From contig NZ_CP045798.1 in NCBI RefSeq assembly GCF_000746025.2, positions 3,145,501 to 3,209,500 of the forward strand: a DNA stretch of 64,000 bases. The letters run 5' to 3'. The notes under the pieces are model-generated. The model was not told the DNA's origin. It made no database searches and was given only the letters and a program-made list of their open reading frames with translations. The stretch is from Thermanaerosceptrum fracticalcis. Lineage in GTDB: Bacteria > Bacillota > Peptococcia > DRI-13. Both the position numbers and the translations under genes were made by a program. Positions within the stretch are counted from its first letter, which is position 1; every line of letters starts with the position of its first letter. This document shows positions 1 to 64,000 of the stretch, piece by piece.

Positions 1-1357
1 CAAAATAGACTTGGATCAACTGCTCGCAACAGCGGATCCGACAACCGGCGTTGAAGAAGTACCTTATCACTTCGCAGAGGGAGGGGGCTTGTTCGGCGCC
101 TTCTTTATTGCACTCCCAAGAGGCATAACAAAGAAGGGTCTTCGCTGTAAACAAGAGCTCCACATGTGCGAAATGAGCTGTTTCAGACTGAGCATAGCAA
201 GATGTTAAACCAAGATTCTGTTTAGCGGTGCGGTAAAAAACTTCTATTCTCCATCGTTTAACATAGGCAGTTGCAGCTTCTTCCGGCGTATCTACGCGAT
301 TGCTTATCAGGAGATACGCATCCTTGAAGGTTGCTGGGCATTCTTCCTCCGGAAGAACTATGCTGCCCTCGACAGCCTGCTTCTCATAAGTGGCTGCAAT
401 GGCAGCTATGGGTAAAAAACGTTGTCTAGTAATGGGTTTTCCCTTGCGTGTTAAGGTCTCATAGGGCATTTTGATGTAAATGTCCGGAATACTGAGAACC
501 GATTCTTTGCCAAGGACCCGAAGCTGGGAATAAACTTCTCGCAGCAGTTGCTTCGGATTAAGTTTAATGTAGCGTTCCTTTCCTAGTACCGGGTCGTAGA
601 TTTTCCTGAATAGCGCTGTGTTACGTTTGGCTTTGGTAACCCAGTCAAAATTTTGACCCATCAGCCAGTTCAGGAACTTTTTACACAAAAACCAGCGATC
701 CATGGCTACCCATAGTCTGGCCTTGTTCAGCTGACGAGCCTCTGCGAGCATCTGTTTAGCAAGATCAAGCTTGCTTTGTTTTTCATTCTCCTGACCGGTT
801 TTAACCCAAAAGCGCCATAACATGGGATATTCAAGACCATTCTTTAAGATAGCCAGGGTCGACACAAGATTAATACACCATACATGGCGCTTATCCGAAC
901 TGTCAAAGAGCCAACAGAGAAAGGGGATTTTTTTACCGTGAGGATGCTCAATTTTGGTATCGTCTAAGGCAATGATATCGCCGTCGGTCAGCCTGCTATC
1001 CGTATTTTCTTGTAACCTGGCAAATCTGCCCAAAGAGAACCGGAGCCACTGAAAGGGCTTGGAGAGAAACCGGCTGAAGGCACTTTGAGAGATGATTTGC
1101 CCGGAAAGCAGTTGTTGTAAAAATGGAGCTTCCGTTGAAAACTTAGCATTTTGATTTGCAGAACTTGAATGATTAACAAGGCCGCAGATGTAGGCAAAAG
1201 CCAGGAGCCACGCTGGAATTCCGGAGTGTTTGCGTATTCCGGACTGGGAAAACAGCAGAGACAGGTCAAATAAATCCCAAATTGTCTTGAGTACCGGGAT
1301 TCCGGCACCTTGACCGTGATCCTTTTTTTCGAAAGTTGGTTTACACAGTTTCTTCAT
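1..1357 (-). CDS. IS4-family transposase, 3' end outside the window
   Basis: An open frame runs from the ATG at 1355-1357 to the left edge without a stop, at least 452 codons, so the C-terminus lies outside the window. It reads as a DDE transposase. A first acidic motif ALDDTKIEHPHG lies near residue 130 and a second, VAMDRWF, near residue 230. A C-terminal YVKRWRIEVFYRTAK segment fits the IS4 Y-(2)-R-(3)-E-(6)-K signature exactly and supplies the catalytic Glu. Nothing interrupts the visible part, so the copy may be active. The terminal inverted repeats of the element could not be placed; one end must lie between about 1360 and 1500. IS4 membership rests on the signature; the subgroup was not determined. 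Confidence 0.88.
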   Translation of the reverse strand, partial: MKKLCKPTFEKKDHGQGAGIPVLKTIWDLFDLSLLFSQSGIRKHSGIPAWLLAFAYICGLVNHSSSANQNAKFSTEAPFLQQLLSGQIISQSAFSRFLSKPFQWLRFSLGRFARLQENTDSRLTDGDIIALDDTKIEHPHGKKIPFLCWLFDSSDKRHVWCINLVSTLAILKNGLEYPMLWRFWVKTGQENEKQSKLDLAKQMLAEARQLNKARLWVAMDRWFLCKKFLNWLMGQNFDWVTKAKRNTALFRKIYDPVLGKERYIKLNPKQLLREVYSQLRVLGKESVLSIPDIYIKMPYETLTRKGKPITRQRFLPIAAIAATYEKQAVEGSIVLPEEECPATFKDAYLLISNRVDTPEEAATAYVKRWRIEVFYRTAKQNLGLTSCYAQSETAHFAHVELLFTAKTLLCYASWECNKEGAEQAPSLCEVIRYFFNAGCRIRCCEQLIQVYF

Positions 1358-1570
1358 CAGCATCACCCATATCGCTAGAGTGATGGTAGAAAATACCATC
1401 CAAAGCGATTATGGGGGCTTTCCGAAAAAGTCAAGCCTTTTTTGTCGAAAATTAGGATCTTTTTTAAAATATTTTTTGAGTTATCATTTTCTATTTATTT
1501 CCACCAACTGCATAACTCCTGTATAAAAAATGATATAATTTATATATCAATAATTGAGTGAGGCTGTTTT
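1358..1570. other. Intergenic region between IS4 transposase and MFS gene
   Basis: This AT-rich stretch holds a 7-bp stem (GATGGTA at 1382-1388 with TACCATC at 1394-1400) just upstream of the transposase, probably part of the IS end. A TATAAT at 1534-1539 could be the -10 of the MFS gene, but no good -35 lies 16-18 bases upstream. Confidence 0.4.
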
Positions 1571-2839
1571 ATGGCACAAAAAATACTCGGTTTTCCGGGA
1601 GATCTATCTTCTCACGCCCTCTCCTCCCTGAAACACCGCAATTTCCGGCTGTTTTGGTTCAGCCAGATGATATCCCTGATGGGGACCTGGATGCAGAATA
1701 TGGCCCAGGGCTGGCTCGTTCTTTCCCTTACCGATTCAGCCTTTAAACTGGGCCTGGCTACTGCTGTCCAGTTTACCCCCATGCTCCTGTTTTCCTTGGT
1801 GGCGGGGGCAGTGGCTGACAGGCTGCCTAAGAGACGGATGCTCATCGCCACTCAGGTGAGCTTAATGGTACCGGCTTTAATTCTGGGGATCTTAACAGTG
1901 ACCAACAGGGTACAGTACTGGCATGTTATGGTCCTGGCCGGCCTCCTGGGAACTGCCAATGCTTTTGATATGCCTGCCCGGCAATCTTTTATCGTGGAGA
2001 TGGTAGGAAAAGCCGATCTGATGAATGCCATTGCCCTGAATTCCTCCATCTTTAATGCCGCCCGTGTTGTAGGGCCTGCCTTTGCCGGGTTAACCATTGG
2101 CTGGTTCGGCATAGGGCCCTGTTTTCTTCTTAACGCTGCAAGTTTCCTGCCCATTATTATCAGCCTGACACTGATCCGGACCTCGCCTGTGGGGCAGAAA
2201 AAGGAAAAGCTTAGTGAGGCCAGGCTTTGGGAGAATATCCGGGAAGGTTTAAGTTATATACGGCAGACTCCTCTTATTTTGAGAACGATTATTCTCATGG
2301 CCCTCATGAGTATTTTTGCCCTTAACTTTAATGTGCTTACGCCTGTTTTAGCCCGCGATAACCTGGGGCAAGGTGCCGAAGGGTACGGTTATTTAATGTC
2401 GGCCATTGGCATCGGAGCCTTAATGGGAGCTCTCACACTAGCCATGATCAGTCATCATGGGCCCCGGCCAAAAATCCTGCTGGGAGGTGCTGTGGGACTC
2501 TGTACCTTTGAGGTTCTCTTAGCACTAACTACTTCTTATACGTGGGCTCTTTTACTCCTTGCTCTCACCGGCTGGTCTATGATTACTTTTACAGCTTCGG
2601 TCAATACAACCTTACAGCTCAATGTTCCTGACCATTTACGGGGAAGAATCATGAGTGTCTATGCCTTGGTTTTCGGCGGCGTACTGCCTATCGGCAGCCT
2701 CTTCAGCGGTTATGTGGCCCAGCTGTGGGGTGCGCCCCGCAGTCTGGTACTGGGTTCTCTCCTGGGGCTCTTAAGCATCATTAGTGTGGTCCACTTGGAA
2801 AGGCGGGAAGATTCCCGTACCGGCAGTAGTAGTATATAA
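1571..2839 (+). CDS. MFS transporter, EntS/MFS_3-like drug or siderophore exporter
   Basis: A 422-residue polytopic membrane protein of the major facilitator superfamily. The N-terminal pattern (LKHRNFRLFWFSQMISLMGTWMQ near residue 20, followed by the loop ADRLPKRRML near residue 85) is typical of the MFS_3/EntS group, which exports small molecules by proton antiport. About 10-12 hydrophobic segments are spread along the sequence. The loop LRGRIMSVYALVFGG near residue 355 is also characteristic. The substrate cannot be read from sequence. The ATG follows a weak GTGAGG ribosome site. The gene is monocistronic, and an IS66 copy sits 21 bases after its stop, between the gene and what was probably its terminator. 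Confidence 0.85.
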   Translation: MAQKILGFPGDLSSHALSSLKHRNFRLFWFSQMISLMGTWMQNMAQGWLVLSLTDSAFKLGLATAVQFTPMLLFSLVAGAVADRLPKRRMLIATQVSLMVPALILGILTVTNRVQYWHVMVLAGLLGTANAFDMPARQSFIVEMVGKADLMNAIALNSSIFNAARVVGPAFAGLTIGWFGIGPCFLLNAASFLPIIISLTLIRTSPVGQKKEKLSEARLWENIREGLSYIRQTPLILRTIILMALMSIFALNFNVLTPVLARDNLGQGAEGYGYLMSAIGIGALMGALTLAMISHHGPRPKILLGGAVGLCTFEVLLALTTSYTWALLLLALTGWSMITFTASVNTTLQLNVPDHLRGRIMSVYALVFGGVLPIGSLFSGYVAQLWGAPRSLVLGSLLGLLSIISVVHLERREDSRTGSSSI

Positions 2840-2945
2840 AAGCACTTAACAGACAAAAAGGTAAGCGCTTAATATCAGGGCGCATTAAGAAAAGTTAAAC
2901 CCCGGCACAGTTGACTTTGTCGTACCGGGGCATAGATACCTATAT

Positions 2946-4523
2946 TTAACAATTTTCATTATAACAATAATCAGGCAGATTCTCGGACCAAGGCATTAAG
3001 TTCTCCAGAAGCGAAGGACAATTCTTGAAGTCAAGAGCTGGCATTGTGCTGAAGATATGTACCAGATATTTAAAAATATTGAGTTTGTTAGCTTTGGCTG
3101 TCTCTACAATGCTGTAAATAACGGCACTGGCTCTGGCTCCTTTGGTTGTGTCGGCAAACAGCCAGGATTTCCTGCCGATTACAAATGGCCTAATTGCGTT
3201 CTCAGCTCGGTTGTTGGACAATTCGATTTGTCCATCTTTAAGAAATACGCCTAGTGAAGCTTTTTGGTTTAAGGAATAAGTTATGGCCTCGGCAAGTTTT
3301 GAGCCTTGGAGAGGGTTCACGGTTTCAAGCCATGACAAGTAAGCCTCAAAGATTGGCCTGGACTGTTCCTGACGCTTAAGTTTCCGTTCTTCCGGAGTAA
3401 GTTCTGTTAAATTCTTTTCTATAGCAAAAAGTTGGTTGCAATATTCAAATCCAACGGCAGCAGTAGAACCTCGGATATCTCCACCCTTAGGCAGCGCCTC
3501 CTGGTACTTGCGCCTTAGATGAGCCCAGCAGCCGCATCTGGTGACATTCTGTACCTTGTCGTATCCGCTGTAACCATCGGTCTGCAGATAGCCGCTGAAT
3601 CCCTGCAGGAAGCGACGGGCGTGTTCTCCGGAACGTGTTGGCTGGTATTCAAAAAGTATTATCGGTGGATTTCCAGTATTGCCCGAACAATACACCCACA
3701 TCCGCGAATCGGACGATGGTTTTTTCCCTTCTTCCTTAAGTACCTGAATCACACTTTCGTCCGCATGAATTACAGCCTCTTTAAGAAGACGAGATTTCAT
3801 CCTTTCCCAAAGGGGTTCGAGCCAGTCAGTTGCTGCCCGGATGATCCAATTAGCCAATGTCGCTCTGGATAAAACGATACCTTGATTAGCCCAGTCTTTT
3901 TCCTGACGGTACAGAGGCATGGCATTTACATACTTCTGATACATGGCGTAAGCTACTGACGAGGGGGAAGCAAGACTCTTCTTAATGACTGGAGCGGGAA
4001 CAGGTGCTTTTATAATCGTAGCTTCTCCTGTCTCCTTCTCGCAGCTTGCACAGACATAGTTCTCACGAACATAGCGCAGGAGTCTCGTCTGGGCCGGTAT
4101 GAACTCCAATTCCTCCCGTACAGTTTCTTTGCCGAGGATTCTCATTTTCCCGCCGCATTCCCCGCAGACACGCTTTTCTTCATCCAGCTCACAGAGAATT
4201 TCGGTCACAGGAACATTGGCTGCCAGCTCTTCTTTGGTCCGTTTGTTTTTGCGAACATGCCCGGAAACAGTAATTGTTTTAGGCTCTGGTGCGTTGCGGT
4301 CAGCCTCGGCCTCAGCTTCGTTGAAAAGAGAAGGCTGGTTTTCATCTTGGCCAAGGACATATTTTCTCTTTTCACTGGATTGCCCATACATGGCCTTTTG
4401 AAAGTTGGCAAGTATATTCGTAAGCCGATCTACATGCACTTTCAGGTCTTGCACTTGCGTTTCCAGGGATGTTATGTATGCAGTTACCTCAGGCGCTAGG
4501 CCCGTTAAATCAAATGTTCTCAT
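2946..4523 (-). CDS. tnpC: IS66 transposase TnpC
   Basis: The 525-residue DDE transposase of the IS66 element. The N-terminal 60 residues form a leucine-rich coiled coil. A zinc-binding part follows, with Cys pairs in LCELDEEKRVCGECGG and YVCASCEKE (residues about 110-165). Catalytic acidic positions are visible in HADESVIQV, LQTDGYSGYDKV and NNRAENAIRPFVIGRKSWL. Length and domain order match full-size family members. It is the last gene of the tnpA-tnpB-tnpC set, about 100 bases downstream of tnpB. Confidence 0.95.
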   Translation of the reverse strand: MRTFDLTGLAPEVTAYITSLETQVQDLKVHVDRLTNILANFQKAMYGQSSEKRKYVLGQDENQPSLFNEAEAEADRNAPEPKTITVSGHVRKNKRTKEELAANVPVTEILCELDEEKRVCGECGGKMRILGKETVREELEFIPAQTRLLRYVRENYVCASCEKETGEATIIKAPVPAPVIKKSLASPSSVAYAMYQKYVNAMPLYRQEKDWANQGIVLSRATLANWIIRAATDWLEPLWERMKSRLLKEAVIHADESVIQVLKEEGKKPSSDSRMWVYCSGNTGNPPIILFEYQPTRSGEHARRFLQGFSGYLQTDGYSGYDKVQNVTRCGCWAHLRRKYQEALPKGGDIRGSTAAVGFEYCNQLFAIEKNLTELTPEERKLKRQEQSRPIFEAYLSWLETVNPLQGSKLAEAITYSLNQKASLGVFLKDGQIELSNNRAENAIRPFVIGRKSWLFADTTKGARASAVIYSIVETAKANKLNIFKYLVHIFSTMPALDFKNCPSLLENLMPWSENLPDYCYNENC

Positions 4524-4626
4524 TTTATTTTATTATAACATAAAAAGACCCAAAAACCTAGCAAAATCAAGGTTTTGGGCCGTTTTTACAACAAAATCTT
4601 TAAATATTGTGGTCTTATTTATTTTT

Positions 4627-4989
4627 CTAGTAAAAATCTCTGGCTTTAATCTCACCAAAACCCTTAGGCGGGTCTATGGACATCCCTTCCAAGAGTAGAC
4701 TAAGCTGCCTGACCGTTATGCTTCTTACATCGGCTGGCTTTTGGGGCCATATAAACTTAGCGCCTGCACCGTCCAGCCTTTTGTAATACAAGATAAAGCC
4801 GTTGCGATCCCAGCTTAGGGCTTTTAACCGGTTGCGGTCTTTATTGCAGAATAAGAACAAATAGTTGCCGAAGGGATCCATTTTGAATTCTTGTTTCACC
4901 ATGATAGCCAGGCCATCAACGGACCTGCGTAGGTCCGTGGTTCCACAAGCTAGATAAATCCCATCATAGCTGGTGATGTCTTTCATCAT
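4627..4989 (-). CDS. tnpB: IS66 accessory protein TnpB
   Basis: A 120-residue protein with the IS66 Orf2/TnpB pattern: IYLACGTTDLRRSVDGLA near the N-terminus, then DPFGNYLFLFCNKDRNRLK and KRLDGAGAKFIWP. The family is needed for IS66 transposition, but its biochemical role is not settled. Its start codon overlaps the end of tnpA by 4 bases, indicating translational coupling. Confidence 0.94.
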   Translation of the reverse strand: MMKDITSYDGIYLACGTTDLRRSVDGLAIMVKQEFKMDPFGNYLFLFCNKDRNRLKALSWDRNGFILYYKRLDGAGAKFIWPQKPADVRSITVRQLSLLLEGMSIDPPKGFGEIKARDFY

Positions 4990-5306
4990 AAGCTATCCAC
5001 AACTTTCAGCACGTCTGCAAGCAACGCCAAGTTTAATCCGGGATCTGCATGGATGGTCCATTTGCCGCAGTTTAACTTGATTCGGCCGGCAACCTGTTCT
5101 TCTTTCGGCAACGTTACAGCAGCCCACTGCTGTTTCCCGTGTTCTATTACCATTTGATTTTTCCTGTTAACTTTGCTTGCCCAGGAAACGTACTGCCGGT
5201 ATTTGATTCCTTTTTGTTCACACCAAGCCTTTGCGGTCATTCCACTAGCTCGACATTCGGCAACCAGGACCTGCCGTTCTTTAGCGTCCATCTTATTATC
5301 CTCCAT
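4986..5306 (-). CDS. tnpA: IS66 accessory protein TnpA
   Basis: A 106-residue protein, first gene of the IS66 set. The N-terminal part (RQVLVAECRASGMTAKAWCEQKGI) looks like the helix-turn-helix typical of IS66 TnpA, followed by a short beta-rich tail. It ends in a 4-base overlap with tnpB. The role, probably binding of the element ends, is assumed from the family. Confidence 0.88.
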   Translation of the reverse strand: MEDNKMDAKERQVLVAECRASGMTAKAWCEQKGIKYRQYVSWASKVNRKNQMVIEHGKQQWAAVTLPKEEQVAGRIKLNCGKWTIHADPGLNLALLADVLKVVDSL

Positions 5307-5383
5307 TTCCGTGATTTTATGGAGATATTATGGCACGCTTGGAACCAGCCGGCCAGGCACCCTAATATTTAGCGCTTACACAA

Positions 5384-5427
5384 AAAGCCCTTGGGTGTCA
5401 AAGTCACTCAAGGGCTTTGGTTTTTTT
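5384..5427. terminator. Rho-independent terminator, probably bidirectional
   Basis: The stem AAAGCCCTTG (5384-5393) pairs with CAAGGGCTTT (5409-5418), followed by a run of seven T. On the minus strand the A-rich flank gives a poorer U-tract. It lies at the 3' end of the decayed minus-strand gene. Before IS66 inserted it would have been about 20 bases after the MFS stop. The right copy of the IS66 target duplication overlaps the foot of the stem. Confidence 0.85.
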
Positions 5428-6254
5428 AAAGAAAGCATGAAAGCTGCGCCAGTTACTAAGCATACCCACACCCAGGACCAAAAACAGGATGAGGAGCAGG
5501 ATTCCCCATTGGTAAAACCACAGCTTTACTGCTAAAAAAGCAGTGTTCATCCCATAAATGCCGGCTATGGCCTCATCCCAGGAGGTGCCTTTGCCCAGTT
5601 CCGCCAGCAGAAGAGAGAGTTTTTCTGGAGTCTGTTTTTTTCCCAGGTGGCCCAGGATTTTACCTTTTATACCCTTATTGTGAAAATACCCCTGGCTCAA
5701 CTCTTTCTGCAGGTAAAAGGGGAGTGACTGCCAGGAGGAGCCAAAGTTTGCCCTTAATAGATAATAAGTATCTATTTTGTTCTTCCAGTCTTGCTCCGGG
5801 AGAAAATCTTCATCTCTCAATAGGAGATAGTTACCAGATCTAACCTCGCTCAGGTCCACCCGTGTATCGCCGATGACCACCAGCTTCCATGAAAAGCCTG
5901 GCGGGAGCTTCCTCTCTATTTCCTCCCAGTAGCTAAGAACACTGTCCCTGATTATCTCCCTGTTTTGGGCGTTTTTTGTGATGGCCAGGTAAAAGCTGTC
6001 AGGGTTTCCATCGGTAGTGAACAATAACTCCGGGTGTAAATAAAAGAATGATTTTTCGGGAGAAAGGGTTTCATTACCTTCGTGGTCTGTCACAATTAAC
6101 TGGTACCGCAAATGGTTAAAAGGCCGGGGCACCGGTATGTCGACCGATACATCGAAGGAGTAGCTTTGTTCCCACCAGTTTATCTCCTGTTCTCTGGGTT
6201 CCTCCCCTTCCCACTGGTACTTCAGGTATATTCTAATTTAATATCAAGAGGCAT
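5404..6254 (-). pseudogene. Decayed single-pass membrane protein, peptidase-MA-like layout
   Basis: The 3' part reads as 242 residues: a beta-rich section with YQLIVTDHEGNETLSPEKSF, a helical section with LPFYLQKELSQGYF, then a C-terminal transmembrane helix near residues 205-228. Coding-like sequence continues upstream of the first usable start, but it lies in another frame (MPLDIKLEYT from 6254). One missing base near 6222 would join the two frames. No signal peptide remains. The layout resembles the C-terminal part of peptidase MA-like proteins, but no HExxH zinc motif is present, so protease activity is unlikely. The family match is tentative; the frameshift is seen directly. Confidence 0.55.
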
Positions 6255-6330
6255 TTTTTGAGAAGTGCCTGGATAATAAGGGGTCAAATCCAGGTAATTG
6301 ATGCCAAAGGTATGAATGTTACTTCTGGTG

Positions 6331-6356
6331 AAAAAAAAGCGAGTATTTTAACTCGC
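6331..6356 (-). terminator. Terminator of the small minus-strand gene
   Basis: GCGAGT (6339-6344) pairs with ACTCGC (6351-6356), and on the minus strand the hairpin is followed by eight U. It overlaps the last codons and stop of the 79-residue gene, which supports that gene as a real transcription unit. Confidence 0.8.
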
Positions 6357-6587
6357 TATTGCTTCACAATCATGACAGAAACTGATATCCAGCCTATTGA
6401 GCTGTTCCTTCACATGTTGTACATGGGCAATGGTCTCTTCGATGTGACAGAGTGGCCCTTCGTTATACTTTAATTGGATATCAGCGCAGTGGATGAGCAT
6501 ATTTTTTAGTTCTTCAATTTGTTCCAGGATATGAGAGACTTTCGTTTCCATCATCAGATAATATAAAGCATCACTTGGCTGTTTCAT
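6348..6587 (-). CDS. Small helical protein of unknown function
   Basis: A 79-residue protein, almost entirely predicted helix. Heptad-like spacing of Leu/Ile runs through residues 15-40 (VSHILEQIEELKNMLIHC) and 45-68, and His and Cys residues are scattered (C33, C47, C71, C74). A strong AGGAGG ribosome site lies 9 bases before the ATG. A TATAAT with a weak TTTATT 17 bases upstream may be the promoter, and a hairpin with a U-tract ends the unit. I do not recognise the family. The signals around it make it very likely to be expressed. Confidence 0.7.
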   Translation of the reverse strand: MKQPSDALYYLMMETKVSHILEQIEELKNMLIHCADIQLKYNEGPLCHIEETIAHVQHVKEQLNRLDISFCHDCEAIAS

Positions 6588-6973
6588 AGCAGGAACCCCT
6601 CCTTTACCTTTCTTTGTTTTTATTATATGTAATCACAATTGGGAAATAAAGCGTGAATATTCGAATAATTAAATGTTTCTTTTCACAAGCTACCTTAAAT
6701 CAGTATATAAAGATAGATTGTGAATATAAAAACATAAGTGCGGTGTTTTCTCAAAAGGATAGGGGGTTGTTTTTATCAATAAAAGCGGGTAATCTTTCGG
6801 AAATTTTAAGGTATTTTTTAATTTCAAAAGGGCTTTGCCCGGCGAAATTCTTTTAGACTTTGGGAAAACAGGATTGTGAATATTCTTCACAAATAACAGG
6901 ATTTTAGTTATATTAGGGCGAATAATGTTTTAATGTTATGGACTTCACAATAAGTGGTAAAAGGAGTACGGCC
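6588..6973. promoter_or_regulatory. Regulatory region rich in TTGTGAA motifs, with one palindrome
   Basis: No convincing gene lies here; short frames on both strands lack ribosome sites and similarity. TTGTGAA or its complement occurs at 6682-6688, 6718-6724, 6874-6880, 6886-6892 and 6944-6950. The middle pair forms a perfect palindrome, TTGTGAA-N5-TTCACAA (6874-6892). The half-site equals that of the redox repressor Rex in many bacteria, but the usual Rex spacer is 4, not 5. The motif recurs at 7767-7773 and 7937-7943 beside the acyl-CoA dehydrogenase promoter. Confidence 0.5.
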
Positions 6974-7677
6974 ATGTTAGTCAGTGAGTTAATGGAAGCC
7001 GTTTTAACGGGGGTACGATTTTCCTGGATGAAGTAGGTGATATGCCTTTAAACATGCAGAGTAAACTGCTGCGAGTTCTTCAGGAAAAAGAAATAGAAAG
7101 GGTGGGAGGAAACAAACCCATAAAAGTCAATGTACGGGTGATTGCAGCGACTAACCGCATGCTGGAAGAACTCATCCGGCAGGAAAAAATTCAGGTCTGA
7201 CCTTTACTACCGGCTTAATGTAGTCGAGCTGGTCATACCCCCTTTGCGGGAAAGAAGAGGCGATATTCCTTTACTGGTAGAGAAGCTTTTGAAAAAGATC
7301 TCCTTTGAATTGGGGCGTCCGGTTCCGGAGATTGCCAGTCAAACCATGGATATTTTTATGAACTATTCCTGGCCCGGAAATGTCCGGGAATTGGAGAACA
7401 TTCTGGAACGGGTCCTGAACTTTATGGACGGGCCGGTAGTCCAGCCTTACCACTTGCCCTTGCATATCAAAAAGCTACTGGAGAGAATAGACAGCAGGAT
7501 AATGCTTTCAACTTAAAGCTGGTAGTGGAGGAAATTGAAAAACAGGTCATCCAGCGTGCCCTGGAACGAACCAATGGCAACAGAATACAGGCCGCCAAAC
7601 TTTTGGGCATCAGCCGGGCTAATATATACCAGAAAATGGAGAAATATAAACTGCTTTCCCATGACCACTGTCTCTGA
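6974..7677 (+). pseudogene. Decayed sigma-54-dependent transcriptional activator
   Basis: The ATG at 6974 has a good ribosome site (AAAAGGAG) and begins [12 protein letters not shown], like the CBS-domain start seen in some clostridial activators. After 12 codons the sequence jumps, in another frame, to Walker B of the AAA+ domain ([13 protein letters not shown]). The Walker A motif and the GAFTGA loop, which contacts sigma-54, are therefore gone. A second frameshift lies in an A-run near 7187, before [15 protein letters not shown] third lies near 7485, before the Fis-type helix-turn-helix (AAKLLGISRANIYQKM). With one deletion and three frame breaks it cannot make a working activator. It probably once controlled the acyl-CoA dehydrogenase operon just downstream. 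Confidence 0.92.
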
Positions 7678-7699
7678 ATTGAGACAGTGTATTTTTTTT
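7666..7699 (+). terminator. Terminator of the activator remnant
   Basis: CACTGTCTC (7666-7674) pairs with GAGACAGTG (7681-7689), with an eight-T run shortly after. It overlaps the old stop codon of the activator and insulates the operon downstream. Confidence 0.9.
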
Positions 7700-7835
7700 G
7701 AGACCGTCGACCGGGCCTTTAGTGAGCACCGTTCTGCCTGGAACTGTCCTAAATTATGGATATAAGTTGTGAAAGTGTTCTTTAAGCCGCCTTGTCAAAA
7801 TCTTGGCAATCAAGGAAAGGCTAAGTTTTTCCTTA

Positions 7836-7851
7836 TGGCATGAAAATTGCA
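7836..7851 (+). promoter_or_regulatory. Sigma-54 (-24/-12) promoter of the bcd-etf operon
   Basis: TGGCATG-AAAA-TTGCA matches the sigma-54 consensus TGGCAYR-N4-TTGCW at every defined base, with GG at -24 and GC at -12. It lies about 110 bases before the acyl-CoA dehydrogenase start, so the transcript would begin near 7863 and have a leader of about 100 bases. An activator is required in this promoter class. A TTGTGAA half-site at 7767, about 65 bases upstream, could be part of an activator or repressor site. Confidence 0.88.
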
Positions 7852-7962
7852 TTGTTTAAAGAGAAATTGATGTCTGGAGAGAGCTCAAAAAAGGGGTTTC
7901 GGGGATTATTTAGGAGATAATGTGATAGTATAAACTTTCACAATAAAAAGGAGGTAAGGTAT

Positions 7963-9102
7963 ATGAATTTTCAATTGACGGAAGAGCAAGAATTAATCAG
8001 AAGAATGGCCAAAGAATTTGCCGAGACGGTGGTAGCCCCCAGAGCTGCGGAAATTGATAAAAAGCATGAATTTCCCAGTGATATCGTAGTCCAGATGGTG
8101 GAGTTAAATCTGATGGGTATTCCCTTCCCTGAAGAATATGGCGGTTCCGGAGGGGATAACCTGAGTTATATCTTAGTGGTAGAGGAGATCTCCAAAGCCT
8201 GTGCCACCACAGGTATTATTCTTTCGGCCCACACTTCGTTGGCTTCCTGGCCCATTTACCAGTTTGGTACTCCCGAACAGAAAGAAAAATATTTAAAGCC
8301 CCTCTGCAGCGGGCAGAAATTAGGAGCCTTCTGCTTGACAGAACCTAACGCCGGCACTGATGCCGCCAGTCAGCAGACAGTAGCCGTACTCGATGGGGAC
8401 TACTATATTCTCAACGGTTCCAAGTGTTTTATTACCAACGGCGGTTATGCCAGCACTTACATAGTTTTTGCCATGACAGACAAGAGCAAAGGTGTCAAAG
8501 GTATCAGCGCCTTTATCGTGGAAAAGGACTTTCCCGGTTTTGCCGTAGGCCAGTTTGAAGACAAGTTGGGCATTCACGGTTCTGCAACCGCCGAAATCAT
8601 TTTCAAAGATTGCAAAGTACCCAAAGAAAACCTCCTGGGTAAAGAAGGTGAAGGCTTTAAGATTGCCATGACTACCCTGGACGGAGGCAGGATTGGTGTT
8701 GCCGCCCAGGCTTTAGGTATTGCCCAGGCTGCTTATGAGGCGGCTTTGAAATATGCCAAGGAAAGGCACCAGTTCGGCAAACCCATCAGCGCCAACCAGG
8801 CCATCCAGTTTATGCTGGCCGACATGGCTACCCAGATCCAGGCAGCCCGTCACCTGGTCTACCATGCCGCTTTCCTCAAGGGTAGTGACCAGCCTCATAC
8901 TAAGGAAGCTTCCATGGCTAAATTACATGCCTCCGAAACCGCTATGCAGGTAACGATTAAAGCCGTACAGATCCATGGCGGTCACGGTTACACCACGAAC
9001 TACCCCGTGGAACGCCATCTGCGGGATGCCAAGATTACCGAAATCTACGAAGGAACTTCAGAAGTGCAGCGTATGGTCATTGCCTCTAATATTTTACGGT
9101 AA
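7963..9102 (+). CDS. bcd: Acyl-CoA dehydrogenase, butyryl-CoA dehydrogenase type
   Basis: A 379-residue cytoplasmic flavoprotein that oxidises acyl-CoA to enoyl-CoA or, with a bifurcating Etf, reduces crotonyl-CoA. The usual domains are present: helical N-terminal, beta middle (LGAFCLTEPNAGTDAASQ near residue 125; KCFITNGGYAS near 155) and helical C-terminal. The catalytic Glu is probably Glu363 in YEGTSEVQRM. Length is normal. The start has an AAAAAGGAGGT ribosome site. It is the first gene of the operon with etfB, etfA, fixC-like and fixX-like. Short-chain specificity is inferred from this context and from resemblance to Bcd; a different acyl chain is possible. Confidence 0.92.
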   Translation: MNFQLTEEQELIRRMAKEFAETVVAPRAAEIDKKHEFPSDIVVQMVELNLMGIPFPEEYGGSGGDNLSYILVVEEISKACATTGIILSAHTSLASWPIYQFGTPEQKEKYLKPLCSGQKLGAFCLTEPNAGTDAASQQTVAVLDGDYYILNGSKCFITNGGYASTYIVFAMTDKSKGVKGISAFIVEKDFPGFAVGQFEDKLGIHGSATAEIIFKDCKVPKENLLGKEGEGFKIAMTTLDGGRIGVAAQALGIAQAAYEAALKYAKERHQFGKPISANQAIQFMLADMATQIQAARHLVYHAAFLKGSDQPHTKEASMAKLHASETAMQVTIKAVQIHGGHGYTTNYPVERHLRDAKITEIYEGTSEVQRMVIASNILR

Positions 9103-9117
9103 TCAAAAGAAAAAAAG

Positions 9118-9147
9118 GTTTTCGGTCAGCCCAGGCTGGCCGAAAAC
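9118..9147 (+). other. Strong intercistronic hairpin between bcd and etfB
   Basis: A 14-base arm (GTTTTCGGTCAGCC) pairs with GGCTGGCCGAAAAC across a 2-base loop, with one G-U pair. No T-run follows, so it is unlikely to be a full terminator. It may protect the bcd message or set the bcd to etf expression ratio. Confidence 0.75.
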
Positions 9148-9168
9148 TTAGTTGCGGAGGAGAGGAAT

Positions 9169-9951
9169 ATGCCCAACATAATTGCCTGTTACAAATGGGT
9201 TATCGATGAAGCCGACATCAAAGTGGATGCAAAGACCCGGGAGCTCCAATTCGACCGGGTCAACTACAAAATCAGCGAATACGACCGTAACGCCATTGAA
9301 GAAGCGGTCAAAATCTGTGAAGCTCAGGGAGGAGAGGTTATAGCCCTGACAGCCGGTACGGAAAAAGCCAGGGCTTCCTTAAAAGATGCTCTTTCCCGGG
9401 GGCCTGCCCAGGCTATCTATGTGAATGATGAGCTTTTAGGCAATGCTGATGCCTTTATCACCGCCCGTGTCCTGGCCAAAGCTGTGGCCAAGGTGCCTGA
9501 TTATCAAATGATTATCTGCGGCGAAGGTTCCAGCGACCAGTACAACCAGCAGGTAGGCCCCCAGTTGGCCGCTCTCTTAGGAATTCCCGCCATTACCTTT
9601 GTCAACAAACTTACCGTCTTACCCGATAAAGTAGTGGCCGAGCGCAAACTGGAAGACGGCATCGAAGTGGTGGAGGCCGCTTATCCTGTCCTCGTCACCG
9701 TTCTGCCCGACATTAACAAGGCCCGTATTCCCAGCCTTAAACAGATCCTGGGCGCCAGCAAAAAACCGGTCAAGGAGATTAAACTTCCGGAACTGGTACT
9801 TACGCCAGAAGAACTCAAACCCCGTTTTAAGGTAGCCAGTACCTTAGCTTACGTCATGGCCAGGAAACAGCAGAGAATCACCGGTGACAGCATAAACGAA
9901 ATGGCAGAAAAAGCAGCGGCTGCACTAATCAAAGAAGGCGTCGTGGGTTAG
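9169..9951 (+). CDS. etfB: Electron transfer flavoprotein, beta subunit (FixA-type)
   Basis: The 260-residue beta subunit of EtfAB, which takes electrons from or passes them to acyl-CoA dehydrogenase. Recognisable parts are the N-terminal CYKWVID strand, the adenine-nucleotide fold and the signature region ICGEGSSDQYNQQVGPQLAALLGIPAITFV at residues about 117-145. The Etf partners are adjacent, and the fixCX-like genes follow, which fits a bifurcating Etf. The start has GGAGGAGAGG upstream. Bifurcation is inferred from the gene set and not proven by sequence alone. Confidence 0.93.
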   Translation: MPNIIACYKWVIDEADIKVDAKTRELQFDRVNYKISEYDRNAIEEAVKICEAQGGEVIALTAGTEKARASLKDALSRGPAQAIYVNDELLGNADAFITARVLAKAVAKVPDYQMIICGEGSSDQYNQQVGPQLAALLGIPAITFVNKLTVLPDKVVAERKLEDGIEVVEAAYPVLVTVLPDINKARIPSLKQILGASKKPVKEIKLPELVLTPEELKPRFKVASTLAYVMARKQQRITGDSINEMAEKAAAALIKEGVVG

Positions 9952-9966
9952 GAGGGAGGAAAAGCA

Positions 9967-10902
9967 ATGAACATCTGGGTAATAGCCGAACAACAAGAAC
10001 TGGCCCTGGAACTGACAGGGGCAGCCCGTACCCTTTCGGGAACAGCGGGTGAAGTTATCACCGTCCTCACGGGGACAGAAGCCCAGGCCCAAATGGCAGT
10101 AAAAAGTGGTGCCAGCAAATGTTACTACATAAATGGGGAGATGCCCTTAGAAAACTATGCTGAGTCTTTGGCCAAAGCCCTCAAAACAGCCAAACCAAGA
10201 CTCATTCTCATAGGAGCTACCAGAAGAGGCAAAGACCTGGCTGCTAAAATCGCTGCTCTCCTGGGTGTGGGTTGTGCCACCGACGGCAAAAACATAGAAT
10301 TTACCGCCGAAGGCGTAAAAATAGAAAGAATGGTCTACGGAGGCTTGGCCGTCAGTACTTTGATCTCCCAGGAAGAAACCGTAATTGTCACCGTTCCTCC
10401 CAAGACCTATGAAGCTCCCGCCCAAGAGGAAAGAACAGGAGAAGTGAAAGCCTTTACCGGCCAGCCCAGTACTAAGGTAAAAGTCGTGGAAAAACGCGCT
10501 AAGCCCAAAGATGCTGTCAATATCGCTGATGCAGCCGTCGTTGTGGGTGTAGGCCGCGGTTTTGCCAAACAGGAAGACCTTAAACTGGCCGAAGACTTGG
10601 CCAAAGTCTTAGAGGGAGAACTAGGCTGCAGCCGTCCTGTAGCCGAAGACCTCCACTGGCTGCCTGAAGACCGTTACATCGGCATCTCCGGTCAAAACAT
10701 CAAACCCGGCCTTTACCTCTCCTTAGGTATTTCCGGGCAAGTCCAGCACATCTCCGGCATCCGTGATGCCAAAATCATCTTTGCCGTAGACAAAAACGAA
10801 AATGCGCCCATCTTCCAGAATGCCGACTACTACATCGTCGGTGACCTCTACCAGGTCGTACCCGCCCTGGAAGAAGCCTGCAAGAAGGCCCTCAACAAAT
10901 AG
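9967..10902 (+). CDS. etfA: Electron transfer flavoprotein, alpha subunit (FixB-type)
   Basis: A 311-residue subunit with an N-terminal nucleotide-binding-like domain and a C-terminal FAD domain. The FAD domain carries GVGRGFAKQEDL near residue 194, CSRPVAEDLHWLPEDRYIGISG near 220 and GISGQVQHISGIRDAKIIFAVDKN near 258, the classic Etf-alpha sequence. It starts 15 bases after etfB with its own GGAGGGAGG site. It pairs with EtfB in the cytoplasm and, by context, passes electrons to the FixC-like protein or the dehydrogenase. The N-terminal half is shorter than in ferredoxin-fused forms. Confidence 0.94.
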   Translation: MNIWVIAEQQELALELTGAARTLSGTAGEVITVLTGTEAQAQMAVKSGASKCYYINGEMPLENYAESLAKALKTAKPRLILIGATRRGKDLAAKIAALLGVGCATDGKNIEFTAEGVKIERMVYGGLAVSTLISQEETVIVTVPPKTYEAPAQEERTGEVKAFTGQPSTKVKVVEKRAKPKDAVNIADAAVVVGVGRGFAKQEDLKLAEDLAKVLEGELGCSRPVAEDLHWLPEDRYIGISGQNIKPGLYLSLGISGQVQHISGIRDAKIIFAVDKNENAPIFQNADYYIVGDLYQVVPALEEACKKALNK

Positions 10903-10913
10903 GGGGATGAAAC

Positions 10914-12215
10914 ATGAGCGAAGAAAGATTTGACTGTATCATCGTGGGGGCAGGGCCGGCGGGCAGCGCCGCCGCCCTTACCCTGGCCCGGGCCGGCCTC
11001 GAAGTCCTCGTCATCGAAAGAGGCCTGCAAGCCGGCAGCAAAAACATGACAGGAGGCAGGCTCTACGCCCACGCCCTGCAAAAAATAATCCCCAACTTCT
11101 GGGAAGAAGCACCCGTCGAAAGACGGGTTGTCAAAGAAACCATCACTATGATCACGCCTTCCGGCAGTGTTTCCCTGGACTACAAGAGCCAGCGCTACAA
11201 CCAGGAACCCTACCACTCCTTTACAGTCCTAAGAGCCCAATTCGACCAGTGGCTGGCCACTAAAGCCGAAGAAGCCGGGGCCGTCATCGCCACCGGCGTC
11301 AGAGTCGATGACCTTTTACGGGATGACCAGGGTAAAATCATTGGCGTCATTGCCGGCGAAGACCAAATGCTGGCCAACGTCGTCATCGCCGCCGACGGAG
11401 TCAACTCCCTTTTAGCCCAGAAAGCGGGCCTAAGGGGCGAACTCAAAGACATTCACGTGGCCACAGGCGTCAAAGAAGTCATCGAACTGCCAAGACAAGT
11501 AATAGAGGACCGCTTCCAGCTCACAGGAGAAGAAGGGGCTGCTCAGCTCTTTGTGGGCCGGTGCACCCAAGGAATCCAGGGCGGCGGTTTCCTCTACACC
11601 AACAAAAACACCATCTCCATAGGTCTCGTCATTACCTCCGGGGCTATAGGAAAAAGCAAAATAAAAATTGCTGACTTAATCGAAGAATTCAAGACCCACC
11701 CCAACATCGCTCCTCTCGTAACCGGGGGTAAAGTCGTCGAATACTCGGCCCATTTAGTACCCGAAGGCGGCCTAAATATGCTGCCTGCCCTCTATACAGA
11801 CGGGCTTTTAATCGCCGGTGATGCCGCAGGTTTAGTCTTAAACACCGGCTACATGGTCAGGGGCATGGATTTAGCCATCTACTCCGGCATCGCTGCTGCT
11901 CAGACCGTCATCAAAGCCAAAGAAAAAGAAGACTATTCCAAAACATCCTTAAGTCATTACCAGGAACTTCTTAAAAACAGCTTTGTTATGAAAGACCTGG
12001 AGACCTACAAAAATGCCCCGGCCTTCATGGAACAGACCACCCGGATCTTCACCACCTATCCGCAATTAGCCGACAACATCCTCTACAAACTGTTTACCGT
12101 ATACGGTACTCCCGCCCAGCATCTTTTACCCATGGTCATGGGCGAACTCAAGAAGAATAATATATCCATCTTTGATTTGGTCAAAGACGGTATAAAGGGG
12201 GTCAGGGCCCTATGA
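10914..12215 (+). CDS. fixC: FixC-like FAD-dependent oxidoreductase (Etf-quinone oxidoreductase family)
   Basis: A 433-residue flavoprotein that starts with a dinucleotide-binding fold (CIIVGAGPAGSAAALTLA, residues 6-23) and has the GLLIAGDAAGLVLNTG FAD motif near residue 300. It belongs to the FixC/Etf-quinone oxidoreductase family. It links Etf to the quinone pool together with the ferredoxin-like FixX, whose gene overlaps its stop by 4 bases. It starts 11 bases after etfA. The LVPEGGLNMLPALYTDG region near residue 283 is typical of FixC. Confidence 0.92.
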   Translation: MSEERFDCIIVGAGPAGSAAALTLARAGLEVLVIERGLQAGSKNMTGGRLYAHALQKIIPNFWEEAPVERRVVKETITMITPSGSVSLDYKSQRYNQEPYHSFTVLRAQFDQWLATKAEEAGAVIATGVRVDDLLRDDQGKIIGVIAGEDQMLANVVIAADGVNSLLAQKAGLRGELKDIHVATGVKEVIELPRQVIEDRFQLTGEEGAAQLFVGRCTQGIQGGGFLYTNKNTISIGLVITSGAIGKSKIKIADLIEEFKTHPNIAPLVTGGKVVEYSAHLVPEGGLNMLPALYTDGLLIAGDAAGLVLNTGYMVRGMDLAIYSGIAAAQTVIKAKEKEDYSKTSLSHYQELLKNSFVMKDLETYKNAPAFMEQTTRIFTTYPQLADNILYKLFTVYGTPAQHLLPMVMGELKKNNISIFDLVKDGIKGVRAL

Positions 12216-12499
12216 AGAAACTCTCCATCGAAGAACGCCTGGGTTTCAACAAATTCAATGTGGACGATGATGAAGCCCATATCACTATAAACAAAGAAAT
12301 CTGCCGCACCTGTACGGAAAAGCCCTGTCTTTATGCCTGTCCTGCCCTTTTATACAACTTAAACGAAGCGGGAGAAATGACCTTTGATTATGCGGGATGC
12401 CTGGAATGTGGGACCTGTCGGGTGGTCTGTCAAAAGCAAGGGGCCATCCAGTGGAATTATCCCCGGGGAATCTTTGGGGTCCAGTTCAGATATGGGTAA
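12212..12499 (+). CDS. fixX: FixX-like ferredoxin
   Basis: A 95-residue iron-sulfur protein, the partner of FixC. One cysteine group lies at CRTCTEKPCLYACPA (residues 31-45) and a second at CLECGTCRVVCQKQGAI (residues 67-83). As in FixX proteins this probably binds one [4Fe-4S] cluster, with the other site degenerate or structural. The C-terminal YPRGIFGVQFRYG is a FixX hallmark. The ATG overlaps the fixC stop (ATGA), so the two are translationally coupled. Confidence 0.93.
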   Translation: MKKLSIEERLGFNKFNVDDDEAHITINKEICRTCTEKPCLYACPALLYNLNEAGEMTFDYAGCLECGTCRVVCQKQGAIQWNYPRGIFGVQFRYG

Positions 12500-12546
12500 A
12501 ATAATTTAAAGATTATAAAGTGTGGTTGCTGCACCATTTAACCACA

Positions 12547-12579
12547 GGCCGTTTTCTTAGGAAACGGTCCTTATTTTTA
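12547..12579 (+). terminator. Terminator of the bcd-etf-fix operon
   Basis: GGCCGTTTTC pairs with GAAACGGTCC across four bases, followed by TTATTTTT. A second stem (TGTGGTT with AACCACA, about 12521-12546) sits just before it. Confidence 0.85.
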
Positions 12580-12606
12580 GATAAAAACATTTTAGATAAA
12601 AAGGGC

Positions 12607-12635
12607 TTGCATTTTTATAATAGAGGGAATATAAT
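12607..12635 (+). promoter_or_regulatory. Sigma-A promoter of the aro operon
   Basis: TTGCAT at 12607-12612, a 17-base spacer and a perfect TATAAT at 12630-12635. Transcription should start near 12642, leaving a leader of about 200 bases before aroF. Confidence 0.85.
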
Positions 12636-12641
12636 ATACAA

Positions 12642-12775
12642 AAATTGCACCAGTGAAGGGACACAAATTCCGTAGGATGGTAGGTTTGTTCCCCTGGAAA
12701 AGTGAATTACTGGTAGGATGGTAGTATGGTAGGAAGATACGTGTGTGTCAGGCACCCTTCCTAGGGGTGTCTTTT
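12642..12775 (+). promoter_or_regulatory. Aro operon leader with attenuator; candidate TRAP target
   Basis: The leader ends in a terminator hairpin (GGCACCC with GGGTGTC, 12751-12771, then five T). The terminator's CTTCCTA (12757-12763) can instead pair with TAGGAAG (12730-12736), giving a mutually exclusive antiterminator. The segment just before holds UAG repeats at 8-base steps (TAGGATGG, TAGTATGG, TAGGAAGA) and an earlier pair near 12675-12690. Eleven NAG triplets occur in the leader, but they are irregularly spaced, unlike the 2-3 base spacers of known TRAP sites. No T-box GGGTGG-ACCGCG signature is present. Attenuation is well supported; the effector is open. Confidence 0.65.
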
Positions 12776-12839
12776 TGTATTTATTTGCACCCGTATGCTG
12801 GCCATACTTACCTAAAAGAAAATGAAGGAGGTATGGAAA

Positions 12840-13853
12840 ATGATTGTCGTCATGAGAACAGGTGTCAAAGAAGAATTGGTTGACAAGGTGGCTAAGAAGC
12901 TAGTAGAAAACGGCTTCCAGATCCATCTTTCCGTAGGGGTGGAAAGAACCCTCATCGGAGCTGTGGGAGATAAGTCCCATTACATGGACTTAGCCCTGGA
13001 AGCCATGGAAGGTGTGGAAAAGGTTATTCCTATCCTGGCGCCTTACAAACTGGCCAGCCGGGAATTTAAACCCGACGATACCGTTATCAGAATAGGTGAC
13101 GTTACCATAGGCGGAGAGGAAATCCAGGTCATGGCCGGACCCTGCGCTGTAGAAAGCAGGGAGCAGCTTTTGGAAGTAGCGGAAATGGTGAGAGAAAGAG
13201 GAGCCCGTATTCTAAGGGGCGGGGCCTTTAAACCCCGGACTTCTCCCTATGCTTTCCAGGGCCTGGAGGAAAAAGGACTGGAATACCTGGCCGAAGCCCG
13301 GGAAAAGACGGGTCTCTTAATTGTTACGGAAGTAATGGATACGCAAAAGGTGGCTATGGTTGCCCAATACGCCGATATTTTACAGATTGGAGCCAGGAAC
13401 ATGCAGAATTTTCCTCTGCTGCGGGAGGTAGCCAAATGTAACAAACCTGTCCTCTTAAAAAGGGGACTCAGTGCTACCATTGAGGAGTGGATTATGGCTG
13501 CCGAGTATATCATGGTTAGCGGTAATCACCAGGTTATCCTGTGTGAAAGAGGAATCCGTACTTTTGAATCTTTTACCCGGAACACTCTGGACCTTTCCGC
13601 GGTTCCCGTCATTAAAGAATTGAGTCACTTACCCGTTATTGTCGATCCCAGTCACAGTACTGGAAAATGGAAGCTGGTACAGCCTATGGCCCGTTCCGCC
13701 ATCGCTGCCGGCGCCGATGGCCTGATCATAGAAGTTCATCCCAAACCTAGTGAAGCCCTGTGTGACGGTCCCCAGTCTGTAACGCCGGAGAGATTTTCCA
13801 GTATCATGGAAGATTTACAAAAAATGGCCGTTGCGATGGGGAGAACCATCTGA
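12840..13853 (+). CDS. aroF: 3-deoxy-D-arabino-heptulosonate 7-phosphate synthase, type I-beta
   Basis: Makes DAHP from phosphoenolpyruvate and erythrose 4-phosphate, the first step of aromatic amino acid synthesis. The 337-residue form has an N-terminal ferredoxin-like regulatory domain (about residues 1-70), as in Thermotoga DAHP synthase, and a TIM barrel with AGPCAVES (99-106), [12 protein letters not shown] (126-137) and [12 protein letters not shown] near 265. The start is the ATG at 12840 because AAGGAGG lies 8 bases upstream; the earlier in-frame ATG at 12822 contains that ribosome site. It is the first gene of the aro operon, behind an attenuator-like leader. Confidence 0.96.
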
Positions 13854-13870
13854 CCGGGAGGCGGTAGAGG

Positions 13871-14974
13871 GTGATTAGAAATATTACCATTATCGGCTTA
13901 GGGGTGATCGGGGGCTCTCTGGGGATGGCCCTTAAGAAGAAAAAGCCCGAGATAAAAGTATGTGGTATTGATACGCGGCAGGAGGTCCTGGGCGAAGCAG
14001 TGGCCCGAAAAGCTATTGATTGGGGTACTCTCCATTTTGAGGCTGCCGTAAGGGATGCTGAAGTCATTTTTTTAGCTACACCCATGACGGCAATGCCTGT
14101 GGTCTGCCAGGAAATTGTACCCTTCTTAAAACCAGGTACTATTATTACAGATGTGGGTAGTACCAAAAGATATATCGTGAATACTTTGCAGGAAATCTTA
14201 CCCCCTACTGTCCAGTTTGTAGGCGGTCACCCCATGGCCGGTTCCGAGAAAGGGGGCCTGCAGGGGGCCCATGAACTGCTTTTTGAGAACGCTGCCTATA
14301 TCCTTACCCCTACTTTAAAAACTTCAAGTAACGCCATGGAGACGGTAAAACAACTGGTCCAGGACGTGGGAGCCAAGGTTATCCTTCTTTCACCCGAGGA
14401 ACATGACCGGAAAGTAGCGGCGGTAAGTCATTTGCCTCATCTGGTGGCCAGTGCCCTGGTTTCTACTGTGGGTGAGCTGGAAGAAAGGGAGAAGGGGTAT
14501 TTTGCCCTGGCCGCAGGGGGATTCCGCGATTCCACACGTATTGCTGCCAGTAACAGTGAGATGTGGTGTGATATTTTCTTGCAGAATGAAAAGGCCCTTT
14601 TACCCCTTGTCCGGGGGTTTAGGGAATCCCTGGAACGACTGGAAAAATACATTGAGGAGAAGAATGCCCAGGCCTTGCTAGAGATGCTGAGACAGTCCCG
14701 GCTGTGGCGGGAGGGGTTGCCTACGGGGCTCAAAGGCATTGTTCCCCAGTTACATGAAGCAGTGGTGATTGTCCCTGACAGGCCGGGAATTATTGCGGAA
14801 CTCTCCAACCTTCTAGGGGAACAGGGCATTAATATCAGCGATATAGAAATACAGCCGGTAAGAGAAGATGACGGCGGTATCATCCGCTTTGGTTTTATCC
14901 GTGAAGAATGGAGAAACCAGGCTGTAGAAATTCTTCAAACTAAAGGCTTCCCTGTACGGAAAACTGGGGTATAA
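13871..14974 (+). CDS. tyrA: Prephenate dehydrogenase with C-terminal ACT domain
   Basis: Oxidatively decarboxylates prephenate to 4-hydroxyphenylpyruvate for tyrosine. The 367-residue protein has a Rossmann fold (IIGLGVIGGSLGMALKK, residues 6-22), the GGHPMAGSEKGG active-site segment near residue 118, a helical dimerisation domain and an ACT domain from about residue 295 (VVIVPDRPGIIAELSNLLG) that probably senses tyrosine. It starts with GTG behind GGGAGGCGG, 17 bases after aroF. Confidence 0.95.
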   Translation: MIRNITIIGLGVIGGSLGMALKKKKPEIKVCGIDTRQEVLGEAVARKAIDWGTLHFEAAVRDAEVIFLATPMTAMPVVCQEIVPFLKPGTIITDVGSTKRYIVNTLQEILPPTVQFVGGHPMAGSEKGGLQGAHELLFENAAYILTPTLKTSSNAMETVKQLVQDVGAKVILLSPEEHDRKVAAVSHLPHLVASALVSTVGELEEREKGYFALAAGGFRDSTRIAASNSEMWCDIFLQNEKALLPLVRGFRESLERLEKYIEEKNAQALLEMLRQSRLWREGLPTGLKGIVPQLHEAVVIVPDRPGIIAELSNLLGEQGINISDIEIQPVREDDGGIIRFGFIREEWRNQAVEILQTKGFPVRKTGV

Positions 14975-15012
14975 TAAATGGTAATTATGCTGGGTAAGAG
15001 GAGCCGATGTAA

Positions 15013-16299
15013 ATGCGTATAACCATAACACAAACTGAGAAGATGGAAGGGACGATCCAGGTCCCGGGAGATAAATCCATTTCCCACCGTTCCATCATGC
15101 TGGGGGCCTTAGCCCAGGGCGTTACCCGGATTGAAGGGTTCCTCATGGCCGAGGACTGCCTGAGTACTGTGCGCTGTTTTAGGACTCTGGGAGTTCCTAT
15201 CACGATGGAGGGTAAAAGCGTCCGGGTAGAGGGCAGAGGACTCTACGGCCTGCAGGAACCCGAGGATGTTCTGGATGTGGGTAATTCAGGTACCACCATC
15301 CGGCTGATGATGGGTATCTTGGCCGGGCAGCCTTTCACCTCTTTTCTCACGGGTGATCCCTCCATACGCCGTCGTCCCATGGGGAGAGTGGCCAAACCCT
15401 TAAGGGAAATGGGGGCTAATATTGTGGGGCGCCAGAACGGAAACCTGGCTCCTCTGGCAGTCCAGGGAGGAAACCTGAAACCAATATCTTATAAAACACC
15501 TGTGGCCAGTGCCCAAATCAAATCATCTATTCTTCTGGCCGGTCTCTATGCTCCCGGCTGGACTGAGGTTATTGAACCTGAGCAGTCCCGTAATCACTCA
15601 GAATTGATGTTAAAAGCCTTTGGCGCAGAAATTGAAACAGATGGACCAGCCGTCCGTGTCAAAGGCGGAGCACAACTAAAAGGGCAGCAGGTGCAGGTGC
15701 CAGGGGATATTTCTTCGGCGGCTTTCTTTATGGTAGCCGGGCTCATTGTTCCTCAGGGAAAGATCGTTATTGAAAATGTAGGTTTAAACCCCACCCGTGA
15801 TGGCATCTTAGAGGTTTTACAGGCCATGGGGGGAAAAATCCGTTTATTCGATACCCGTGTGGTAGCAGGCGAACTTATTGGTAATATAGAAATACAGAGC
15901 AGTGAGCTGCGGGGTGTGAGTATTGGCGGTGCCATTATACCTCGCCTCATTGACGAAATACCCGTGCTGGCTGTGGCTGCCGCTTTTGCTGAAGGAGTTA
16001 CAGAGATCCATGATGCGGCGGAATTGAAAGTAAAGGAAAGTAACCGTTTGTATGCCATCAGTGAGGGCTTGACCAGACTGGGGGCGCAAATTGAGGAACT
16101 CCCCGACGGTCTGCGTATCATAGGCGGTAAGCCCTTAAAAGGCAATGTCTGCCAGAGTTATCATGACCACCGTATCGCTATGGCTTTGGCTGTCGCGGGA
16201 CTGCGTGCTGAGGGGGAAACTCACATAGAAGACGGGGAGGCTGTGAATATCTCTTTCCCCGAATTCACCCAGCTCATCAGCCAACTGCAAAAGGTGTGA
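15013..16299 (+). CDS. aroA: 3-phosphoshikimate 1-carboxyvinyltransferase (EPSP synthase)
   Basis: Transfers enolpyruvyl from PEP to shikimate 3-phosphate. The 428-residue protein has PGDKSISHRSIMLGALA (residues 18-34), LDVGNSGTTIRLMMGILAG near residue 88 and the SYHDHRIAMALAVAGL region near residue 380. Gly-Asn-Ala-Gly in the glyphosate loop is replaced by GNSGTT, as in class II enzymes. It sits between tyrA and aroE; its stop overlaps the aroE start by 4 bases. Confidence 0.96.
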   Translation: MRITITQTEKMEGTIQVPGDKSISHRSIMLGALAQGVTRIEGFLMAEDCLSTVRCFRTLGVPITMEGKSVRVEGRGLYGLQEPEDVLDVGNSGTTIRLMMGILAGQPFTSFLTGDPSIRRRPMGRVAKPLREMGANIVGRQNGNLAPLAVQGGNLKPISYKTPVASAQIKSSILLAGLYAPGWTEVIEPEQSRNHSELMLKAFGAEIETDGPAVRVKGGAQLKGQQVQVPGDISSAAFFMVAGLIVPQGKIVIENVGLNPTRDGILEVLQAMGGKIRLFDTRVVAGELIGNIEIQSSELRGVSIGGAIIPRLIDEIPVLAVAAAFAEGVTEIHDAAELKVKESNRLYAISEGLTRLGAQIEELPDGLRIIGGKPLKGNVCQSYHDHRIAMALAVAGLRAEGETHIEDGEAVNISFPEFTQLISQLQKV

Positions 16300-17162
16300 G
16301 TAAGATGCTTGAGGTTAACGGTAATACCAAAATATATGTCCTTCTGGGTAACCCCATTGCTCAAACCCTTTCCCCTGCTATGTACAACGCTGCTTTTCGG
16401 GCTCTTCAGGAAAACAGGCTCTATATTGCCTGTAAAGTAGAGGAAGACGGTTTGGAAGAGGCTGTCAAGGGTTTAAAGGCTTTAGGCATTATGGGAGGAA
16501 ACGTTACTGTTCCCTTTAAGGAAAAAATTATTCCCTTTTTGGATGGCATCTCTGAAGAAAGTCGCTTAATAGGGGCGGTGAATACTCTCTATTGCCGGGA
16601 AGGGGAACTATGGGGGACCAATACCGATGGAGCCGGTTTTTTGAAGGCCTTAAAGAAGGTAGATCCCCGGGGGGTGGAAGGACGGCGAGTCCTTATGCTG
16701 GGCGCTGGTGGTTCGGCCCGGGCCGTGGCGGTTACCCTTGCTATGGCAGGCGCCAAAGAGATCAATATTATTAACCGTACCTTAAGTAAAGCCCAGGAGA
16801 TCATGGAGATAGTTTATGGTCTTGACTGCCGGGGTCAGGCCCTGGGGTGGGATGATAAAAGTATTAAAGAGGCAGTCCAGGAAAGTGATTTTATTATTAA
16901 TACCACTTCTCTGGGAATGGTGCCCCGGGTGGAGGAAATGCCTCCCTTGAATCCTGACTGGTTCAGGCCTTCACAATGGGTGATTGACCTTATTTATAAA
17001 CCGAAAGAAACCTTGTTTTTACGGGAAGCCAGGATAAAAGGCTGTCAGACTCTTAATGGCCTGGGGATGCTTCTGGAACAGGGAGTACTGGCTTTTGAAC
17101 AGTGGTCCGGGCTGAAGCCCCCTGTGGAGGTAATGGCCCGCGAACTGGAGAGGTGGGTATAG
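16296..17162 (+). CDS. aroE: Shikimate dehydrogenase
   Basis: NADPH-dependent reduction of 3-dehydroshikimate to shikimate. In the 288-residue protein the substrate domain carries [17 protein letters not shown] (residues 18-34) and [11 protein letters not shown] near residue 68, with the catalytic Lys in VPFKEK. The cofactor domain carries [14 protein letters not shown] near residue 136. The GTG start overlaps the aroA stop (GTGA); the in-frame ATG at 16305 is an alternative start. Confidence 0.95.
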
Positions 17163-17164
17163 AG

Positions 17165-18316
17165 ATGCTGCGCTATTTATCAGCCGGGGAATCCCATGGT
17201 CAGGCTCTTACCGCGATTATCGAGGGGTTGCCGGCGGGTTTAAAGATACACAAGGAAAATATTGATGAGCTATTAAAGAGGCGCCAGGGCGGCTACGGCC
17301 GGGGCGGGCGTATGGCCATAGAACAGGACCGGGTGGAGTTTCTTTCCGGCTTGCGTGGCTCCCTGACTCTGGGGAGCCCCCTAACTTTACTGATACGCAA
17401 CAAGGACTGGGAGAACTGGCAGGAGATTATGGCCCCCGGTGATGGGGCTCTCCTTACTGAAAGAGTGGTAACCAAACCCCGCCCGGGTCATGCTGATTTG
17501 CCCGGTGCCCTGAAGTACAGGCAGCGGGACATCCGCAATATCCTGGAAAGGGCCAGTGCCAGGGAAACGGCGGTCAGGGTGGCCGTGGGTGCCGTAGCCC
17601 AGGAACTGCTGGCTGCCTTTGGCATTAGGGTTCAGGGGCAGGTAGTAGCCATTGGCCCGGTACGGGGGGAAGCATCCGGTAAGATAATGGGACGTGAGCT
17701 ATACGATAATCCATTTTATTGCCCGGACAATAATGCTGCGGAAGCCATGAGAGAGGCCGTTGACCAGGCCAGGAAAGAAGGTGACTCCCTGGGTGGTGTT
17801 TTCCAGGTTATCGTGGAAGGAGTTCCGCCTGGCTTAGGTTCCCATGTCCAGTGGGACCGGCGTTTGGACGGACGGTTGGCCCAGTCTCTTATGAGTATTC
17901 CTGCCATCAAGGGTGTAGAAATCGGCCTGGGTTTGGAAGGGGCTGTTTTACCGGGCTCTCAGGTTCATGACGAGATTCATTATTCACCGGAAAGAGGTTT
18001 CTATCACCGGACCAACCACGCCGGAGGGCTGGAAGGTGGCATTACCAACGGGGAAAATATCGTGATCAGGGCGGCTATGAAGCCCATTCCCACCCTGCTT
18101 TCTCCCTTAAACAGCGTGGATATCCTCAGCAAAGAACCCTTCCAGGCCGCTGTAGAACGTTCTGATGTCTGCGCAGTCCCTGCCGCGGCTATTGTGGGCG
18201 AGGCTGCTGTAGCCTGGGAAATCGCTGTGGCCCTTTTAGAAAAATTCGGTGGTGACCACCTGGAAGAAATGCTGGTTAATTATAACCATTACCTGGAATA
18301 CCTGAAAAAGTGGTAG
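17165..18316 (+). CDS. aroC: Chorismate synthase
   Basis: FMN-dependent conversion of EPSP to chorismate. The frame opens upstream, inside aroE, but the ATG at 17165 fits best: AGAGGTGG lies just before it and the protein then begins [19 protein letters not shown], the normal N-terminus. The 383 residues include [14 protein letters not shown] near residue 40, [13 protein letters not shown] near 107 and [14 protein letters not shown] near 131. It begins 2 bases after the aroE stop. Confidence 0.96.
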
Positions 18317-18327
18317 TTTGACAATAG

Positions 18328-19431
18328 GTGGCGATGTGTGTGGCAAGAAAGGTTCCTGTGAATTTGGGCGAGAGAAGTTATACCATCACTATAGGCTATG
18401 AGATTTTAGAGGAATGTACCGCGGAACTTGGTACTTTTCCCCTGGAAAAAGAAGTGTTTTTGCTTTCTGATAGGGAAGTGCACAAGTATTATGGTTCCTC
18501 CTTGGAGACACTGATTGCTGACCAGGGCTTTAAAGTGAGAACCTACCTGATGCCTCCCGGAGAAGAAGCTAAATCATGGGAGCAGGCAGGAGAAATCCTG
18601 GAGAAAATGCTGGAAGGGAATCTGGGCCGCAAAGCCCCTGTCCTGGCCTTAGGCGGCGGTGTGGTGGGGGACATAGCCGGATTCGTAGCGGCCCTCTACC
18701 GCAGGGGCGTACCCTTCATCCAAATCCCCACTACCTTGCTGGCCCAGGTGGACAGCAGTGTGGGGGGAAAAGTGGCCGTCAACCATCCCCTGGGGAAGAA
18801 TATGCTGGGTACCTTTTATCAACCTTTAGCTGTCTGGGCCGATTTACGGACTCTGGATACGCTGCCGGATAATGAATGGCGGGCAGGCCTGGCGGAAGTG
18901 GTGAAATACGGTATCATCTGGGATGAGGCTTTTTTTGAGTTTCTCGAAAACCATACCCTGGAGATTTTGCGGCGTGACCCCTCTGTCTTACCGGAAATGA
19001 TCGAACGATGCTGTCAAATCAAAGCTGAAGTAGTCGGCCGGGATGAAAAAGATGAGGGGTTACGAAACATCCTGAATTTCGGCCATACCCTGGGCCATGC
19101 CCTGGAAAGTGCGACCCATTACAAAGAGTACCGGCACGGGGAAGCCGTAGCCATTGGTATGTACGGTGCTATGGAACTGGCCTACGCTTTGGGTATGATT
19201 GAGAAAGATGTGGTAACACGAGTTAAGGATATCCTGGAACTATGGGAACTTCCAATACGTTTTCCTGCTAAGTTCCTGGAAACAGTTATCCAGAACCTGA
19301 TTTATGATAAAAAGGTCTCTGACAAAAAAGTTTTATTCATTCTTCCTACTGCTATCGGTAAAGTGGAGATGGTAAGGGATATTCCTCAGGATATAATCCG
19401 CCGTGTGGTACAAGAAAATCTGATATTATAA
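18328..19431 (+). CDS. aroB: 3-dehydroquinate synthase
   Basis: Makes 3-dehydroquinate from DAHP, using NAD and a divalent metal. The 367-residue protein carries LALGGGVVGDIAGFVAALYRRG (residues about 107-128), PTTLLAQVDSSVGGKVAVNHPLGKN near 138 and the metal-binding HTLGHALE and HGEAVAIGM segments near residues 252 and 270. It is the last gene of the operon; the start is GTG 18328 or ATG 18334. No aroK, aroQ/aroD or pheA is in this cluster, so those steps are encoded elsewhere. Confidence 0.96.
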   Translation: MAMCVARKVPVNLGERSYTITIGYEILEECTAELGTFPLEKEVFLLSDREVHKYYGSSLETLIADQGFKVRTYLMPPGEEAKSWEQAGEILEKMLEGNLGRKAPVLALGGGVVGDIAGFVAALYRRGVPFIQIPTTLLAQVDSSVGGKVAVNHPLGKNMLGTFYQPLAVWADLRTLDTLPDNEWRAGLAEVVKYGIIWDEAFFEFLENHTLEILRRDPSVLPEMIERCCQIKAEVVGRDEKDEGLRNILNFGHTLGHALESATHYKEYRHGEAVAIGMYGAMELAYALGMIEKDVVTRVKDILELWELPIRFPAKFLETVIQNLIYDKKVSDKKVLFILPTAIGKVEMVRDIPQDIIRRVVQENLIL

Positions 19432-19437
19432 ATAAAA

Positions 19438-19471
19438 GACAACTGACCTGCCGGAAAGCAGGTCAGTTGTC
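19438..19471. terminator. Bidirectional terminator between aroB and the zinc-ribbon gene
   Basis: GACAACTGACCTGC pairs with GCAGGTCAGTTGTC in a perfect 14-bp stem. TTTAT follows on the plus strand and TTTTATTT on the minus strand, so it can serve both convergent genes. Confidence 0.92.
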
Positions 19472-19780
19472 TTTATAGCGCTTTCTTTTTTTGCCGTAAA
19501 TATCCATAAACATTACCAGGTATCCGGCCAGGAATGAGATGGGGATACCGGAGGCAATCAGGATCCCTGTCCATTTGGTGCCCAATAGATCATAAAGGAG
19601 GAAGGGGATGATTAGGAAGATGATGAAGCCACCCAGGAACGTTATCCAGAACTTTGTCTCCGCCTTTTTATAATGCTCTACATGCTTCTTTGGTATAGTA
19701 TTGCGGCAGGACGGGCATCTGCTGGTATTTGTAGTGATAGGCTCCTTGCACTGGGGGCAGGTTAATTTAACTCCAAACAT
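19463..19780 (-). CDS. Zinc-ribbon membrane protein, function unknown
   Basis: A 105-residue protein. An N-terminal zinc ribbon (CPQC at residues 8-11, CPSC at 22-25) is followed by two transmembrane helices (about residues 46-66 and 72-93) and a basic tail. GGAGGAGAG precedes the ATG. Its stop lies inside the bidirectional terminator shared with aroB. The layout is common in Firmicutes; no function can be named. Confidence 0.75.
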   Translation of the reverse strand: MFGVKLTCPQCKEPITTNTSRCPSCRNTIPKKHVEHYKKAETKFWITFLGGFIIFLIIPFLLYDLLGTKWTGILIASGIPISFLAGYLVMFMDIYGKKRKRYKDN

Positions 19781-20030
19781 AAATCTCTCCTCCAGGTTAT
19801 GAAAAGATTTAGTTGGTGTTAAAGTTCGCCGCGATTCTGTAAATTCCTCTCTGGAAGTAACAAAAGTATATCGCTGGATAATAAATCATATTGTGTTCTA
19901 CGACAAGGGGGTAAAACAAGAATACAATTAAGGGAAAATACATACCAAAAACGACAAAATATGTCATTTTTTCCCAAGGATAATTACAGGAATATGTAGA
20001 ATAATCATTTTAAATTTGGGTAATTGCGGA

Positions 20031-20146
20031 AAGAATAGGGACGGTTCTCGTGACACGATTTTGCTGTTTTGAGCAAAGGTAGAAGGTGTGAGAGATTATG
20101 CCCAGGAGACCAAGAACATACAGTGAAAGCAAAGTATATCACATTA
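20031..20146 (+). repeat. 5' end of a REP-transposase unit, first copy
   Basis: These 116 bases, starting AAGAATAGGGACGGTTCT and running into the transposase N-terminus, recur almost identically at 24174-24289. The GGGACGGTTCT at 20038-20048 has its reverse complement AGAACCGTCCC at 22511-22521, so the pair borders the transposase unit on both sides. The rest of the 19781-20097 gap shows no gene. Confidence 0.85.
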
Positions 20147-20371
20147 TGACCAGAGGAAACGAAAAGAAGAATTTGTTTTATGACAGAGAGGATAGAGAGA
20201 AGTTTCTCAATATTATCATGAGGAAGAAAACAGAAGAGGCTTTCTGTTTATATGCTTATTGCCTTATGGATAACCATATTCATCTTCTGATAAGAGAGAA
20301 TTTGGATAGTATTTCTACCATAATGAAAAAGTTAAACACGGCTTACGCAATTTATTTTAATAAAAACCACC

Positions 20372-20623
20372 CATGCCTAGAAGGCACAACCAATTATGAA
20401 AATATGTAGAAGTGATTACAATGGTCTAATTTTCTGCTACATTGGAATTATCAGGGACAAAGGTTGATTGTATTTTGATGGTATAACCTCGACTAAAAAC
20501 CTAACCTGATTGCCTTTGAGCACGGCCAATTGTCGCCCCTTGTTTTTAAGGACTTGGGAACAGCACGGGTACTAAACTCCATATTTTCTCGGGCAATCAT
20601 CCCTGAAATCCATTGGAGCAGGA
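20372..20623 (+). ncRNA. Candidate bridge RNA region of the IS110 element
   Basis: This is the only long non-coding part of the IS110 copy. It starts with a small hairpin (TGCCT with AGGCA, 20374-20386), holds no frame, and precedes the transposase. In characterised IS110-group elements (IS621) this position encodes the RNA that pairs with target and donor. The assignment is by position only; no internal loops were matched to the flanks. Confidence 0.35.
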
Positions 20624-20632
20624 GTGAGTCGT

Positions 20633-21870
20633 ATGCAAGACATTCTGGAAATTTGTTGTGGTCTTGATGTCCACAAGGAAACTGTTGTCGCCTGCTTATT
20701 AAAAGGCAATGTTGACGGGGAACCAGTTAAAACCATCCGCACTTTTTCCACCCTTCTTGCTGGACTTGATGAACTAAAAGCCTGGCTGGAAGAGGAAAAC
20801 TGCCGGAATGTGGCTATGGAAAGTACTGGTGTTTATTGGCAGCCTGTATATAACGTACTGGAAGAAGCCTTTGACGGCAGTATGGTTTTGATTGTTACCA
20901 ACGCCCGGCACATGAAGAATGTTCCTGGCAAAAAGACCGACATGAAGGACGCTGAATGGATAGCCACTCTCTTGCGTGCCGGATTGTTAGAAGGAAGTTT
21001 TATCCCCTCGAAACCTATCCGGGAACTCCGTAATCTGACCCGGTACCGTAAAAGCATCGTCGAGGAAATTACTTCCCAGAAAAATCGGATTGAAAAGCAC
21101 TTACAAAGCTGCGGCTTTAAGCTGTCAACATTTCTCACCGATATATTCGGCGTATCAGGCCGAGCAATTATAGATCACCTTTGCTGCTACGGGAAGATAT
21201 CTGCCCGCGAAGTAGAAACATTTGTAAAGGGGCGCGCTAAGAGCAAGCTCCATGAGATCAAACAGGCTGTCAATGGTAAAATGGATGTTCACCAAAGGGA
21301 GTTCCTCAAGCTTTTGCTAGGGTGGCTGGATCAGCACTACGAGCATCTTCACCAGGTAGAGCAAAAGCTTGAGGAAAAACTCAAGCAATATCAAAGACAA
21401 CTGGAGCAACTGGACGGCATCCCGGGGATTGACAAAACCGCCGCTGCTGCAATCTTGGCGGAAATCGGCATTGATATGAGCCGATTCAAAACCGCGGAAC
21501 ATATCTGTTCCTGGGCGGGCTTAAGTCCTGGTAATAATGAAAGTGCAGGAAAAAAAAGTCCACCCGTACCACCCATGGCAACACCTATCTAAAACGAATC
21601 CTTTGCGAAATTGCCTGGTGCATCACCCGAATACGCGATAGCTATTTATCGTCTTGGTACTGGAAGATAAAACAACGCCGCGGGGCCAAGAAAGCTCTCA
21701 TTGCATTAGCCAGAAAGCTCCTCGTGATCATTTACAACTTATTGAAGAAAGATGTTGACTACGACGAGACATCCTTTGAAAAAGCTAAACAAAAACAGGA
21801 AAAATTCCGTGTAAAAAGAATTATTGCCGAAGCTAAAAAACTCGGTCTGGAGGTGAGAGAAGTCCAGTAA
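20633..21870 (+). pseudogene. IS110 transposase with a frameshift in an A8 run
   Basis: The N-terminal RuvC-like domain is complete, with acidic residues in CCGLDVHKETV, VAMESTGVYW and KTDMKDAEW. The C-terminal domain begins normally (LDGIPGIDKTAAAAILAEIG, then CSWAGLSPGNNESAGKK with the candidate catalytic Ser). At 21551-21558 an A8 run shifts the frame, which stops 15 codons later. Shifting by one base restores STRTTHGNTYLKRILCEIAW and reading continues to the stop at 21868. Either one A was lost, or slippage on A8 makes some full-length protein. The start used is ATG 20633, behind GGAGCAGGAG. Confidence 0.85.
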
Positions 21871-22533
21871 GCTGTCTAACAGTTATATCCTCCAGAAGGA
21901 TTAATCCGTCAGATGCATGAACTTGCATCTGCTAGTTCGTTATTGTCTTTTTTGCCTTACAAGCATATTGATTATTTGATAGGGTTATTTTCGTACTAAA
22001 TACAGACGGGTGGGCCACGTATTTCAAGACAGGTACAAGAGTGAGACAGTTTTGAATGATAGCTACCTATATTAAATCTTGTTAGGTATATTCATAATAA
22101 TCCAGTTAAGGCTGGTATAGTACCAACCGCTGCCTGTTATCAATAGAGCAGTTATTCCTCATATATTAACGACGGTAGCGAATCTCTCATTAACAAGAAT
22201 GAAGTACTAGAACTTTTTTCTCCGAATCCCACAAAAGCTCTACAGGTATTTATCGATTTTCATGAACAGGCCGACAGTAACAAGTATTTAGATATAGAGC
22301 AGGAAAATACTACGCTTGACGAGGAAGACATTAAATCAACTATAAATAGATATCTTAAAGAACGTGGAATTGAGGAAGCAAACTTAATAGATGGTACCCT
22401 TAGAAAAGAGCTAATAAAATATCTTAGTTATGAGAAAGGGTTATCAATCGTAAGGTTGCGGATATTCTTGGAATTAATAGAGGAGTAGTACAGAGAACCC
22501 TCGTATCAACAGAACCGTCCCTACGACACAAAA

Positions 22534-23169
22534 ATGATGGTCCGTAACCCGGCAGAAGCTAAACGGGACGCGGCTACCCGCGAGAAACATTTGGAAAAAT
22601 TGACCCAGGAACTGGCTAAACTGAAAGACCTAAACGGTGAGGCCCATACCAAGGCCCATTGCCGACTTTACAGCCACCAAGTCTACAAACGCTACCTAAA
22701 GATGGATAAGCACGGTAACCTGAAAATTGATCGTCAGGCAGTAAAAGAAGCAGAGCGACTGGACGGGAAATATTTGATCCGTACCTCTGACGATACCCTT
22801 TCTGCAGAAGACATTGCACTAGGATACAAACAGCTTATGGATGTTGAAGCCGCGTTCCGAACCCTGAAAACGACGTTAGACCTTCGTCCTGTCTACCACC
22901 GCAAGGATGAACGCATTAAAGCTCATGTCCTTCTCTGCTGGTTAGCCCTGTTGTTAGTCCGTCTGGCTGAAGTGGAAACTAAACAGACCTGGCGAAGCCT
23001 GCGGATGGAGTTAGAAAAAATGCATCTGATTGAATACGAATCGGTAGACGGACGGGTATGGCAAAGGACTGAAACAACCGAGGAACAGGACGGTATTTTT
23101 TCAGCTCTCAAAATTGATGAACCCCCGAGAATATGGCACATTGCCCCTCGAACGACTAAAAAATTGTAG
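22534..23169 (+). pseudogene. IS1634-like transposase, C-terminal fragment
   Basis: A 211-codon open fragment matching the C-terminal third of IS1634-type DDE transposases: YLIRTSDDTLSAEDIALGYKQLMDVEAAFRTLKTTLDLRPVYH, with the last catalytic Glu probably in VEAAFRTLK, then KAHVLLCWLALLLVRLAE. The N-terminal two thirds and the start are missing, cut at the boundary with the REP-transposase debris. Not functional. Confidence 0.85.
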
Positions 23170-23229
23170 ACATACGCGAAGTTATCCACAAGTGTTTCAA
23201 AGCCTTGACCCGCCTGGGATGGCGGGGAT

Positions 23230-23523
23230 TTTTGTGCCTACGCATTGTCGAAAGCGAGATAAAGATTCCGGTATAGCAGCTTTGCTGGAATCCGTATTGA
23301 ACCAGATTTTGCAGGCACAAGCCACCGAACAACTGCAAGCCGAGCCGTACGAACGTACTGCTGAAAGAAAAGGATACCGTAATGGCTCATATCCTCATCA
23401 ACTAACCACCCGGGAAGGAACCATTACCCTGCGTGTGCCGCGTTTTCGCAATGGCCAGTTTTCTACCGAAATGTTTGCCCGGTATCAACGCAGCGAGCAA
23501 GCTCTGGTGTTAGCCCTAATGGA
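23230..23523 (+). pseudogene. IS256 (mutator-type) transposase, N-terminal fragment
   Basis: About 95 codons with the IS256 N-terminal pattern: LLESVLNQILQAQATEQL, EPYERTAERKGYRNGSYP, LRVPRFRNGQFSTEMFARYQRSEQALVLALMEP. After about 23523 the similarity ends abruptly and unrelated sequence follows (a short frame with DEYLQWQKEQKQS, not recognised). The catalytic domain is absent. Confidence 0.85.
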
Positions 23524-23654
23524 GCCGGTAAAAAATATCTTGATATGGATGAGTACTTACAGTGGCAGAAAGAGCAAAAACAAAGCTTTAACAAAAACAA
23601 TATCGTTACCCTTGAACACTGCTTAATGACCAATTCCAGCTAAGCCAGGTGACT

Positions 23655-23696
23655 GTCAAGGGTCCACAAAGCGGAGGCTTAGCCTTTACCCTTGAC
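23655..23696. repeat. Palindromic repeat, copy 1
   Basis: GTCAAGGGT and ACCCTTGAC enclose a GC-rich centre. Read on the minus strand, it aligns with the plus-strand palindrome inside 27151-27274 (shared GTCAAGGG, GGCTAA, GCCT, GCTT blocks). It is probably a short non-autonomous element or an IS end. No gene is visible from 23524 to 23876 otherwise. Confidence 0.5.
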
Positions 23697-23830
23697 TGGC
23701 AACTGGCGTGCTGGACAATCTATGCGGCGGTGTTCAGGTTACTCTAACTGAGGAATTTTACACATAATTTTGGACTTGATCAAAAAAAAGAGAATAACCA
23801 TTTTTACTTGTACATCATAGTATATTTTAA

Positions 23831-23845
23831 GACCACCGGGTGGTC
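23831..23845. promoter_or_regulatory. Palindromic operator-like site
   Basis: GACCACC-G-GGTGGTC is a perfect 7+7 inverted repeat 32 bases before the start of the small Cys-rich gene, in an otherwise AT-rich region. Its position suggests an operator. The binding protein is unknown. Confidence 0.5.
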
Positions 23846-23876
23846 AGGCAATTCATTATGAAAGGAGGAATTCAAA

Positions 23877-24041
23877 GTGGGATGTGATAAGGAAAAGAAA
23901 TGCAATTGCTGCATAGAAATTGAAGACAGTATTGTTGTGATTGTTTGTGGTGAAATCGAAATCGACAAGTTCAGAGATTGCATAAATACAGTTTTAGAAG
24001 TAAAAGATAAAAAGAATTTTGGTTATTCGCCAAAAGCGTAG
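23877..24041 (+). CDS. Small Cys-rich protein, function unknown
   Basis: A 54-residue frame starting with GTG behind a strong AAAGGAGG ribosome site. It begins MGCDKEKKCNCCIEIED, with four Cys in the first 13 residues, then has a short hydrophobic strand (SIVVIVCGEIEI) and a helix with one more Cys. A palindrome lies upstream and a terminator-like hairpin downstream, so it looks like a complete small transcription unit. A metal- or thiol-related role is possible but only inferred from the Cys content. Confidence 0.6.
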   Translation: MGCDKEKKCNCCIEIEDSIVVIVCGEIEIDKFRDCINTVLEVKDKKNFGYSPKA

Positions 24042-24097
24042 ATATTCTCATATCCGCTCATTATAAATCTGCTCAAGAATAAAGGATTTGCCTACAT

Positions 24098-24145
24098 CCC
24101 TGTGGTGCTGCACATATAAACATGCAGTATTCACAGGGCATTTTT
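24098..24145 (+). terminator. Terminator-like hairpin after the Cys-rich gene
   Basis: CCCTGTG (24098-24104) pairs with CACAGGG (24132-24138), enclosing a second small stem (TGCA), followed by CATTTTTAT. Confidence 0.55.
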
Positions 24146-24173
24146 ATACCCTCGCTCCTGTTCAGAAAGAAGA

Positions 24174-24289
24174 AAGAATAGGGACGGTTCTCGTGACACG
24201 ATTTTGCTGTTTTGAGCAAAGGTATAGGGGGTGAGAGGTTATGCCCAGGAGACCAAGAACATACAGTGAAAGTAAAGTATATCACATTA
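24174..24289 (+). repeat. 5' end of a REP-transposase unit, truncated second copy
   Basis: Near-identical to 20031-20146. It contains GGGACGGTTCT, the ribosome site and the first 17 codons of the same transposase, then breaks off after CACATTA, where attC-like sequence begins. The junction marks the left edge of the cassette array. Confidence 0.88.
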
Positions 24290-24324
24290 CTAATCCGCGC
24301 CCTTGCGGGAGCGCAGTGTTAGTC
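24290..24324 (+). repeat. attC-like site A, truncated
   Basis: Only the right end remains. Its first 22 bases (starting CTAATCCGCGCCC) are identical to the right end of site B, and it ends with the core GTTAGTC (24318-24324). The rest was replaced by the REP-unit fragment. GTTAGTCGA opens the vapBC cassette; its near-complement TCGACTGAC is at 25073-25081. Confidence 0.65.
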
Positions 24325-24358
24325 GATCGTGGTGGTGTCTTCATTACGTTTACTTTAT

Positions 24359-24401
24359 TTGACAATAAGAGTATTTAGGTATATACTATGATATATACCT
24401 A
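24359..24401 (+). promoter_or_regulatory. vapBC promoter with overlapping operator
   Basis: TTGACA (24359-24364), a 17-base spacer and TATACT (24382-24387). A perfect inverted repeat, TAGGTATATA-N6-TATATACCTA (24376-24401), covers the -10, as expected for autorepression by the VapB-VapC complex. The cassette therefore carries its own promoter. Confidence 0.85.
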
Positions 24402-24417
24402 GTTAGAGGTGATTACT

Positions 24418-24645
24418 TTGGATATTGCAAAAATCTTCTTTAACGGAAGAAGTCAGGCTGTTAGATTACCCAAAGAATATCGGCTAGAAGGTTCCGAAGT
24501 TTATGTCAAGAAAATTGATGATGTCGTACTTTTGATTCCCAAAGACAGCGCCTGGAAAACACTTGAATCTAGCTTAAACTACTTTTCCGATGATTTTATG
24601 GCTGAAAGAAACCAACCCGAGATTGAGAAACGAGAAGGCTTGTAA
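24418..24645 (+). CDS. vapB: VapB-type antitoxin (AbrB/MazE fold)
   Basis: A 75-residue DNA-binding antitoxin that neutralises the VapC RNase and, with it, represses the operon. The N-terminal swapped-hairpin domain reads MDIAKIFFNGRSQAVRLPKEYRL; the C-terminal tail (about residues 45-75) should bind the toxin. The start is taken as TTG 24418, 6 bases after AGAGGTG, because family members begin at this residue; GTG 24409 lies inside the ribosome site. It lies 2 bases before vapC, the usual antitoxin-first order. Confidence 0.9.
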   Translation: MDIAKIFFNGRSQAVRLPKEYRLEGSEVYVKKIDDVVLLIPKDSAWKTLESSLNYFSDDFMAERNQPEIEKREGL

Positions 24646-24647
24646 CT

Positions 24648-25049
24648 ATGAGATACATGCTTGATACCAATATCTGCATCTACATCATCAAGAAGAAACC
24701 AGTTCAGGTCTTCCAAATATTCAATGCTCTTAAAGTTGGCGACGTATGTATCTCCTCAATTACTCTAGCAGAACTACAATACGGTGTTTATAAAAGTCAG
24801 TTTCCGGAGCGAAACAAACTCGCCCTGGTAAATTTCCTAGCACCAATCACCATTCTTCCTTTTTCTGACCGAGCTTCAGTTTTGTATGGCCATATCCGAG
24901 CTGGTCTTGAAAAACGAGGTCAAATTATCGGTGCATACGATCTAATGATTGCAGCTCACGCACTTTCTGAGGACTTAATCCTGGTTACAAATAACACTAA
25001 AGAATTCAGCAGAATACCAAATCTGCCCCTTAAAAACTGGGCTGAGTAA
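24648..25049 (+). CDS. vapC: VapC-type PIN-domain toxin
   Basis: A 133-residue PIN-domain RNase; in this family the usual targets are tRNA or rRNA. Acidic residues of the active site appear in MLDTNICIYIIKKKP (Asp6), ITLAELQYGVYKS (Glu near 43) and GAYDLMIAAHAL (Asp near 100), with the final TNNTKEFSRIPNL segment. The gene directly follows vapB. With its promoter and operator it makes a complete stabilisation or defence module inside an integron-like cassette. Confidence 0.93.
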   Translation: MRYMLDTNICIYIIKKKPVQVFQIFNALKVGDVCISSITLAELQYGVYKSQFPERNKLALVNFLAPITILPFSDRASVLYGHIRAGLEKRGQIIGAYDLMIAAHALSEDLILVTNNTKEFSRIPNLPLKNWAE

Positions 25050-25074
25050 TCAGTCCTTTTTTTGCCACCATGTC

Positions 25075-25276
25075 GACTGACGAAGTCGTGTTCCCGACGT
25101 CACCCGGCCTTAAGACGATGGCTGAGCTTTAGAGTTGCTTGCAACTCTTAGCGAAGGTGAGCCGAGTCCGCCGGTCTTGGGCTCAGGGGATGTGGCGCGG
25201 CACGCTCCAGCCTCACCCAAAATCAAGCTCCCGCAGCCCTGCTAATCCGCGCCCTTGCGGGAGTATAGTGTTAGAC
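25075..25276 (+). repeat. attC-like site B
   Basis: It runs from GACTGAC (25075), the near-complement of the start of the vapBC cassette, to the core GTTAGAC (25270-25276). About 200 bases long with many internal inverted segments. It shares blocks with site C: CGATG-C-GAG, CGAGTCC-GCCGGTCTTGGGC, TGTGGC and AAAATC, in the same order. The size is larger than typical attC but within the range of Vibrio-type repeats plus insertions. Confidence 0.65.
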
Positions 25277-25287
25277 GCAGTACCGGT

Positions 25288-25980
25288 TTATTCAATCTTA
25301 TCGTGTTTCGCTAAATTATGTCTTGCGCACAGAAGTTGAATGTTTTCGGCAACCAATGACGATCCACCCTTTGAATAAGGAATAATATGATCAAAATGAA
25401 GATTCTCTGAACTGCCACAAATGACACACTTTCCTTTATCTCTTTTCCAAACTGCTAACTTTACCTCTGAAGGAATTATTCTCCCGTGTTCCAACTCATC
25501 ATCCTGTTTTTTCTCTGGTATTAGCTCGTTCACCAGTTCTAATCTAAATTTAAACACTTTTCGTGCATTACTTTCTTCAAGCCAGGCATCGACCAATTTG
25601 AATATACCATTGTATACCCAAATCCCGTCTCTTAACTTCTCATATACCTTCACTCTTTCAGCAGGTTGTATTCCTCTCTTGTACTTTTGGGCAGCTTCAA
25701 AAAATTTGCCGTTTTCAGTAAGGGATCCACTTGGAGTAAACATCTCTTGGTCAACTTTCTTTGGATTAGGTCCATCTTTTCTGTTTGGTATATCATGACC
25801 CTCATAAATTAATATTTTTCCATTTTCCTCAATTCTATCTGCATACGGTGCCCCTGGCCTTACACTCATGAGAATTATTGATGTTTTACCTCTCAACCTG
25901 AAATTCATACCTCTTTGAAGGTTAATCCCTTCCTCCATACTCATCTCAAGATATGAAATAATATCACCAGGTCTTGGCAT
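25288..25980 (-). CDS. SRA-HNH endonuclease, modification-dependent (type IV restriction-like)
   Basis: A 230-residue protein. The N-terminal two thirds resemble an SRA/YDG base-flipping domain (LRGKTSIILMSVRPGAPYADRI followed by GKILIYEGHDIP, residues about 29-68), which reads modified cytosine. The C-terminus is an HNH nuclease: Cys185/Cys188 pair, HFDH at 195-198, C218xxH221 and N222. Fused SRA-HNH proteins cut DNA bearing 5-methyl- or 5-hydroxymethylcytosine. The gene runs opposite to vapBC within its own cassette (GTTAGACGCA at 25270, TGCGTCTAAC at 26007). GGAGG precedes the ATG. The activity is inferred from family. Confidence 0.85.
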   Translation of the reverse strand: MPRPGDIISYLEMSMEEGINLQRGMNFRLRGKTSIILMSVRPGAPYADRIEENGKILIYEGHDIPNRKDGPNPKKVDQEMFTPSGSLTENGKFFEAAQKYKRGIQPAERVKVYEKLRDGIWVYNGIFKLVDAWLEESNARKVFKFRLELVNELIPEKKQDDELEHGRIIPSEVKLAVWKRDKGKCVICGSSENLHFDHIIPYSKGGSSLVAENIQLLCARHNLAKHDKIE

Positions 25981-26009
25981 GGATTTAACCTCCTAATTAT
26001 AGGTATTGC

Positions 26010-26171
26010 GTCTAACGGTCCCGGCTTTACGACGCCCTTGCGCCCTAAGGCGATGACCGAGTCCTGCCGGTCTTGGGCGCAAGGGTGTGGCACGCACTCT
26101 TCAGCCCCGCTCAAAATCCAACCCGCGTTGAACCCGCTTACCGCGCCCGATGCGTGAAGCCATTGTTAGCC
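26010..26171 (+). repeat. attC-like site C
   Basis: A 162-base element from GTCTAAC (26010-26016) to GTTAGCC (26165-26171). Its left end is the exact reverse complement of the start of the SRA-HNH cassette over 10 bases. It is GC-rich and palindrome-rich, with CGCCCTTGCGCC repeated in inverted form as GGGCGCAAGGG, and homologous in its middle to site B. Confidence 0.75.
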
Positions 26172-26186
26172 GAAGTACAGATTAAT

Positions 26187-26800
26187 CTAAAGTTTAGATA
26201 CAGATATATGAATCCATTGTTTCTCCATTTCTTTTGCTAATACAACTCCTGCTTCTTTTTCCAAATTTTCGTTAAAAGGAATATATATTAGACCTTGTAT
26301 ATCTGAAGGACGTTCCATTTTACTAGGGTTTTTAATTAGTATTGCCACTTTTGCCCTTCCTAGTTTTGATAGTAACATTCCCAACTCCAACACTACGTTT
26401 TGCCTTGCACGATATGTCTTTTCATCGGGGTGATTTGCCCTATGCCCTTCATCGTCTGGTGTTGCTAAAACAACTGCAAAATTTACTTTCCCTGTATAAT
26501 TTTCAAGTTTTTCTATAATTGTCTAACCTTCTGAAGGCAACTGATCAAGTATTAAAGGTTCTATTTCCCATCTCCTAAGCATGATTCTTTTACCATAGTG
26601 TGACTTGTTCGAATCTCTAGAATAGCTTCAATTTCGCTTTTATTCTTACCTTGAACATTATAAGTTCCCTTATCATAACAGTTAATTACATTTCAGTTAG
26701 TAAGTCTTATCTGATCTCCTGTGTCATTTCCAAGTCTTCTAATCTCTTCGATCTCATAATCTGATGCAACTAATCTTTCAATAATTTCCTCTTTTTTCAT
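26187..26800 (-). pseudogene. Decayed TIR-domain (CAP12/Pycsar-type) nucleotide-binding protein
   Basis: The start ATG (26798-26800) has a strong AAGGAGG site. The N-terminal part reads MKKEEIIERLVASDYEIEEI and then, past a TGA, NVQGKNKSEIEAILEI, as in predicted nucleotide-binding TIR proteins. The TIR part is clear: TIIEKLENYTGKVNFAVVLA, TPDDEGHRANHPDEKTYRA, RQNVVLELGMLLSKLGRAKV and IQGLIYIPF. There are an in-frame TGA near 26695, a TAG near 26523 and a frame change between them, so no full protein is made. Related proteins deplete NAD+ in antiphage systems. Only the last 68 codons are open from an ATG. Confidence 0.85.
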
Positions 26801-26831
26801 CTTTAAACCTCCTTCAGTGGATCCGTATTTC

Positions 26832-26975
26832 GGCTAACGTATCATAGGCTAGGCGAATTCGCGATAGCTGGCGCGATTTTTCCTACACCTTTTACACCTT
26901 TCAATCTATTAGCAAAAATCGTGACAGCCGCGAGTTGGGTGGAGCGTAGCGAAACTGCTTAGCAGGGTGTTAGAC
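26832..26975 (+). repeat. attC-like site D
   Basis: A 144-base element from GGCTAAC (26832-26838) to GTTAGAC (26969-26975). GCTGGCGCGATTTTT pairs with AAAAATCGTGACAGC with a few unpaired bases, giving a long stem as in attC sites. The left end with its flank (GTATTTCGGCTAAC, 26825-26838) complements the start of the TIR cassette (26165-26178) at 13 of 14 positions. Confidence 0.8.
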
Positions 26976-27150
26976 GATGTGGGCCTTTGTCCATTTATGT
27001 CCGTCGTAAATGGTGCGAATTCTCTTGGTAAGACCTCGGGCTGACCCCCTAAAATTGGAGAATAGCTACTTGATTCTTTCTCACTAACAGTAAGGCTATA
27101 ATCTTCTACCAAATGGTAAATAATGCCATACAATACTTTTAAAACGGCTG

Positions 27151-27274
27151 CCTATCCAACCTCACCCAATTTTAGCCGCCTTCCTTATGTTGTCAAGGGC
27201 AAGGGCTAAAGCCTGCTTCGCACCCTTGACACCAATTGCGGAAGCCTGCTTTTTCGTTGCTAAGGTTGGCTAGG
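27151..27274. repeat. MITE-like element inside the IS3 copy
   Basis: CCTATCCAACCT (27151-27162) and AGGTTGGCTAGG (27263-27274) are inverted repeats matching at 11 of 12 bases. They enclose a second palindrome, TGTCAAGGG (27191-27199) with CCCTTGACA (27223-27231), of the same family as 23655-23696. There is no coding capacity. Confidence 0.6.
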
Positions 27275-27286
27275 AGGATAACAGTA

Positions 27287-28253
27287 TTAGGCGATAAGAG
27301 GTTGTACTGACCCTGTGAATTGCCCTTTTGTAAAGGCCTTGTAAAACTCATTAGGAGCCATATACTTTATACCGCTATGTCTACGCCTATTGTTGTAGTA
27401 ATCAATATATTCACTAATAGTCCGATATACTTCCATAAAGCTGTCAAATTCATGGCGACTGTAGCATTCATCCTCTAGGATAGAGTGGAATGACTCTATA
27501 TAGGCATTCATATTAGGTGTTTTGACAGGAATTCTTTCATGCTCGATATTCCATTTATCACAAGTTTCCTTAAACAGTTTAGCAATGAATTGGGGCCCAT
27601 TGTCCGTTCTTATCACCGGCATTTTCACACCGGGAGTTAAGTTGCGTTTTTTAAGGGCATTTATAAGTACCCTGCAGGCATCCTTTGCTGTGGCGCTTAA
27701 TCCTACATGGTAACCTACTATTGATCTATCAAATACATCTATGGCTGAAAGTTGGAAGAAAAATTGACCGGTCCCGGCAATATAGCCATATTTTATATCC
27801 ATTTGCCAGAGCTGGTTAGGACCTGTTATTTTTTCTCGCTTAGCAAGCTTCTTAGGACGCTTGGGATATATTTTTCGTTGAGGACGTAAAATATCAAGTT
27901 CTTTGCAAAGCCGGTAAACTTTCTTATGGTTGATTATCAACTTATAATCTTCTTTCAAACAAATGCCAAGCTTTTTGTATCCATAGGGAAAACCATCGCG
28001 GTTATAAGCTCACAAAGTTATTCTTTGATAAGTTCATCCGGTATCTTTTCTCCCTTTTTGTTCAGTGAATAGCCTGGTATTTTACGTCCCGTCTGCTTTT
28101 TTGTTAATGCTTGTTCCTCTCTGCTTTCTTTTGTGATGTTGTAGTAATAGGTGGATGCAGCCAGACCGACAGAGTTGAGAACAGTAGTTGTATTGTATCC
28201 CTTTTCAATCCACCTCTTAGCAATGGCAACTCTGCCGGTTACCGAGGGTTTTT
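27287..28253 (-). pseudogene. IS3 transposase OrfB, interrupted
   Basis: The rve integrase core is intact in the last 223 codons: WQMDIKYGYIAGTGQFFFQL, then VIRTDNGPQF, and YIESFHSILEDE with the catalytic Glu. The N-terminal part lies in another frame and stops at a TAA near 28020, just before DGFPYGYKKLG; one stop and one frame change separate the halves. Without repair the protein lacks its helix-turn-helix half. The orfA-orfB junction is arranged for -1 frameshifting as in other IS3 members. Confidence 0.85.
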
Positions 28254-28550
28254 ACAATCCATCAAATCCTTTAGAATTGCCAATTGTAATTCTTTCTCGG
28301 CAAGAAGACGTTTTAGTCTATCATTTTCTGTACTTACTTCTTTAAGCTGTTTTTCCATGGCTTTGTACCGTTCTTCTTTTGCTTTGGGCAGAGGTTTTAC
28401 CGAACCTCTTTGGCGTTGTTTTTTCAGCCAGGTATGGATAGTAGTTGTTGCTATCTCATGCCTTCGGGCCACTAAGGCTACATTGCCTGTCTCCTGACAT
28501 TCTTTTAGAATTTGCTCTTTAAATTCATGACTGTACTGATTTTTTGTCAC
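28239..28550 (-). CDS. IS3 transposase OrfA
   Basis: A 103-residue protein: an N-terminal helix-turn-helix of the Tnp_8 type (YSHEFKEQILKECQETGN, then HEIATTTIHTWLKKQ) followed by a leucine-zipper coiled coil (about residues 60-95, LKEVSTENDRLKRLLAEKE). It binds the IS ends and normally fuses to OrfB by frameshifting. Open and full length, although its partner is broken. Confidence 0.88.
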   Translation of the reverse strand: MTKNQYSHEFKEQILKECQETGNVALVARRHEIATTTIHTWLKKQRQRGSVKPLPKAKEERYKAMEKQLKEVSTENDRLKRLLAEKELQLAILKDLMDCKNPR

Positions 28551-28636
28551 TCTTATTACCCCCTACTTAAATACTAACATATAAGTGCATTTTCTCCAAA
28601 AGTTCTAGGGGGCTAAATAGCAACCTCACCGATGCT

Positions 28637-28805
28637 CTAAGTAGGATTATCCAACCCCGCTGCTGTTTCTTCTAAGCTCGAACAAAACTCATCTTTACCT
28701 ACATTCAAGGCATTGCTTGCTTCCAACTTCTTAGGATCAAATGGGATTTCAACTACTATAGGGCGATCACTATGCACTGCTTTTCCAAATACACCAGGGC
28801 CTGTC
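28637..28805 (-). pseudogene. Gene fragment, unknown
   Basis: An open, codon-like stretch on the minus strand: GPGVFGKAVHSDRPIVVEIP, then FDPKKLEASNALNVGKDEF and a stop at 28637. It has no start and is joined at about 28805 to the recombinase fragment. I do not recognise it. It may be the remains of the cassette gene broken by the IS3 insertion. Confidence 0.4.
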
Positions 28806-28972
28806 TAAGTGTCTTAAATACTGGGTTAATACTTCCAAAGCAACTTAGAGATAACATAGTATATCGATTTTTCCTACCTTTGGCCTGACGGATATGAATC
28901 ATATTTCGAGATTTGTCTATATCCTACAGTTTCAAACGAACCACCTCACCCACACGAAGACCAGAAGAGTAT
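28806..28972 (-). pseudogene. Tyrosine recombinase fragment
   Basis: Reads [15 protein letters not shown], stop, [20 protein letters not shown], then TMLS before the similarity is lost. This is the box I Arg region (GLRVGE) and the KGRKNR strand of XerC/IntI-like recombinases. The His-x-x-Arg and Tyr boxes are missing. Its presence in the cassette array is suggestive, but too little is left to call it an integron integrase. Confidence 0.75.
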
Positions 28973-29071
28973 ATTGAGACATTCTACAATGCCAGACGAC
29001 TGCACAGTGCCCTGGGATATATGTCCCCTATAGAGTTTGAAAGGCATTACAGAAAATCTCTGGCGGCCTAG
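28972..29071 (+). pseudogene. IS3-family OrfB, C-terminal scrap
   Basis: About 32 codons, [20 protein letters not shown] then [13 protein letters not shown] and a stop, the standard C-terminus of an IS3 OrfB of a different subgroup from 27042-28615. No other part of that element is present. The following 200 bases contain an open frame with no recognisable product. Confidence 0.8.
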
Positions 29072-29401
29072 CTTACACAAAGAAAAACTAGTAAAAAGCT
29101 GGGATAGGTCTCTGTCGACCCTATTAATGGAAATATATGGATATAACCTGGGTTATATTCAGAATATTATACTTATTGCCCCAGAAGAGCAAAAGTTAAA
29201 ATACAAAGAATTCCTTTTTTATAAAATAATGAGTAATTCTAAGAAAAGAGGAGAAAAACACCGTTCTGCGTGTCCAGTTTAGTTAGATCACTCCAATTCA
29301 TAAGATAAGACAGCTTGAAATATCGAATAGTGATAAGGAGTTAATTCTCGGTAGAAATCTTCAGGGGTTATTAAACCTATAAGACAACAAGTACGCACTG
29401 T

Positions 29402-29452
29402 GCATAACACTGCGTTCCCGTTTTTGACGTCGGTAATGCACATTCGTTAGCT
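29402..29452 (+). repeat. attC-like site F (short)
   Basis: From GCATAAC (29402-29408) to GTTAGCT (29446-29452), 51 bases. GCGTTCCCG and CGGTAATGC inside can pair at 7 of 9 positions around a TTTTTGACGT loop. This is the size of a minimal attC. Its GTTAGCTGACATACC opens the next cassette. Confidence 0.5.
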
Positions 29453-29558
29453 GACATACCGTGCTTGGGAGAAGATGAAAGCCATAGTGTAAAAACCCAT
29501 CTGCTTGAGATATAATATAAGTAAAGAAAGTAAAGAAAGCATGAACGGGGGCTTAGAC

Positions 29559-29834
29559 ATGGAACTAGCAAGATTGTCTTCAAAGGGCCAGATTACTGTC
29601 CCAATCGAGATAAGGAAGAAACTTAATTTAAAAGAAGGTGACAAAGTTTTGTTCTTTGAAGAAGACGGTAAGATAGTTGTTGCCAACGCTTCGCTTATGG
29701 CATTTAAAGAATTGCAGAGTTCAATGATGGGGGAAGCAGAAAAACAAGGATTTAAATCGGATAATGAAATAAATGAGTATGTGAAAGAGATAAGGAAAGA
29801 GCTCTGGGAGAAGAAATATGAGAATAATGATTGA
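29559..29834 (+). CDS. AbrB/SpoVT-type antitoxin
   Basis: A 91-residue protein. The N-terminal AbrB fold (MELARLSSKGQITVPIEIRKKL, then GDKVLFFEEDGKIVV) binds DNA, and the acidic helical tail should bind the toxin. The ATG at 29559 is preferred because the family begins here; in-frame ATG 29541 is an alternative. A TATAAT-type -10 lies near 29512. The gene overlaps the PIN toxin by 17 bases, so translation is coupled. Confidence 0.87.
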   Translation: MELARLSSKGQITVPIEIRKKLNLKEGDKVLFFEEDGKIVVANASLMAFKELQSSMMGEAEKQGFKSDNEINEYVKEIRKELWEKKYENND

Positions 29835-30216
29835 TACAAATGTACTCATTTCGGCCATCTTGTTTCCAGGTTCTTCTCCTACAATTACCCTACAGAAAGT
29901 TATTGAAAAACATAATCTTGTGTTGTGTTCTCACATAATAGATGAAGTTCATATTGTGTTTGAGAGGAAGTTTCCTGAGAAGATTAAGAACCTTGAGAGA
30001 TTTCTGTCTAAACTATCATATGAGCTGGTTTATACACCATTGGATATAGAAATGAACAAATATCCTCAGATACGGGATAATGGCGACCTTCCGATACTTG
30101 TTTCAGCTATTTTGGCTGACGTAGATATAATCATAACCGGTGATAAAGACTTCCAAAGCATTGAAATTGAAAAACCAATAGTATTAACACCAAGGGAGTT
30201 TCTTAATATTTATTAA
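29818..30216 (+). CDS. PIN-domain toxin (PilT N-terminal / COG1569 type)
   Basis: A 132-residue predicted RNase. Active-site acids are seen in MIDTNVLISAILFPGS (Asp6), HIIDEVHIVFERKFP (Glu near 44) and the pair DNGDLPILVSAILADVDIIITGDKDF (Asp near 90 and 109). It forms a toxin-antitoxin pair with the AbrB-like gene it overlaps. The pair is flanked by GTTAGCTGACATACC (29446) and its near-complement (30251-30265), so it is a second toxin-antitoxin cassette. Confidence 0.9.
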   Translation: MRIMIDTNVLISAILFPGSSPTITLQKVIEKHNLVLCSHIIDEVHIVFERKFPEKIKNLERFLSKLSYELVYTPLDIEMNKYPQIRDNGDLPILVSAILADVDIIITGDKDFQSIEIEKPIVLTPREFLNIY

Positions 30217-30258
30217 TTCCCTTGGTGTATTACTTTAGGGGCATTAAACCGGTACATC

Positions 30259-30434
30259 AGCTAACAATACCTTCCCAAGGGTGCGGTAGAGAATCTCATG
30301 GGGCCGCCACACCCCCGACCCAACCGCGGCGGCGGCCGGCTCGCCCGAACCTAAGATAGGAGTTATCTAAGGTTCGGACTACGCCTTAGGGCCGGGGGAC
30401 GTCGGGGGAAAAGGGATGGTTATTTGTATTAGAT
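30259..30434 (+). repeat. attC-like site E
   Basis: From AGCTAAC (30259-30265) to about GTATTAGAT (30426-30434). CTAACAATACCTTCCC at the left matches the complement of GGGATGGTTATTTGTATTAG at the right with small gaps, and a hairpin CGAACCT-AGATA / TTATCT-AGGTTCG sits inside. GGTACATCAGCTAAC (30251-30265) complements the cassette start at 29446 at 13 of 15 positions. The right core is a variant of GTTAG, with two added bases. Confidence 0.65.
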
Positions 30435-30612
30435 ATAACGCCGGCAGACGTAGTTGTAACGATAGAATATCTCAAAGGTCTATTGCACGGTAAGGAAATG
30501 AACTTTGAATCTTAGTATGAGAAAAAATTCATCGGTAGAATTTAGAAACCATACATAAATTAAAAAACTGCTTATAGTTAATGGAAAGTGGATTTAAGAA
30601 GGTGTTAATGTG
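30435..30612 (+). other. Gene remnant and upstream region of the lipoprotein gene
   Basis: An open stretch ending DVVVTIEYLKGLLHGKEMNF near 30510 looks like the 3' scrap of a gene without a start; not recognised. The rest is AT-rich leader of the lipoprotein gene. The right edge of the accessory island is about here. Confidence 0.35.
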
Positions 30613-32394
30613 ATGAAGAACAAAAAAGCTGTACTTATTGCTGTGGTAGTGCTTCTCCTTTTGTTTGCGGCAGGATGTGACAGCAGGAAAACGGAACCGG
30701 TCCAACCCCCACAAGAACAGCCGCCAGTTAGTACGCTTAAAACTGAAGAAAAGCAGCCAGAAAAAATTGAATATGGGGAGATTACAGATCCAGCTGTGCT
30801 GGAAAAGCTTTGGCAGGAGTATTTATATGATTCAATTGCCACAGTAGGCAACACCCGGGAGTTTAACTCGGCAGCGGAAATCGATCCCACTTATATAGCT
30901 ATGTTCTTTTGGTTTAAGTATATATCAGAACATGGTGAGGGCAGTTTACCGTTGGCCGGTAAGGACAGCACGCTGCGCCTCTTCCCCCTTGAAGTCGTTC
31001 TTAAATATGCCAACCGCTATTTTAACCTGACTAGCCTGGATGTTTCAAAGGTAGAGAAGCACTACTATGACCCCGGGAAACGAGCCTTCTTATTTAGCAT
31101 GGGTATGGAAGGCAAGCGCCCCTCTTACACAGAGAACAACCCATGGGGTTTTCAGCTTGATAAAGTGACACGAAACACCGATGGCACTGTCACTGCAGTT
31201 ATGGTACAATACCATCCTTATCAAACCCGCCGCATCGAGTTAACCAGGACATTGACCTTAAAGGAGCGGGAAGACGGCAGCCTGTATTTTGTAAAGGGCA
31301 AGTGGGAGTATGCAAACAACAAACTGGTTGCCCTCACCGGTGATTATCAGCGCTTTGAAAAAATCTCAGGTTTTGACGGTGATATGCAGGAGCTGTCCAT
31401 GGTGGGCGAGGTAGATGGCAGGATGATTTTGGCCTACACGCCCTATGTAAAAGAGAAAAATACAGTGTTAATGATTGTAACCCCTAATACCATGAAGGTG
31501 GAGAAAAAGCTGGACCTGGGTACTAACTGCGAATACTCTGACATCAAGCTAGCAGGAGATGCTCTAATGGTACGCCTAAAGGATAAAGTAATTACCTTTA
31601 CTAAAGACCTTACTCCAGCTAGTGACATACCTCTGCCTCAAGTAATTGCCGATAAAATAGCCCGCGAACCCAAGTACGACGAAGACGGGAATCCACTTAT
31701 TTTTTTTGGCGGCTACGATCTTTCCCAGGACCGTACGAAGTTTATATATGCCGATGAGGCAGGTCTCAAGCTATGGAACATTGCAGACAACAGCAAGAAG
31801 CTCTTGGCTAAAACCGTTGATATTAAAGGTAGTCAGTTAATCAACCATTCTTATCATATGTCTCCCCGGTTTGTAGCGGGTGATAAGAAGGTTATGACTA
31901 CCATGTCGGGTTATGAAGGCAACCTGGGTTATACACTGTACGATCTGGATAACGGTGAAGCAAAAAGATTTTACATGGATCCCCATGGTTCATCAGCTGC
32001 TATCCGATATGATACGGGCTTCCTTGGGGTGAACACTTATAATAGACATAAGGAAACATCTGAGTATAAATCAGTATACCTGGACTTTACCACGGGCAAT
32101 GTACACGAAATTAAGCTGGCGAATCCCGGTGAGACCGGAGATATTCGATTTCCAGATATGTGTTATGTTGGTAAGAATCATGCAGCATTTATAACCTACA
32201 CAAGAGACGGTAATGACAATGCCAATCACATGTCTTATATAAACCGTCTTAACTTGAAAACCTTAAAGGTTGAGCCAGAAGTTGTTTCAGTTAAAGCTGC
32301 GGGGACTCATATTCTCGGCGTTTTGGCAGATGGGCGGATTGTGTTCTGGTATGAGCTTAATCCCAGTGAGAAAGGTTTATGCATTACGAAGTAA
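30613..32394 (+). CDS. Large lipoprotein with beta-propeller-like C-terminal part
   Basis: A 593-residue exported protein. The signal peptide has a lipobox LFAAGC (Cys near residue 22), followed by a Pro/Gln/Glu linker (about 25-50). The middle part (about 60-235) reads like a small alpha/beta domain. The C-terminal 350 residues carry repeated short strands with Asp/Gly turns (GYDLSQDRTKFIYADEAGLK, then YDLDNGEAKRFYMD, and LDFTTGNVHEIKL), like a beta-propeller. It should be anchored on the outer face of the membrane. No family or substrate can be named. Monocistronic, with a terminator behind it. Confidence 0.75.
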   Translation: MKNKKAVLIAVVVLLLLFAAGCDSRKTEPVQPPQEQPPVSTLKTEEKQPEKIEYGEITDPAVLEKLWQEYLYDSIATVGNTREFNSAAEIDPTYIAMFFWFKYISEHGEGSLPLAGKDSTLRLFPLEVVLKYANRYFNLTSLDVSKVEKHYYDPGKRAFLFSMGMEGKRPSYTENNPWGFQLDKVTRNTDGTVTAVMVQYHPYQTRRIELTRTLTLKEREDGSLYFVKGKWEYANNKLVALTGDYQRFEKISGFDGDMQELSMVGEVDGRMILAYTPYVKEKNTVLMIVTPNTMKVEKKLDLGTNCEYSDIKLAGDALMVRLKDKVITFTKDLTPASDIPLPQVIADKIAREPKYDEDGNPLIFFGGYDLSQDRTKFIYADEAGLKLWNIADNSKKLLAKTVDIKGSQLINHSYHMSPRFVAGDKKVMTTMSGYEGNLGYTLYDLDNGEAKRFYMDPHGSSAAIRYDTGFLGVNTYNRHKETSEYKSVYLDFTTGNVHEIKLANPGETGDIRFPDMCYVGKNHAAFITYTRDGNDNANHMSYINRLNLKTLKVEPEVVSVKAAGTHILGVLADGRIVFWYELNPSEKGLCITK

Positions 32395-32420
32395 GTATAA
32401 GAGCACTCTCTAAACTAGAG

Positions 32421-32454
32421 AAGGGCGGTAGTCAGAGGCTTACCGCCCTTTTTA
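32421..32454 (+). terminator. Terminator of the lipoprotein gene
   Basis: AAGGGCGGTA (32421-32430) pairs perfectly with TACCGCCCTT (32441-32450), then TTT. Confidence 0.88.
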
Positions 32455-32656
32455 CAGAAAGAAATACGGAAAACATAACTAAAACTTTAGAGATAAGGTT
32501 CGATTTGGTAATTACTCTGGTGAGGACAGTCGTTCTCAAATATACGCATGATAAAAAATTGGTAAAATAAAAACAAAAGGAGGGTGATTGGTCACTTTCC
32601 TTTTGTTTTTATTTTCTTCCATATTTCGGGAATTAATCTTTATATGAAAAGGCTTA

Positions 32657-32710
32657 ATACTGTATACATCGTCGGAATACTGTATACATGTCTGTTATAC
32701 AGTATACATG
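32657..32710 (+). promoter_or_regulatory. Three evenly spaced GTATAC operator-like palindromes
   Basis: GTATAC occurs at 32662, 32682 and 32702, exactly 20 bases apart. The first two lie in ATACTGTATACAT and the third in ATACAGTATACAT. The GT-AT-AC core fits the loose GntR-family operator pattern. A further inverted repeat, TTCTGT-N6-ACAGAA, follows near 32719. The group lies about 130 bases before the glutamate synthase-like gene, with no other gene in the 443-base gap. Confidence 0.65.
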
Positions 32711-32837
32711 TTTTCGTATTCTGTACTTTAACAGAAATGTATTATAAAATAACAGCTATAAGAATGTTATGAATATAAAAGTTTACCAATAAGCATTAAT
32801 AATATATACACAATGATGTGTTTAGGAGGGGAAAATC

Positions 32838-34478
32838 ATGAATCAATATCCCAAAACAAATGATGTTTTAGGTACAGTGAACAGAGGAGATGCTGCAGAA
32901 TCGGGATTATGTACTCTTTGCAGGGCTGATTGTCAAGGAAAGTGCGAAACCTGGTTAACCAGCATGATTGGGAGAAAAATGCTGTATCCCCGGGACTTTG
33001 GCATAGTTACGGCGGGGAGTAGAAACACAACCCATGTGGGAGTGTCTTATAATTCCCTAAGAATCCAGGGATATAATTATGGGGCGGCAGGTTTGCCGAA
33101 AGGAATTTCCAATTCGGCCGATGACTGTATTTTTCCCAATGTGAATATCGAAACGGAATTTGGCAACGAAGTCAAAACAAAATCCAGGATTCCCATCATG
33201 ACAGGGGCTCTTGGATCCACTTTCATCGCCGCAAAATACTGGGATGCCTTTGCTACCGGCGCAGCTCTGGTAGGATTCCCTATCGTTATAGGCGAAAACG
33301 TGGTAGGCGTGGATAAGGAAGCGGTTATTGAAAACGGAAAAATAGTGAAAGCTCCGGAACTGGACAGGAGAATCGAGACTTATCTGCGTTATTATGACGG
33401 CTATGGCGCTATCATTGTGCAGATGAATGTGGAAGACACCAGAAACGGCGTGGCCGAGTATGTTATTGATAAATACGGCGATAAGGTCGTTATTGAACTC
33501 AAGTGGGGACAAGGGGCCAAAAACATTGGCGGAGAAATACAGGTAACAAGCCTGGACTATGCCTTATTCCTGAAAAATAGGGGTTATGTGGTTGATCCCG
33601 ATCCCACCAAGCCCGCGGTTCAGGAAGCCTTTAAGAACGGAGCCATCAAATCTTTTGCCCGCCACAGCAGACTGGGATATACTGACTTATCCTCACCTGA
33701 GCAAGTCAGAGAGAACTTTATGAGCTCTGTGGAGTATTTAAGGAAAATCGGTTATAAACGGATATCTTTAAAAACCGGTTCCTATGGCATGGAAGCTCTG
33801 GCTATGGCCATGAAGTATGCTACCGATGCCAAGCTTGACCTCTTAACGATAGACGGTTCCGGTGGCGGTACAGGAATGAGCCCCTGGAATATGATGGAGA
33901 CATGGGGAGTTCCTTCGATTTTACTTCATGCCAAGGCCTATGAATATGCCACCATACTGGCGGCAAAGGGCAATAAGGTTGTAGACCTGGCCTTTGGCGG
34001 CGGGTTAGCTCGCGAAGACCATATCTTTAAAGCCTTAGCGCTGGGAGCGCCCTTTACAAAACTTGTCTGTATGGGAAGAGCTGTCATGATTCCCGGGTTC
34101 CTGGGTGCAAATATAGAAGGCGTACTGAAACCTGAGAGAAAAGCGCTGGTCAATGGTAACTGGGATAAACTGCCCGCCGCTGTAACACAAGTTGGTGCTA
34201 CTGCAGAAGAAATCTTTGCGGGTTACTATGATGTACAGAATAAAGTGGGTAAAGATGAAATGAAAAATATACCCCTGGGTGCAATAGCTATGTGGAACTT
34301 GGCTGATAAACTGGCGGCCGGTCTCCAGCAGTTAATGGCCGGTGCCCGGAAGTTCTCCCTGAAAGAAATATCCCGTGATGACTTAGTGGCTGGCAATCGT
34401 GAAACAGAAAGAGAAACTAATATTAAATACATTACTGATGCTTTAGACGAAAGTGCCAAGAAGATTCTAAATTCCTAA
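32838..34478 (+). CDS. FMN-binding glutamate synthase-like protein
   Basis: A 546-residue stand-alone protein with the FMN/ammonia-transfer barrel of glutamate synthase, without the glutaminase domain. Key segments are KTKSRIPIMTGALGS near residue 115, IELKWGQGAKNIGGEIQV near 220, DGSGGGTGMSPWNMME near 345 and LAFGGGLAREDHIFKALALGA near 385. An N-terminal cysteine group, CTLCRADCQGKC (residues 26-37), may hold an iron-sulfur cluster. Members often occur without the small GOGAT subunit, and the true reaction may differ. It sits alone behind the GTATAC operators with GGAGGGG before the ATG. Confidence 0.88.
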   Translation: MNQYPKTNDVLGTVNRGDAAESGLCTLCRADCQGKCETWLTSMIGRKMLYPRDFGIVTAGSRNTTHVGVSYNSLRIQGYNYGAAGLPKGISNSADDCIFPNVNIETEFGNEVKTKSRIPIMTGALGSTFIAAKYWDAFATGAALVGFPIVIGENVVGVDKEAVIENGKIVKAPELDRRIETYLRYYDGYGAIIVQMNVEDTRNGVAEYVIDKYGDKVVIELKWGQGAKNIGGEIQVTSLDYALFLKNRGYVVDPDPTKPAVQEAFKNGAIKSFARHSRLGYTDLSSPEQVRENFMSSVEYLRKIGYKRISLKTGSYGMEALAMAMKYATDAKLDLLTIDGSGGGTGMSPWNMMETWGVPSILLHAKAYEYATILAAKGNKVVDLAFGGGLAREDHIFKALALGAPFTKLVCMGRAVMIPGFLGANIEGVLKPERKALVNGNWDKLPAAVTQVGATAEEIFAGYYDVQNKVGKDEMKNIPLGAIAMWNLADKLAAGLQQLMAGARKFSLKEISRDDLVAGNRETERETNIKYITDALDESAKKILNS

Positions 34479-34500
34479 CTTAAGTAATATTGGCAATGTT

Positions 34501-34546
34501 AAAGGGCTTCTATCTGTGATTCTATAGATAGAAGCCCTTTATTGTT
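34501..34546 (+). terminator. Terminator of the glutamate synthase-like gene
   Basis: AAAGGGCTTCTATCT pairs with AGATAGAAGCCCTTT, a perfect 15-bp stem (34501-34540), followed by ATTGTT. The T-run comes partly from the stem end. Confidence 0.85.
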
Positions 34547-34554
34547 AATGTATA

Positions 34555-34583
34555 AAAAAGAAAATTCCTCCGGGTTGGAGGAG
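34555..34583 (-). terminator. Terminator of tRNA-Pro
   Basis: On the minus strand TCCTCC pairs with GGAGGA around AACCC, followed by ATTTTCTTTTTT. Confidence 0.8.
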
Positions 34584-34599
34584 TAATAATATTCAAGAT

Positions 34600-34676
34600 G
34601 GTCGGGATGACAGGACTTGAACCTGCGACCTCTTGGTCCCGAACCAAGCGCGCTACCAAACTGCGCTACATCCCGT
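34600..34676 (-). tRNA. tRNA-Pro (anticodon CGG)
   Basis: Folds as a 77-base cloverleaf. The acceptor CGGGATG pairs with CATCCCG, the discriminator is A and CCA is encoded. The anticodon arm is CTTGG-TTCGGGA-CCAAG, giving CGG, which reads CCG. The T arm has GGTTCAAGTCC. It is on the minus strand between two plus-strand genes, with its own promoter and terminator. Confidence 0.97.
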
Positions 34677-34684
34677 ACTAAAAT

Positions 34685-34713
34685 ATTATATGATGGTATC
34701 GTGATTCTGTCAA
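34685..34713 (-). promoter_or_regulatory. Consensus promoter of tRNA-Pro
   Basis: On the minus strand a perfect TTGACA (34708-34713), a 17-base spacer and a perfect TATAAT (34685-34690) lie 8 bases before the tRNA. Confidence 0.95.
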
Positions 34714-34860
34714 ACTGGAGATATACTTTTTATATTTTTTAAGAAAGGGTAAATTGGGAAATTAGAAGTGATTATAATTAACAAAGACTGAAATGTGTTA
34801 ATATTAAAATATAAAATTAAAATATTTTGGAATGTGAGAAAGAGTGGAGGGGACAAAAAA

Positions 34861-36294
34861 ATGGCGTTAATCACCAGGGAAAAATACATACAGTCGCTTA
34901 AAAGGATGAGGCCCAATGTCTACAAATTTGGTGAATTAATCACCGATGTTACCACTCACCCGGCCACGAGACGAACGGTAGAAAGTCATGCCCGTGGTTT
35001 TGATGCCGCCTATGATTCCAAATTGGAAGAACTCTTCACCACAAAGTCCTATCTCACCGGTGACAGGATTCATCGTTTCAACGGGTTAATGAAGAAGATG
35101 GAAGATGTAATCCACAATTCAAAATTAAAAAGAACTATGTATCATCTGACCGGCACGTGTACTGGGGGCCTTTGCGTGGGCTGGAACGCTCAAAATGTCC
35201 TCTGGGCGGTCTCAAATGAAATCGATAAAGAATATGGTACCTGTTATCATCAGCGTCTGAAACGATGGTTGCTCTTAGCGGAGGAAGAAGGCTGGGTGGC
35301 AGCCGGAGCGCTAACCGACGCCAAAGGTGATCGTTCCAAAAAACCGGCCAATCAGCCTGTGCCCGATGCCAATCTGCGTATTATGGAAAAGCGGGAAGAT
35401 GGCATCATCATCAGGGGAGCCAAAATCATGATTTGTGGTGTGGCAGCAGCCAATGAAATTTTTATTTTACCAAGCGGCGCTTACGATGAAGCGAACAAGA
35501 ATTATGCCGTGGCCTGTGTGGTACCCCGTGATATTGAAGGGCTAACGATTGTAGAGGCTCGCCGTCCCAGTGACCGGCGGGAATATGAAGAGGGCTTTGA
35601 TATTCCGGAGACAGGTATTACCCAGGCTTATCTGCTGTTTAATAATGTCTTTGTTCCCAATGAACGGGTTTTTATGGCCGGAGAGTATAAATACACGGGA
35701 AATATTATCAGTTATTTCTCCGCTAATCACCGTGCATGTATCGGTGCGTGCGTGGCCGGACAGGGGGATGTGATGCTGGGTGCCGCCGCTATGCTGGCCC
35801 GGGCTAATGGTTTAAGCGAAAAAATCTTTTCCGATAAGTTAACCCAAATGGCTGTTAATAATGAAACAACTTTTAGTGTGGGTGTAGGAGCTATTGCTTT
35901 AGGGAAACAGCACCCCTCTGGAATCTGGTTCTCTGATCCTATTACAGCCCATACCAATAAGGTCCATGTAGCCACTTTGCCCTATGAGACAAAGCGGCTC
36001 TGCCAGGAGATAGGCGGTGGTATTGTGGAAACAGGCTGCCTGCCGTCTTATCTGGATTTGCAGAATGAGGAATACGGTGATTACCTCCTGAATGTGCTTA
36101 AGGCGGGTTCTGTTTCTGCGGAAACCAGGGTAAGAATGGCTCGTCTCGCTGAATGGCTTACCCTGGGGGCCGGCGTACCGGGCTGTATGCACGGCGGTGG
36201 GGCGCCTGACGGTGCAAAGATAGTGGTGGAAGCTTATACACCTCTGGAAGAATATATTGATTATGCCCGAAGGATTGCCGGGGTTACCGAATAA
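34861..36294 (+). CDS. abfD: 4-hydroxybutyryl-CoA dehydratase / vinylacetyl-CoA isomerase
   Basis: Dehydrates 4-hydroxybutyryl-CoA to crotonyl-CoA by a ketyl-radical mechanism using FAD and an unusual [4Fe-4S] cluster. The 477-residue sequence has the expected ligands: Cys100 and Cys105 in TGTCTGGLCVGWNAQN, and His plus Cys in SANHRACIGACVAGQGD near residue 290. The substrate region CMHGGGAPDGAKI near residue 445 is also present. The ATG at 34861 follows GGAGGGG; the frame extends upstream without a ribosome site. No succinate-semialdehyde or 4-hydroxybutyrate CoA-transferase genes are adjacent, so it works with enzymes encoded elsewhere. Its crotonyl-CoA product is a substrate for the Bcd-Etf system at 8-12 kb. 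Confidence 0.93.
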   Translation: MALITREKYIQSLKRMRPNVYKFGELITDVTTHPATRRTVESHARGFDAAYDSKLEELFTTKSYLTGDRIHRFNGLMKKMEDVIHNSKLKRTMYHLTGTCTGGLCVGWNAQNVLWAVSNEIDKEYGTCYHQRLKRWLLLAEEEGWVAAGALTDAKGDRSKKPANQPVPDANLRIMEKREDGIIIRGAKIMICGVAAANEIFILPSGAYDEANKNYAVACVVPRDIEGLTIVEARRPSDRREYEEGFDIPETGITQAYLLFNNVFVPNERVFMAGEYKYTGNIISYFSANHRACIGACVAGQGDVMLGAAAMLARANGLSEKIFSDKLTQMAVNNETTFSVGVGAIALGKQHPSGIWFSDPITAHTNKVHVATLPYETKRLCQEIGGGIVETGCLPSYLDLQNEEYGDYLLNVLKAGSVSAETRVRMARLAEWLTLGAGVPGCMHGGGAPDGAKIVVEAYTPLEEYIDYARRIAGVTE

Positions 36295-36408
36295 GTGTAA
36301 AATCTTTCCTGGAAACAACCCTTTATTTTAAATAAAAGGGCCAAACATGGAAATAATTGTACCGGTTAGTGTATACTTATATTAAGAGGCAGCAAAGGAG
36401 GGTGGCCC

Positions 36409-36960
36409 ATGAACAAGCGACAAGAAAGGGATCAAAGGTATCTGGAAGCTTATGAAGAGATAACCTTGGTCCTCCGCCGTTGCAAGGAGAAATATGGTCT
36501 AACGGGGGAAGAAAATCACCCCCAGGCTCTCCGCTTTAAAACACTGGAAGAAAAGCTGACAACGGAGAGGCGCCTTTTAGAGGAAGTCAGTCTACCTTGC
36601 CGTTTTATCTTGGAGCATTTTTCTACCTTTATGGGTAAGCCCGACCATACTATTGGTTTTCGTCTCGGCCAACTGGAAGTTGGACGGGGCATCCTCAATG
36701 ATTTTTCCATCAATGAATGGGGAAATGTCTATTTAATTATCGGCAATATACGCTTGGCCTGGCGAGATAAGGATTATCAGTATCTGTTTTATCCCGATAA
36801 GGTGATTATGCGGTCATGTGACCGGAGTAAACCGGAAATTCATCTGTTCTTCAACTTTGCCTTTAAATATTCCAAGCTTTTAGAGGATTTCGCCGAAATT
36901 GCCAGTGATTCTCAAACACTGTATTGTCACCCGGATTTATTTGAAGGAAAAGAAGAGTAA
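36409..36960 (+). CDS. Conserved-looking protein of unknown function
   Basis: A 183-residue soluble protein. The N-terminal helices are rich in Arg/Lys/Glu (ERDQRYLEAYEEITLVLRRC; residues 40-60 coiled-coil-like). A beta-rich centre follows (GNVYLIIGNIRLAWRDKDYQ, then LFYPDKVIMRSCD), and then a helical end. A very good AAGGAGGGTGG ribosome site and a terminator frame it as a single-gene unit. I do not recognise the family. Confidence 0.7.
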   Translation: MNKRQERDQRYLEAYEEITLVLRRCKEKYGLTGEENHPQALRFKTLEEKLTTERRLLEEVSLPCRFILEHFSTFMGKPDHTIGFRLGQLEVGRGILNDFSINEWGNVYLIIGNIRLAWRDKDYQYLFYPDKVIMRSCDRSKPEIHLFFNFAFKYSKLLEDFAEIASDSQTLYCHPDLFEGKEE

Positions 36961-36971
36961 AGCTTTTTTTG

Positions 36972-36999
36972 CACTCACTTGGTCCAAGTGGGTGTTTTT
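36972..36999 (+). terminator. Terminator after the unknown gene
   Basis: CACTCACTTGG pairs with CCAAGTGGGTG around a single T, then five T. Confidence 0.92.
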
Positions 37000-37129
37000 A
37001 TGCCAAAGTAACTTTTATTTAAATAAGTGAAACAGGAATTATCAAACAAATAGAGAAATAATATTAATATAGAAAAAATTATAGAATTAATATAGAAAAA
37101 AATTTACTGTGAGAGTTGGAGGAAAGGGG

Positions 37130-38503
37130 ATGTTGACTCAGGTACATGTCATCAGTATGGTGTTTACCCTGGCTATTGTCACTGTGGTTGGGGTTTATTC
37201 CATACGGCAGGTTAAGACTTCAGCGGATTTTGCCGTTGGGGGAAGGTCTATGGGTGTTTCATTAGTAGCCGGTACAATCATGGGGACGGTAGTGGGCGGC
37301 GCTTCTACCATCGGTACGGCCCAACTGGCTTTCAAAGTTGGGTTTAGTGCCTGGTGGTTTACTTTAGGCGCAGGTATTGCCTGCCTGCTCTTAGGAGTTC
37401 TGGCTAAGCCCTTAAGGGAATCAGGAGCCTCTACGGCACCTCAATTCCTGGTTAAGGCTTACGGGGAAAGAGCCGGTCCGGTAGCCAGTGTTTTCTCTTC
37501 TCTTGGAATTTTCCTCAATATTATTGGGCAGATTCTCTCTGCCGTAGCTTTGCTTACCTCCATGTTTCAAGTACCGCCGCTCTTAGCGGCTTTCATTGCT
37601 GTAGTCCTGGTTATCAGTTATGTGATCTTTGGCGGCGTATGGGGTACAGGAATGGTAGGTGTGGTAAAACTCATCCTGCTTTATATTTCCTTGGCAGTGG
37701 CCGGGATTCTTTCCTACCAGATGATAGGCGGCCTGCCGGGGTTGACGGCCACATTTCCTGCTTTTCCCTGGTTCAGTCTTTTCGGCCGCGGCTTCAACAC
37801 TGATGCCGCTGCCGGGTTTTCCCTAGTGGTAGGTGTCTTATCCACGCAGACTTATCTCCAGGCCATGTTTTCCGGGCGAGACGTACGTACTTCCCGCCGG
37901 GGGGCTCTTGTGTCCGCCCTGTTAATTCCCCCTATCGGTTTGGCCAGTATTATGGTGGGCTTATACATGAGAAGCCATTTCCCTGAAATCGACCCGCGGG
38001 AGGCTTTGCCCTTATTTATTTTACAGTTTCTCAATCCCTGGGTAGGCGGTATGGTCTTAGCCACTTTGCTTCTTTCCGTTGTAGGTACCGGGGCAGGGCT
38101 TACTTTAGGGATCAGTACCATGTTAAGCCAGGATATCTATAAGAAGATAATTAATCCTAAAGCTACAGATTCCGGGGTTTTAGCGGTAACAAGGGTGATC
38201 ATTATTGTGGTTACCCTGGCTACCTTAGTCTTTGTGGGAGGAAATCTCAATTCCCTGATTCTCAAGTGGAGCTTCCTTTCCATGGGCTTGCGGGGAGCTA
38301 CGATCTGTTTTCCTCTTCTGGCCGCCATTTTCTTAAGAAACAAAATCGCTGCCTGGGCTGGACGCTGGGCCATCATCGCCGGGCCTTCCGCAGTTCTTTT
38401 ATGGACACTGCTGGGTGGGGCCCTGGATCCCCTCTATGTAGGAATGGCATGCAGCTTGCTTCTTTTAGTTATAGGATATTTCTCCAGAAAAGCCTTTTCC
38501 TGA
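37130..38503 (+). CDS. Sodium:solute symporter (SSS family)
   Basis: A 457-residue inner-membrane protein with about 13 hydrophobic helices. The N-terminal half has the family's pattern DFAVGGRSMGVSLVAGTIMG and TVVGGASTIGTAQLAFKVG, and helix-rich sequence follows through FGGVWGTGMVGVVKL near residue 180. It should import an organic solute with Na+; the substrate cannot be told. The ATG at 37130, 6 bases after GGAGGAAAGG, is preferred over a GTG 21 bases upstream that precedes that site. Confidence 0.87.
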   Translation: MLTQVHVISMVFTLAIVTVVGVYSIRQVKTSADFAVGGRSMGVSLVAGTIMGTVVGGASTIGTAQLAFKVGFSAWWFTLGAGIACLLLGVLAKPLRESGASTAPQFLVKAYGERAGPVASVFSSLGIFLNIIGQILSAVALLTSMFQVPPLLAAFIAVVLVISYVIFGGVWGTGMVGVVKLILLYISLAVAGILSYQMIGGLPGLTATFPAFPWFSLFGRGFNTDAAAGFSLVVGVLSTQTYLQAMFSGRDVRTSRRGALVSALLIPPIGLASIMVGLYMRSHFPEIDPREALPLFILQFLNPWVGGMVLATLLLSVVGTGAGLTLGISTMLSQDIYKKIINPKATDSGVLAVTRVIIIVVTLATLVFVGGNLNSLILKWSFLSMGLRGATICFPLLAAIFLRNKIAAWAGRWAIIAGPSAVLLWTLLGGALDPLYVGMACSLLLLVIGYFSRKAFS

Positions 38504-38576
38504 GTATGATGCATGAATTGTTAAATAAAGGGTATAATGCACAGAGCAGGATAATTTAGTCAGAAAAGGTGATTGT

Positions 38577-38780
38577 ATGCCAGGTGAAAAGGAAAAAAAC
38601 AAGTTGTCAAGAAATAAGAAAAAAGAGCCTACTCCCCAGGAACTGCTTAAATTTGAGATAGCCAAGGAATTAGGGTTATGGGAAAAAATTCAGAAATGGG
38701 GTTGGGCCGAACTAAGTGCGGAAGAATCGGGACGTATTGGTGGAATTATGACCAGAAGAATGCGGCAGGGAAACAGTTAG
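38577..38780 (+). CDS. Small acid-soluble spore protein, alpha/beta type (SspF-like)
   Basis: A 67-residue protein that coats spore DNA. After a Lys-rich N-terminus it has the family block LLKFEIAKELGLWEKI and, near the C-terminus, ELSAEESGRIGGIMTRRMR, with the Glu-Ser pair at the usual germination-protease region replaced by a variant. It indicates an endospore-former. Expression in the forespore under sigma-G is expected from the family; no clear sigma-G promoter was confirmed. Confidence 0.88.
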   Translation: MPGEKEKNKLSRNKKKEPTPQELLKFEIAKELGLWEKIQKWGWAELSAEESGRIGGIMTRRMRQGNS

Positions 38781-38835
38781 AGATAAAGAGCCTGCTCCCA
38801 GCTGTTGTATTACACGGCTGGAATTAAAATCACCA

Positions 38836-38864
38836 TTGTGACAGAACTTATTATCTGCTATACT
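38836..38864 (+). promoter_or_regulatory. Promoter of the CBS/HotDog regulator gene
   Basis: TTGTGA (38836-38841), a 17-base spacer and TATACT (38859-38864). It lies 40 bases before the start. A small hairpin just upstream (CCAGC with GCTGG) may end the SASP message. Confidence 0.7.
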
Positions 38865-38904
38865 GGTAGAGAATATATAGAGTGAGATATAAGGGTGTGG
38901 TGGA

Positions 38905-40230
38905 ATGAAAGGCGAAGCCTTGGGGAGTAGCCTCACGAAACATGAACAAATTATCAGATTCATCAAAAATTTAGAAGTAGGTACGAAAGTTTCGGTACGC
39001 CAGATCGCCAAAGAACTGGATGTTAGTGAAGGAACAGCTTACCGGGCTATTAAAGAAGCTGAAGCCCAGGGACTGGTAAGTTCAATTCCCAAAGTGGGAA
39101 CAATCCGTATAGAGGCCGAGGAGCAACGGGAAATTGAAGATTTAACCTTAAGGGAAATCTCCCTCATTGTGGAAGGGGAAGTACTGTGCAGTACTGAACG
39201 TTTAGGATTAGCTCCCTCCCGTTTTGTTATTGGCTGTAACAGTATTGGCATACTGGAACAACTGTTAGAGAAGGATGCCCTGCTGATTGTCGGAGACGTA
39301 CCTGAGTTCCAGCGTATTGCCCTGGAGAAGGGTTCCCACCTTATGGTGGCCGGGGCCTTTAAAGTATCAAAAGAACTCATTAAGCTTGCCCAGGAAAATA
39401 ACCTGGTAATTATTTCTTGTCCTTATGATACTTTTGTGGCCGTCTCCATGATGAACAGGGCGGTTTACGACCGTTTAACGGAAAAAGAACTGGTCCGTGT
39501 GGAAGACATCATGGTCAGGGATGTTTTTTATCTGACTTCCGAAGCCACAGTGGAACAATGGCATGAAATGGCCCAGAAAACCGGCCACAGCCGCTTCCCT
39601 GTTGTGGACCAGAACATGCTGGTCATCGGTATTGTTACCGCCGTTGATGTGGCGGGTATTGATAGGACTGCCAGTGTTTTATCGGTCATGACCAAAGATG
39701 TTCTCATTGCTGAGAGACAGACTCTGGTTACCCATTTAGCCCGTCTTTTAATCTGGGAAGGTTTTGAACTGGTGCCTATTGTGGAAGAGGGGCGCCTGGT
39801 GGGGGTCGTGAGCCGTCAGGATATTTTAAAGGCCTTCCAGCAAACCCAAAAACAGCCCCATGTTGGAGAAACCGTGGACAACCTGGTGATGAGCGGTTTT
39901 ACCTTGGATGAATGGGATGAAGGGACGAAAATATCCGGTGAGATTACCCAGTTCATGATTAACGAATTTGGTTCTGCCAGTCCCGGCACTTTGGTTACCA
40001 TTATGTCCACGGCCACCTATATTGCCTTGCGTAAACAGCTGCGGCTGGATACGGTCCTGGATAATTTAACCCTTTACCACATGGACCCGGTAGAGGTGGG
40101 GGATTTTGTGGAAGTTTACACCAGGGTGATCCATATTGAGAAAAAGTCATGTGTTACTGATGTCAGTATCTACTGTGAAGGAAAACTGAAGGCCAAAGGA
40201 ATCCTCAGTTCGCGCATCATTAAAAAATAA
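38905..40230 (+). CDS. DRTGG-CBS-HotDog transcription factor, SpxR/YtoI type
   Basis: A 441-residue cytoplasmic regulator. An N-terminal winged helix-turn-helix (EQIIRFIKNLEVGTKVSVRQ, then EGTAYRAIKEAEAQGLV; residues 10-65) is followed by a DRTGG domain (about 75-185), two CBS motifs (about 195-310) that probably bind a nucleotide, and a HotDog domain (about 325-435). This order is that of Bacillus YtoI and Streptococcus SpxR. The position just upstream of dnaE is also seen in Bacillus. Target genes are unknown here. Confidence 0.9.
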   Translation: MKGEALGSSLTKHEQIIRFIKNLEVGTKVSVRQIAKELDVSEGTAYRAIKEAEAQGLVSSIPKVGTIRIEAEEQREIEDLTLREISLIVEGEVLCSTERLGLAPSRFVIGCNSIGILEQLLEKDALLIVGDVPEFQRIALEKGSHLMVAGAFKVSKELIKLAQENNLVIISCPYDTFVAVSMMNRAVYDRLTEKELVRVEDIMVRDVFYLTSEATVEQWHEMAQKTGHSRFPVVDQNMLVIGIVTAVDVAGIDRTASVLSVMTKDVLIAERQTLVTHLARLLIWEGFELVPIVEEGRLVGVVSRQDILKAFQQTQKQPHVGETVDNLVMSGFTLDEWDEGTKISGEITQFMINEFGSASPGTLVTIMSTATYIALRKQLRLDTVLDNLTLYHMDPVEVGDFVEVYTRVIHIEKKSCVTDVSIYCEGKLKAKGILSSRIIKK

Positions 40231-40399
40231 GGGGGAGTCTTGTGCTCTCCCTTTTTTCATTACTCATCACCGGACAACAAACAGGATACGGCAGCGGTGG
40301 AAATTAAACCTCGTTCCCGGGAATTATCTTTGTTAAAATATATATGATAAGAAGTTTATCTAGAACTATTCTGAGGCTTAGGAGCCGGGAGGAATAAAG

Positions 40400-43300
40400 G
40401 TGAGTTTTGTTCATCTCCATAACCATACGTGTTACAGCCTGCTGGACGGTGCCAGCAAAATCCCGGAACTGGTTCAACAGGCCAAGGAACAGGGAATGCA
40501 GGCACTGGCCATTACCGACCACGGTGTGATGTACGGTGTGATTGAGTTTTATAAAGAAGCCAAAAAGGCAAGTCTCAAGCCCATTATCGGCTGTGAAGTA
40601 TATGTGGCTCGCCGCAGCCGCTGGGATAAGGTGGCAGGTTTAGATGATTCCCCCTATCATCTTGTCCTTTTAGCGGAAAATCAGGAGGGATACCAGAATC
40701 TTATCAAGCTGGTTTCCGCTGCCTGGCTGGAGGGTTTTTACTATAAACCCAGGGTGGATAAGGAACTGTTAAAAAAATACCATAAAGGCTTGATCGCCCT
40801 TTCTGCCTGCCTGGCCGGAGAAGTTCCTGCATTGTTACTGGAGGGGAAAGAGGAAGAAGCCCGGGTTGCAGCCCTTGACTACCAGGACATTTTCGGTAGA
40901 GATAACTTCTTTCTGGAACTGCAGGACCATGGTCTGGCAGAGCAGCACCAGGTTAACAGCGGATTGCTGCGGATAGCCCGGGATACCCGGATTCCCCTGG
41001 TTGCGACCAATGATGTCCATTATACCAGGCGTAATGATGCTGCTATCCAGGATATACTCCTCTGTATCCAGACGGGAAAAACTCTGCAGGACCAGGACCG
41101 GATGCGCTTTGAAACAGAAGAGTTTTACCTGAAATCAGCTGAAGAGATGCGGTTATTATTCGGCGATTATCCCGAAGCCTTAGCCAATACGGTGAGGATC
41201 GCTGAACGTTGCCAGGTGGATTTTAAGTTTGGCGAAAACTTCCTGCCTTTTTATGAGGTCCCCCATGGTTATAACGTCGACACTTATCTGGAGCACCTTT
41301 GCCAGCAAGGTTTAAGGGAACGCTACCCCAAAATAGAGCCCAAGCACCAGGAGCGGTTGGCCTATGAGCTTTCCATCATAAAAAAAATGGGCTACAGCAG
41401 TTATTTTCTTATTGTCTGGGATTTTATCCACTATGCTAAAAAGCAAGGGATCTTTGTAGGACCAGGCAGGGGTTCGGCGGCAGGCAGCCTGGTTTCTTAC
41501 TGCTTAGGGATAACCGATATTGATCCCTTGAAGTACGACTTGCTCTTTGAACGGTTCTTGAACCCTGAGCGGGTAAGCATGCCGGATATTGACATAGACT
41601 TTTGTTTTGAGCGCCGGGGAGAAATTATTGAATACGTGGTAGAAAAGTACGGCGCCGACCGGGTGGCCCAGATCATCACCTTCGGTACCATGGCCGCCCG
41701 GGCCGCTATCCGGGATGCCGGGAGAGCCATGAATGTGCCCCTGGCCCTGGTGGACAAGGTGGCCAAGCTGGTTCCCAGCGAACTGGGGATTACCATTGAC
41801 AGGGCTTTGGAAGTTTCACCGGAACTTGTTCAACTGGCGGAAGAAGATAATGTAGTGAAACAGCTGCTGATGACTGCCCGGGCCCTGGAAGGGATGCCCC
41901 GTCATGCCGGAACCCATGCTGCGGGTATCGTCATTTCCCAAAGACCCTTGGACCAGCATTTACCCCTGCAAAAAACTACTGAAGGTCTGGTTTCTACCCA
42001 ATTTGATAAAGACACAGTGGAAGAAATCGGCCTTTTAAAAATGGATTTGCTGGGCTTGCGTACTTTAACAGTCATTAACAATACGGTAGAGTTAATTGTC
42101 CAGAGTCAAAATAAACAATTGGACATTAACAGGGTACCCCTGGACGACAAGAAGACCTATGAATTATTATCCGAAGGCGACACCATTGGCGTATTCCAGT
42201 TAGAAAGTTCCGGCCTCAGGGCCATCCTGCGCGAGTTAAAACCCCAGACCTTTGAGGATATCGTCGCTTTAGTCGCCCTTTATCGTCCCGGCCCTCTGGG
42301 GAGCGGTATGGTGGAAGATTTTATTAAAAGACGTCATGGGGAAGTTGAAGTGAAATACCTGCACCCGGCTTTAGAGCCTATCCTCAGGACAACTTACGGT
42401 GTCATTCTCTATCAGGAACAGGTTATGCGTATCGCCAGTGACCTGGCCGGGTTTACTCTGGGGGAAGCGGATCTTTTACGCCGGGCCATGGGAAAGAAAA
42501 AGCCGGAAATCATCGCAGGTTTACGCAAACAGTTTGTGGAAGGGGCTGTAAAAAACGGGGTCGATGGTGAGGTAGCCGGAAAAATCTTCGATTTAATGGA
42601 ATATTTCGCTGGGTACGGTTTTAATAAGAGCCACTCCGCGGCCTATGCCATCCTGGCCTACCAGACCGCCTATTTAAAAGCCCACTATCCCGTAGAGTTT
42701 ATGGCTGCTTTGCTCACCAGCGTCATGGAATCCAGTGACCGCGTACCTTTTTATATTGAGGAATGCCGGCAGCATAAAATTGCGGTACTGCCTCCTGATG
42801 TCAATGAAAGCGCCGAGAGCTTTCTCGTATCAGGGAATAAAATCCGTTTTGGCTTAGCCGCTATTAAGCAGGTAGGTCATAATGCTATCCAGGCCATACT
42901 GGAGGAACGAAAAAACGGCCGTTTCTTAAGCCTCCAGGATTTTTGCGAGCGGGTGGACTTAAGCCAGGTTAACCGGCGTGTGTTAGAAAACTTGATTAAA
43001 TGCGGTGCCTTTGGTTCTGTGCCGGGGACAAGAGCACAGCTTTTAGAGATTTTACATCTTTGTATCGACCAGGGATTAGCCTGGCAGCGCCAGAAGAACT
43101 CCAATCAATTGTCCCTTTTTGACCTTACCAGCACGCCTGCCTCCTTTAAGCCCTCGATTCCTTTACCGGAAGTCCGTGATTTCTCGGAGAGGGAAATATT
43201 ACAGATGGAAAAAGAAACCCTGGGCCTTTATTTGAGCGGGCATCCCTTAGCCGAGTTTATGGGAGTGATCCGGGGTAAGACTACTCACGTAATCGAAGAA

Positions 43301-43828
43301 TTGGCCCAGGCCACTGATGGTGACCTGGTTGTGCTGGCCGGGGTTATTACGGCTGTGCGCCGGACAGTGACGAAACGCGGGGAAACTATGGCTTATTTTA
43401 CGCTGGAAGACCTGAGCGGTAGCGTAGAAGCTCTCCTTTTCCCAAAAAATCTGGCTAAATTTAATAACCTCTTGAAAACTGATTCTCCTGTCTTGGTGAA
43501 GGCGCGGCTAAACCTGCAGGAGGATAAACCCAAAATTTTTGTAGAGAGTATAAGTTCCCTGACCAATTTGGAATGGCAGGTGGAACCCGGTACGGCAACA
43601 ACCCTCTATTTAAAGATTTCGCCTAACGTCGATGAAAACCTGATCTGGGAAGAACTCCGTCCCATTATTGCCCTCTACCAGGGTAAAACACCTCTTTATC
43701 TTTATTTCCCTCATCTGAAAAAGCTCATCAAAAGCAAACCGGAATTCTGGGTTAACGTACTGCCGCAGCTTATGGTGGAACTGGAATCCCTGACAGGTGT
43801 GGAAGCCATCAGTGTAGTGAATAAATAA
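40400..43828 (+). CDS. dnaE: DNA polymerase III alpha subunit DnaE
   Basis: The 1142-residue replicative polymerase. The N-terminal PHP domain (FVHLHNHTCYSLLDGASK) is followed by the palm with GPGRGSAAGSLVSYCLGITD near residue 355 and PDIDIDFCFERR near 395, then fingers (FAGYGFNKSHSAAYA near 745), tandem HhH and a C-terminal OB fold (VLAGVITAVRRTVTKRGETM near 980). The length fits DnaE1-type. Start is GTG behind GGGAGGAAT. Clostridia usually also have PolC, which is not in this window. Confidence 0.97.
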   Translation: MSFVHLHNHTCYSLLDGASKIPELVQQAKEQGMQALAITDHGVMYGVIEFYKEAKKASLKPIIGCEVYVARRSRWDKVAGLDDSPYHLVLLAENQEGYQNLIKLVSAAWLEGFYYKPRVDKELLKKYHKGLIALSACLAGEVPALLLEGKEEEARVAALDYQDIFGRDNFFLELQDHGLAEQHQVNSGLLRIARDTRIPLVATNDVHYTRRNDAAIQDILLCIQTGKTLQDQDRMRFETEEFYLKSAEEMRLLFGDYPEALANTVRIAERCQVDFKFGENFLPFYEVPHGYNVDTYLEHLCQQGLRERYPKIEPKHQERLAYELSIIKKMGYSSYFLIVWDFIHYAKKQGIFVGPGRGSAAGSLVSYCLGITDIDPLKYDLLFERFLNPERVSMPDIDIDFCFERRGEIIEYVVEKYGADRVAQIITFGTMAARAAIRDAGRAMNVPLALVDKVAKLVPSELGITIDRALEVSPELVQLAEEDNVVKQLLMTARALEGMPRHAGTHAAGIVISQRPLDQHLPLQKTTEGLVSTQFDKDTVEEIGLLKMDLLGLRTLTVINNTVELIVQSQNKQLDINRVPLDDKKTYELLSEGDTIGVFQLESSGLRAILRELKPQTFEDIVALVALYRPGPLGSGMVEDFIKRRHGEVEVKYLHPALEPILRTTYGVILYQEQVMRIASDLAGFTLGEADLLRRAMGKKKPEIIAGLRKQFVEGAVKNGVDGEVAGKIFDLMEYFAGYGFNKSHSAAYAILAYQTAYLKAHYPVEFMAALLTSVMESSDRVPFYIEECRQHKIAVLPPDVNESAESFLVSGNKIRFGLAAIKQVGHNAIQAILEERKNGRFLSLQDFCERVDLSQVNRRVLENLIKCGAFGSVPGTRAQLLEILHLCIDQGLAWQRQKNSNQLSLFDLTSTPASFKPSIPLPEVRDFSEREILQMEKETLGLYLSGHPLAEFMGVIRGKTTHVIEELAQATDGDLVVLAGVITAVRRTVTKRGETMAYFTLEDLSGSVEALLFPKNLAKFNNLLKTDSPVLVKARLNLQEDKPKIFVESISSLTNLEWQVEPGTATTLYLKISPNVDENLIWEELRPIIALYQGKTPLYLYFPHLKKLIKSKPEFWVNVLPQLMVELESLTGVEAISVVNK

Positions 43829-43879
43829 AGCTGTGGTATAATAAGTCTAAGGCTAATTTATTTAATTTTGAGGTGGGTC

Positions 43880-44083
43880 ATGACGACATTCGGCTTTATA
43901 CCAAACGTAGGGTTCTCAGAGCTTTTACTGGTCCTGGTGCTGGCCTTAATTATCTTCGGTCCCGGGAAATTGCCTGAAGTGGGTAAAGCCTTGGGCAAAA
44001 GTATTGCCGAGTTTAAAGGAGCCGTAAAAAAGGCGGAAAATGAAATCAAGGAAGAAATAAAGAATATGGAAGAAAAGAAATAG
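43880..44083 (+). CDS. tatA: Twin-arginine translocase subunit TatA/TatE
   Basis: A 67-residue pore-forming component for export of folded proteins. It has one N-terminal transmembrane helix (ELLLVLVLALIIFGPGKLPE, residues about 11-30) with the family FGPGKLP hinge, then an amphipathic helix and a charged Lys/Glu tail. The ATG at 43880 follows GAGGTGGG; an upstream TTG in frame precedes that site. No tatC is adjacent. Confidence 0.93.
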   Translation: MTTFGFIPNVGFSELLLVLVLALIIFGPGKLPEVGKALGKSIAEFKGAVKKAENEIKEEIKNMEEKK

Positions 44084-44154
44084 CTTAAGGAAAAACATAA
44101 ATCTCCTCCCGGCCACATAGATTTTTTTCACAGACCCAGGAGGAGGAGAGAAGG

Positions 44155-44616
44155 ATGAAAAAAGAGACTTTGAAGCAGTTAGTCCAACGGGGGGTTATGG
44201 TGGGAGATATTGCCGAGATTGTAAAGTGGCTGCAGGAACCGTATTTTCCCGATTTACAGCTGGCAGAATGTGTCGAGGCAGTGGAGGCTGTACTAAACAA
44301 ACGTGAAGTTCAGCATGCTGTTTTAACGGGCATTGCCCTGGATATGCTGACGGAACAAAAATTAGTTCCCCAGCCCTTGGCCGGCATTATTGAAGAAGAT
44401 CAAGGCCTTTATGGCATCGACGAGGTTTTGGCCATGGGTATCACTAATGTCTACGGAACCATAGGCATCACCAGTTTTGGTTATCTCGACAAAATGAAAA
44501 CAGGGATTATTGGTCGTCTCCACAACGGCAAGGAGGGGAGAGTAAATACTTTTCTCGATGACCTGGTGGCTGCCATTGCTGCCGCAGCGGCTGCGAAAAT
44601 AGCCCATAACTCTTAA
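44155..44616 (+). CDS. Phosphatidylglycerophosphatase A family protein (YutG-like)
   Basis: A 153-residue protein with the soluble PgpA-type fold: RGVMVGDIAEIVKWLQEPYFP near the N-terminus, ALDMLTEQKLVPQPLAGII near residue 65 and YGIDEVLAMGITNVYGTIG near 85, ending in FLDDLVAAIAAAAAAKI. Firmicute members such as YutG are thought to dephosphorylate phosphatidylglycerophosphate or a related lipid. The assignment to the PgpA family is firm; the substrate is inferred. GGAGGAGAG lies before the ATG. Confidence 0.87.
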   Translation: MKKETLKQLVQRGVMVGDIAEIVKWLQEPYFPDLQLAECVEAVEAVLNKREVQHAVLTGIALDMLTEQKLVPQPLAGIIEEDQGLYGIDEVLAMGITNVYGTIGITSFGYLDKMKTGIIGRLHNGKEGRVNTFLDDLVAAIAAAAAAKIAHNS

Positions 44617-44621
44617 GTAAA

Positions 44622-44650
44622 GCCCAGTAGAAATACTGGGTTTCTTTTAT
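44622..44650 (+). terminator. Terminator after the pgpA-like gene
   Basis: CCCAGTA pairs with TACTGGG around GAAA, then TTTCTTTT. Confidence 0.88.
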
Positions 44651-44683
44651 ACCAGTCAGAAAGTATAAGTTTGAGGAGGCATA

Positions 44684-44745
44684 AGTGCAACTAAGGCTTC
44701 CGCCTGCGCCAATGCTTGGTGCAAGCCAAGTTTTCTTTATATTTT
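44684..44745 (+). other. Structured non-coding stretch upstream of coaD
   Basis: This part of the 44651-44882 gap has two compact hairpins: GGC-TTCC-GCC and CTTGG-TGCAAG-CCAAG, followed by TTTTC and a T-rich run. It holds no frame. It could be a small RNA terminator or a dispersed repeat; the evidence is only its folding. Confidence 0.35.
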
Positions 44746-44882
44746 TTTCGAAGTTTAGCAGGATTATGAAAAAGGCTTCACGAATTATCAGGGTGAATTA
44801 ATGACTGAACAAGAATAATTGTGTTGCGACAGGGACACAATGGCATTAAACAGGGAACGGCAATTTTTGAGGGGGGAGATTT

Positions 44883-45374
44883 TTGCGTATTGCGATTTAC
44901 CCGGGCACTTTTGACCCTGTTACCAACGGGCATATTCATATTGCGGAAAGAGCCAGCAAACTCTTTGATAAAGTCATTATAGCCGTAGCCAAGGATAATT
45001 ATAAAAACAATCTCTTTTCTCTTGAGGAAAGACTACAAATGGTGGAAGAGAGCTTACAGTACCTGCCAAACGTAGAGGTGGACAGTTTTTCCGGCCTCCT
45101 GGCAGATTATGCTGTTTGTAAGAATGCCCAGGCCTTAATTCGAGGTTTACGGGCAGTATCGGATTTTGAATATGAGATGCAGCTCGCGGCGATGAACAAG
45201 CGTTTAAACGAAACCCTGGAAACTGTATTTCTCATGACAGCCGGAGAATACTCTTTTATCAGTTCCAGCATGATCAAACAAGTGGCTGTTTTGGGTGGAT
45301 GTGTCAAAGGACTGGTACCGCCTATTGTAGAGGCTGGTTTGAAAGAAAAGTACCGTGGAACTGCGAAAGTATGA
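44883..45374 (+). CDS. coaD: Phosphopantetheine adenylyltransferase
   Basis: The penultimate step of coenzyme A synthesis: ATP plus 4'-phosphopantetheine gives dephospho-CoA. The 163-residue protein has the nucleotidyltransferase motif [19 protein letters not shown] at residues 5-23 (T/HxGH type), [18 protein letters not shown] near 87 and [13 protein letters not shown] near 122. The start is TTG, supported by GAGGGGGGAG 7 bases upstream. It begins a run with mtrB, DUF2007 and pyk on the same strand. Confidence 0.96.
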
Positions 45375-45388
45375 TAGGAGGGGAGAAA

Positions 45389-45622
45389 ATGGCTAACGGC
45401 GAGAGAGCATGCACTGATGAATATATTGTGGTGAAGGCTATGGAAAATGGCGTTACCATCAGTGGTTTAACCAGGGGTAAAGACACTAAATTTCACCATT
45501 CTGAAAAGTTAGACCGGGGTGAAGTGATGATTGCCCAGTTTACGGAAATTACCTCGGCAATGAAAGTGAGAGGCCGTGCTCGTATCTTTACGAGACATGG
45601 TGTGATCGAATCGGGAGAATAG
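45389..45622 (+). CDS. mtrB: Tryptophan RNA-binding attenuation protein (TRAP)
   Basis: A 77-residue subunit of the 11-mer ring that, with bound tryptophan, wraps RNA carrying (G/U)AG repeats. The family core is almost complete: [58 protein letters not shown]. These include the tryptophan-pocket Thr and His residues and the Lys-Lys-Arg RNA face. The ATG at 45389 follows ATAGGAGGGG; the frame continues upstream into coaD but without family sequence. It lies 14 bases after coaD. No trp operon is in the window; the leader before aroF is a candidate target. Confidence 0.95.
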
Positions 45623-45656
45623 CTGCAGGAATAAGACTTCTGGGGGAGGTTTCTAT

Positions 45657-45851
45657 ATGTGGACTGTCGTTTATATTGCGCCTAACAGACCAACAGCTGA
45701 ACAACTAAAAACACTTTTAATGAATGAAGGACTCTTAGTGATGCTCCGTTCCGTAGGCGTTCCCCACCTGGGTGATTCAGGTTCCGTGGAGATTTTAGTA
45801 CCGGAGTCTGAAGCGGAAGAAGCCCATGAAATCCTTACGGGTGCACTATAA
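45657..45851 (+). CDS. DUF2007 (putative signal-transducing) protein
   Basis: A 64-residue alpha-beta protein: WTVVYIAPNRPTAEQLKTLL, then NEGLLVMLRSVGVPHL and VEILVPESEAEEAHEIL. The layout matches the small DUF2007 fold, related to GlnB-like ferredoxin folds. The function is unknown. GGGGGAGG lies before the ATG. It is often found near metabolic genes and here precedes pyk. Confidence 0.8.
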   Translation: MWTVVYIAPNRPTAEQLKTLLMNEGLLVMLRSVGVPHLGDSGSVEILVPESEAEEAHEILTGAL

Positions 45852-45922
45852 GTAATAAAGTTTAGACTGGAAGGTTTGGAAAAAACAGGTATAATTGTCT
45901 GCAGTAAACGACACGAAAAAAG

Positions 45923-45965
45923 ATATTGACCATCAGGGACAAAAAACGTCCCTGATGGTCAATAT
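45923..45965. terminator. Strong hairpin between DUF2007 and pyk
   Basis: A perfect 18-bp stem (ATATTGACCATCAGGGAC with its complement) around 7 A-rich bases. There is no T-run on the plus strand; the A-rich 5' flank gives a U-tract only on the minus strand. It probably limits read-through into pyk or stabilises the upstream message. Confidence 0.6.
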
Positions 45966-46019
45966 TAACATAGTGACACGTCAAAGTTACATAGGTAAGA
46001 GAATAAAGGAGGAGAGATT

Positions 46020-47771
46020 ATGCGGAAAACAAAAATTATTTGTACCATTGGTCCGGCCAGTGAACAGGTTCCTGTCCTTAAGGAGCTCCTAAAAAGCGGT
46101 ATGAACGTGGCCCGTTTAAATTTTTCCCATGGGTCCCACGATGAACACAGGCAGCGCATTATGAATATCAGGCAGGCTTCCAAGGAACTGGGAATACCTG
46201 TGGCCATTATGTTGGATACGAAAGGTCCGGAAATTAGAACAGGTCTCCTGGAACAAGGGAAAATCGAGTTAAAAGCCGGGGAAGAAATCATCCTGACCAC
46301 CGAAGAAATCATGGGTACGGAAAAACGCATCAGTATAAGTTATCCAGGTTTACCAGGTGATGTCAGCGAAGGCGTGCAGATTCTCTTAGATGACGGGCTT
46401 ATTGCTCTCCGTGTCACGAAAGTGCAAGGGTCTGATATTCACTGTGTCATTGAAAACGGAGGGGAACTGGGCAACCGGAAGGGAGTTAACGTTCCCGGCG
46501 TACAAATCAATTTGCCGGCCATGACCCAAAAAGATGTCGATGATATTACCTTTGGCGTTCAGGAAAACGTCGATTTCATAGCCGCCTCTTTCATTCGCTC
46601 AGCCAGTGATGTCCTGGCTATCCGTAAATTACTGGAGGACCAGGGGGCCGACATTGATATTATTTCTAAAATCGAAAACCACCAGGGTGTGATGAACCTT
46701 GATGAAATCATTCAGGTCTCTGACGGCATTATGGTAGCCAGGGGTGATTTGGGTGTGGAGATTCCGGCTGAAGAGGTTCCCCTGGTGCAAAAAACCATGA
46801 TTGAAAAGTGTAATATTGCCGGAAAACCTGTAATCACCGCTACTCAAATGCTGGATTCCATGATCAGAAATCCCCGTCCCACCAGGGCGGAGGCCAGTGA
46901 CGTGGCCAATGCCATCTTTGACGGCAGTGACGCCATTATGCTTTCCGGCGAAACGGCAGCGGGTAAATATCCCCTCCTGGCTGTACAAACCATGGCCCGC
47001 ATCGCCCTGCGGGCGGAGGAATCCCTGAACTGGCGTGAATTGATTAAAAAGAGGGCTTTAACTGTGGCCCGCACTACTACGGAAGCCATCAGTCATGCCA
47101 CCTGTGCCACGGCTCTCAGTCTGGGCGCAGCGGCTATCATTACCGCCACCAAGTCGGGTTCTACAGCACATATGGTATCGAAATACCGTCCCCAGGCACC
47201 TATTATTGCTGTAACACCACAGGAGAAGGTCTATAGGAAGCTCCTTTTGGTATGGGGTGTATACCCGCTCTTATCCCCTGAGAGTGATACTACTGATGAA
47301 ATGATTGACACTGCAGTCAACACCGCTTTACAGGCCGGGTATATTCGTAACGGTGATCTGGTAGTGATTACCGCAGGCGTACCCGTGGGCATTCCTGGTT
47401 CTACCAACCTGTTAAAGGTTCATACCGTAGGGGAAGTCCTGGCCAAAGGAACAGGTATTGGACGTGGTTCTGTAGCAGGCCGTATAGTGATTGCCGAAAC
47501 CGGCGAGGAAGCTAAAGCCAGGATGCAGAAGGGAGATATTCTCGTTGCTTCCTCTACTGACCGGGACTTTATTCCCGCCATGGAACTTGCCGGCGCCATT
47601 ATCACAGAAGAGGGTGGACTAACTTCTCATGCTGCCATTGTGGGTATAAACCTGGGGATACCTGTGATTGTTGGGGTGGCGGAAGCTACCAAACTCCTGT
47701 CCCAGTACAGTACAGTTACCATCGATCCTGTCCGTGGCCTTATCTATAAAGGAAACGCGAAAGTGTTATAA
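46020..47771 (+). CDS. pyk: Pyruvate kinase with C-terminal PEP-utilising domain
   Basis: Makes pyruvate and ATP from PEP and ADP. The 583-residue protein has the barrel start [13 protein letters not shown] and [15 protein letters not shown]. The catalytic block [18 protein letters not shown] lies near residue 217, [12 protein letters not shown] near 238 and [10 protein letters not shown] near 273. About 110 extra C-terminal residues form the phosphohistidine-type domain ([21 protein letters not shown]), as in Bacillus and many clostridial enzymes. GGAGGAGAG precedes the ATG. Length is normal for this subtype. Confidence 0.97.
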
Positions 47772-47904
47772 TCGACATTCCGATATCCGCTATCCGAATT
47801 TAGAGTTATCTTAAATTTGGATAGCGTTTTTAATTTGGCTAGAAATACTTTCTCAAAAGAAATATTATGATTATCGGAATTCGGAAGTCGGATTTCGGAA
47901 ATCG
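47771..47904 (+). repeat. Degenerate 7-base repeats, left group
   Basis: Four in-phase heptamers of type NTCCGNN lie at 47771-47798 (ATCGACA, TTCCGAT, ATCCGCT, ATCCGAA). Four of the opposite type, TCGGANN, lie at 47874-47901 (TCGGAAT, TCGGAAG, TCGGATT, TCGGAAA). The first set forms the left arm of the pyk terminator. Confidence 0.7.
47788..47830 (+). terminator. Terminator of pyk
   Basis: CGCTATCCGAATTTA pairs with TTAAATTTGGATAGCG with one bulge, then TTTTTAATTT. Confidence 0.88.
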
Positions 47905-47978
47905 TTTCTTTTAACAGCAGGATTTTAATATGTTAAAGTAGAACTAGAGAAAAAAAGGCAAAAGAGGTGAGCCTGATT

Positions 47979-48296
47979 ATGGGCTATGACAGCCGTTTGA
48001 AGGATGAGTTTACGGATAAACTTTTTGAAGCCATTTTACTTCTGGAAACAGAGGAAGAATGCTACCGCTTTTTTGAGGATATTTGTACAGTGGCAGAAAT
48101 CAAGGCCATCGCTCAGCGGCTGGAAGTGGCCAAGATGCTCGATCAGGATAAAACATATACGGAAATTGCAGAAGAAACAGGGGCCAGTACCGCCACCATC
48201 AGCCGGGTCAAAAGATGTTTGTATTTTGGGGCTGATGGGTACCAGCTCATATTAAAACGTTTAAAAGCGAAGAATAAGGATGAAAAAACCGGCTGA
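47979..48296 (+). CDS. YerC/YecD-type TrpR-superfamily regulator
   Basis: A 105-residue DNA-binding protein with the TrpR-like all-helical fold: EECYRFFEDICTVAEIKAIAQ, then RLEVAKMLDQDKTYTEIAEE and the recognition helix TGASTATISRVKRCLYFG. In Bacillus the YerC family is linked to histidine biosynthesis control, which fits its place directly before the his operon. The ATG at 47979 follows AGAGGTG; the upstream GTG overlaps that site. Confidence 0.9.
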   Translation: MGYDSRLKDEFTDKLFEAILLLETEEECYRFFEDICTVAEIKAIAQRLEVAKMLDQDKTYTEIAEETGASTATISRVKRCLYFGADGYQLILKRLKAKNKDEKTG

Positions 48297-48310
48297 CAAG
48301 CCGGTTTTTT
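48284..48310 (+). terminator. Terminator of the YerC-like gene
   Basis: AACCGGC pairs with GCCGGTT, flanked by an A-run before and six T after. It overlaps the last codons. Confidence 0.9.
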
Positions 48311-48318
48311 CTATATAG

Positions 48319-48440
48319 GCCGACTTTCCGTTTTCAGATGTCCGACATCCGATGAGGTTTATCGCTGCCCGCCACCCGCTACCAGCTACCCGAAGATATG
48401 CTGCTAATTCGGGTAGCGGGGAATCGAGAAACGGGAAACG
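48319..48440 (+). repeat. Degenerate 7-base repeats, right group
   Basis: Eleven consecutive heptamers in one phase run from 48319 to 48395, mostly NNCCGNN or NCCGCTA-like (for example GCCGACT, TTCCGTT, GTCCGAC, ATCCGAT, CCCGCCA, CCCGCTA, CCCGAAG). After a 14-base gap, four of the opposite type follow at 48410-48437 (CGGGTAG, CGGGGAA, TCGAGAA, ACGGGAA). The two groups can pair around GCTACCCGAA / TTCGGGTAGC. There is no gene in this 255-base gap. Confidence 0.7.
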
Positions 48441-48472
48441 TAGGTCACTACCAACTATCAACTAATTTTTTC

Positions 48473-48501
48473 TTGACAATTGGCCGGTCTATTCATACAA
48501 T
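48473..48501 (+). promoter_or_regulatory. Promoter of the his operon
   Basis: TTGACA (48473-48478), a 17-base spacer and TACAAT (48496-48501), about 45 bases before hisZ. There is no room for a T-box leader. Confidence 0.88.
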
Positions 48502-48551
48502 TAATTTAATTAGCATATTAATACTTTAACAAACTAAAGGATGTGCGGTGA

Positions 48552-49727
48552 ATGTACCAGAAAAGAACCTGGAATATACCGGTAGGGATGCGCGATTGGC
48601 TGCCCGGTGAGGCTGCCAGGAGAAGGGATCTCACCAACGAGCTTTTGCAAACCATGGCCACCTGGGGATATACGGAAATCGCTACCCCTCTTTTAGAGTA
48701 TTACCAGACCCTGGTTCAGGGGGAAGAGGGGGCTGTTCAGGACCAGTTATATAAACTGATTGACAGGGATGGCAGTATCCTGGCTTTGCGACCGGAACTG
48801 ACTACACCTATAGCCCGTGTGGTAAGCAGTAAAATAGAGGGGGCTCCTCCCTGGCGCTTAATGTATGGTGCAGAAGTATTCAGGTATGAAGACGTGCAGA
48901 CAGGCAGGCAGCGGGAGTTCAGCCAGGTTGGTGCGGAACTCATCGGACAGGAGGGCCCGGAAGCTGACTGCGAAATATTGGCTTTAGCAATAGAAGCCTT
49001 AAAAACCCAAGGGTTGGAGCGTTTTACCGTGAGTATCGGTCATATGGGAGTACTCCAGGGATTACTACAAAGTTTAACCTGTGAAGAGAACCAGCTTAAA
49101 GCAGTGCGCCATCTTGTGCTGGAGAAAGATTTTGTCGGCTTAAATGAGCTTTTGGAGAAAGCTGGCCTGGCTCAAGAGAAAAGGGAAGCGGTTGTGGATT
49201 TATTAACCCGCCCTCTGGATATTGATAATTTCCCTATGACCGGTTCAGGTTTACCTGGCGAAATTCTTACGGCCCTGGCAGATCTAAAGGGAATAGTAAA
49301 CCTTATCGCTTTATACGGCTATGAACCATATATTCAGGTGGATTTAAGTACTCTCCGTAACCAAGAATACTATACGGGGATGGTTTTTGAGGTTTATACT
49401 GCCGGACTTGGTTACCCCATAGGTGGCGGCGGCCGTTATGATCATCTTCTCCACCGTTTTGGTCATTCCTACCCGGCTACCGGCTTTGCCCTGGGGGTTG
49501 ACCGCCTTCTTCTCAGCCTGGCCCAGAAAGAAAAAAAGAGTGAGCTGTTTCTGGTAGCGGGGGAAGAACCCGGTCTCGTCCTTAAAAAGGCTCAAACTTT
49601 ACGGGCCGAGGGCAAGAAAGTCATTGCGGAATTGAGAAGAATCACGGAACAAGAAGCAAAACTGCTTTCTAGGGAAAAAGAGGCCCAACTTGTCTGGTTA
49701 GGAGGGGTGACTTACTATGGAGACTAA
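48552..49727 (+). CDS. hisZ: ATP phosphoribosyltransferase regulatory subunit
   Basis: A 391-residue HisRS-like protein without synthetase activity that completes the short-form HisG. It begins with GMRDWLPGEAARRRDL and has the class II fold segments ELTTPIARVVSSK near residue 79 and FRYEDVQTGRQREFSQVGAELIG near 115, then GLGYPIGGGGRYDHLL near 285. It lacks the C-terminal anticodon domain. Its stop overlaps hisG. First gene of the operon, preceded by a consensus promoter. Confidence 0.94.
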   Translation: MYQKRTWNIPVGMRDWLPGEAARRRDLTNELLQTMATWGYTEIATPLLEYYQTLVQGEEGAVQDQLYKLIDRDGSILALRPELTTPIARVVSSKIEGAPPWRLMYGAEVFRYEDVQTGRQREFSQVGAELIGQEGPEADCEILALAIEALKTQGLERFTVSIGHMGVLQGLLQSLTCEENQLKAVRHLVLEKDFVGLNELLEKAGLAQEKREAVVDLLTRPLDIDNFPMTGSGLPGEILTALADLKGIVNLIALYGYEPYIQVDLSTLRNQEYYTGMVFEVYTAGLGYPIGGGGRYDHLLHRFGHSYPATGFALGVDRLLLSLAQKEKKSELFLVAGEEPGLVLKKAQTLRAEGKKVIAELRRITEQEAKLLSREKEAQLVWLGGVTYYGD

Positions 49728-50379
49728 ACTGACCATCGCTCTGCCCAAGGGAAAACTCTTCGCACCCAGTATTGAGTTGTTAAGCCAATGTGGTTTCAAC
49801 TGTGCTCACTTTTCCGATGAGGCCCGGACTTTAGTCTTTACCGACGAAAAAAACCAAACCAGCTTTATCATCTGTCGGCCCACGGATATACCCACCTATG
49901 TGGAATACGGTGCGGCAGATTTAGGTATTGTGGGTAAGGACAGCATTATGGAAGCAGGTAAGAATCTCTATGAACTGGTGGATTTAAAGTATGGCTACTG
50001 CCGTTTTGTGGTGGCCGCTCCCCGCAGTGTGCTGTCTCCAGACGGTGAATACCAGTGGAAAGCGGGGCTCAGGATAGCCACCAAGTTTCCTACTATCGCC
50101 AAAGAATTTGTCAAACGGAAAGGTCTCCATGCCGAGATCATCAAACTCCACGGCAATATAGAATTAGCCCCCAGAGTGGGCCTGGCCGAACTTATCATTG
50201 ATATTGTTTCCACCGGAAAAACCTTGCAGGAAAACAATCTTGTCCCCCTGGAGGAAATCGGCTCGGCTACGGCCCGTCTCGTGGTGAACAGGGCCAGTTA
50301 CCGCCTGAAATCAGAAGCAATTAATCACATTGTCAGTAGAATGAAGGAAATATTACAGCAGGAAGGGGGGAGCCCTTGA
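49717..50379 (+). CDS. hisG: ATP phosphoribosyltransferase, short form
   Basis: The first committed step of histidine synthesis, joining ATP and PRPP. The 220-residue short form depends on HisZ. Motifs are TIALPKGKLFAPSIELL (residues 5-21), GAADLGIVGKDSIMEA near 67 and the PRPP loop VGLAELIIDIVSTGKTLQEN near 152. It overlaps hisZ by 11 bases and hisD by 4. Confidence 0.96.
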   Translation: METKLTIALPKGKLFAPSIELLSQCGFNCAHFSDEARTLVFTDEKNQTSFIICRPTDIPTYVEYGAADLGIVGKDSIMEAGKNLYELVDLKYGYCRFVVAAPRSVLSPDGEYQWKAGLRIATKFPTIAKEFVKRKGLHAEIIKLHGNIELAPRVGLAELIIDIVSTGKTLQENNLVPLEEIGSATARLVVNRASYRLKSEAINHIVSRMKEILQQEGGSP

Positions 50380-51671
50380 TGCTGCCCATTTATCGTTGGC
50401 CGGAAAAAAAAGCTGCAGAAAGAATTAAACCTGCGGCTTTGGAGGACTTAAGCGTACAAGCCCAGGTGGCGGAAATACTAAGTGAGGTCGTGAAGAACGG
50501 AGATGAGGCCATTCTTCGCTACACAGAACGTTTTGACGGCTGTCGTCTAACAAAAGACAGCTTGAGGGTTAGGGAAGAAGAAATACAAGAAGCTTACGAC
50601 AAGGTTGATACCCAGTTTCTTCACTCTTTGCGGCAGGCCAAAGAAAACATCATAAGTTTTCACACCCTGCAAAAACAAAAGGACTGGTTTGTGCAGGACG
50701 AAAGGGGTTCCCTGGTGGGGCAAGTTTACCGGCCTTTAGAGAGAGTCGGTATTTACGTGCCGGGAGGGACAGCCAACTATCCTTCCTCGGTATTAATGAC
50801 CAGTCTGCCCGCTGTAGTGGCGGGCGTCCCGGAGATTGTAATGGTAACACCGCCGGGCAAGGACGGCGGTATCCCAGCCCCTACCTTGGTAGCAGCCCAC
50901 GAAGCCGGTGTAGGAGAAATATATCGGGTAGGCGGTGCCCAGGCTGTGGCAGCATTGGCCTACGGCACGGAGAGTATCCGCCCTGTAGACAAGATTGTGG
51001 GACCGGGCAACATCTATGTGACCATGGCTAAGAAACTCGTATACGGCCAAGTAGGTATCGATATGCTGGCGGGACCCAGTGAAATTCTGCTCATTGGGGA
51101 TGGGAGTGTGGCTCCCGCATATGCGGCAGCGGACCTTCTTTCCCAGGCAGAACATGACAAAAGAGCCCGGGCTTTTCTTGTCACCAATGATGGTAACTGG
51201 GCCAGTAAGGTAAGGGAAGAAGTAGAGAAGCAGTTAACATCACTGCCGCGGGAGAATGTGGCTCGGGAGGCCTTAACGAGTTTCGGAGCCATTATTCTTG
51301 TTGAGGACTTGGAAGAAGCCTTTGCTGTGTCCAACTTTATCGCCCCCGAACATCTGGAACTGCTCTTAGCCGATCCCTGGCCACATCTTGCCAAAATAAA
51401 ACATGCAGGGGCCGTCTTCTTAGGTCCCTATTCACCGGAGCCTTTGGGGGATTACTGGGCAGGTCCCAGCCATGTCCTGCCTACAGGTGGAACAGCCCGC
51501 TATGCTTCGCCCCTGGGGGTAGAAGATTTTTGTAAACGCTCCAGTATTATCAGCTATACGGCGAAAGGTTTTACCATGGCTGCCCGATCTATTATGCACT
51601 TGGCGGAGATAGAAGGTTTGACGGCCCATGGCAGGGCCATAGGCGTTCGCCTTGAGGAGGATGGGTTATGA
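50376..51671 (+). CDS. hisD: Histidinol dehydrogenase
   Basis: Oxidises histidinol to histidine in two NAD-dependent steps with Zn2+. The 431-residue protein carries GIYVPGGTANYPSSVLM near residue 127, VDKIVGPGNIYVTMAKK near 207 and DMLAGPSEILLIGDGS near 230. Zinc ligands are in LSQAEHDKRARA near 253, and the segment EHLELL lies near 325. It overlaps both neighbours by 4 bases. Confidence 0.97.
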   Translation: MMLPIYRWPEKKAAERIKPAALEDLSVQAQVAEILSEVVKNGDEAILRYTERFDGCRLTKDSLRVREEEIQEAYDKVDTQFLHSLRQAKENIISFHTLQKQKDWFVQDERGSLVGQVYRPLERVGIYVPGGTANYPSSVLMTSLPAVVAGVPEIVMVTPPGKDGGIPAPTLVAAHEAGVGEIYRVGGAQAVAALAYGTESIRPVDKIVGPGNIYVTMAKKLVYGQVGIDMLAGPSEILLIGDGSVAPAYAAADLLSQAEHDKRARAFLVTNDGNWASKVREEVEKQLTSLPRENVAREALTSFGAIILVEDLEEAFAVSNFIAPEHLELLLADPWPHLAKIKHAGAVFLGPYSPEPLGDYWAGPSHVLPTGGTARYASPLGVEDFCKRSSIISYTAKGFTMAARSIMHLAEIEGLTAHGRAIGVRLEEDGL

Positions 51672-52252
51672 GTTTACGACGCGGTTTTGTGGAGCGAAGT
51701 ACTAAAGAGACGAAAATCAAACTGGAATTAACCCTGGAGGGACAGGGCCTTTTTAAGGGCGAGAGCGGTATTGGGTTTTTCGACCATATGCTGGATTCCT
51801 TGGTCAGGCACAGCGGTTTTGACATTAGCCTGGAGGCTGAAGGCGATCTTTTTGTTGATGACCATCATACTGTAGAAGATATAGGAATCTGCCTGGGGAA
51901 GGCTTTTTTCCAGGCGCTGGGTGACAAAAAGGGTATAGCCCGTTATGCCTCCCTGGCCTTACCCATGGATGAGTCCCTGGTCCTTTGTGCTGTGGACATC
52001 AGCGGGCGGCCCGGATTTTATCCGGAACTTGTCTTTCCCACCGAGAAAATAGGGCAGTTTGACTGCCAGTTGATAGAAGAATTCTGGCGGGCCTTTGTGC
52101 AGGAAGCCAGGATTACCCTTCATCTCAGGCAACTGGCGGGAAAAAATTCTCACCACCTGGCGGAGGCTGTCTTTAAAGGAACAGGCAGGATTCTAAAAGA
52201 GGCAACCCGCCTGGTAGGAGAGGAAATACCTTCGGCCAAGGGGGTTTTATAA
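51668..52252 (+). CDS. hisB: Imidazoleglycerol-phosphate dehydratase
   Basis: A 194-residue Mn-dependent enzyme, without the phosphatase domain of enterobacterial HisB. Metal-ligand motifs are FFDHMLDSLVRHS (residues 37-49), DDHHTVEDIGICLG near 62 and KNSHHLAEAVFKG near 160. It overlaps hisD by 4 bases. Histidinol-phosphate phosphatase must be supplied by another gene. Confidence 0.97.
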   Translation: MSLRRGFVERSTKETKIKLELTLEGQGLFKGESGIGFFDHMLDSLVRHSGFDISLEAEGDLFVDDHHTVEDIGICLGKAFFQALGDKKGIARYASLALPMDESLVLCAVDISGRPGFYPELVFPTEKIGQFDCQLIEEFWRAFVQEARITLHLRQLAGKNSHHLAEAVFKGTGRILKEATRLVGEEIPSAKGVL

Positions 52253-52253
52253 A

Positions 52254-52883
52254 ATGAAGACAGCGGTGATCGATTACGGTCTGGGTAACCTGGCTAGTGT
52301 GGCCCAGGGTTTGAAAGCTGCCGGATTAGAACCTTTGATTACCCGGGAGCATCACGAGATCCTGGAGGCCCGGGCAGTAGTCCTGCCAGGTGTAGGGGCC
52401 TTCCCTAAGGGGATGGAAAATTTAAAGGACTTGGGTCTCCTGCCTGTTATTGCTGAGGTGGTGCAGAGAGGAACCCCTTTCCTGGGGATATGTCTGGGGA
52501 TGCAGCTGCTATTTGAAGAAGGGGAGGAATACGGGAAGCATCAGGGTTTAGGTTTCATTAAGGGAAAAGTTGTCCGCTTTCCCAAAGGGTTAAAGGTCCC
52601 TCACATGGGCTGGAATACCCTGAAGATAGAAAAAAGCCATCCTCTGTTAAGCGGTGTTCCCGATGACAGCTATGTTTACTTTGTCCATTCTTACTGTGGA
52701 GCGGGGTATAATTCTTCCCATGTAGCAGCAACTTCATTTTATGGTATAGAATTTCCTGCCATTGTGTGCTTTAATAACATCATGGGTATACAATTTCATC
52801 CTGAAAAAAGCAGCCAGATCGGACTAAAGATACTGAAAAATTTTGGGGAGTTGGTAAGTCATGTTGGTAATCCCGGCGATTGA
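52254..52883 (+). CDS. hisH: Imidazole glycerol phosphate synthase, glutaminase subunit
   Basis: A 209-residue class I glutaminase that feeds ammonia to HisF. The catalytic nucleophile Cys is in PFLGICLGMQLLFE near residue 80, and the His-Glu pair is in MGIQFHPEKSSQ near residue 183. It starts with VIDYGLGNLASVAQGLK. Its end overlaps hisA by 23 bases. Confidence 0.96.
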   Translation: MKTAVIDYGLGNLASVAQGLKAAGLEPLITREHHEILEARAVVLPGVGAFPKGMENLKDLGLLPVIAEVVQRGTPFLGICLGMQLLFEEGEEYGKHQGLGFIKGKVVRFPKGLKVPHMGWNTLKIEKSHPLLSGVPDDSYVYFVHSYCGAGYNSSHVAATSFYGIEFPAIVCFNNIMGIQFHPEKSSQIGLKILKNFGELVSHVGNPGD

Positions 52884-53586
52884 TTTGAGGGACGGCCGCT
52901 GTGTCCGTCTAGTCCAGGGACAAAAAGGCACAGAAACAATCTATTCAGATGAACCGGTGGAAATGGCCCAGCTCTGGGAGGAGCGGGGAGCCCGGAGACT
53001 GCATGTGGTTGACCTGGATGGCGCCTTTACGGGAACACCACAAAATCTGGAAATTGTTAAACAGATGGTGGAGTCGGTACGGATTCCTATTCAATTAGGT
53101 GGAGGAATACGTTCCCTGGAAACTGTGAAGAAAGTCCTGGACGCAGGTGTGGACAGGGTTATCCTCGGCACTGCCGCCATCCTTTCACCGGAGTTGGTTT
53201 GCCAGTGCAGCAAGGAATTTGGCGACAGTATCCTGGTAGGAATTGACGGAAGAGATGGTTTAGTGGCCATTGAAGGCTGGGAATCAACGGTGGAAATGAC
53301 AGTAGAAGCTTTAGCCCTGGAGATTGCCAAGCTGGGCATCAAACGGGTTGTTTTTACGGACACGCGCCGGGACGGGACTCTGCGTGGTCCTAATATAGAG
53401 GCAACCAAACGCCTGGCCCAGACCAGCGGTCTTAAGGTTATTGCTTCCGGCGGGGTTTCTTCCCTGGATGACCTGCGTAACCTTAAGTCTCTAAAACCTT
53501 TTGGCGTAGAGGGTGTCATCATGGGCAAGGCCCTTTATAACGGGACCATCAGCCTGAAGGAAGCCCTGGAGATTATGGAGGATTAA
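52861..53586 (+). CDS. hisA: ProFAR isomerase (phosphoribosylformimino-5-aminoimidazole carboxamide ribotide isomerase)
   Basis: A 241-residue (beta-alpha)8 barrel. The catalytic Asp8 is in VIPAIDLRDGRCVRLVQG, the phosphate loops are QLGGGIRSLETV near residue 80 and ASGGVSSLDDL near 197, and the second acid is in VFTDTRRDGTL near 169. The start ATG lies inside the hisH 3' end. Confidence 0.96.
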   Translation: MLVIPAIDLRDGRCVRLVQGQKGTETIYSDEPVEMAQLWEERGARRLHVVDLDGAFTGTPQNLEIVKQMVESVRIPIQLGGGIRSLETVKKVLDAGVDRVILGTAAILSPELVCQCSKEFGDSILVGIDGRDGLVAIEGWESTVEMTVEALALEIAKLGIKRVVFTDTRRDGTLRGPNIEATKRLAQTSGLKVIASGGVSSLDDLRNLKSLKPFGVEGVIMGKALYNGTISLKEALEIMED

Positions 53587-53592
53587 TTTGTT

Positions 53593-54351
53593 ATGCTGGC
53601 AAAAAGAATCATACCCTGCTTAGATGTGGACAAGGGCAGGGTGGTGAAAGGTACAAAATTCTTGGAACTGAAAGACGCCGGAGACCCTGTGGAATTAGCA
53701 GCTTATTATGACAGGGCAGGGGCTGATGAGTTAGTTTTTCTCGATATCACCGCCTCCAGCGAACACAGGAATATCATCCTGGATGTAGTTTCGCGGGTTG
53801 CCGAAAAGGTCTTTATTCCCTTCACCGTGGGCGGGGGAATCCGCTCTGTCCAGGATATGCGAAAGATACTGCAGGCGGGAGCCGACAAAGTGGCTCTTAA
53901 TACCGCTGCCGTCCAGAATCCCGGGGTCATCAGTGAAGGAGCTTATCATTTTGGCAGTCAGTGTGTGGTGGTGGCTATCGATGCCCGCAAGGTTGCTGAG
54001 GGCAGGTGGGAGGTCTACATTCATGGTGGACGTACCCCCACAGGCCTGGATGTGATTACCTGGGCCAAAAAAGTAGAAGAATTGGGCGCGGGTGAAATAC
54101 TCCTCACCAGTATGGATCGGGACGGTACCAAAGAGGGCTATGACCTGGAACTCACCAGGGCGGTAAGTGAGGCTGTGTCTGTGCCCGTTATTGCCTCAGG
54201 CGGTGTGGGAACTGTGGAGCATCTTTATGAAGGAGCTATTTTGGGCCAGGCCGATGGCCTCTTGGCCGCTTCCATCTTCCATTTTGGTGAAAAAACAATA
54301 GCTGAAGTTAAAAACTATCTTAACACGAAGGGGGTTGTCGTGCGGTTATGA
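53593..54351 (+). CDS. hisF: Imidazole glycerol phosphate synthase, cyclase subunit
   Basis: A 252-residue barrel that, with HisH, forms imidazole glycerol phosphate and AICAR. Asp11 is in [16 protein letters not shown], Asp130 in [13 protein letters not shown]; phosphate sites are [13 protein letters not shown] near 79 and [11 protein letters not shown] near 203. GGAGG lies before the ATG, and it overlaps hisIE by 4 bases. Confidence 0.97.
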
Positions 54352-54989
54352 AGATAACCCCGGAAACTATTGCTTCTTTAAAGTTTGATGATAAAGGCTT
54401 GATTCCTGCCGTGGTCCAGGATGTGAAAACAGGGACCGTTTTAATGGTAGCCTACATGAACCGGGAGGCCCTGGAAAAAACCCTCAGCGAAGGACGAACC
54501 TGGTTTTACAGCCGCAGCCGCCAGACCCTCTGGGCCAAAGGTGAGACCTCCGGTCATATCCAGCAGGTGGCGGGTATCTTTTATGATTGTGACGGCGATA
54601 CCCTCCTGGTTCAGGTGCACCAGACCGGTGCGGCCTGTCATGAAGGAACCTTTTCCTGTTTTACCAGGCCTCTGCTGGTCAAAGAAGATGCTGTCTCACC
54701 GGACTGGGCTCTTTTATCCTGGCTGGAGGAACTCGTTAAACAAAGAAAAGAAACCCTTCCGCCCGATTCCTATACCACCTATCTTTTTACCAAGGGGATT
54801 GATAAAATCCTGAAAAAAGTGGGAGAGGAAACCACGGAAGTAGTGATCGCCGCCAAAGGCGGCAAACGGGAGGAAATAATTTACGAAACGGCAGACCTCC
54901 TGTATCATCTCCTTGTCCTTTTGCGGGAAAAAGAAATTGATTTACAGGACATCTGGCGGGAACTTGCACGGAGACACAAAGAAAAATAA
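54348..54989 (+). CDS. hisIE: Bifunctional phosphoribosyl-AMP cyclohydrolase / phosphoribosyl-ATP pyrophosphatase
   Basis: Steps two and three of the pathway in one 213-residue protein. The N-terminal HisI domain has Zn/Mg sites in [26 protein letters not shown] (residues about 83-108), and the C-terminal HisE domain has [17 protein letters not shown] near residue 155 and YHLLVLL near 187. It is the last gene of the operon; hisC and a histidinol-phosphatase are missing from it. Confidence 0.96.
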
Positions 54990-54997
54990 CCGGGTAT

Positions 54998-55041
54998 AAA
55001 CACCTCTTTTTACCCTCATACTAAGGTAAAAGGAGGTGTTT
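54998..55041 (+). terminator. his operon terminator that also covers the next ribosome site
   Basis: AAACACCTCTTTTTACC pairs with GGTAAAAGGAGGTGTTT with one mismatch, followed by ATTTTTGG. The 3' arm contains AGGAGG (55031-55036), the ribosome site of the following TTG-started gene. In read-through RNA that site is therefore paired. Confidence 0.8.
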
Positions 55042-55045
55042 ATTT

Positions 55046-55363
55046 TTGGCCGAGAGTAGAGTTTATGATTTGGGTAATGGCGTAACATATACAACGAGAA
55101 GGAACGAGCAAAGAATGACAGGGGCAATGGACATCGAAGATATGCGTGAGCAGGGTATTACCAACGAAGTGACCGGGGAAAAAGCCAGAAATAAGGCCAG
55201 AGAACAGCATAAAAGGTTTGAGAACAACAAGTTTGAAATGGGCCAGGATTTCGGGCTTGGTCGTAATCCCCACCGGGCTTTCGAGGCGGTAAGGGATATC
55301 GATGCCGACGGCATGGGCAAGAAGAAAACAGGGTTCGACTTTAACTTTTTTGGTGATGAATAA
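55046..55363 (+). CDS. Small hydrophilic protein of unknown function
   Basis: A 105-residue, very polar protein (ESRVYDLGNGVTYTTRRNEQ, then DIEDMREQGITNEVTG and KARNKAREQHKRFENNKFEM), ending in FDFNFFGDE. It starts with TTG 9 bases after AGGAGG; that site is the 3' arm of the his terminator. It has its own terminator. I do not recognise a family. Composition suggests a DNA- or coat-associated spore protein at most as a guess. Confidence 0.65.
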   Translation: MAESRVYDLGNGVTYTTRRNEQRMTGAMDIEDMREQGITNEVTGEKARNKAREQHKRFENNKFEMGQDFGLGRNPHRAFEAVRDIDADGMGKKKTGFDFNFFGDE

Positions 55364-55368
55364 AAATC

Positions 55369-55395
55369 AGCGCTTCCGCAAAAAACGGAAGCGCT
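55369..55395 (+). terminator. Hairpin terminator after the small protein
   Basis: AGCGCTTCCG pairs perfectly with CGGAAGCGCT around CAAAAAA. The following AAATCTT is a weak tail; the A-run before makes it better on the minus strand. Confidence 0.6.
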
Positions 55396-55415
55396 AAATC
55401 TTATGAGGTGAGACC

Positions 55416-56672
55416 ATGTCGGAGATTGCTTCATACTGGGCTTATGTGAGCCCCCAGGAGTGGAATGACTGGCACTGGCAGGTGGCCCACCGGGTTCAAA
55501 CTTTGGAGGAATTAAAAAAGATCATCCACTTAACGCCGGAAGAAGAAAAAGGGGTAGAATCCTGTCTTCATACTTTGAGGATGGCCATCACACCCTATTA
55601 TGCTTCACTTATGGATAAAAACGACCCCAGTGACCCTATTCGCCAGCAGGCAGTTCCCAGGACCATGGAACTGCAAATGGGAGAACACGAGATGGAAGAC
55701 CCGCTCCATGAGGATGTGGATTCTCCCGTACCGGGGCTTACCCATCGTTATCCTGACAGGGTTTTGTTTCTGGTTACCGACCAGTGTTCCATGTACTGCC
55801 GCCACTGTACGCGGCGGCGGTTTGCCGGTAATGCTGATGCTTCCTTACCAAAGGAGCAGATTGACCAGGCCCTTGTCTATATTAAGAAAACCCCTACCAT
55901 CCGCGATGTCTTGATTTCCGGCGGCGACAGCCTGCTTCTGTCCGACGAAAAAATAGAATATATTGTAGGGAGTCTCAGGAAAATTCCGCACATAGAGCTG
56001 ATTCGCTTCGGCTCCCGTACACCTGTGGTCCTTCCCCAGCGTATTACTCCCGAGCTGTGTAACATGTTGAAAAAATACCCTCCCGTTTACTTAAATACCC
56101 ACTTTAATCACCCCAAAGAGATAACTCCTGAAGCCGAGGAGGTCTGTGCCCGTTTAGCCGATGCCGGAATACCCCTGGGGAATCAGACAGTATTGCTGCG
56201 GGGAATCAACGACTGTCCCTATATTATCAAGGAATTGATGCATGCCCTTTTGCGCATCAGGGTGCGCCCCTATTACCTGTACCAGTGCGACATTTCGCCG
56301 GGATTGGAGCACTTCCGAACTCCGGTCTCCAAAGGCATTGAAATCATGGAGCTCTTACGGGGGCATACCACGGGCCTGGCTGTACCTACCTATGTAGTGG
56401 ATGCACCCGGCGGGGGTGGAAAAATCCCCGTTGCTCCCACCTATCTTATTTCCCAGTCGACCCACAAAGTGATCCTGCGGAACTATGAAGGGATGATTTG
56501 TGCTTACCCTGAACCTGCGGTTACAAACAGTAACTGTGACGAATCCTGTGAGGCTTGCCGGCGTCTGACCCACTTGCCAAAAACGGGAATAGAGAAGCTT
56601 TTGTCAGGAGAAAAAATGAGTCTCGTACCTAAAGGAAACATTCGGGAAAAACGCCGTTATACCTGTACTTAG
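55416..56672 (+). CDS. kamA: Lysine 2,3-aminomutase (radical SAM, PLP)
   Basis: Converts L-lysine to L-beta-lysine, using a SAM-bound [4Fe-4S] cluster and PLP. The 418-residue protein has the cluster motif CSMYCRHC near residue 126, HFNHPKEITPEAEE near 230 and PLP/zinc parts towards the end (SNCDESCEACRRL). Two Asp that hold the lysine side chain in the clostridial enzyme are kept (YQCDISPGLEHFR near 290, VVDAPGGGGKIP near 328). Glutamate 2,3-aminomutases have Lys and Asn there, so lysine is the likely substrate. No other lysine-fermentation genes are adjacent; beta-lysine for osmoprotection is an alternative role. Confidence 0.9.
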   Translation: MSEIASYWAYVSPQEWNDWHWQVAHRVQTLEELKKIIHLTPEEEKGVESCLHTLRMAITPYYASLMDKNDPSDPIRQQAVPRTMELQMGEHEMEDPLHEDVDSPVPGLTHRYPDRVLFLVTDQCSMYCRHCTRRRFAGNADASLPKEQIDQALVYIKKTPTIRDVLISGGDSLLLSDEKIEYIVGSLRKIPHIELIRFGSRTPVVLPQRITPELCNMLKKYPPVYLNTHFNHPKEITPEAEEVCARLADAGIPLGNQTVLLRGINDCPYIIKELMHALLRIRVRPYYLYQCDISPGLEHFRTPVSKGIEIMELLRGHTTGLAVPTYVVDAPGGGGKIPVAPTYLISQSTHKVILRNYEGMICAYPEPAVTNSNCDESCEACRRLTHLPKTGIEKLLSGEKMSLVPKGNIREKRRYTCT

Positions 56673-56698
56673 AAAGTTTATTTTTTCGCTGCCTGTCC

Positions 56699-56745
56699 CC
56701 CGATACCGAAATCGGTTTTAATTACTAGGTGTCGGGTATTTTTTA
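56699..56745 (+). terminator. Terminator of kamA
   Basis: CCCGATACC (56699-56707) pairs with GGTGTCGGG (56728-56736), then TATTTTTT. Confidence 0.85.
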
Positions 56746-57043
56746 TATACATAAAAAAGTAGGTTCAAGGAAAATTTCCCTGAACCTATAGAGTGGAGGA
56801 GATAAGAGGAGTTGTTCATTATAAATTATTGCCGGGAAAGAGGTACTCTATACATTCCGGTTAAAAATTTAAAAGAAAACTTTTACAGGTATTTTTCTCC
56901 TTTATCATTTTATATAATAAGCAGGGACGGGCCGAATGGTGCCTGTCACAGCTCAGTAAAAAATACGATTTTTCCGGCGAAAAAAGCGGAATATGGTACA
57001 ATAACTGTATGTAAAGATTAGACATTTAAAGGGAGGACAACCA
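56746..57043 (+). other. Intergenic region before pcrA
   Basis: A small hairpin (AGGTTCA with TGAACCT, 56761-56787) lies at the left, and a GGAGGAGATAAGAGGAG purine-rich stretch follows. A TACAAT near 57000 is a possible -10 for pcrA with a poor -35. A 69-codon frame from 56812 has no known relatives that I recognise and is doubtful. Confidence 0.4.
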
Positions 57044-59392
57044 GTGGTCTTACAAAACAAGATGATAGAGGAGTACTGGAGATTAAGAGAAGAGATAAGA
57101 AACCACCTGTTCCGGCGTTTAAATTCGGAACAGTATAAAGCAGTAGAAACGGGAGAAGGACCGGTCCTTTGCCTGGCAGGAGCCGGTTCCGGGAAAACAA
57201 CGGCCATGGTCTACCGGGTCTTACACCTGTTACTTTTTGGTCCCAAACACAATCCCAAACCAGAGCCCCCGGCGGATATGACGGAACAGGATCTGCGGAT
57301 GATGGAGGACTGGCTGAAACAAGAAAAAAACCGGAAGGGAGGTTTACTGCCTCCCCGGATTAAATACCTTATCGGCATGTTGGGGATCAGTCCCCGCTCC
57401 ATCCTGGCCATTACTTTTACCAATAAAGCCGCCCAGGAAATGAGAACACGCCTGGAAGCGGTGCTTGGTGATATCAGCAGGGAAATGTGGGTGATGACTT
57501 TTCATGCAGCCTGTGTGCGTATCCTGCGCAGGGAAATTACCGCCCTGGGATATACTTCTGATTTTGTCATTTATGATACCCAGGACCAGCAGCAGGTTAT
57601 CAAAGGAGTACTTAAAGAACTGAACCTGGATGAGAAGAAATTTACCCCCCGTACCATGCTTCATCTCATAAGTAAGTTTAAGAATGAGCTAAAAAGCACC
57701 AAAGATGCGAAACTCCTGGCCGGAGATTTTTTGGAGGACAAGGCGGCTAAAGCTTATGAGATCTACCAGAAACGTTTAAAAGAAAACAATGCCCTGGATT
57801 TTGACGATCTCATCTCCCTTACGGTCCAGGTCTTCGAAAAATACCCTGAGGTGCTCAAGAAGTACCAGGAAAGGTTCCGTTACGTTATGGTGGATGAATA
57901 CCAGGACACCAACCATGCCCAGTATGTGCTGGTAAATCTTTTGAGCCAAAAATACAAGAATCTATGTGTGGTAGGGGACGATGACCAGTCCATCTACGGT
58001 TTCCGCCAGGCCGATATAAGAAACATTTTGGAATTTGAGCGGGATTACCCCCAGGCCAAAGTCATTAAATTAGAACAAAATTACCGGTCCACCCAGAGCA
58101 TTTTGGCTGCTGCCAACCAGGTCATCAAAAATAATGTGGGAAGAAAGAAAAAGAGCCTCTGGACGGAAAATCCCCAGGGTGAACGGCTTGTCCTCTACCG
58201 GGCCCAGAATGAACAGGACGAGGCCCGGTATGTGGCAGAGCGCATCAGAGAATTCACCCAGGGCCATTACCGCTACCAGGATTGTGCCGTGTTAATGCGG
58301 ACCAACGCCCAATCCCGTGTACTGGAAGAATGGTTTCTGCGGGCCGGTATACCCTATAAAATCGTAGGCGGCCTGAAATTCTACGAGCGTAAAGAAATTA
58401 AAGACATCCTGGCCTATTTAAAATTGCTGGCCAATCCCAGTGACAGTATCAGTCTGCGCCGCATCATTAATGTGCCCCGCCGGGGCGTGGGTGAGGCCAC
58501 TGTCCAGAAGGTGGAGGATTTCAGCAGAGCGGAAGGACTACCTGTCTATGAGGCCCTCAAGCAGTATGAAAGCTTAGGCCTCACGGCCAAGATAGCCAGG
58601 GGTATTGCCGTTTTTGTCAATTTCATGGACAAGATGTACCGGTTGGTGGGACAAGTTTCCCTCACTGAGCTTACGGAAAAAATACTGGTAGAATCGGGTT
58701 ACTGGCAGGAGCTTCTGGAAGATAATACTGTAGAGAGCCAGAGCCGCCGGGAAAACCTCAAAGAATTTCTTACAGTAACCCAGAATTATGAAAAAGAAGC
58801 GGTTGAACCATCCCTGGGCGGATTCCTGGCTGAGGTTTCCCTGGTCAGTGATATTGATACCTTAGAAGACCAGAGCCAGGCTGTGGTCGTGATGACCATG
58901 CATACAGCCAAGGGTTTGGAGTTCCCCGTGGTCTTTATTGTAGGCATGGAGGAGGGGATTTTTCCTCATTCTCGCTCTCTTCTCAACGAAAGCGAACTGG
59001 AAGAAGAAAGACGTTTGTGTTACGTGGCCTTAACCCGGGCCAAAGAGAAAATACACCTGGTTTGTGCCCGGGAGCGGAATCTCTATGGTAATACAAGTTA
59101 TAACCCGCCCTCCCGTTTTATCGGGGAAATTCCGCCCCAGCTTTGGGAAGAATATCAAAGTAATCATGATTTCTTCCCCACTACCCGGGCTCCGGTTCCC
59201 GTTACCTCGCCGGGGCCGGGGGGGTATACTCAATTTAACGTGGGCGATAAGGTAGAACACCGCAAATGGGGACAGGGTGTGGTAGTCAGTGTCAAGGGAG
59301 AAGGAGAAGAAGCGGAAATTAAAGTGGCTTTCCCCAATTTAGGTATTAAGAGCCTGGTAGCGAAATACGCACCCATCTCCAAAATCCAGTAA
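57044..59392 (+). CDS. pcrA: ATP-dependent DNA helicase PcrA/UvrD
   Basis: A 782-residue superfamily 1A 3'-5' helicase for repair and replication-conflict removal. Walker A is in LCLAGAGSGKTTAMVYR near residue 44, motif II in VMVDEYQDTNHAQYVL near 283, motif III in VGDDDQSIYGFRQAD near 309, motif IV near LEQNYRS and motif VI in EEERRLCYVALTRAKEK near 655. The insert near residue 70 (about 40 residues) is larger than in Bacillus PcrA. Start is GTG after GGGAGGAC. ligA follows 27 bases after its stop, a common arrangement. Confidence 0.96.
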   Translation: MVLQNKMIEEYWRLREEIRNHLFRRLNSEQYKAVETGEGPVLCLAGAGSGKTTAMVYRVLHLLLFGPKHNPKPEPPADMTEQDLRMMEDWLKQEKNRKGGLLPPRIKYLIGMLGISPRSILAITFTNKAAQEMRTRLEAVLGDISREMWVMTFHAACVRILRREITALGYTSDFVIYDTQDQQQVIKGVLKELNLDEKKFTPRTMLHLISKFKNELKSTKDAKLLAGDFLEDKAAKAYEIYQKRLKENNALDFDDLISLTVQVFEKYPEVLKKYQERFRYVMVDEYQDTNHAQYVLVNLLSQKYKNLCVVGDDDQSIYGFRQADIRNILEFERDYPQAKVIKLEQNYRSTQSILAAANQVIKNNVGRKKKSLWTENPQGERLVLYRAQNEQDEARYVAERIREFTQGHYRYQDCAVLMRTNAQSRVLEEWFLRAGIPYKIVGGLKFYERKEIKDILAYLKLLANPSDSISLRRIINVPRRGVGEATVQKVEDFSRAEGLPVYEALKQYESLGLTAKIARGIAVFVNFMDKMYRLVGQVSLTELTEKILVESGYWQELLEDNTVESQSRRENLKEFLTVTQNYEKEAVEPSLGGFLAEVSLVSDIDTLEDQSQAVVVMTMHTAKGLEFPVVFIVGMEEGIFPHSRSLLNESELEEERRLCYVALTRAKEKIHLVCARERNLYGNTSYNPPSRFIGEIPPQLWEEYQSNHDFFPTTRAPVPVTSPGPGGYTQFNVGDKVEHRKWGQGVVVSVKGEGEEAEIKVAFPNLGIKSLVAKYAPISKIQ

Positions 59393-59398
59393 GCCTAA

Positions 59399-61450
<2,052 letters not shown>

Positions 61451-61522
61451 TAAAGACGAAACAGAAACCTGTGTTTATACCGGGAAGGCTTTTGCATCAG
61501 TCGATCCACGGTACAGAAGTAT

Positions 61523-61804
61523 ATGCGGGAAATGGGGATATCCCCAGCATTACTGAGTAAAGGGATCAAAATCAGCATGGACGGGCGAGGTCGTGCTATG
61601 GACAACATTTTTACCGAGAGACTCTGGCGTACAGTTAAGTACCAGGAGGTCTACATAAACGACTATACAAGCCCCCGTGAAGCCCGTCTCGGTCTTGCCA
61701 GGTTCTTTGAAAAATACAACAACTACAGGCCGCATCAGGCACTGAAAAATTTGACTCCGGCCGAAGTCTACTTCGGCAATTATACCTTGGAACACTTCCA
61801 ATAA
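61523..61804 (+). pseudogene. IS3-family OrfB, 3' fragment
   Basis: 93 codons of the rve core's end: ISMDGRGRAMDNIFTERLWR with the catalytic Glu, then VKYQEVYINDYTSPREARLG and YNNYRPHQALKNLTPAEVYFG. The N-terminal half, including the first two catalytic acids, is gone; only scraps in other frames occur from about 61451. Inserted or left behind just after ligA. Confidence 0.88.
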
Positions 61805-61826
61805 CATTTCGAGTCTATTAAGCCGA

Positions 61827-61893
61827 GGATTATAGAGCATTTAGGGGGTATTGGCCACTCTGGTGTCCAAACCCCCTCTGACCAGTATAATCC
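61827..61893. repeat. Large imperfect palindrome 1
   Basis: GGATTATA (61827-61834) pairs with TATAATCC (61886-61893). Inside, AGGGGGT-TTGG-CAC pairs with GTG-CCAA-CCCCCT with single unpaired bases. It follows the IS3 fragment directly. Confidence 0.75.
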
Positions 61894-61903
61894 TGGCTAC
61901 TCC

Positions 61904-61980
61904 GTCAAGTTCGAAGCCTCCTACTGACTCTAAGCTCCCTGGTGGTCGCTAAGAGTCAGTACGTCGATTACGAACTTGAC
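61904..61980. repeat. Large imperfect palindrome 2
   Basis: GTCAAGTTCG (61904-61913) pairs exactly with CGAACTTGAC (61971-61980). Inside, ACTGACTCT (61923-61931) pairs exactly with AGAGTCAGT (61952-61960). No coding potential. The rest of 61981-62387 shows one small inverted repeat (AATGACAT with ATGTCATT near 62018-62047), a GGAGGGAG without a frame and a terminator at 62161. Confidence 0.75.
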
Positions 61981-62160
61981 GAACAGGAGTCAGACAGTGT
62001 TTGTTTGGTAAAAAATGACATAATACCAGCCAACAAATGTCATTATTAACAATAATTTACTTACAAAATACACAAAGGAGGGAGAAAAACCACCTTAAAC
62101 AAGGTCAAAAAAATGTCTTAACATCTTTAGCCACCATATAAACTTATCTGTGAGATTAAA

Positions 62161-62192
62161 GTATCCAAGGACTCTCCACTTGGATACTTTTT
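62161..62192 (+). terminator. Orphan terminator
   Basis: GTATCCAAG pairs with CTTGGATAC, then TTTTTAA. There is no clear gene before it on the plus strand, so it may end transcription of the palindrome region or of a lost gene. Confidence 0.75.
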
Positions 62193-62387
62193 AACTTTTA
62201 GCTTAACTGGGATTTGGGTACAACATGGGGTGCAGTTGTTAAACCGGTTGGCTGGTTGTCGGCAGTCTGACCTGTGTGTTTATCATACGGGTTTCTTTTA
62301 TTCATTAACGGATATTTTTTATTTAATCAAAAGAAAAATATATTTAAGGTTATTATAATTTGAGTTATAATAATAGCAGGTGATGTT

Positions 62388-63791
62388 ATGAATAAATTTG
62401 TAAACCGGGAAAATGAATTGACCTTTTTGCAAAGTGAATACATTAAAAGGCAATCTTCTTTAGTGATTATTTATGGCAGAAGAAGAATCGGAAAGACTTC
62501 CCTAATTAAAAAATTTATTCAGGACAAATCTGCTCTGTATTTTCTCGCTTCTGAAGAGCCGGAAAGGGAAAATATCAACAGTTTTAAAAACCTGTTGGCT
62601 GAATTTACAGGAAATATACTCCTTAGAAGAGGTTCAGACTTCTCCTGGGATGATTTGTTTACCGTATTTAGAGATTATAACAGTAATTACAAAAAGATTC
62701 TTGTTATTGACGAGTTTCAGTATTTAGGCAAGGCCAACAGTGCCTTTCCATCCATCTTTCAGAGGATATGGGACCAAATATTGAAAGATTCATATATCAT
62801 GGTGATTTTATGCGGTTCTTTAATTCATATGATGGAAAGCCAAACCCTTGCTTATTCAAGTCCTTTATACGGAAGAAGAACAGGACAAATCAAGCTGAAG
62901 CAAATTCCTTTTTTGCATTATGGAGAATTTTACGGTAATAAGAGTGAAGAAGAGTTAATACAATATTATGCTGTAACAGGCGGGGTACCGAAGTATATTG
63001 AGGTTTTTCGGGATGTGGAAGATGTTTATGAGGGAATTCAGAAAAATATCTTAACACGACAAAGTTTTTTATATGAAGAACCAATCTTTCTTTTGGAGAA
63101 GGAAGTTTCAGAGATAGGCAGTTATTTTTCAATAATTAAGACTATCGCTCAGGGAAATCATAAACTGGGAAGTATTGCAGCAGCACTGGGAGTATCCCAG
63201 ACCAGCCTAACAAAATATTTGAATACAATGATAAATCTTGATCTAATTCAAAGAGAAGTCCCTATAACTGAGAAAAACCCTGAAAAGAGCAAAAAAGGAC
63301 TTTACTTTATAAAAGATAATTTCATTGAGTTCTGGTTTAAGTTTATCTACCCTTATAGAAATTATCTCGAGATGGATAATACAGAATATGTGATGGAGAA
63401 AATTAAGAATAATTTTATCGACAACCATGTTAGTTTTGTCTACGAAAAAATATGTATGGAAAAATTATGGAAGATGAATGACGAAAATTTCTTGAATTTT
63501 AAAATTTTAAAACTGGGCAAATGGTGGAGAGGCAGCGAAAAAATTGATTTCATAGGTTTAAACGAAGATAGTAAGGACATTGTATTTTGTGAATGTAAAT
63601 ATCACGATAAACCAGTAGATGGAGATGTGTTCTATGATTTATTGCAAAAGGCAAAACAGGTAGACTGGTACAAAAAAGAAAGGAAAGAACAATATGTCCT
63701 GTTTAGTAAATCTGGCTTTACCCATAATTTATTATCCCTGGCTGATAAACGAAAGGATTTAATATTGGTTTTTGGGGTCAGGCTTGCGTAA
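62388..63791 (+). CDS. ATPase_2 / DUF234 family ATPase
   Basis: A 467-residue AAA-type P-loop protein of the archaeal-ATPase group. Walker A is in LVIIYGRRRIGKTSLIKKF (residues 25-43), Walker B in KKILVIDEFQYLGKANSAF near residue 103 and sensor 1 in YIMVILCGSLIHMMES near 143. A winged-helix part lies near 265 (LGSIAAALGVSQTSLTKYLN). The C-terminal DUF234 region has CECKYHDKPVDGDVFYDLLQKA, resembling a PD-(D/E)xK nuclease fold. The role of the family is unclear, possibly defence or mobile-element linked. Low GC compared with the neighbours suggests acquisition. Confidence 0.85.
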   Translation: MNKFVNRENELTFLQSEYIKRQSSLVIIYGRRRIGKTSLIKKFIQDKSALYFLASEEPERENINSFKNLLAEFTGNILLRRGSDFSWDDLFTVFRDYNSNYKKILVIDEFQYLGKANSAFPSIFQRIWDQILKDSYIMVILCGSLIHMMESQTLAYSSPLYGRRTGQIKLKQIPFLHYGEFYGNKSEEELIQYYAVTGGVPKYIEVFRDVEDVYEGIQKNILTRQSFLYEEPIFLLEKEVSEIGSYFSIIKTIAQGNHKLGSIAAALGVSQTSLTKYLNTMINLDLIQREVPITEKNPEKSKKGLYFIKDNFIEFWFKFIYPYRNYLEMDNTEYVMEKIKNNFIDNHVSFVYEKICMEKLWKMNDENFLNFKILKLGKWWRGSEKIDFIGLNEDSKDIVFCECKYHDKPVDGDVFYDLLQKAKQVDWYKKERKEQYVLFSKSGFTHNLLSLADKRKDLILVFGVRLA

Positions 63792-64000
63792 GTGCATTTG
63801 TTTCGCCGTGTGCAAAGGTTTTCCCTGAATTTATTATATATTATTTGGCCCTATGACAGTATTGCAGAATGTTACATAAGGGGAGCATAGGGGGGTAACG
63901 GCAAGAAAGTGATTAAAAACAAATTTGGTTACAACAAACAAAAATTAAGATTAATTTTCTTCATATTTACGGTACAAACAGCTATTTGGCTTATCTTTTT
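63792..64000. other. Right end, no feature recognised
   Basis: AT-rich sequence with short purine-rich runs. No frame, repeat or strong hairpin was seen; a gene may begin beyond the window. Confidence 0.3.

Follow-up and report, generated by a model that had tools for sequence, protein, structure and literature searches.

The window analyzed here, 64,000 nucleotides of the Thermanaerosceptrum fracticalcis genome (bases 3145501-3209500), contains a broken gene for a TIR-domain protein on the minus strand (26800-26187) next to SRA-HNH nuclease and VapBC toxin-antitoxin genes, raising the question of how this gene came to lie there and what destroyed it. Our analyses support the interpretation that the gene is the dead cargo of a cassette, and that this cassette belongs to a chromosomal integron in decay in this Bacillota bacterium, with cassette capture followed by drift, a reading to which we assign a probability of roughly 0.83.

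The broken gene runs from an ATG at 26800, with GGAGG just 5' of it, to an end at 26187. Both of its parts matched, in order, the 231-position PADLOC model for PDC-S35 (PDLC05006). The N-terminal part (26591-26800, minus strand) matched positions 1-69 (E 7e-13, genome search), and the C-terminal TIR part, which lies in another frame (26187-26585, minus strand), matched positions 101-231 (26190-26585; E 2e-70, 235 bits). In a profile search, the C-terminal part also matched PF10137, the CAP12/Pycsar effector TIR domain, with 98.2 bits (E 4e-28) against a curated cut-off of 24.7 bits, with profile positions 1-18 (the first TIR strand) absent and the domain hence incomplete. This part carries both the TPDDEG and the NVVLELG motifs, which a preliminary description of the locus had rightly read as marks of a TIR protein. 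Its assignment of the gene to a CAP12-type TIR was correct at the level of the PF10137 family but not for Cap12 itself, as the PDC-S35 model fitted far better (235 bits) than the PADLOC models for Cap12-like and generic TIR effectors (60 and 49 bits) or PycTIR (44 bits). The broken gene is a gene for a PDC-S35-type two-domain protein of the PF10137 TIR family.

Cap12 (the TIR-STING protein of CBASS) and PycTIR (Pycsar) share with the window gene a TIR domain that includes the N-V-V-x-E-x-G glutamate. The glutamate of NVVLELG aligned with NVVFEFG of Cap12, indicating that the glutamate of the alpha-C helix is present, and from our reading of the motif we take it to occupy the same position as SfSTING E84. 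E84 is catalytic in SfSTING (PMC9402430). Unlike Cap12 and PycTIR, the window gene has a different N-terminal domain, has no STING or cyclic-nucleotide module and adjoins no CD-NTase or cyclase. Profile searches detected neither a STING domain nor a CD-NTase in the gene pieces or the neighboring genes tested, and the neighbors of the gene are SRA-HNH, VapBC and an insertion sequence (IS), with no cyclase among them. Judging by its fold, the intact TIR protein may have depleted NAD+, and the gene was probably an anti-phage gene. PDC-S35 is itself only a defense candidate; "PDC" marks a candidate defense family, and PDC-S35 was named in no paper that we found in the open-access literature.

The TIR gene is borne as a cassette, as had been proposed, with complementary, cassette-specific R' and R'' ends and an attC palindrome. 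The mobilized unit, consisting of R', the gene, R'' and an attC body, occupies 26016-26837 (minus strand). R' reads GTTAGCCGAAATAC (26838, minus strand), R'' (26178-26165) is complementary to GTTAGCCGAAGTAC (26165), and the attC-like site (26009-26171, minus strand; nhmmer E 1.6e-33) belongs to a family of approximately 200 bp and has complementary L'' and L' boxes. The preliminary description had treated GTTAGCCGAA as a core that would flank intact homologues in related genomes. The boundary motifs are real, but they constitute the R-box pair of this one cassette and not a general core. Since GTTAGCCGAA is cassette-specific, it may be absent from homologues elsewhere. Among 39 relatives searched, no PF10137 gene was found other than that in the window genome itself, and thus no intact copy of the TIR cassette was found nearby. 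Viral contigs contained no close relatives of the TIR protein and plasmids no homologues of its N-terminal part, and TIR parts encoded on plasmids reached only 41-53% identity.

With a nucleotide HMM trained on 11 sites, the ~200-bp attC-like sites were found in many genomes of this order, arranged in arrays with spacings of mostly 0.4-3 kb. In the window, the HMM matched 25073-25277 (E 8.6e-50), 26009-26171, 30258-30406 (E 1e-18) and a truncated site at 24287-24324. The family was present in 15 of 46 genomes of the class, and its named carriers are Bacillota/Clostridia/Peptococcaceae drafts with one Pseudomonas exception. R' and R'' of the same cassette were complementary at 5.90 of 9 variable positions across 31 cassettes, compared to 4.27 +/- 0.20 after shuffling (maximum of 5.0 among 10,000 shuffles) and 4.57 when R' was taken from the next cassette, and L'' and L' paired at 7.57 of 9 positions within 56 sites, compared to 6.45 +/- 0.11, with both counts slightly inflated by a few sites present in more than one of the loci analyzed. 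Position 11 of the R boxes is a fixed mismatch (3% match), a rule that the TIR cassette also obeys. Genes were codirectional with attC in 22 of 28 cases (22:6), with attC orientation set by gene direction and integrase/attI position. The R'/R'' and L''/L' pairings are marks of integron cassettes. The attC core was absent from viral contigs, and the single Rfam match was a tRNA. The one exact match to the core pattern outside Bacillota, in Pseudomonas sp. R-28-1W-6 (L082, 7961-7988), may reflect chance, transfer or a mixed assembly. At seven sites, the attC R' reads GTTG[AT]ACTAAA[CT]CG (L095:7992, L096:1971, L098:1393, L049:1404, L079:4502, L052:11365 and L076:5644), and in L095, L096 and L098 an IS91-like transposase and a companion integrase follow it, as if R' were an insertion target. 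A short recombinase (280-314 aa) directly 3' of attC, considered as a candidate cassette integrase, proved to be the companion of the IS91-like transposase inserted after R' GTTG.

The array in the window reads from right to left (minus strand), starting at an integrase scrap. This scrap of a XerA/IntI-like integrase (28804-28974, minus strand; ~57 codons) lies on the 5' side of the array and shares 71% identity over 42 aa with the integrase of a relative (G005; TIGR02249, 42 bits). An IS3-type element (27040-28620, minus strand) with rve domains and terminal inverted repeats stands between it and the cassettes. Next to the TIR cassette on its 5' side, an attC-like site with R boxes (26824-26980, minus strand) is the rest of a lost cassette, cassette D; its body is unlike the ~200-bp family, DNA searches of relatives gave no match to it, and it probably came from a foreign cassette. 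Downstream of the TIR cassette are the SRA-HNH nuclease cassette (25081-26015, minus strand; gene 25980-25288, attC 25277-25073, E 8.6e-50), whose gene matched HNH with 38.7 bits and SAD_SRA with 28.1 bits, just under the cut-off for that profile, and the VapBC1 cassette (24290-25080, minus strand), whose genes lie on the plus strand (24409-25049) and whose attC is truncated at 24290. Abutting the truncated attC is a copy (24172-24289, plus strand; 96% direct repeat) of the 118-bp start of the REP-transposase region at 20029-20146. The region left of the array (20013-24288) is rich in IS, with transposase genes and fragments. In the sister genome (G001), the syntenic contig lacks a match to this region, and the attC cut at 24290 continues further left. 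A second, opposite array is represented by a shrunken attC-like site (29398-29455, plus strand), recognized by reading the sequence, and by the VapBC2 cassette (29447-30406, plus strand; genes 29505-29834 and 29818-30216) with its own attC at 30258-30406. The SRA-HNH and VapBC genes have open frames, in line with the earlier view of them as intact. The window genome (G000) contains no full-length integrase of the XerA/IntI-like type, only the scrap at 28804-28974, and no complete integron with an intact integrase and attI.

Full-length counterparts of the scrap do occur in relatives. A XerA/IntI-like integrase of 360-380 aa was found at full length in five genomes of the class and partially in a sixth, and these fall among genomes with the attC family (6 of 15) and not among the others (0 of 31; Fisher p of about 5e-4, uncorrected for shared ancestry). 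In the relatives' integrase, the TIGR02249 match (228 and 217 bits for the whole proteins) breaks into two segments, at about 2-177 and 230-314, and skips about 178-229, the stretch that we take to be the IntI-specific insertion. The protein thus appears to lack this insertion and does not seem to be a classical IntI. In G006, the R' of the first cassette, GTTATATGAAATTT, lies no more than 90 bp 3' of the integrase stop, and the R'' of that cassette is AAACTTCATATAAC; G009 follows the same plan. Strong integrase matches occurred in 16 of 398 genomes of the phylum. GTTANNYGAMA was found no more than 260 bp 3' of the integrase stop in 13 of 20 phylum loci, where 0.13 would be expected by chance, and in 3 of 179 stretches used as controls, and CGAA-type motifs were 4.6-fold denser 3' of the integrase than 5'. 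A contig ended within 1 kb 3' of the integrase in 7 of 19 loci, as expected if repeats follow. The integrase is transcribed in the direction of the cassettes, and its closest plasmid relatives are Bacteroidota site-specific integrases (about 40%).

These integrase loci (G006:C58, G009:C70, G005:C103, G002:C44, G022:C156, G304:C1 and 14 phylum loci, L134-L147), usually followed by the attI-like GTTANNYGAMA, are a probable unrecognized Bacillota integron platform, with an integrase that may act on the attC- and attI-like sites. We lean toward placing them in an integron class of their own, in which a XerA-like integrase of 360-380 aa that lacks the IntI-specific insertion is transcribed toward an attI-like site 65-200 bp 3' of its stop, followed by cassettes with R boxes of ~14 nt (GTTANNYGAMAT) whose position 11 shows a fixed A/G offset. 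The window would then be a dead remnant of this class, and its TIR, SRA-HNH and VapBC cassettes would attest to traffic in defense and toxin-antitoxin genes.

The interpretation of the repeats as attC sites has a competitor, namely that they belong to another family, REP-like or a transposon end, that merely separates genes. No IntI above the TIGR02249 cut-off (265 bits) was found in the window genome or in any genome of the order, the R boxes follow GTTRRRY only loosely, and IS91-like elements are present at some sites, all in keeping with such a family. This possibility nevertheless appears improbable given the cassette-specific R pairing and the within-site L pairing, intervals that mostly hold one gene or operon, the restriction of the integrase to genomes with the sites and the attI-like sites 3' of the integrase.

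If the repeats delimit cassettes, a further question is whether the TIR gene was lost by selection or along with its surroundings. The preliminary description had taken the loss of only this toxic effector to suggest that it was counterselected, or that the phage pressure maintaining it had ceased, while its neighbors were kept. The observation favoring this proposal is that the frame of the TIR gene is broken and those of SRA-HNH and the two VapBC pairs are open. However, the TIR gene is not the only loss at the locus. The integrase was reduced to a scrap, cassette D was destroyed beside the IS3-type element, a third cassette is represented by only a shrunken attC, and the left end of the array was cut by the REP-transposase copy. 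Comparison of two genomes of the genus, one of them (G001) an 80% complete draft, revealed a syntenic locus that shares VapBC1 (99% identity), the integrase scrap (98.5%) and VapBC2 (99%). In this locus, ~390 bp replace SRA-HNH, TIR, cassette D and the IS3-type element, and these contain the start of another cassette, which we presume to be DUF4160-like. An intact SRA-HNH is therefore absent together with TIR from the sister locus. A TAG in the integrase scrap of the window genome is GAG in the sister genome, indicating that part of the decay is recent, this stop having arisen in an already dead sequence. Survivors of the array include the two toxin-antitoxin cassettes, which are of a type expected to persist. 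With a dead integrase, a destroyed cassette and several IS, no special force on TIR is needed, and one pseudogene by itself does not allow selection to be told from drift. Selective loss of the TIR effector is thus unlikely, and general erosion with survival of toxin-antitoxin cassettes better explains the pattern. The sister locus also contains a hybrid attC (G001:C164 near 4130-4323; L099) that is 99% identical to the SRA-HNH cassette site but differs from it in the R/L ends, as would result if the intervening cassettes had been lost by homologous recombination between attC bodies.

The two stops described previously for the TIR gene (at about 26690 and at 26523) were confirmed as an in-frame TGA in the N-terminal part (26695-26693, minus strand) and an in-frame TAG in the C-terminal part (26525-26523, minus strand). 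The accompanying frame change is also present but is the trace of a larger event. The two PDLC05006 matches are separated by 5 nt of DNA (26586-26590, minus strand), although 31 codons (positions 70-100) lie between them in the model. This junction was confirmed by comparison with the nearest intact relative found (G076, 250 aa), relative to which ~49 residues are missing. An out-of-frame deletion of about 90-140 nt between the TGA and the TAG has thus removed the linker and the first TIR strand; this deletion and the two stops distinguish the window gene from PDC-S35, which it otherwise matches in both parts. As judged from these lesions, the gene is truly dead, since with the linker and first TIR strand deleted neither a sequencing error nor stop readthrough would give a working protein. 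Stops and frame changes are typical errors, but an error of sequencing or assembly in an intact gene is very improbable for two stops plus a deletion of this size in a genome assembled as one contig (3.8 Mb). Equally remote is a functional protein from the remaining open stretch (68-111 codons of TIR) or from a recoded reading. NVVLELG and TPDDEG are kept and an ORF from GTG 26393 exists, but the lost strand and linker and the shifted frame mean that reading TGA and TAG as sense restores no domain.

Considering these results together, we propose the following history for the cassette. The intact gene would have encoded a PDC-S35 protein with a short N-terminal domain and a CAP12/Pycsar-type TIR domain, which most likely, to judge by its fold, killed or arrested infected cells through NAD+ cleavage on sensing infection. 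The anatomy of the cassette suggests that it entered the array as a circle, through tyrosine recombination of its own R boxes with an attI or attC site. With the integrase now a scrap, renewal of the array from within is no longer possible. The TIR gene would have drifted, acquiring the out-of-frame deletion and two stops, and the rest of the array would be eroding through insertion sequences and deletions, with the two toxin-antitoxin cassettes surviving.

A dead TIR gene is ordinary in itself, and the point of interest is its integron setting. Integrons are reportedly exceedingly rare in Firmicutes, and why this is so is unclear; a few CALINs and one complete integron, that of Limnochorda pilosa, are on record (PMC9024848). 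Defense genes are known from integrons of Vibrio and Xanthomonas and from mobile integrons (PMC12444791 and works it cites). The window array resembles the chromosomal integrons and CALINs with defense cassettes of Vibrio and Xanthomonas (PMC12444791) in its gene cassettes, palindromic attC with R/L boxes and defense genes, but its host belongs to Bacillota, its attC family is of ~200 bp, its R boxes (~14 nt) have a fixed mismatch and it lacks a classical IntI. Treponema-type integrons (PMC3607928) similarly have an integrase transcribed toward attI, in cassette direction, but theirs is reported as IntI, whereas the integrase described here is without the IntI-specific insertion. In the open-access literature, with subscription papers and preprints outside our scope, we found no description of Bacillota integrons without IntI or of such an integrase with attC arrays. 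If our interpretation is correct, tools that rely on the IntI insertion would overlook Bacillota integrons, which would help explain their reported rarity in Firmicutes. With a phylum-wide set of attC, attI and integrase, a second natural type of enzyme for shuffling attC-like sites would become available, along with a new pool of defense and toxin-antitoxin cassettes.

Regarding cassette content elsewhere, other cassettes of the attC family encode Fic/Doc, PemK and D12-type adenine methylase, and the product of the first cassette after attI in G006 (L090:513-1538), a protein of 341 aa, matched nucleoside deoxyribosyltransferase weakly (20.5 bits, below the cut-off).

Follow-up and report, generated by a model that had tools for sequence, protein, structure and literature searches.

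Upstream of a glutamate synthase-like gene in the genome of Thermanaerosceptrum fracticalcis, three copies of the palindrome GTATAC form what the analysis described here supports as a real and conserved regulatory array with a fixed 20-bp phasing. The array appears, from the sequences compared, to be one promoter of a conserved glutamate regulon, the element not being specific to the gene behind it in the window (the whole 64,000-nucleotide stretch of DNA that was analysed). The best explanation is that the copies are operators through which a GntR protein of the FadR/FCD type, for the arrays a member of the group designated GntR1/GntR3, controls the formation of glutamate, a reading to which we assign a probability of roughly 0.6.

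A first-pass annotation of the window had claimed a spacing of exactly 20 bp, and the copies do start at 32662, 32682 and 32702. The array and its surroundings comprise the following features.

32567..32612, plus strand: terminator-like hairpin, parting the array promoter from the upstream gene
32656..32668, minus strand: candidate operator unit 1, TGTATACAGTATT, with GTATAC at 32662-32667
32676..32688, minus strand: candidate operator unit 2, TGTATACAGTATT, with GTATAC at 32682-32687
32696..32708, minus strand: candidate operator unit 3, TGTATACTGTATA, with GTATAC at 32702-32707, differing from TGTATACARTATW by one base
32721..32734, plus strand: degenerate fourth element CTGTACTTTAACAG with the half-copy CTGTAC inside, keeping the 20-bp register (by eye)
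32745..32750, plus strand: putative -10 element TAAAAT, matched by eye to TAAGAT/TAATAT/TATTAT in the promoters of orthologues
32838..34478, plus strand: gltX (the name used here), a glutamate synthase-like FMN-domain protein of 546 aa, the presumed regulated gene
34602-34675, minus strand: tRNA downstream of gltX

In the window sequence the two upstream copies read AATACTGTATACAT and the third TATACAGTATACAT; the longer form given in the first-pass annotation, ACTGTATACA, matches two of the three sites, the third differing from it. The fourth element is kept, by eye, before the gltX orthologues of five genomes (G002, G003, G004, G005 and G009) and is weaker in G010. The gltX promoters of the same order also have in common, farther downstream, the block CTGTACWWTAACAG, and at a fixed distance behind it come the -10-like sequences TAAGAT/TAATAT/TAAAAT. 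A generic promoter scan found no plus-strand promoter at the putative -10 TAAAAT upstream of gltX, so the proposed element derives from the alignment. With the -10 placed there, the sites stand at roughly -52, -72 and -92. The array lies some 40-80 bp before the predicted -10, which makes activation possible as well as repression. The gene behind the array is glutamate synthase-like, as had been annotated (PF01645, 65.5 bits in Pfam), and a comparison with NCBIfam returned no close equivalog for its product. It looks like a single-gene transcription unit by position, since the hairpin precedes it and the minus-strand tRNA comes after; that tRNA is the only Rfam match between 32380 and 34900, the gltX leader included.

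It had also been remarked that no regulator gene is adjacent, and this holds, the nearest regulator-like gene seen being an SpxR-like one at 38905-40230 with an HTH-DRTGG-CBS-hotdog architecture; among the open reading frames between 26000 and 40000 no FCD-GntR gene was seen near gltX. Two further occupants of the neighbourhood may be recorded. The frame at 36409-36960 encodes a 183-residue protein with no match in Pfam or NCBIfam, whose homologues (70-78% identical) lie near sites or glutamate dehydrogenase in G002, G005, G009 and G012, with a 56% fragment in G029. About 4 kb ahead of the array, IS3-type transposase frames occupy the minus strand at 27287-28550 (by eye).

Such an arrangement lies far outside chance expectation. 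If GTATAC occurred at its shuffled density (1.26e-4 per base), 64 kb should contain about 0.001 exact-20 pairs and 1e-7 triples. For the whole genome (G000; 3.8 Mb, a single contig) the expectation is 0.06 pairs, and it holds three exact-20 pairs at two promoters against none in the reversed control. The second promoter carries its pair at G000:C1:215625 and 215645, plus a third GTATAC at 215598, and lies 130-180 bp before a class-II glutamine amidotransferase operon. Behind the amidotransferase gene follow genes for a ferredoxin-type glutamate synthase subunit, a ferredoxin, an NADH oxidoreductase-like protein and a GXGXG-type subunit (the first two genes assigned by family match, the rest by eye), with a convergent glutamine synthetase gene behind the operon. 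This operon encodes a split glutamate synthase (GOGAT). Searched with two mismatches, AATACWGTATACAT is not enriched in the same genome (74 against 63 strand hits), and the regulon is therefore defined by the TGTATACARTATW form and not by the loose one. Perfect TGTATACA sites of this genome, among those whose surroundings were read, lie in many cases within genes, where they are probably due to chance; they also precede genes for an AGCS symporter, a pyruvate/oxaloacetate carboxylase subunit and an N-acetylglutamate synthase-like protein.

Orthologous promoters, to which the first-pass annotation had pointed as a check, were found to keep the phased sites. Forty relatives were queried with the gltX and GOGAT amidotransferase proteins, and 46 class genomes were searched for the exact pair. 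GTATAC-N14-GTATAC was found at 17 places in 12 of them, against 3 places for the reversed control. Of the 17 pairs, 16 stand 90-190 bp before gltX orthologues or the GOGAT amidotransferase gene, the exception being in G017. Across 22 promoters, that of the window included, the interval between neighbouring GTATAC copies is 20 bp in 16 of 26 cases, the remainder being 27 (five), 19 (two), 21, 37 and 40 bp. A set of 80 gltX loci from named database records was grouped by us according to the record names: GTATAC stands within 350 bp upstream of gltX in 16 of 28 loci named as Clostridia/Firmicutes (shuffled mean 1.8, maximum 5, in 200 rounds) and in 1 of 52 loci with other names (shuffled mean 2.4). 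As control stretches at the same 28 loci, the region 350-700 bp upstream contains GTATAC in five and gltX itself in one. Loci with the palindrome include those of Moorella, Desulfosporosinus, Sporomusa and Pelosinus; those of Thermoanaerobacter and Pelotomaculum are without it. In a phylum-wide draw of 398 genomes, GTATACN14GTATACAWT occurs at five places, three of them GOGAT promoters, while the fourth precedes a pyruvate/oxaloacetate carboxylase subunit gene by 149 bp (G133) and the fifth a diaminopimelate epimerase gene by about 76 bp (G269, by eye). Computation alone establishes the array, its phasing and its conservation, and also the shared gene set described below.

Class relatives can look otherwise at these loci. 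By eye, two of those without the array (G026 and G028, loci L178 and L180) show, ahead of the GOGAT amidotransferase gene, a hairpin with a T-run that resembles a terminator/antiterminator leader, and other genomes of the class have ANTAR-type response regulators near glutamine synthetase.

The 56 aligned sites read TGTATACARTAT(A/T). The unit points toward the gene at GOGAT and away from it at most gltX promoters, its asymmetry being in part imposed because orientation was assigned by the best fit to the tail. Its position relative to the promoter varies between genes, so that no one mode of action stands out: the site overlaps the presumed -10 only at citrate-synthase-type promoters, and before the citrate synthase gene of G010 GTATAC is the centre of a 26-bp palindrome.

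The wider unit, TGTATACARTATW, was searched in a selection of 26 genomes (12 lacking arrays, 14 that have known sites or stand near genomes that do), and the surroundings of all 71 places found (against 16 for the reversed pattern) were read. Nine precede gltX, seven GOGAT and ten glutamate dehydrogenase, which together make up 26 of the 71. The gltX and GOGAT places helped to derive the pattern; the other 55 are independent of its derivation, and it is among these that the ten glutamate dehydrogenase places fall, in nine genomes including the one under study. The enzymes concerned show 32-98% homology to the dehydrogenase of this genome, itself assigned to PF00208/PF02812, and a site behind a glutamate dehydrogenase-like gene in G031 was left out of the count. 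Four of the 55 precede genes for citrate synthase (G010), aconitase (G025) or a homocitrate-synthase-type protein followed by aconitase (G030 and G034). Six stand before amino-acid biosynthesis genes, namely a diaminopimelate epimerase, two diaminopimelate dehydrogenases (the second, in L397, named by eye), two class I/II aminotransferases and an EPSP synthase, and four before amino-acid uptake genes (that of L432 by eye). About ten places precede short open reading frames, 4 of the 71 lie inside open reading frames, and the remainder stand before assorted or unidentified genes. Such a regulon was not found in the literature searched, though a published description may have been missed; as far as could be checked, the glutamate regulon is new and the kind of system is known.

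Some of the short frames resemble one another. In four genomes (G000, G001, G003 and G004), frames of 31-35 residues, each with a ribosome site, begin 80-87 bp downstream of a TGTATACARTATW site (G000:C1:3624743-3625115, which is L145 5743-6120; L409; L385/L443; L415). Their products end in ...LAEMERCLGAEH, ...FEGCLMAEH or ...TERALTSEY and have no Pfam match above the cut-off; they are possibly small proteins of the same regulon. Two more families, of 35-42 residues, occur near sites, one ending in KKTPCSSWGE/NYPCSCWGE/KKTPASIW (L381 in G001, L388 in G002, L421 in G031) and the other containing FVNSPEYLMLSS(E/K)ER (L395 in G031, L417 in G038).

As to the protein that would bind these sites, the first-pass annotation had named a GntR-type repressor as a possibility, and a GntR-type protein is indeed the class of candidate that fits best. 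The core of all three sites, GT-AT-AC in A+T-rich surroundings, suits an operator of the FadR/FCD type. The genome encodes three such candidates, each with a GntR and an FCD domain (PF00392+PF07729), and all three keep the Glu, Arg, Thr and Arg at the DNA-contact positions of the FCD-GntR protein Atu1419. We consider it likely that the regulator of the gltX array is an FCD-GntR protein. GntR2 is the last gene of an operon at G000:C1:3613695-3618741, behind a homocitrate synthase-type gene (TIGR02660, above the cut-off), aconitase and an isocitrate dehydrogenase-like gene; in view of these neighbours the first gene probably encodes a Re-citrate synthase. GntR1 is convergent to GntR2 in this genome and in G003, G004 and G005, and stands two genes behind gltX only in G002 and G009; GntR3 lies behind an ispE-like gene (by eye). 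No GTATAC occurs within 300 bp upstream of the GntR1, GntR3 and GntR2 genes tested, with one exception.

Within this class the GntR1/GntR3 group appears to fit better than GntR2 alone. A GntR1 query gave E <1e-55 in 40 of 45 genomes, all the site-rich ones among them and also family f7, in which TGTATACARTATW is no more frequent than the control pattern (2 places across four genomes). The GntR proteins of f7 read [AEM]VSRTPVREAVRKL and PRKGTYV, and those of the others GVSRTPVREA(I/L)RKL and mostly PRKGA(Y/F)V, the differences lying at and beside the recognition helix and wing; this is weakly suggestive of a role for the GntR1/GntR3 group. That the same array and regulon answer to GntR2 alone, as an autoregulated repressor, we regard as distinctly unlikely. 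In the promoter of the GntR2 operon a site does stand at -81 from the start codon, and a 22-bp near-palindrome, GTATTATTGTATACAATGATAC, which is perfect in G004, lies at -35, over the presumed -10. GntR2 or a relative of 42-49% lies in, beside or near aconitase in seven genomes (G000, G002, G004, G006, G017, G023 and G026), with a site 34 bp before GntR2 in G006. Yet orthologues of at least 65% identity are present in 8 of 46 genomes, and site-bearing genomes lack one, namely G029, G031 and G038, which carry the GOGAT array, and G001, G010, G012, G008 and G035, where the assembly of G001 is 80% complete and the contig of G010 ends beside GntR1. Because several site-bearing genomes lack it, GntR2 as sole regulator was ranked lower.

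A regulator of another family acting on the same array and regulon, such as an Lrp/AsnC, IclR or LysR/GltC-like protein or the SpxR-like CBS protein, is an unlikely alternative with several scattered neighbours in its favour. At four Moorella-type loci (L040, L057, L058 and L099) gltX lies, by eye, between two IclR-family genes and not GntR genes, and IclR genes precede the homocitrate-synthase-type gene in G029, G031 and G038. The SpxR-like gene has a homologue near gltX in G031 (L214), and in G029 (L438) one lies 0.7 kb behind glutamate dehydrogenase; Lrp-type genes (by eye) stand near aconitase in G002 and near an aminotransferase in G035. All such readings face the fact that the array core is a GntR-type core, and IclR in particular was set back when a query found no match in G008 or G012, both of which have the glutamate dehydrogenase site. 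A reading of the sites as chance clustering or as a structural feature of the DNA, with no dedicated regulator, would draw on the palindromic, A+T-rich nature of GTATAC and on the often intragenic single TGTATACA sites of this genome, but the conservation of the sites, their fixed spacing and the gene set common to them all oppose it, and its probability is next to nil.

The motifs of several known regulators were sought in the window and set aside. Matches to the GlnR/TnrA consensus TGTNA-N7-TNACA (two) and to the CodY box consensus AATTTTCWGAAAATT with up to 3 mismatches (four) are nowhere near the array, and none of the 21 matches to the ArgR box consensus WNTGAATWWWWATTCANW, again with up to 3 mismatches, falls at 32650-32740. 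The BusR motif GAC-N22-GTC of a c-di-AMP (BusR-type) regulator has six matches, none near the array; a BusR-like gene (GntR + TrkA-C; L434 2263-2904, in G035) with a TGTATACAGTATT site 145 bp upstream would therefore be at most a target.

Under the preferred reading, a transcription factor of the GntR1/GntR3 group would control glutamate formation in this group of anaerobic Firmicutes through the three sites. For its identity, its cooperativity, its effector and the sign of its control, what follows is what we infer from the patterns above. One protein dimer would occupy each 20-bp unit (TGTATACARTATW plus spacer), and a phasing of about two turns would bring neighbouring dimers onto one face of the DNA, touching or forming one tetramer; two units would be the common minimum, the window having three. 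The regulator may match the supply of 2-oxoglutarate and the assimilation of ammonium to need, because the element precedes GOGAT, glutamate dehydrogenase, the homocitrate/Re-citrate synthase-aconitase-isocitrate dehydrogenase operon and amino-acid genes. GntR2, a relative of GntR1/GntR3, would act on its own operon through the palindrome over the -10. At the gltX and GOGAT arrays, upstream of the -10, a contact with RNA polymerase and a nucleoprotein block are both possible, and at citrate-synthase-type operons, with a palindrome over the presumed -10, repression would be the simpler reading. The effector could perhaps be a carboxylate such as 2-oxoglutarate, citrate or glutamate, carboxylates being plausible effectors of FCD proteins. 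A bolder proposal, which we hold to be doubtful, is that of a so far unnamed FCD-GntR master regulator of glutamate in anaerobic Firmicutes which would use the 20-bp spacing of tandem operators as a ruler. It would govern the 2-oxoglutarate branch together with GOGAT and glutamate dehydrogenase, and drive the several families of 31-42-residue proteins as well; its control could be by activation or repression, and the small proteins could tune those enzymes directly.

The control of glutamate supply in Bacillus is well mapped, with GltC, TnrA and CodY as its regulators. In acetogenic and syntrophic Clostridia-like groups it is hardly mapped, as far as the literature searched shows. One easily recognisable element now joins the two glutamate synthases and glutamate dehydrogenase with the 2-oxoglutarate branch in a testable regulon, and yields a short list of candidate regulators together with a natural test of distance-measuring DNA recognition.

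Several known systems share part of this design. GltC of Bacillus subtilis, of the LysR family, regulates the genes for glutamate synthase through several boxes spaced by roughly two turns, the box sequence differing from the array unit. Atu1419 of Agrobacterium fabrum, an FCD-GntR protein of the VanR group, has been solved with ATGTATACAT and is described as binding it through Glu34, Arg45, Thr46 and Arg49 and as a tetramer able to hold two operators (PMC7797058). Its operator core has the same eight letters as the array core; its operators, however, lie 109-190 bp apart and act by looping, whereas the window sites are tandem and 20 bp apart, and its targets are genes of hydroxycinnamate catabolism (PMC7797058). 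FadR-subfamily motifs, according to a survey that analysed one regulator of the subfamily from Clostridia, are palindromes with GT and AC 2-3 nt apart (two bases in several groups, as in the array core) and TKGT/ACMA boxes; a weaker extra half-site 7-12 nt away is common and would explain the RTATW tail (PMC4494728). Phased two- or three-site arrays like that of the window are not described in the sections of the survey consulted here (PMC4494728). BusR is a tetrameric GntR protein with a fixed-distance bipartite operator, GAC-N22-GTC, and, like the regulator proposed here, one that measures distance along the DNA, although that motif is absent at 32650-32740 and its ruler spans three turns of the helix as against two in the array (PMC8517857).
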